Shown: in pieces, positions 1-9,193 of the stretch
Position numbering within the stretch: position 1 is the first letter of the stretch
Layout: each line of letters opens with the position of its first letter
Assembly: GCA_022837185.1 (NCBI GenBank)
Contig: JALHJD010000109.1
Coordinates: forward strand, 1 to 9,193
From: Desulfobacteraceae bacterium
Lineage (GTDB): Bacteria; Desulfobacterota; Desulfobulbia; Desulfobulbales; Desulfobulbaceae
DNA length: 9,193 bases
Direction of reading: 5' to 3'
Notes under the pieces: model-generated
Seen by the model: the letters and a program-made list of their open reading frames with translations, nothing else
What the model was told of the DNA's origin: nothing
The model's database searches: none
Position numbers and translations under genes: made by a program

Positions 1-2
1 AA

Positions 3-851
3 GCGTATCAGAACCAGATTGCGATCCTGGAGGAACAGGTAACGCAACGGGCCCAGGAGTTGGGGGAACTGCAGGCCAGGGAAAAGCAGCTGCAGAGAAG
101 CCTGTCGTTTCTGCAGCGCGAGCTGGAAATGACCCGTCCCCTTGTGCAGCAGGGGGCAGTGTCCGAGGTGGAGATGCTCCGCCTGGAACGGGAGGCAAAC
201 AAGCTGAACGGCGACCTTGAATCAACGAGGTACCAGATACCCCAGGTCCGGTCGCGCTTGCAGGAAGCGAAGCGATCCATCGAAGACCGGCGGCTCAATT
301 ACCAGAATCAGGCCAAGGAGGAACTCAACGATATCCTGTCGGAGCTGGAGGGGCTTTCCGTCTCCTCGGTTGCCCTTGAAGACAGGTTGAAAAGGACCTT
401 GGTCAGATCGCCCGTCCGGGGCACTATCAACCAAATTCTCGTCAATACCGTGGGGGGGGTCATTCAGCCGGGAATGGATCTTATGGAAATCGTCCCCTTG
501 GAGGACACGCTGCTGGTGGAAACGAAGATCAAGCCCTCCGACATCGCTTTTCTCCATCCGGGCCAGAAGGCGCTGGTCAAGTTCTCCGCCTACGATTTTA
601 CCATGTACGGAGGCCTCGAAGGCGACGTCGAGCATATCAGCGCCGACAGCATAACCGATGAAAAGGGTGAGAACTTCTACCTGGTGCGGGTCCGCACGAC
701 CAGGAACTTTCTCGGCGCCGAGGAAAACCCCATGCCCATTATTCCGGGCATGGTCGGCGAGGTGGATATTCTGACCGGCAAGAAGACGATCCTGTCCTAT
801 CTCCTGAAACCGGCACTGCGGGCGCAGAAAATGGCGCTGAGGGAGCGATAG
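3..851 (+). CDS. HlyD/LapC-type type I secretion periplasmic adaptor (5' end missing)
   Basis: This is the C-terminal 282 residues of a membrane-fusion protein that would link an inner-membrane ABC exporter to a TolC-like outer-membrane channel. The frame is open to the left edge, so the N-terminal transmembrane segment and the true start lie outside; a TTG at 60 is internal. Seen in the sequence: a long charged coiled coil over visible residues 1-125, including the GAVSEVEMLRLERE stretch typical of AprE/LapC-like adaptors; a half-lipoyl motif at about 133-165 (RSPVRGTINQI, then GGVIQPGMDLMEIVP); and a beta-barrel/membrane-proximal region at about 168-258 ending in the usual P.IPGMVGEVDILTGKKT block. 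The ABC transporter partner would be expected upstream. The exported substrate, often a giant adhesin or RTX protein in this family, is not in view. A run of eight G (452-459) lies in the lipoyl region. Family assignment is secure; the substrate is unknown. Confidence 0.95.
   Translation, partial: AYQNQIAILEEQVTQRAQELGELQAREKQLQRSLSFLQRELEMTRPLVQQGAVSEVEMLRLEREANKLNGDLESTRYQIPQVRSRLQEAKRSIEDRRLNYQNQAKEELNDILSELEGLSVSSVALEDRLKRTLVRSPVRGTINQILVNTVGGVIQPGMDLMEIVPLEDTLLVETKIKPSDIAFLHPGQKALVKFSAYDFTMYGGLEGDVEHISADSITDEKGENFYLVRVRTTRNFLGAEENPMPIIPGMVGEVDILTGKKTILSYLLKPALRAQKMALRER
839..845 (+). promoter_or_regulatory. Ribosome binding site for the LuxR-type regulator
   Basis: GAGGGAG lies 8 bases before the ATG at 854, inside the last codons of the secretion adaptor gene. 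The position supports this start and suggests translational coupling with the upstream gene. Confidence 0.7.
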
Positions 852-853
852 AG

Positions 854-1492
854 ATGAACATCCTGCTGTGTTCCGGGCGGGAATCCGTCCTGGAGAGATG
901 GAGCTCTATCCTGGCAGCCCGGAAGTGGACGATATTCAAGGTCAATTCCTTTGAAATGCTGCAAGCGGCCGTGCGGCAGGACGAACCGTATCTGCTGCTG
1001 GTGCATCAATCCTTTGTCGATCCTCAGGTCATTGCCAGGCTGAACAGTGCGGTGCCGAACTCCAGGATATTTATCCTGTCGGACACGCCGAACCCGGATG
1101 ACGGCACCCTGCTGCTGAAGCTGGGTGTCATCGGCTATGCCAGTACCTATATTGCCCCGGCCAGGCTCATCGAAGCCGTGAAAGCCGTCCTCTCGGGCAG
1201 GGTCTGGTTCGGCCAGGAAATCATCAGCCGGCTGATCCGCTCCATCGCCCCGCCCGGCGAGCCGGCCGGGGGAAGCGAGCCGTCGGAGATTCTGGCCCCG
1301 CTCACCCAGCGGGAGAGGGAGATTGCCCTGCTGGTCGCCGAGGGTCTTTCCAACCTGGCCATCGGGGACCGGCTGTACATATCGGAGCGGACCGTGAAGG
1401 CTCATCTGGGGTCCATTTTTGCCAAGACAGGGGCACAAAGCAGGGTCAAGCTCGCATTGCTCATCAGCAAGGGAATGAAAGAGGGGCACTGA
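854..1492 (+). CDS. LuxR/NarL-type transcriptional regulator with degenerate receiver domain
   Basis: A 212-residue protein with the two-domain layout of NarL/FixJ response regulators. Residues 1-130 follow the receiver fold: MNILLCSG for strand 1, YLLLVHQS for strand 3, IFILSD for strand 4, and GVIGYASTYI before the last helix. Residues 147-208 are a LuxR-type helix-turn-helix with LTQREREIALLVAEG, then ISERTVKAHLGSIFAKTG, the DNA-recognition region. The catalytic set of a phosphorylated receiver appears absent: the acidic pair after strand 1 is S7-G8 or nearby non-acidic residues, the aspartate position after strand 3 is V50/H51, and the conserved lysine is replaced by threonine near 98. 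Only the S76 position is kept. It probably binds DNA without aspartyl phosphorylation. It starts 2 bases after the adaptor stop with a good ribosome site, so it likely belongs to the secretion operon and may control it; its targets are not known. Confidence 0.9.
   Translation: MNILLCSGRESVLERWSSILAARKWTIFKVNSFEMLQAAVRQDEPYLLLVHQSFVDPQVIARLNSAVPNSRIFILSDTPNPDDGTLLLKLGVIGYASTYIAPARLIEAVKAVLSGRVWFGQEIISRLIRSIAPPGEPAGGSEPSEILAPLTQREREIALLVAEGLSNLAIGDRLYISERTVKAHLGSIFAKTGAQSRVKLALLISKGMKEGH
1481..1486 (+). promoter_or_regulatory. Ribosome binding site supporting the GTG start at 1496
   Basis: GAGGGG sits 9 bases before the GTG at 1496, within the end of the regulator gene. It favours the early GTG start despite the long, arginine-rich leader that this start gives the metalloprotease. 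Confidence 0.55.
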
Positions 1493-1495
1493 GCC

Positions 1496-2314
1496 GTGTA
1501 CCCGGAAATCATCCCTCGGTTGCCCCGCCGAAGATGCGGGCAACGGGGTCATGGCCCGATCATCCGAATCGCTGCAAGCTGCAGGCGCTTTTTTTTCGGC
1601 TGCCATGCCCTCCGGATCCTGCCGCTGGTCCTGGCCTGCCTTTCCTTCATGGCCTGTTCAACCGGGGACGACGGGCCGGACATCCCGGTGTTCGATGTCC
1701 ATTTTGTTGTTCTCTCCGGCAAGCCGCACATTAACGATGCTGTTGACACGGAAACGGCGGTCAACGAGATCGATATCCTCAACAGGTATTTTGTTGCCGA
1801 AGACAGGCAGCCGCTGGTTCGCTTCCGATTCAAGGCATTACATACCTTTGAGGAGATACAGGACACCTCCTGCGAATTCATTCGCATCGGTGATTTCACA
1901 GGGGAGTACAGTTCCGGGTACTGGCGGGATCTCTTCAATGCCTGTCCGGATCCGCGCGTGGTCGATCCATCGGCCATCAACTGTTATATTGTGGACAGTT
2001 ACTCCGCCGGCAAAGGCTTTGCCGAGAAAGACAGCCACGGAGTCAACAACGCCAACAAACCCTACATCCTCCTGGACTGGGAAAGATTGAATCATACCAT
2101 TCAGAGCCCTGAAGAACATGAAATGGGGCATGCTTTCGGCCTTGGCCATGAATGCGCGCCGGGGGCCGGCATCGAGACGTCCACCAACATAATGGCCAGC
2201 AGGGAGTGCGGGAAAGGAAGCGGGGGTCGGCGGGACATCGGCTTTAACAGGAAACAGGTCAGGATCATCAAGCAAAATGCCGCCATAATGCGGAAGAAGT
2301 TGGACAGGAAGTGA
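1496..2314 (+). CDS. Putative metzincin-type zinc metalloprotease lipoprotein
   Basis: A 272-residue predicted secreted zinc protease. The zinc-binding motif is HEMGHAFGLGHE (residues 208-219), which fits the metzincin pattern HExxHxxGxxH with E209 as the catalytic base. NIMAS follows, with M233 about 15 residues downstream as a candidate Met-turn, giving a matrixin-like arrangement. The N-terminus has a basic stretch, then a hydrophobic core (ILPLVLACLSFMAC) ending at C54, a possible though imperfect lipobox, followed by polar STGDDG. It is therefore likely exported by Sec and anchored as a lipoprotein. The GTG start gives a leader of about 53 residues, longer than usual; a TTG at 1520 is an alternative. 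An eight-T run (1589-1596) lies in the leader. It starts 3 bases after the regulator stop, so it is probably co-transcribed. Substrate is unknown; processing of an exported surface protein is a guess from context. Zinc-protease fold is fairly sure, the exact family is not. Confidence 0.85.
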   Translation: MYPEIIPRLPRRRCGQRGHGPIIRIAASCRRFFFGCHALRILPLVLACLSFMACSTGDDGPDIPVFDVHFVVLSGKPHINDAVDTETAVNEIDILNRYFVAEDRQPLVRFRFKALHTFEEIQDTSCEFIRIGDFTGEYSSGYWRDLFNACPDPRVVDPSAINCYIVDSYSAGKGFAEKDSHGVNNANKPYILLDWERLNHTIQSPEEHEMGHAFGLGHECAPGAGIETSTNIMASRECGKGSGGRRDIGFNRKQVRIIKQNAAIMRKKLDRK

Positions 2315-2345
2315 TGGGGGTCCTCCGGGAAGGCGGGAACTGCAC

Positions 2346-5300
2346 GTGAACAGTGAAAGAATATTTGTGCTGCTCGCCAGTTACAGGGATAGTGAGTGTG
2401 AAAAAACCATCAACGAGTTGTTTCACAAGGCATCCCGGCCGGAGAACATATCCGTGGGGATCTGCTGGCAATACTCGGATGAGGACGACTTCAGGTGTTT
2501 TGATCCCTGCATGGGGCATGGTGATGCCATCCGGATTGCCCGCATCCCCTACCGGGAAACGCGAGGCGTCTGCTGGGCAAGGCGAATTGCGCAGGAATTC
2601 CGGGATGGAGAGGAATACACGCTCATTATCGACAGCCATATGCTGTTTGAGCAGGACTGGGACAGGTATTTTATTGGGGAAGTACACAAATGCCCATCGG
2701 CCAGACCTCTGCTCAGCCATTATCCCGCCGGTTATGAACTGCCCGATGTCAAGTCGCGGATCCCGCCTGTCGTCAATGCCGCCCACAGCAGAAAAAACAG
2801 ATTCGCAAGCTGCTGTTTTGCCGCGGACTACAATATCCGCGGGAACATGTTTCTCTTTGAGCCGGGCGCGCAGGCCGAGGAACCGATCAGGGGATTCTTT
2901 TATGCCGCGGGATTTGCCTTCGGCCCCTCGCAATTTCTGCAGGATGTCCCGTATGATCCCTATCTCGACTGGGAAGAGGAAGAAATCGCCATTTCCCTGA
3001 AGCTGTGGACCCATGGCTGGGACATATTCTCACCCCGAAAGCATTATATTCACCATCTCTATCACACCGGAAAAAGACCCGGCACCCCGGATTTCAGAAA
3101 GGCGGTCCGGAGGAGGGAGCTCGAACAGCGGGCGCTCATTTCCAAAAAACGATTGTCTCATCTCCTGGGCATCCGCAAAACAGGCGACCAGGAGGCGCTG
3201 CGGGACCTTGATCTCTATCCCCTCGGTTCGCGGCGGTCGATTGCCGATTTCGAAATGGCGGCCGGGGTGAGCCTGGAAAAGTCGGCGGCAACCGAGCGCT
3301 CGGTGGACTGCTGGTTTGCCCTTGCCCACCCGGACCATCCCCTGCGCAGCGCCCGGCAGGATCTGGAAAGGATTTTCTCGCAGGCGTTCCGCTCGGCAAG
3401 GAAGAAAGGGCGGCCGGTTTCAGGCCAGGGCTCGACCATCGAAGCAACGGAACATCTGCGGAGCAATCTGGCCGCCGTGCTTGGGCGGTATGGGATCAGA
3501 ACCGTTCTGGATCTGGGCTGCGGCGATTGCACCTGGTTCGGCCGCATGCTGGACGGCATGGACATCGACCGCTATCACGGGATCGATATCGTCGCCTCCC
3601 TGATTGAGGAAAACCGGAAAAAATATCCGCCCACCATATGCTCCTTTACCCATGCCGACATCACCTCAGCCTCCCTGGACGCCTACGATCTGGTCCTGGT
3701 CAGGGACGTCCTGACCCACCTGAAGGTGCGCAATGTCATCAGGGTCCTGACGAACATAAAAAACAGCGGCTCGCACTATTTTGCCGCCTCGCATTACAGC
3801 GGCTGCGACCGGAGCCGGGATCTGCACAATGACGGCGGCTGGCGCAGCATCAACCTGCGGATACCCCCGTATGCCCTCCCGGAGCCCATGGAAATCATTG
3901 AGGATATCCCGGAAAAGGGGAAATATCTCGCCCTGTGGAAAACCACGGACATCCCCGATTTCAGCGACGCGGCAATGGAAATCGAAGTCATCAACGGGAA
4001 ACAGGATATCCGTTCAATACGGAAGCATCTTTCCCGGGATGAAAGCGAGTATCTTGCCTCGCTCAGGTATTACAGATTCATTGAGTCCGACAGATTTTCC
4101 CTCTCCCCGGACACGGCGGACCCGATCGTTCAACGCGTATTCCGGCGGACCAGAACGCTGGCAGGGACAAAGCTTCATGGGGCGTACATCATCGAATGTG
4201 CCGGCGGCGATGACCGTCCGCTGCGTTCGGTCATGGAAGACCTTCCTGAACGGACTTCCGTCTTTATTACCTTGCTTTCGGGCGGCCACGGCGCCGTCAC
4301 GCACCTTGCCGGGAACGGCTCAGGCGTGCCCCTGCGGCAGGGGGAGTGCCTTGCGTTCGACAGCGCCGGGGACGCTCGCGGGCTGCTCCGGGTTTCGGCC
4401 GGGGATCAGGCGCCGGCGCGGCTGCTCGTTCAGTTTTTCGCCGACGAACGTACCGGCGCGGGAAAGTTCGGGCCGGCAGATTCCGGGGATGACGCCATCG
4501 TCCTCAATGCGGCGGGCGACCTGATGCTTGCCCGCGACATGCACAGGTATTATCCCCGCAACCCTGCGCAATCCATTCTCCACGATGTGTATGACATCCT
4601 GGCAGGCGGAGACGTCAATCTGTGCAATCTGGAGACGGTTATTGCCAGTCAGGGGACAATGCAGCCCAAGGGAGAGAAAAGTCCCTACTATTTCAGGGCC
4701 GGCACGACGCTTGCGGCCTTTCTCGCCGATGCCGGTTTCAATGCGGTCACCACCGGCAACAACCATGCAATGGATTTCGGCGCCGAAGCGCTGAAATTCC
4801 AGGCCGGCTTCCTTGATTCCATGCACATCGCCCATTGCGGCAGCGGCATGAATATCGCCGAGGCGCGCAGGCCGGTCTATCTGGAAATCAACGGAACGGT
4901 AATCTGCCTCATCAGCTTCTGTTCGGTCCGGCCGAAGAATTCGGGCGCCACTGAACAGGATGCCGGAGTCTTTCAGATCAACGACCCCGCCTCGATTTCG
5001 GCCGTTCTCGCCCCCGTTGTCCGGGAGGCCGTGAAAAAAGCCCATCTGATCATTGTCTCGCCCCACTGGATAGAAAACTGGGAAGAACATCCCGGGCAGA
5101 TCATCCGGCGCGAGGCACGGAAACTGATCGACATGGGGTGTGACGCCATACTGGGCCATTCGTCGCATCTCTTGCATGGAATAGAGATATATAACAACAG
5201 ACCCATCGTCTATGACATGGGATGTTTTCTGCTTGACCGGACCCGCGGGCACCAGGAGCTCAGGCGCTCCGCCCTCTTCCAGCTGCTGATCGGCAACAAC

Positions 5301-6623
5301 GTGATCAGGGAGTTGCGTGTTTTTCCGCTGTCCCTCAGGAACGGAGCCGTCCGCCTGGCCGACGGGGAAGATGCGAGGAAAATTTTTCGCAAGCTGACCA
5401 GCCTGGACAGTGCCTCTGCACTCTCCACAGAGAGCGCGCGGGATTATTTCAGTTTTACCTTTGCGGAAAGTCTCCCCCGCACTCCGTCGGCAAAAACAAC
5501 GGACCCGTTTGCGGTCGGCCGCAACAGAATCACCCCGCCGGCGGCCGGCGGGGCAACCGATCTGGCCCTGACCGATGCCCCGGCCCGGCATACCGATTTT
5601 CCGGAAATCGCCATGGGCGGAGCGGCAATCGTCGATGCCCGGCTGCCGGAATCCGTCAGGGCCGGTTCCGGTTTTCTCCTTAAAACAGTGCTCAGGACGG
5701 AGCTGAAAATTGAAAACTATGAAGTGGTCGTCCGCGGCGTTTCCCACCTCTTCGACAATACGTTCCAGGAAGTGCACCTGTTTTCGGACGGCGCCGTCGA
5801 TTCCTCCATGGCCGGGGGACGGCCGTTTCTCGTCGACTATCATTTCGTCCGGCTCCAGGCCGGCATCAGGCCCGGACGATACAGCATATTCTGGAGTCTG
5901 CGGGAGATTGGAACCGGGAAGCCTCTGCTGACGGAAAAAGGCGGGGATGCCGCGGAACTGGGGACCATGTACATCCTTCCCGAGGGTGTGCCGCTGCAGG
6001 CTTCGGGGATAGACTGGGACGGCAAACTCCCCCAACCATTGCGGGAGGGCTTTGCCGAGGAGTTTACGGAGAATCCGGAGGCCGGAGTTTTTGCCTTCAT
6101 TGTCGAGGCAATCACCGGCAGGCCGCCCCGGCAGGGCGGGCTGTCGCTGTATGCCTACGAGCAGAAATACGGGTTGTCGCCGGCAAAGAACTTTGTCTAC
6201 CTGACGCTTGCCGGCGCGGGCCGTTCACTGCGCTGGGGATGCACCCGGAAGGACCTGAAGACCGCCGTGGAGAGAAACATTGAGAAAATACGCGCGAAGA
6301 GCGGGTTCAGCTCAATTTTGGCAGAAGGCCTGGAAAACCTTGCCTTCAGGCTGGAAATAATCACCGCGGAGACCAGGGCGGATCCAGGGGCGCGGCAGGA
6401 CATCAATATGGCCTGCCGGGGGTTGAAGCTGGAAAGCGGCGGCAGATCGTTTATCCTGCTCCCGTCGGAAGCGTATGAGAGGAAGATGCTGTCCCTTGAC
6501 CGGCAGTTCGCCTACCTGGCCGCTCTTCATGGCATTGACTCGGCCGATGGGTATTCCTGCCATGTGCTGGAATCCGCCGGGCATGTTTTTCAGCGGGGCC
6601 GGGTATCGGGCTTCTACGAGTAA
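2346..6623 (+). CDS. 1425-residue multidomain glycan enzyme: GlcNAc transferase, methyltransferase, CapA-like domain
   Basis: A single uninterrupted frame from a GTG; the ribosome site is weak (AGGCGG near 2331). Residues 1-250 resemble the Skp1 GlcNAc-transferase (GnT1) family: IFVLLASYRD at the start, GICWQYSDEDD, YRETRGVCWARR, the metal/nucleotide motif D96-S97-H98, and LDWEEEEIAISLKLW near 208-221. Residues 250-365 are a basic linker. Residues 370-536 are a class I SAM methyltransferase (VLDLGCGDCTW at 387-397, HGIDIVA at 411-417, DVLTHL at 454-459). Residues 595-702 look like a degenerate double-stranded beta-helix. Residues 716-1000 are CapA/PGA_cap metallophosphatase-like: AAGDLML, NLET at 761-764, TGNNHAMDFG at 803-812, SPHW at 905-908, GHSSHLLHGIE at 937-947. 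Residues 1085-1212 are beta-rich, perhaps sugar-binding. Residues 1225-1425 weakly resemble AMMECR1. No signal peptide or membrane segment is seen, so it is probably cytoplasmic. It likely builds and modifies a surface glycan or glycoprotein; acceptor unknown. GT, methyltransferase and CapA calls are solid; the other three are tentative. Confidence 0.93.
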   Translation: MNSERIFVLLASYRDSECEKTINELFHKASRPENISVGICWQYSDEDDFRCFDPCMGHGDAIRIARIPYRETRGVCWARRIAQEFRDGEEYTLIIDSHMLFEQDWDRYFIGEVHKCPSARPLLSHYPAGYELPDVKSRIPPVVNAAHSRKNRFASCCFAADYNIRGNMFLFEPGAQAEEPIRGFFYAAGFAFGPSQFLQDVPYDPYLDWEEEEIAISLKLWTHGWDIFSPRKHYIHHLYHTGKRPGTPDFRKAVRRRELEQRALISKKRLSHLLGIRKTGDQEALRDLDLYPLGSRRSIADFEMAAGVSLEKSAATERSVDCWFALAHPDHPLRSARQDLERIFSQAFRSARKKGRPVSGQGSTIEATEHLRSNLAAVLGRYGIRTVLDLGCGDCTWFGRMLDGMDIDRYHGIDIVASLIEENRKKYPPTICSFTHADITSASLDAYDLVLVRDVLTHLKVRNVIRVLTNIKNSGSHYFAASHYSGCDRSRDLHNDGGWRSINLRIPPYALPEPMEIIEDIPEKGKYLALWKTTDIPDFSDAAMEIEVINGKQDIRSIRKHLSRDESEYLASLRYYRFIESDRFSLSPDTADPIVQRVFRRTRTLAGTKLHGAYIIECAGGDDRPLRSVMEDLPERTSVFITLLSGGHGAVTHLAGNGSGVPLRQGECLAFDSAGDARGLLRVSAGDQAPARLLVQFFADERTGAGKFGPADSGDDAIVLNAAGDLMLARDMHRYYPRNPAQSILHDVYDILAGGDVNLCNLETVIASQGTMQPKGEKSPYYFRAGTTLAAFLADAGFNAVTTGNNHAMDFGAEALKFQAGFLDSMHIAHCGSGMNIAEARRPVYLEINGTVICLISFCSVRPKNSGATEQDAGVFQINDPASISAVLAPVVREAVKKAHLIIVSPHWIENWEEHPGQIIRREARKLIDMGCDAILGHSSHLLHGIEIYNNRPIVYDMGCFLLDRTRGHQELRRSALFQLLIGNNVIRELRVFPLSLRNGAVRLADGEDARKIFRKLTSLDSASALSTESARDYFSFTFAESLPRTPSAKTTDPFAVGRNRITPPAAGGATDLALTDAPARHTDFPEIAMGGAAIVDARLPESVRAGSGFLLKTVLRTELKIENYEVVVRGVSHLFDNTFQEVHLFSDGAVDSSMAGGRPFLVDYHFVRLQAGIRPGRYSIFWSLREIGTGKPLLTEKGGDAAELGTMYILPEGVPLQASGIDWDGKLPQPLREGFAEEFTENPEAGVFAFIVEAITGRPPRQGGLSLYAYEQKYGLSPAKNFVYLTLAGAGRSLRWGCTRKDLKTAVERNIEKIRAKSGFSSILAEGLENLAFRLEIITAETRADPGARQDINMACRGLKLESGGRSFILLPSEAYERKMLSLDRQFAYLAALHGIDSADGYSCHVLESAGHVFQRGRVSGFYE
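5533..5553. repeat. Perfect GC-only inverted repeat in an interdomain linker
   Basis: CCCCGCCGGC (5533-5542) is followed after one base by its exact reverse complement (5544-5553). It lies inside the 1425-residue gene, in the region encoding the low-complexity linker TPPAAGGAT between the CapA-like domain and the beta-rich domain. It could form a stable mRNA hairpin. No T-run follows, so it is not a classical terminator. Confidence 0.6.
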
Positions 6624-7939
6624 GGGCCTGCAGGCAGGTCGCTGATTTTCCAGACCGCGAAGCTGTTTTTGTACAGGTACTCCCGATGCCATGCCTCCGG
6701 CTCGGGGAAATGAAACGGCGGCCTGGTCAGGTTCAGCCGGCGCCAGTCGCCAAGCTTGCAATCGGTATTGGCTGCTGTCTCCACGTCCGAGTAGGCAAGC
6801 AGGTAGTTGGAATCACTGGCGATGATATGATCAATGACCCGATGGATATCCGCAAAGGGAAGGTGGGTGAAAATATCCTTGCAGATAATGTAGTCTGAGC
6901 GGGGCAGGTCCATTTCGACAATATTGGCGAGCTGAAAATTCATTCCCGTATTGGCGTAGTTGACCAGGTTGGTGCAGATAATCCCGGCGACGACGTCCAT
7001 GCCGATATACAGGCTGTCCCGCAGGTTGACCTCCTTCATCCAGTTGCAGTCTCCGCATCCCAGGTCGGTGATGACCAGCGGATTTCCTCCATCATGCCCG
7101 TCAATGATGCCTTGCAGAACCTCGCGTATTTTTCTGGTGTAGCGTACTTTTGAGCCGACGCCGGAGACGGTTTCCTTTTTCTGCCATTTTGCCGCCTGGT
7201 AGATCCGCGTAAATCTTTCCGCGTGCGCGTCGCGCGGCCGGAAGAGCTGACTTGAGGGCAGCGGATGATAGGCGGTCAAATGGTTTCTGTACACGAAAAA
7301 GACTTCAGTGGATTTCTGCAAAGCCTGGAGAAACGAGGGAGTCAGGTTCGGCTCCTTCTGTTCCGGCACGATGCATTCGATCTGGCTTGTATAGAGCTGG
7401 ATCGCCTTTTTCTTCAATTCGAGCACCGGGGCAATATCCCGGACAACCCTTTTGCTGAAGAACAGGTCGCCGGTCTCTCCCCAGACCATGTACATGAAGC
7501 GCGATCCCTTGTACTGCAGGACATCCAGCGCTTCGCTCACAATTTCATAGGTGGTTATATGATCAGGATGGCTGTCGTAGGTGTGGGGAAAATAGACTTC
7601 CTCAATACGCTCCCTGTCCGGTATCAGCAGGGTGAGAATGGCATCGTATGCCTGCTGCCGGGATGCTTCCAGTCCCCGGTCCGCATGCCGGAGAAAGGTG
7701 ATGTCACCATTACGGACCCCCAGTAATGCAAGGGCTGCCCGGGATTCCTGTTCTCGCCGTGCCGCCAGTGTGTGCAGCAGGGGATTGTCGTATGACCGGT
7801 GGGATCCCTTTCCGTCGGTCAGGACAACCACCTTTATGGTGCGGCCCTGCGCAGCCTTTGTTGCGATTGTTCCGCCACAGGCCAGGGTTTCATCATCCGG
7901 ATGAGGGGCGAAAACATAAATGAGTTTTTTACGGTCCAT
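6614..7939 (-). CDS. PIG-L/LmbE-type deacetylase fused to a SAM methyltransferase
   Basis: A 441-residue fusion. Residues 5-140 are a PIG-L/LmbE deacetylase: APHPDDE (11-17) carries the zinc ligands and catalytic aspartate, and H124-P125-D126-H127 supplies the second half of the metal site. Family members remove the acetyl group from N-acetylglucosaminyl substrates. Residues 145-270 are a linker that includes the rest of the deacetylase fold. Residues 285-436 are a class I SAM methyltransferase with VITDLGCGDCNW, YIGMDVVAGI, DIFTHL and GDWRRLNLTRPP. This second domain is a recognisable relative of the methyltransferase domain in the large convergent gene. The ATG at 7939 is chosen because it sits the usual few residues before the PHPDDE motif; a TTG at 7951 would add four residues, and neither has a clear ribosome site. 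It begins 21 bases after the stop of the upstream toroid gene, so co-transcription and translational coupling are likely. Its stop overlaps the end of the convergent gene by 10 bases. Confidence 0.93.
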   Translation of the reverse strand: MDRKKLIYVFAPHPDDETLACGGTIATKAAQGRTIKVVVLTDGKGSHRSYDNPLLHTLAARREQESRAALALLGVRNGDITFLRHADRGLEASRQQAYDAILTLLIPDRERIEEVYFPHTYDSHPDHITTYEIVSEALDVLQYKGSRFMYMVWGETGDLFFSKRVVRDIAPVLELKKKAIQLYTSQIECIVPEQKEPNLTPSFLQALQKSTEVFFVYRNHLTAYHPLPSSQLFRPRDAHAERFTRIYQAAKWQKKETVSGVGSKVRYTRKIREVLQGIIDGHDGGNPLVITDLGCGDCNWMKEVNLRDSLYIGMDVVAGIICTNLVNYANTGMNFQLANIVEMDLPRSDYIICKDIFTHLPFADIHRVIDHIIASDSNYLLAYSDVETAANTDCKLGDWRRLNLTRPPFHFPEPEAWHREYLYKNSFAVWKISDLPAGPYS

Positions 7940-7960
7940 TATCGTTTGCAAAAGGGGTCA

Positions 7961-9193
7961 TTACGAACCAGGGGACAATCGTCGGGGTTGCGCGGCGGCG
8001 GCAATCGGTGCCTTGCCTTGCCGTTGTTCGCCTGCTACGCAGGGGTCCTCCATGGCCTTGTACAGCCGGGCAAAAAAGCAGGCGGCATGCTGGACGGAGT
8101 CCACCCGCATCCACTGCCTGGTCAGCTTGAAGCGAAAACTGTCGACGCTTTTTTCCGGCTTGAGATGGGCATAACAGGACTCCGGGGTGTTGTAGGTGTA
8201 GAGGAGGTTCTTGGCGGCCTTGCGCAGGTACTTCATGAAGTGCGCCGCGCGCCTGGCGTCGCCCAGGTGCCGGGCCAGGCACCAGGCGGCCATCAGACCT
8301 TCGCACCGCGCCCCGTCCGGATAGGCATGGTCGCCGTACCGGTAGTAGTATGCCCCGATGTAGTCGAAATAGGGGGCGTCGTCCTCCTGGTACATATGAT
8401 CGATCATGGCCTGGGCGTCGTTGCAGACAAAATCGATGTAACTCTGCTCGGCAAAGCCTTCTATCCTCACCCATTCCTCGATGGCCTGCATCAGCCACCC
8501 GTCGGAGGGGAGAGGGGCGAAAAGATCATGATATTTCCGGGGCCGGATGTGGATCAGAAAGTCCAGGGCGCTTTTGCTCCCGGTCAGGATCAGATCCCTG
8601 AGCCGCGGCTCAATGTCCGGCATGTGCCGGAGATACAGCGCCAGACCGAGCAGGGCCTCCCCCGGATAATAAAAGGAAAAGAGCTTTTCCCTGGTCTTTT
8701 CGTCCGGGTCAAGGATCTCCCGGCCCCCGTTGAACCGGGGATGGATGAAATAGCCGATCATTTCGCCGCCGGCGGAAATCCTGGACAGGATATGATTGAC
8801 CAGGCCGTCGATGTATCGCCGGTATCGGGCATCGCCGGAAAGGCGGTAGTGGTGGAGCAGGGCGACCAGGCCTATGCCCGCCCCGCCGAGCTTGGATTTT
8901 TTGTTGAAGAAGGGGTAGCAGGCGTAACGGCCCTGATATGCATGCTCCCTGATAACGGTGAGAAAAAATTCGATGGATGCCGCCGCCCCATCCAGATATT
9001 TTTTTTCACCGGTCAGCTCATACGCCCTGAGCAGGGTGATCGTGCCCCCGGAGTGCCTGAGAATATTGTAGTAGGTGGGGTCGGTCATGTTCGGGTGCTG
9101 AAAATCGACCTCGGAGTCCTTCACCCCGTCGTAATAATAGAGAAACCGGCCATTGGGCTGCATGTGGCGGAGGAGCCAGTCCGAACCACCGAC
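7961..9193 (-). CDS. Alpha/alpha-toroid (six-hairpin-like) carbohydrate-active protein (N-terminus missing)
   Basis: The frame is open through the right edge, giving 410 visible residues; an internal ATG at 9163 follows ten in-frame codons (VGGSDWLLRH), so the true start is probably outside. The protein is rich in repeated helical hairpins with aromatic and GG turns: HSGGTITLLRAYELTGEKKY near 47-66, GGAGIGLVALLHHYRLSG near 103-120, YYPGEALLGLALYLRHMP near 175-192, PDGARCEGLMAAWCLARHLGD near 292-312, and MRVDSVQHAACFFARLYKAM near 362-381. This pattern is typical of alpha/alpha-barrel glycosidases, epimerases and lyases acting on uronic or N-acetyl sugars, but I cannot name the family or a catalytic residue. 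The last 30 residues are low-complexity and basic. It ends with tandem stops (TAA TGA) and lies just upstream of the deacetylase-methyltransferase, so the two likely act on the same glycan. Fold class is fairly sure, function is open. Confidence 0.85.
   Translation of the reverse strand, partial: VGGSDWLLRHMQPNGRFLYYYDGVKDSEVDFQHPNMTDPTYYNILRHSGGTITLLRAYELTGEKKYLDGAAASIEFFLTVIREHAYQGRYACYPFFNKKSKLGGAGIGLVALLHHYRLSGDARYRRYIDGLVNHILSRISAGGEMIGYFIHPRFNGGREILDPDEKTREKLFSFYYPGEALLGLALYLRHMPDIEPRLRDLILTGSKSALDFLIHIRPRKYHDLFAPLPSDGWLMQAIEEWVRIEGFAEQSYIDFVCNDAQAMIDHMYQEDDAPYFDYIGAYYYRYGDHAYPDGARCEGLMAAWCLARHLGDARRAAHFMKYLRKAAKNLLYTYNTPESCYAHLKPEKSVDSFRFKLTRQWMRVDSVQHAACFFARLYKAMEDPCVAGEQRQGKAPIAAAAQPRRLSPGS

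Follow-up and report, generated by a model that had tools for sequence, protein, structure and literature searches.

The window, by which we mean the whole stretch of DNA analysed here (9193 bases), is the entire contig C181 of a draft genome assigned to Desulfobacteraceae (G000; 3.3 Mb in 535 contigs, completeness 88.9%, contamination 7.5%). On its forward strand lie the gene for an HlyD-type periplasmic adaptor of a type I secretion system (T1SS), cut at its 5' end by the contig end (3..851; TIGR01843 E 7e-90), a LuxR-type regulator (854..1492; PF00196 E 1e-16) and a predicted lipoprotein with the metzincin zinc motif HEMGHAFGLGH at residue 208 (1496..2314; Pfam matches weak and below cut-off), which is located between the T1SS genes and the subject of this report, a six-domain fusion protein of 1425 amino acids (P0001) encoded from a GTG start at 2346-6623. 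On the opposite strand follow a PIG-L-type deacetylase fused to a methyltransferase (6614..7951; PF02585 E 2e-27), the latter 31% identical to the methyltransferase of the fusion, and the six-hairpin part of an AMMECR1-like+six-hairpin protein (7961..9193). The first 114 residues of this last protein are found on a separate contig of the same genome (C443), together with a dehydrogenase, CorA and an (SD)n tail, so that the gap falls within the six-hairpin gene; LapD and LapG lie outside the window. From the gene order in a close relative we infer that C443 and the window contig adjoin.

The earlier note on this DNA had described a single frame of 1425 residues, and this is confirmed by the open reading frame call and by three full-length relatives. 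They emerged when 5.8 billion clustered proteins were searched, with 7994 candidates scored and nine matches obtained: three full-length (98, 84 and 51% identity), one relative of the tail (P0005) and five matching one part. The three full-length relatives also show the same domain order elsewhere, and the alignment of P0001, P0003 and P0004 spans the entire fusion. Compared with the 84% relative, dN/dS is 0.16 for the glycosyltransferase, 0.32 for the methyltransferase, 0.44 for the prolyl-4-hydroxylase-like (P4H-like) part, 0.29 for CapA, 0.35 for the sandwich and 0.38 for the AMMECR1-like part, indicating that each domain is under purifying selection. An assembly or frame artefact, which the fragmentation of the draft genome might suggest, has a negligible probability given that the full-length fusion is present in other records at three levels of identity; together with the purifying selection on all domains, this argues that the frame is neither a chance frame nor a chimera. 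In one query against phage records, 76 matched the fusion and none covered 80% of it, and the fusion alignment used as a query against viral contigs gave no match. Synechococcus phages (e.g. KJ019123) carry a homologue of the methyltransferase part that is about 35% identical.

Domains of the fusion protein

The domains, all encoded on the forward strand, follow the order that had been predicted (transferase, methyltransferase, a third part, CapA, a beta-rich part and an AMMECR1-like part), with Pfam matches to PF11397, a class I methyltransferase and PGA_cap in this sequence. Residues 1-311 (2346..3278) form a PF11397 (GlcNAc) glycosyltransferase (E 3.3e-60, best stretch 59-311; 204.8 bits, gathering cut-off 21), in which a D96-x-H98 motif, presumably the metal-binding motif of the family, is invariant in 7/7 aligned sequences. 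The note had placed a GlcNAc transferase at residues 1-250; the family stands and the boundary moves to about 311. A sequence search of the PDB found no relative of this part. The second domain, likewise foreseen, is a class I SAM methyltransferase (residues 359-537, 3420..3956; Methyltransf_25 E 2.5e-8 over 387-472) scoring 34.9 bits with PF13649 against a cut-off of 27, with D389, G393 and D414 of the SAM motif invariant in 7/7 aligned sequences.

The third part (residues 537-705, 3954..4460) has a prolyl-4-hydroxylase-like fold. A beta-helix had been proposed for residues 595-702 and is rejected here, as this segment belongs to the P4H-like fold. The part has no Pfam match, and a sequence search of the PDB returned a chance match and no true relative, so that the assignment is one made by fold. 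When the HxD...H iron ligands were looked for in P0001, P0003 and P0004, no conserved histidine was found in the barrel, the sole histidine conserved in all three being H561, before the barrel; a conserved iron site is therefore absent.

The fourth domain, a calcineurin-like CapA (or PGA_cap) domain as the note had proposed, extends over residues 715-1030 (4488..5435; Pfam E 1.6e-56 over 720-963) and scores 192.1 bits against a cut-off of 27, with the active-site residues D725, E763, N806, H807, D810, H907 and H941 kept in 9/9 sequences. It is followed by a beta-sandwich (residues 1086-1222, 5601..6011), which bears out the beta-rich segment noted at 1085-1212 and resembles by fold the carbohydrate-binding domain of Wzt (Foldseek E 2.0e-4); its fold matches include 8dky, a complex with 3-O-methylmannose. 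The C-terminus (residues 1241-1425, 6066..6620) has the expected AMMECR1-like fold. Its PF01871 scores are below the cut-off of 25 bits both for the whole protein (13.2 bits, E 0.066) and for the C-terminal piece (17.5 bits, E 0.0029), and its profile found no relative in a sequence search of the PDB. No signal peptide is seen at the N-terminus of the fusion when judged by eye. No description of this architecture was found in the full-text open-licence literature, where PF11397 led to one paper, on a brown alga; the note, too, knew of no described protein of this kind.

Gene order in relatives and exchange of parts

The genome of the 84% relative (G004) provides a fuller view of the locus. Its contig of 20.6 kb starts with TolC, a LapG-type protease, a LapD-type receptor, an ABC protein, HlyD (96% identical to that of the window), LuxR, the lipoprotein (84% identical) and the fusion, and continues on the opposite strand with the PIG-L/methyltransferase protein, the AMMECR1-like+six-hairpin protein, a dehydrogenase, CorA and the C-terminus of an (SD)n protein. 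PF06035, PF16448, ABC, HlyD and OEP all score above cut-off in G004, and of these the window itself carries HlyD alone; the NCBIfam equivalog cut-offs are not reached by the LapG-type (243.7 bits versus 320) and LapD-type (540.5 versus 1020) proteins. Compared with the repeat-protein tail of the congener G002, those of G000 and G004 show 52 and 57% identity. In the stretches read of G002 and a second congener, G003, the T1SS genes, with a LuxR relative following HlyD, and the six-hairpin gene are kept and a Mur ligase replaces the fusion, accompanied in G002 by CapA and a transglutaminase. In G003 a protein of 1045 amino acids joins a marginal Fic part, whose match narrowly misses the cut-off, to a Mur ligase behind it (L019, 9750-12887), and Mur-ligase proteins of similar length occur in G1414 and G1421. 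The LapA retention module was matched in G001, G002 and G006 and had no match in G000, G003 and G004; contig ends truncate repeat genes here.

The CapA-sandwich tail is found behind different partners. It follows PF11397, the methyltransferase and the P4H-like part in P0001-P0004, a TPR-GT41 (OGT-type) region in P0005 (a partial protein from a Clostridia metagenome-assembled genome, with the start of an AMMECR1-like part) and, in P0137, a GT2 that is accompanied by a weak match to TPR and that, among glycosyltransferase models, fits SunS best, at 40.4 bits and far under the cut-off of 350. In P0133, from a planctomycete, the tail occurs without a glycosyltransferase, and among 199 genomes of this organism's phylum a CapA-sandwich-AMMECR1-like protein at E <= 1e-40 was found in one, the planctomycete itself. 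A search with the tail only recovered the two closest copies and missed P0004 and P0005, which indicates the poor reach of that search. The same planctomycete has a D-Ala-D-Ala ligase, an alanine racemase, the CapA-sandwich-AMMECR1-like protein, a Mur ligase, a six-hairpin protein and a kinase in a row (L028, 5956-15868).

With the AMMECR1-like+six-hairpin protein as the query, 1576 proteins were matched at E <= 1e-3, and among the 120 matches listed three carry a Mur ligase, one (P0107) a GT4 and 14 a protein kinase (P0029, P0030, P0036 and others), most of these kinase fusions having Sel1 repeats. The best NCBIfam models for P0107 are SdgB (E 1.9e-67, 228 bits) and SdgA (E 1.6e-63, 215 bits), both below cut-offs of 800; neither profile is among the NCBIfam matches of the window fusion. 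Single queries with the six-hairpin protein against plasmids and viral contigs, and with the Leclercia Mur-ligase/CapA gene against E. coli genomes, gave no match.

Six-hairpin genes and (X-Asp)n repeat proteins

Proteins with an aspartate at every second place accompany many six-hairpin genes. We counted a locus as positive if an open frame of at least 80 amino acids contained a run of at least 15 X-Asp dipeptides, a criterion fixed after repeats had been noticed in some of the same loci. The count covers 69 groups, including two from one planctomycete and one (G000_C321) from the window's own genome; flank lengths differ and the loci are not independent. Short or duplicate stretches (L001-L014, L020-L027, L071-L082, L097-L103 and L106-L113) were left out beforehand, as were L127-L129, which had been fetched via a repeat-protein query, and L130-L135 came after the count. 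An X-Asp run was found in 21 of the 32 six-hairpin loci and in none of the 37 loci without such a gene (Fisher p 5e-10, ignoring kinship); for loci of 10 kb or more the figures are 21/29 and 0/25. Eight of the 21 positive loci are from Enterobacterales and the 37 comparison loci are mainly CapA loci. Among the fetched loci the link spans five phyla, which makes the role of six-hairpin proteins directly approachable. The 11 six-hairpin loci without a run became 10 once flank was added for five of them: the second planctomycete locus turned positive, and G003 (with a full Lap-type set), G1414, G1277 (with the GT2-CapA fusion) and G1346 were still negative. For the set of six-hairpin, Mur-ligase and CapA genes no description was found in the open-licence literature searched for these genes.

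The aspartate is the constant feature of these repeats and its partner varies, being mostly serine in G000, serine and threonine in G004, threonine in G002 and G1085 and alanine in Enterobacterales and Syntrophomonas, with (A/S/T/E/V/C)-Asp runs in Syntrophomonas, a cyanobacterium, a planctomycete and others. In the closely related gammaproteobacteria G1085, G1326 and G1292, Lap-type genes, a (TD)n protein, an AMMECR1-like+six-hairpin protein and a GT41 protein of 488 amino acids are clustered; the (TD)n protein of G1085 has 681 TD dipeptides in 2024 amino acids and a LapA retention module (80 bits, cut-off 50). Five Enterobacterales loci, from Leclercia, Silvania, Kosakonia and Phytobacter, combine an (AD/SD)n protein, whose N-terminus is retention-like by eye, with LapD, LapG and a distant six-hairpin protein (21-25% identity). 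Four of these five also encode a Mur-ligase/CapA fusion of about 1100 amino acids (L063 7607-11032, L061 7646-10939, L064 7577-10951 and L066 7577-10939), which in L063, the locus checked for this, consists of MurF-like, DacA-like and CapA parts. In G000, in G004 and in the G1085 group, serine/threonine repeats occur together with glycosyltransferases that match the references used. That such repeats imply a glycosyltransferase in the locus was considered as a rule and rejected, as two genomes do not fit: G002 has (TD)n proteins, yet a Mur ligase and CapA rather than a glycosyltransferase in the stretch read, and G365 has a (TD/VD)n protein at a distance of about 10 kb and no match to the glycosyltransferase references.

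Proposed function and related systems

With moderate confidence, and judging from sequence, we propose that the fusion acts in the cytosol, where it likely adds sugar to a predicted (SD)n adhesin and modifies it further before type I secretion. A cytosolic glycosylating enzyme is suggested by the domain set, the lack of an evident signal peptide, the exchange of its glycosyltransferase for protein- or peptide-type enzymes and the presence of an (SD)n protein at the locus, and a protein target is favoured by the Lap-type T1SS genes and (Ser-Asp)n in G004, the OGT-type and SunS-like swaps and the SdgB-like six-hairpin fusion; the connection between fusion and repeat stems from gene neighbourhood and gene fusions. 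In the proposed model, the PF11397 domain would transfer a GlcNAc-type sugar to serine or threonine residues of the repeat; methylation and de-N-acetylation of this sugar would fall to the methyltransferase together with the PIG-L/methyltransferase protein encoded beside the fusion. The P4H-like fold, without iron ligands, may hold the extended repeat, the Wzt-type sandwich may sense the finished sugar, and the CapA domain, whose nearest solved relative is the peptide epimerase MslH, could carry out metal-dependent chemistry on the peptide. The AMMECR1-like domain, common to the fusion and its six-hairpin neighbour, would dock the set together, and the modified repeat protein would then leave by type I export. 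Eukaryotic PF11397 enzymes act on hydroxyproline, whereas SD repeats contain no proline, and this weakens the reading of serine or threonine as the acceptor.

The note had seen in the fusion an assembly line for a surface sugar. Decoration of the surface is plausible; as its target, the context favours a protein over a sugar. A factory for a capsule- or O-antigen-like polysaccharide, in which the glycosyltransferase and methyltransferase build and cap a surface sugar whose cap is recognised by the Wzt-like domain, with CapA aiding assembly, would account for these domains, the fold match to a 3-O-methylmannose complex and the PIG-L and C5-epimerase-like neighbours. We consider it unlikely, as none of the ten genes scanned on the 20.6-kb contig of G004 encodes a polymerase for polysaccharides, a flippase or a Wzm/Wzt transporter, the contig carries an (SD)n protein, and the swapped-in glycosyltransferases are OGT-type and SunS/SdgB-like. 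Tailoring as in peptide natural products, with CapA as an MslH-like epimerase, a LanC-like six-hairpin protein, a SunS-like glycosyltransferase, a Mur ligase and the repeat protein as a giant modified peptide whose glycosylation is secondary, appears rather improbable; the calcium ligand His261 of MslH is replaced by Ile909 in the fusion, and no small precursor peptide was noticed in passing. The juxtaposition of PF11397 and a P4H-like fold also recalls Skp1, where proline would be hydroxylated by the one and receive GlcNAc from the other. An active prolyl hydroxylase is made very unlikely by the missing histidines, and PF13640, the family sought, is present in 0/19 genomes, including the window's own; with a likely anaerobic lifestyle, as judged from the assignment to Desulfobacteraceae, this mechanism is highly improbable.

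More broadly, and as a tentative proposal that we hold to be possible at best, six-hairpin, CapA, Mur-type ligase and AMMECR1-like parts might form a widespread modular machine for alternating-aspartate proteins, reshuffled by fusion and acting on (X-Asp)n polymers that are giant products of the ribosome. Mur ligases would add amino acids or D-Ala dipeptides to the aspartate side chains, much as cyanophycin synthetase loads those of poly-Asp, and interchangeable PF11397, GT41, GT2 and GT4 enzymes would glycosylate serine and threonine. The window fusion would be the version that unites the glycosylating set in one protein, its defunct prolyl hydroxylase now serving to read the repeat. If the fusion does glycosylate the (SD)n adhesin, enzyme and acceptor form a testable pair for studying how biofilm adhesins of the Lap type are coated with sugar, and Ser-Asp-repeat glycosylation, as known in staphylococcal surface proteins, would reach into type I secretion as well. 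AMMECR1-like parts, six-hairpin proteins and CapA in a fusion free of a signal peptide would likewise be given a context.

Several known systems share parts with this locus. Like Skp1 GnT1 and the Skp1 prolyl hydroxylase, the fusion has PF11397 with D-x-H beside a P4H-like fold; unlike them, it is bacterial, has no conserved iron ligands and likely acts on serine or threonine. Its sandwich resembles the carbohydrate-binding domain of Wzt, and its CapA domain shares with the lasso-peptide epimerase MslH (PMC10406935) the fold and 6/7 named active-site residues (D11 mapped by motif and fold, the others by alignment). In contrast to MslH, CapA has the Ile909 substitution and is placed inside a fusion, and the NCBIfam equivalog scores 94.7 bits against a cut-off of 700. 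As in LapA/LapD/LapG and in the sulfate-reducer system Dvh, LapD- and LapG-type proteins occur with a T1SS; the main text of the paper on these systems (PMC13090378) uses 'glycosyl' 0 times. The retention module NF033682 is above cut-off in the repeat proteins of G001, G002 and G1085 and just below it in the adhesin of G006, which is without such repeats, and [TAP]AAG sites are present in all four. No match for a T1SS adhesin with an O-GlcNAc transferase was found in the open-licence full-text literature. A further parallel is with SdgA and SdgB, which are reported to O-glycosylate the Ser-Asp-repeat adhesins of staphylococci (PMC3794999, PMC8561734), so that glycosylation of repeat adhesins is already known and the fusion architecture is the part for which no description was found. 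In both cases a long (Ser-Asp)n protein is the likely acceptor of a GlcNAc-type transferase, and a homologue of the six-hairpin neighbour, P0107, carries an SdgB-like glycosyltransferase; unlike SdgA and SdgB, the glycosyltransferase of the window belongs to PF11397, lies within a multi-domain fusion that adds methyltransferase, CapA, P4H-like and AMMECR1-like parts, and is associated with a LapD/LapG-type T1SS.
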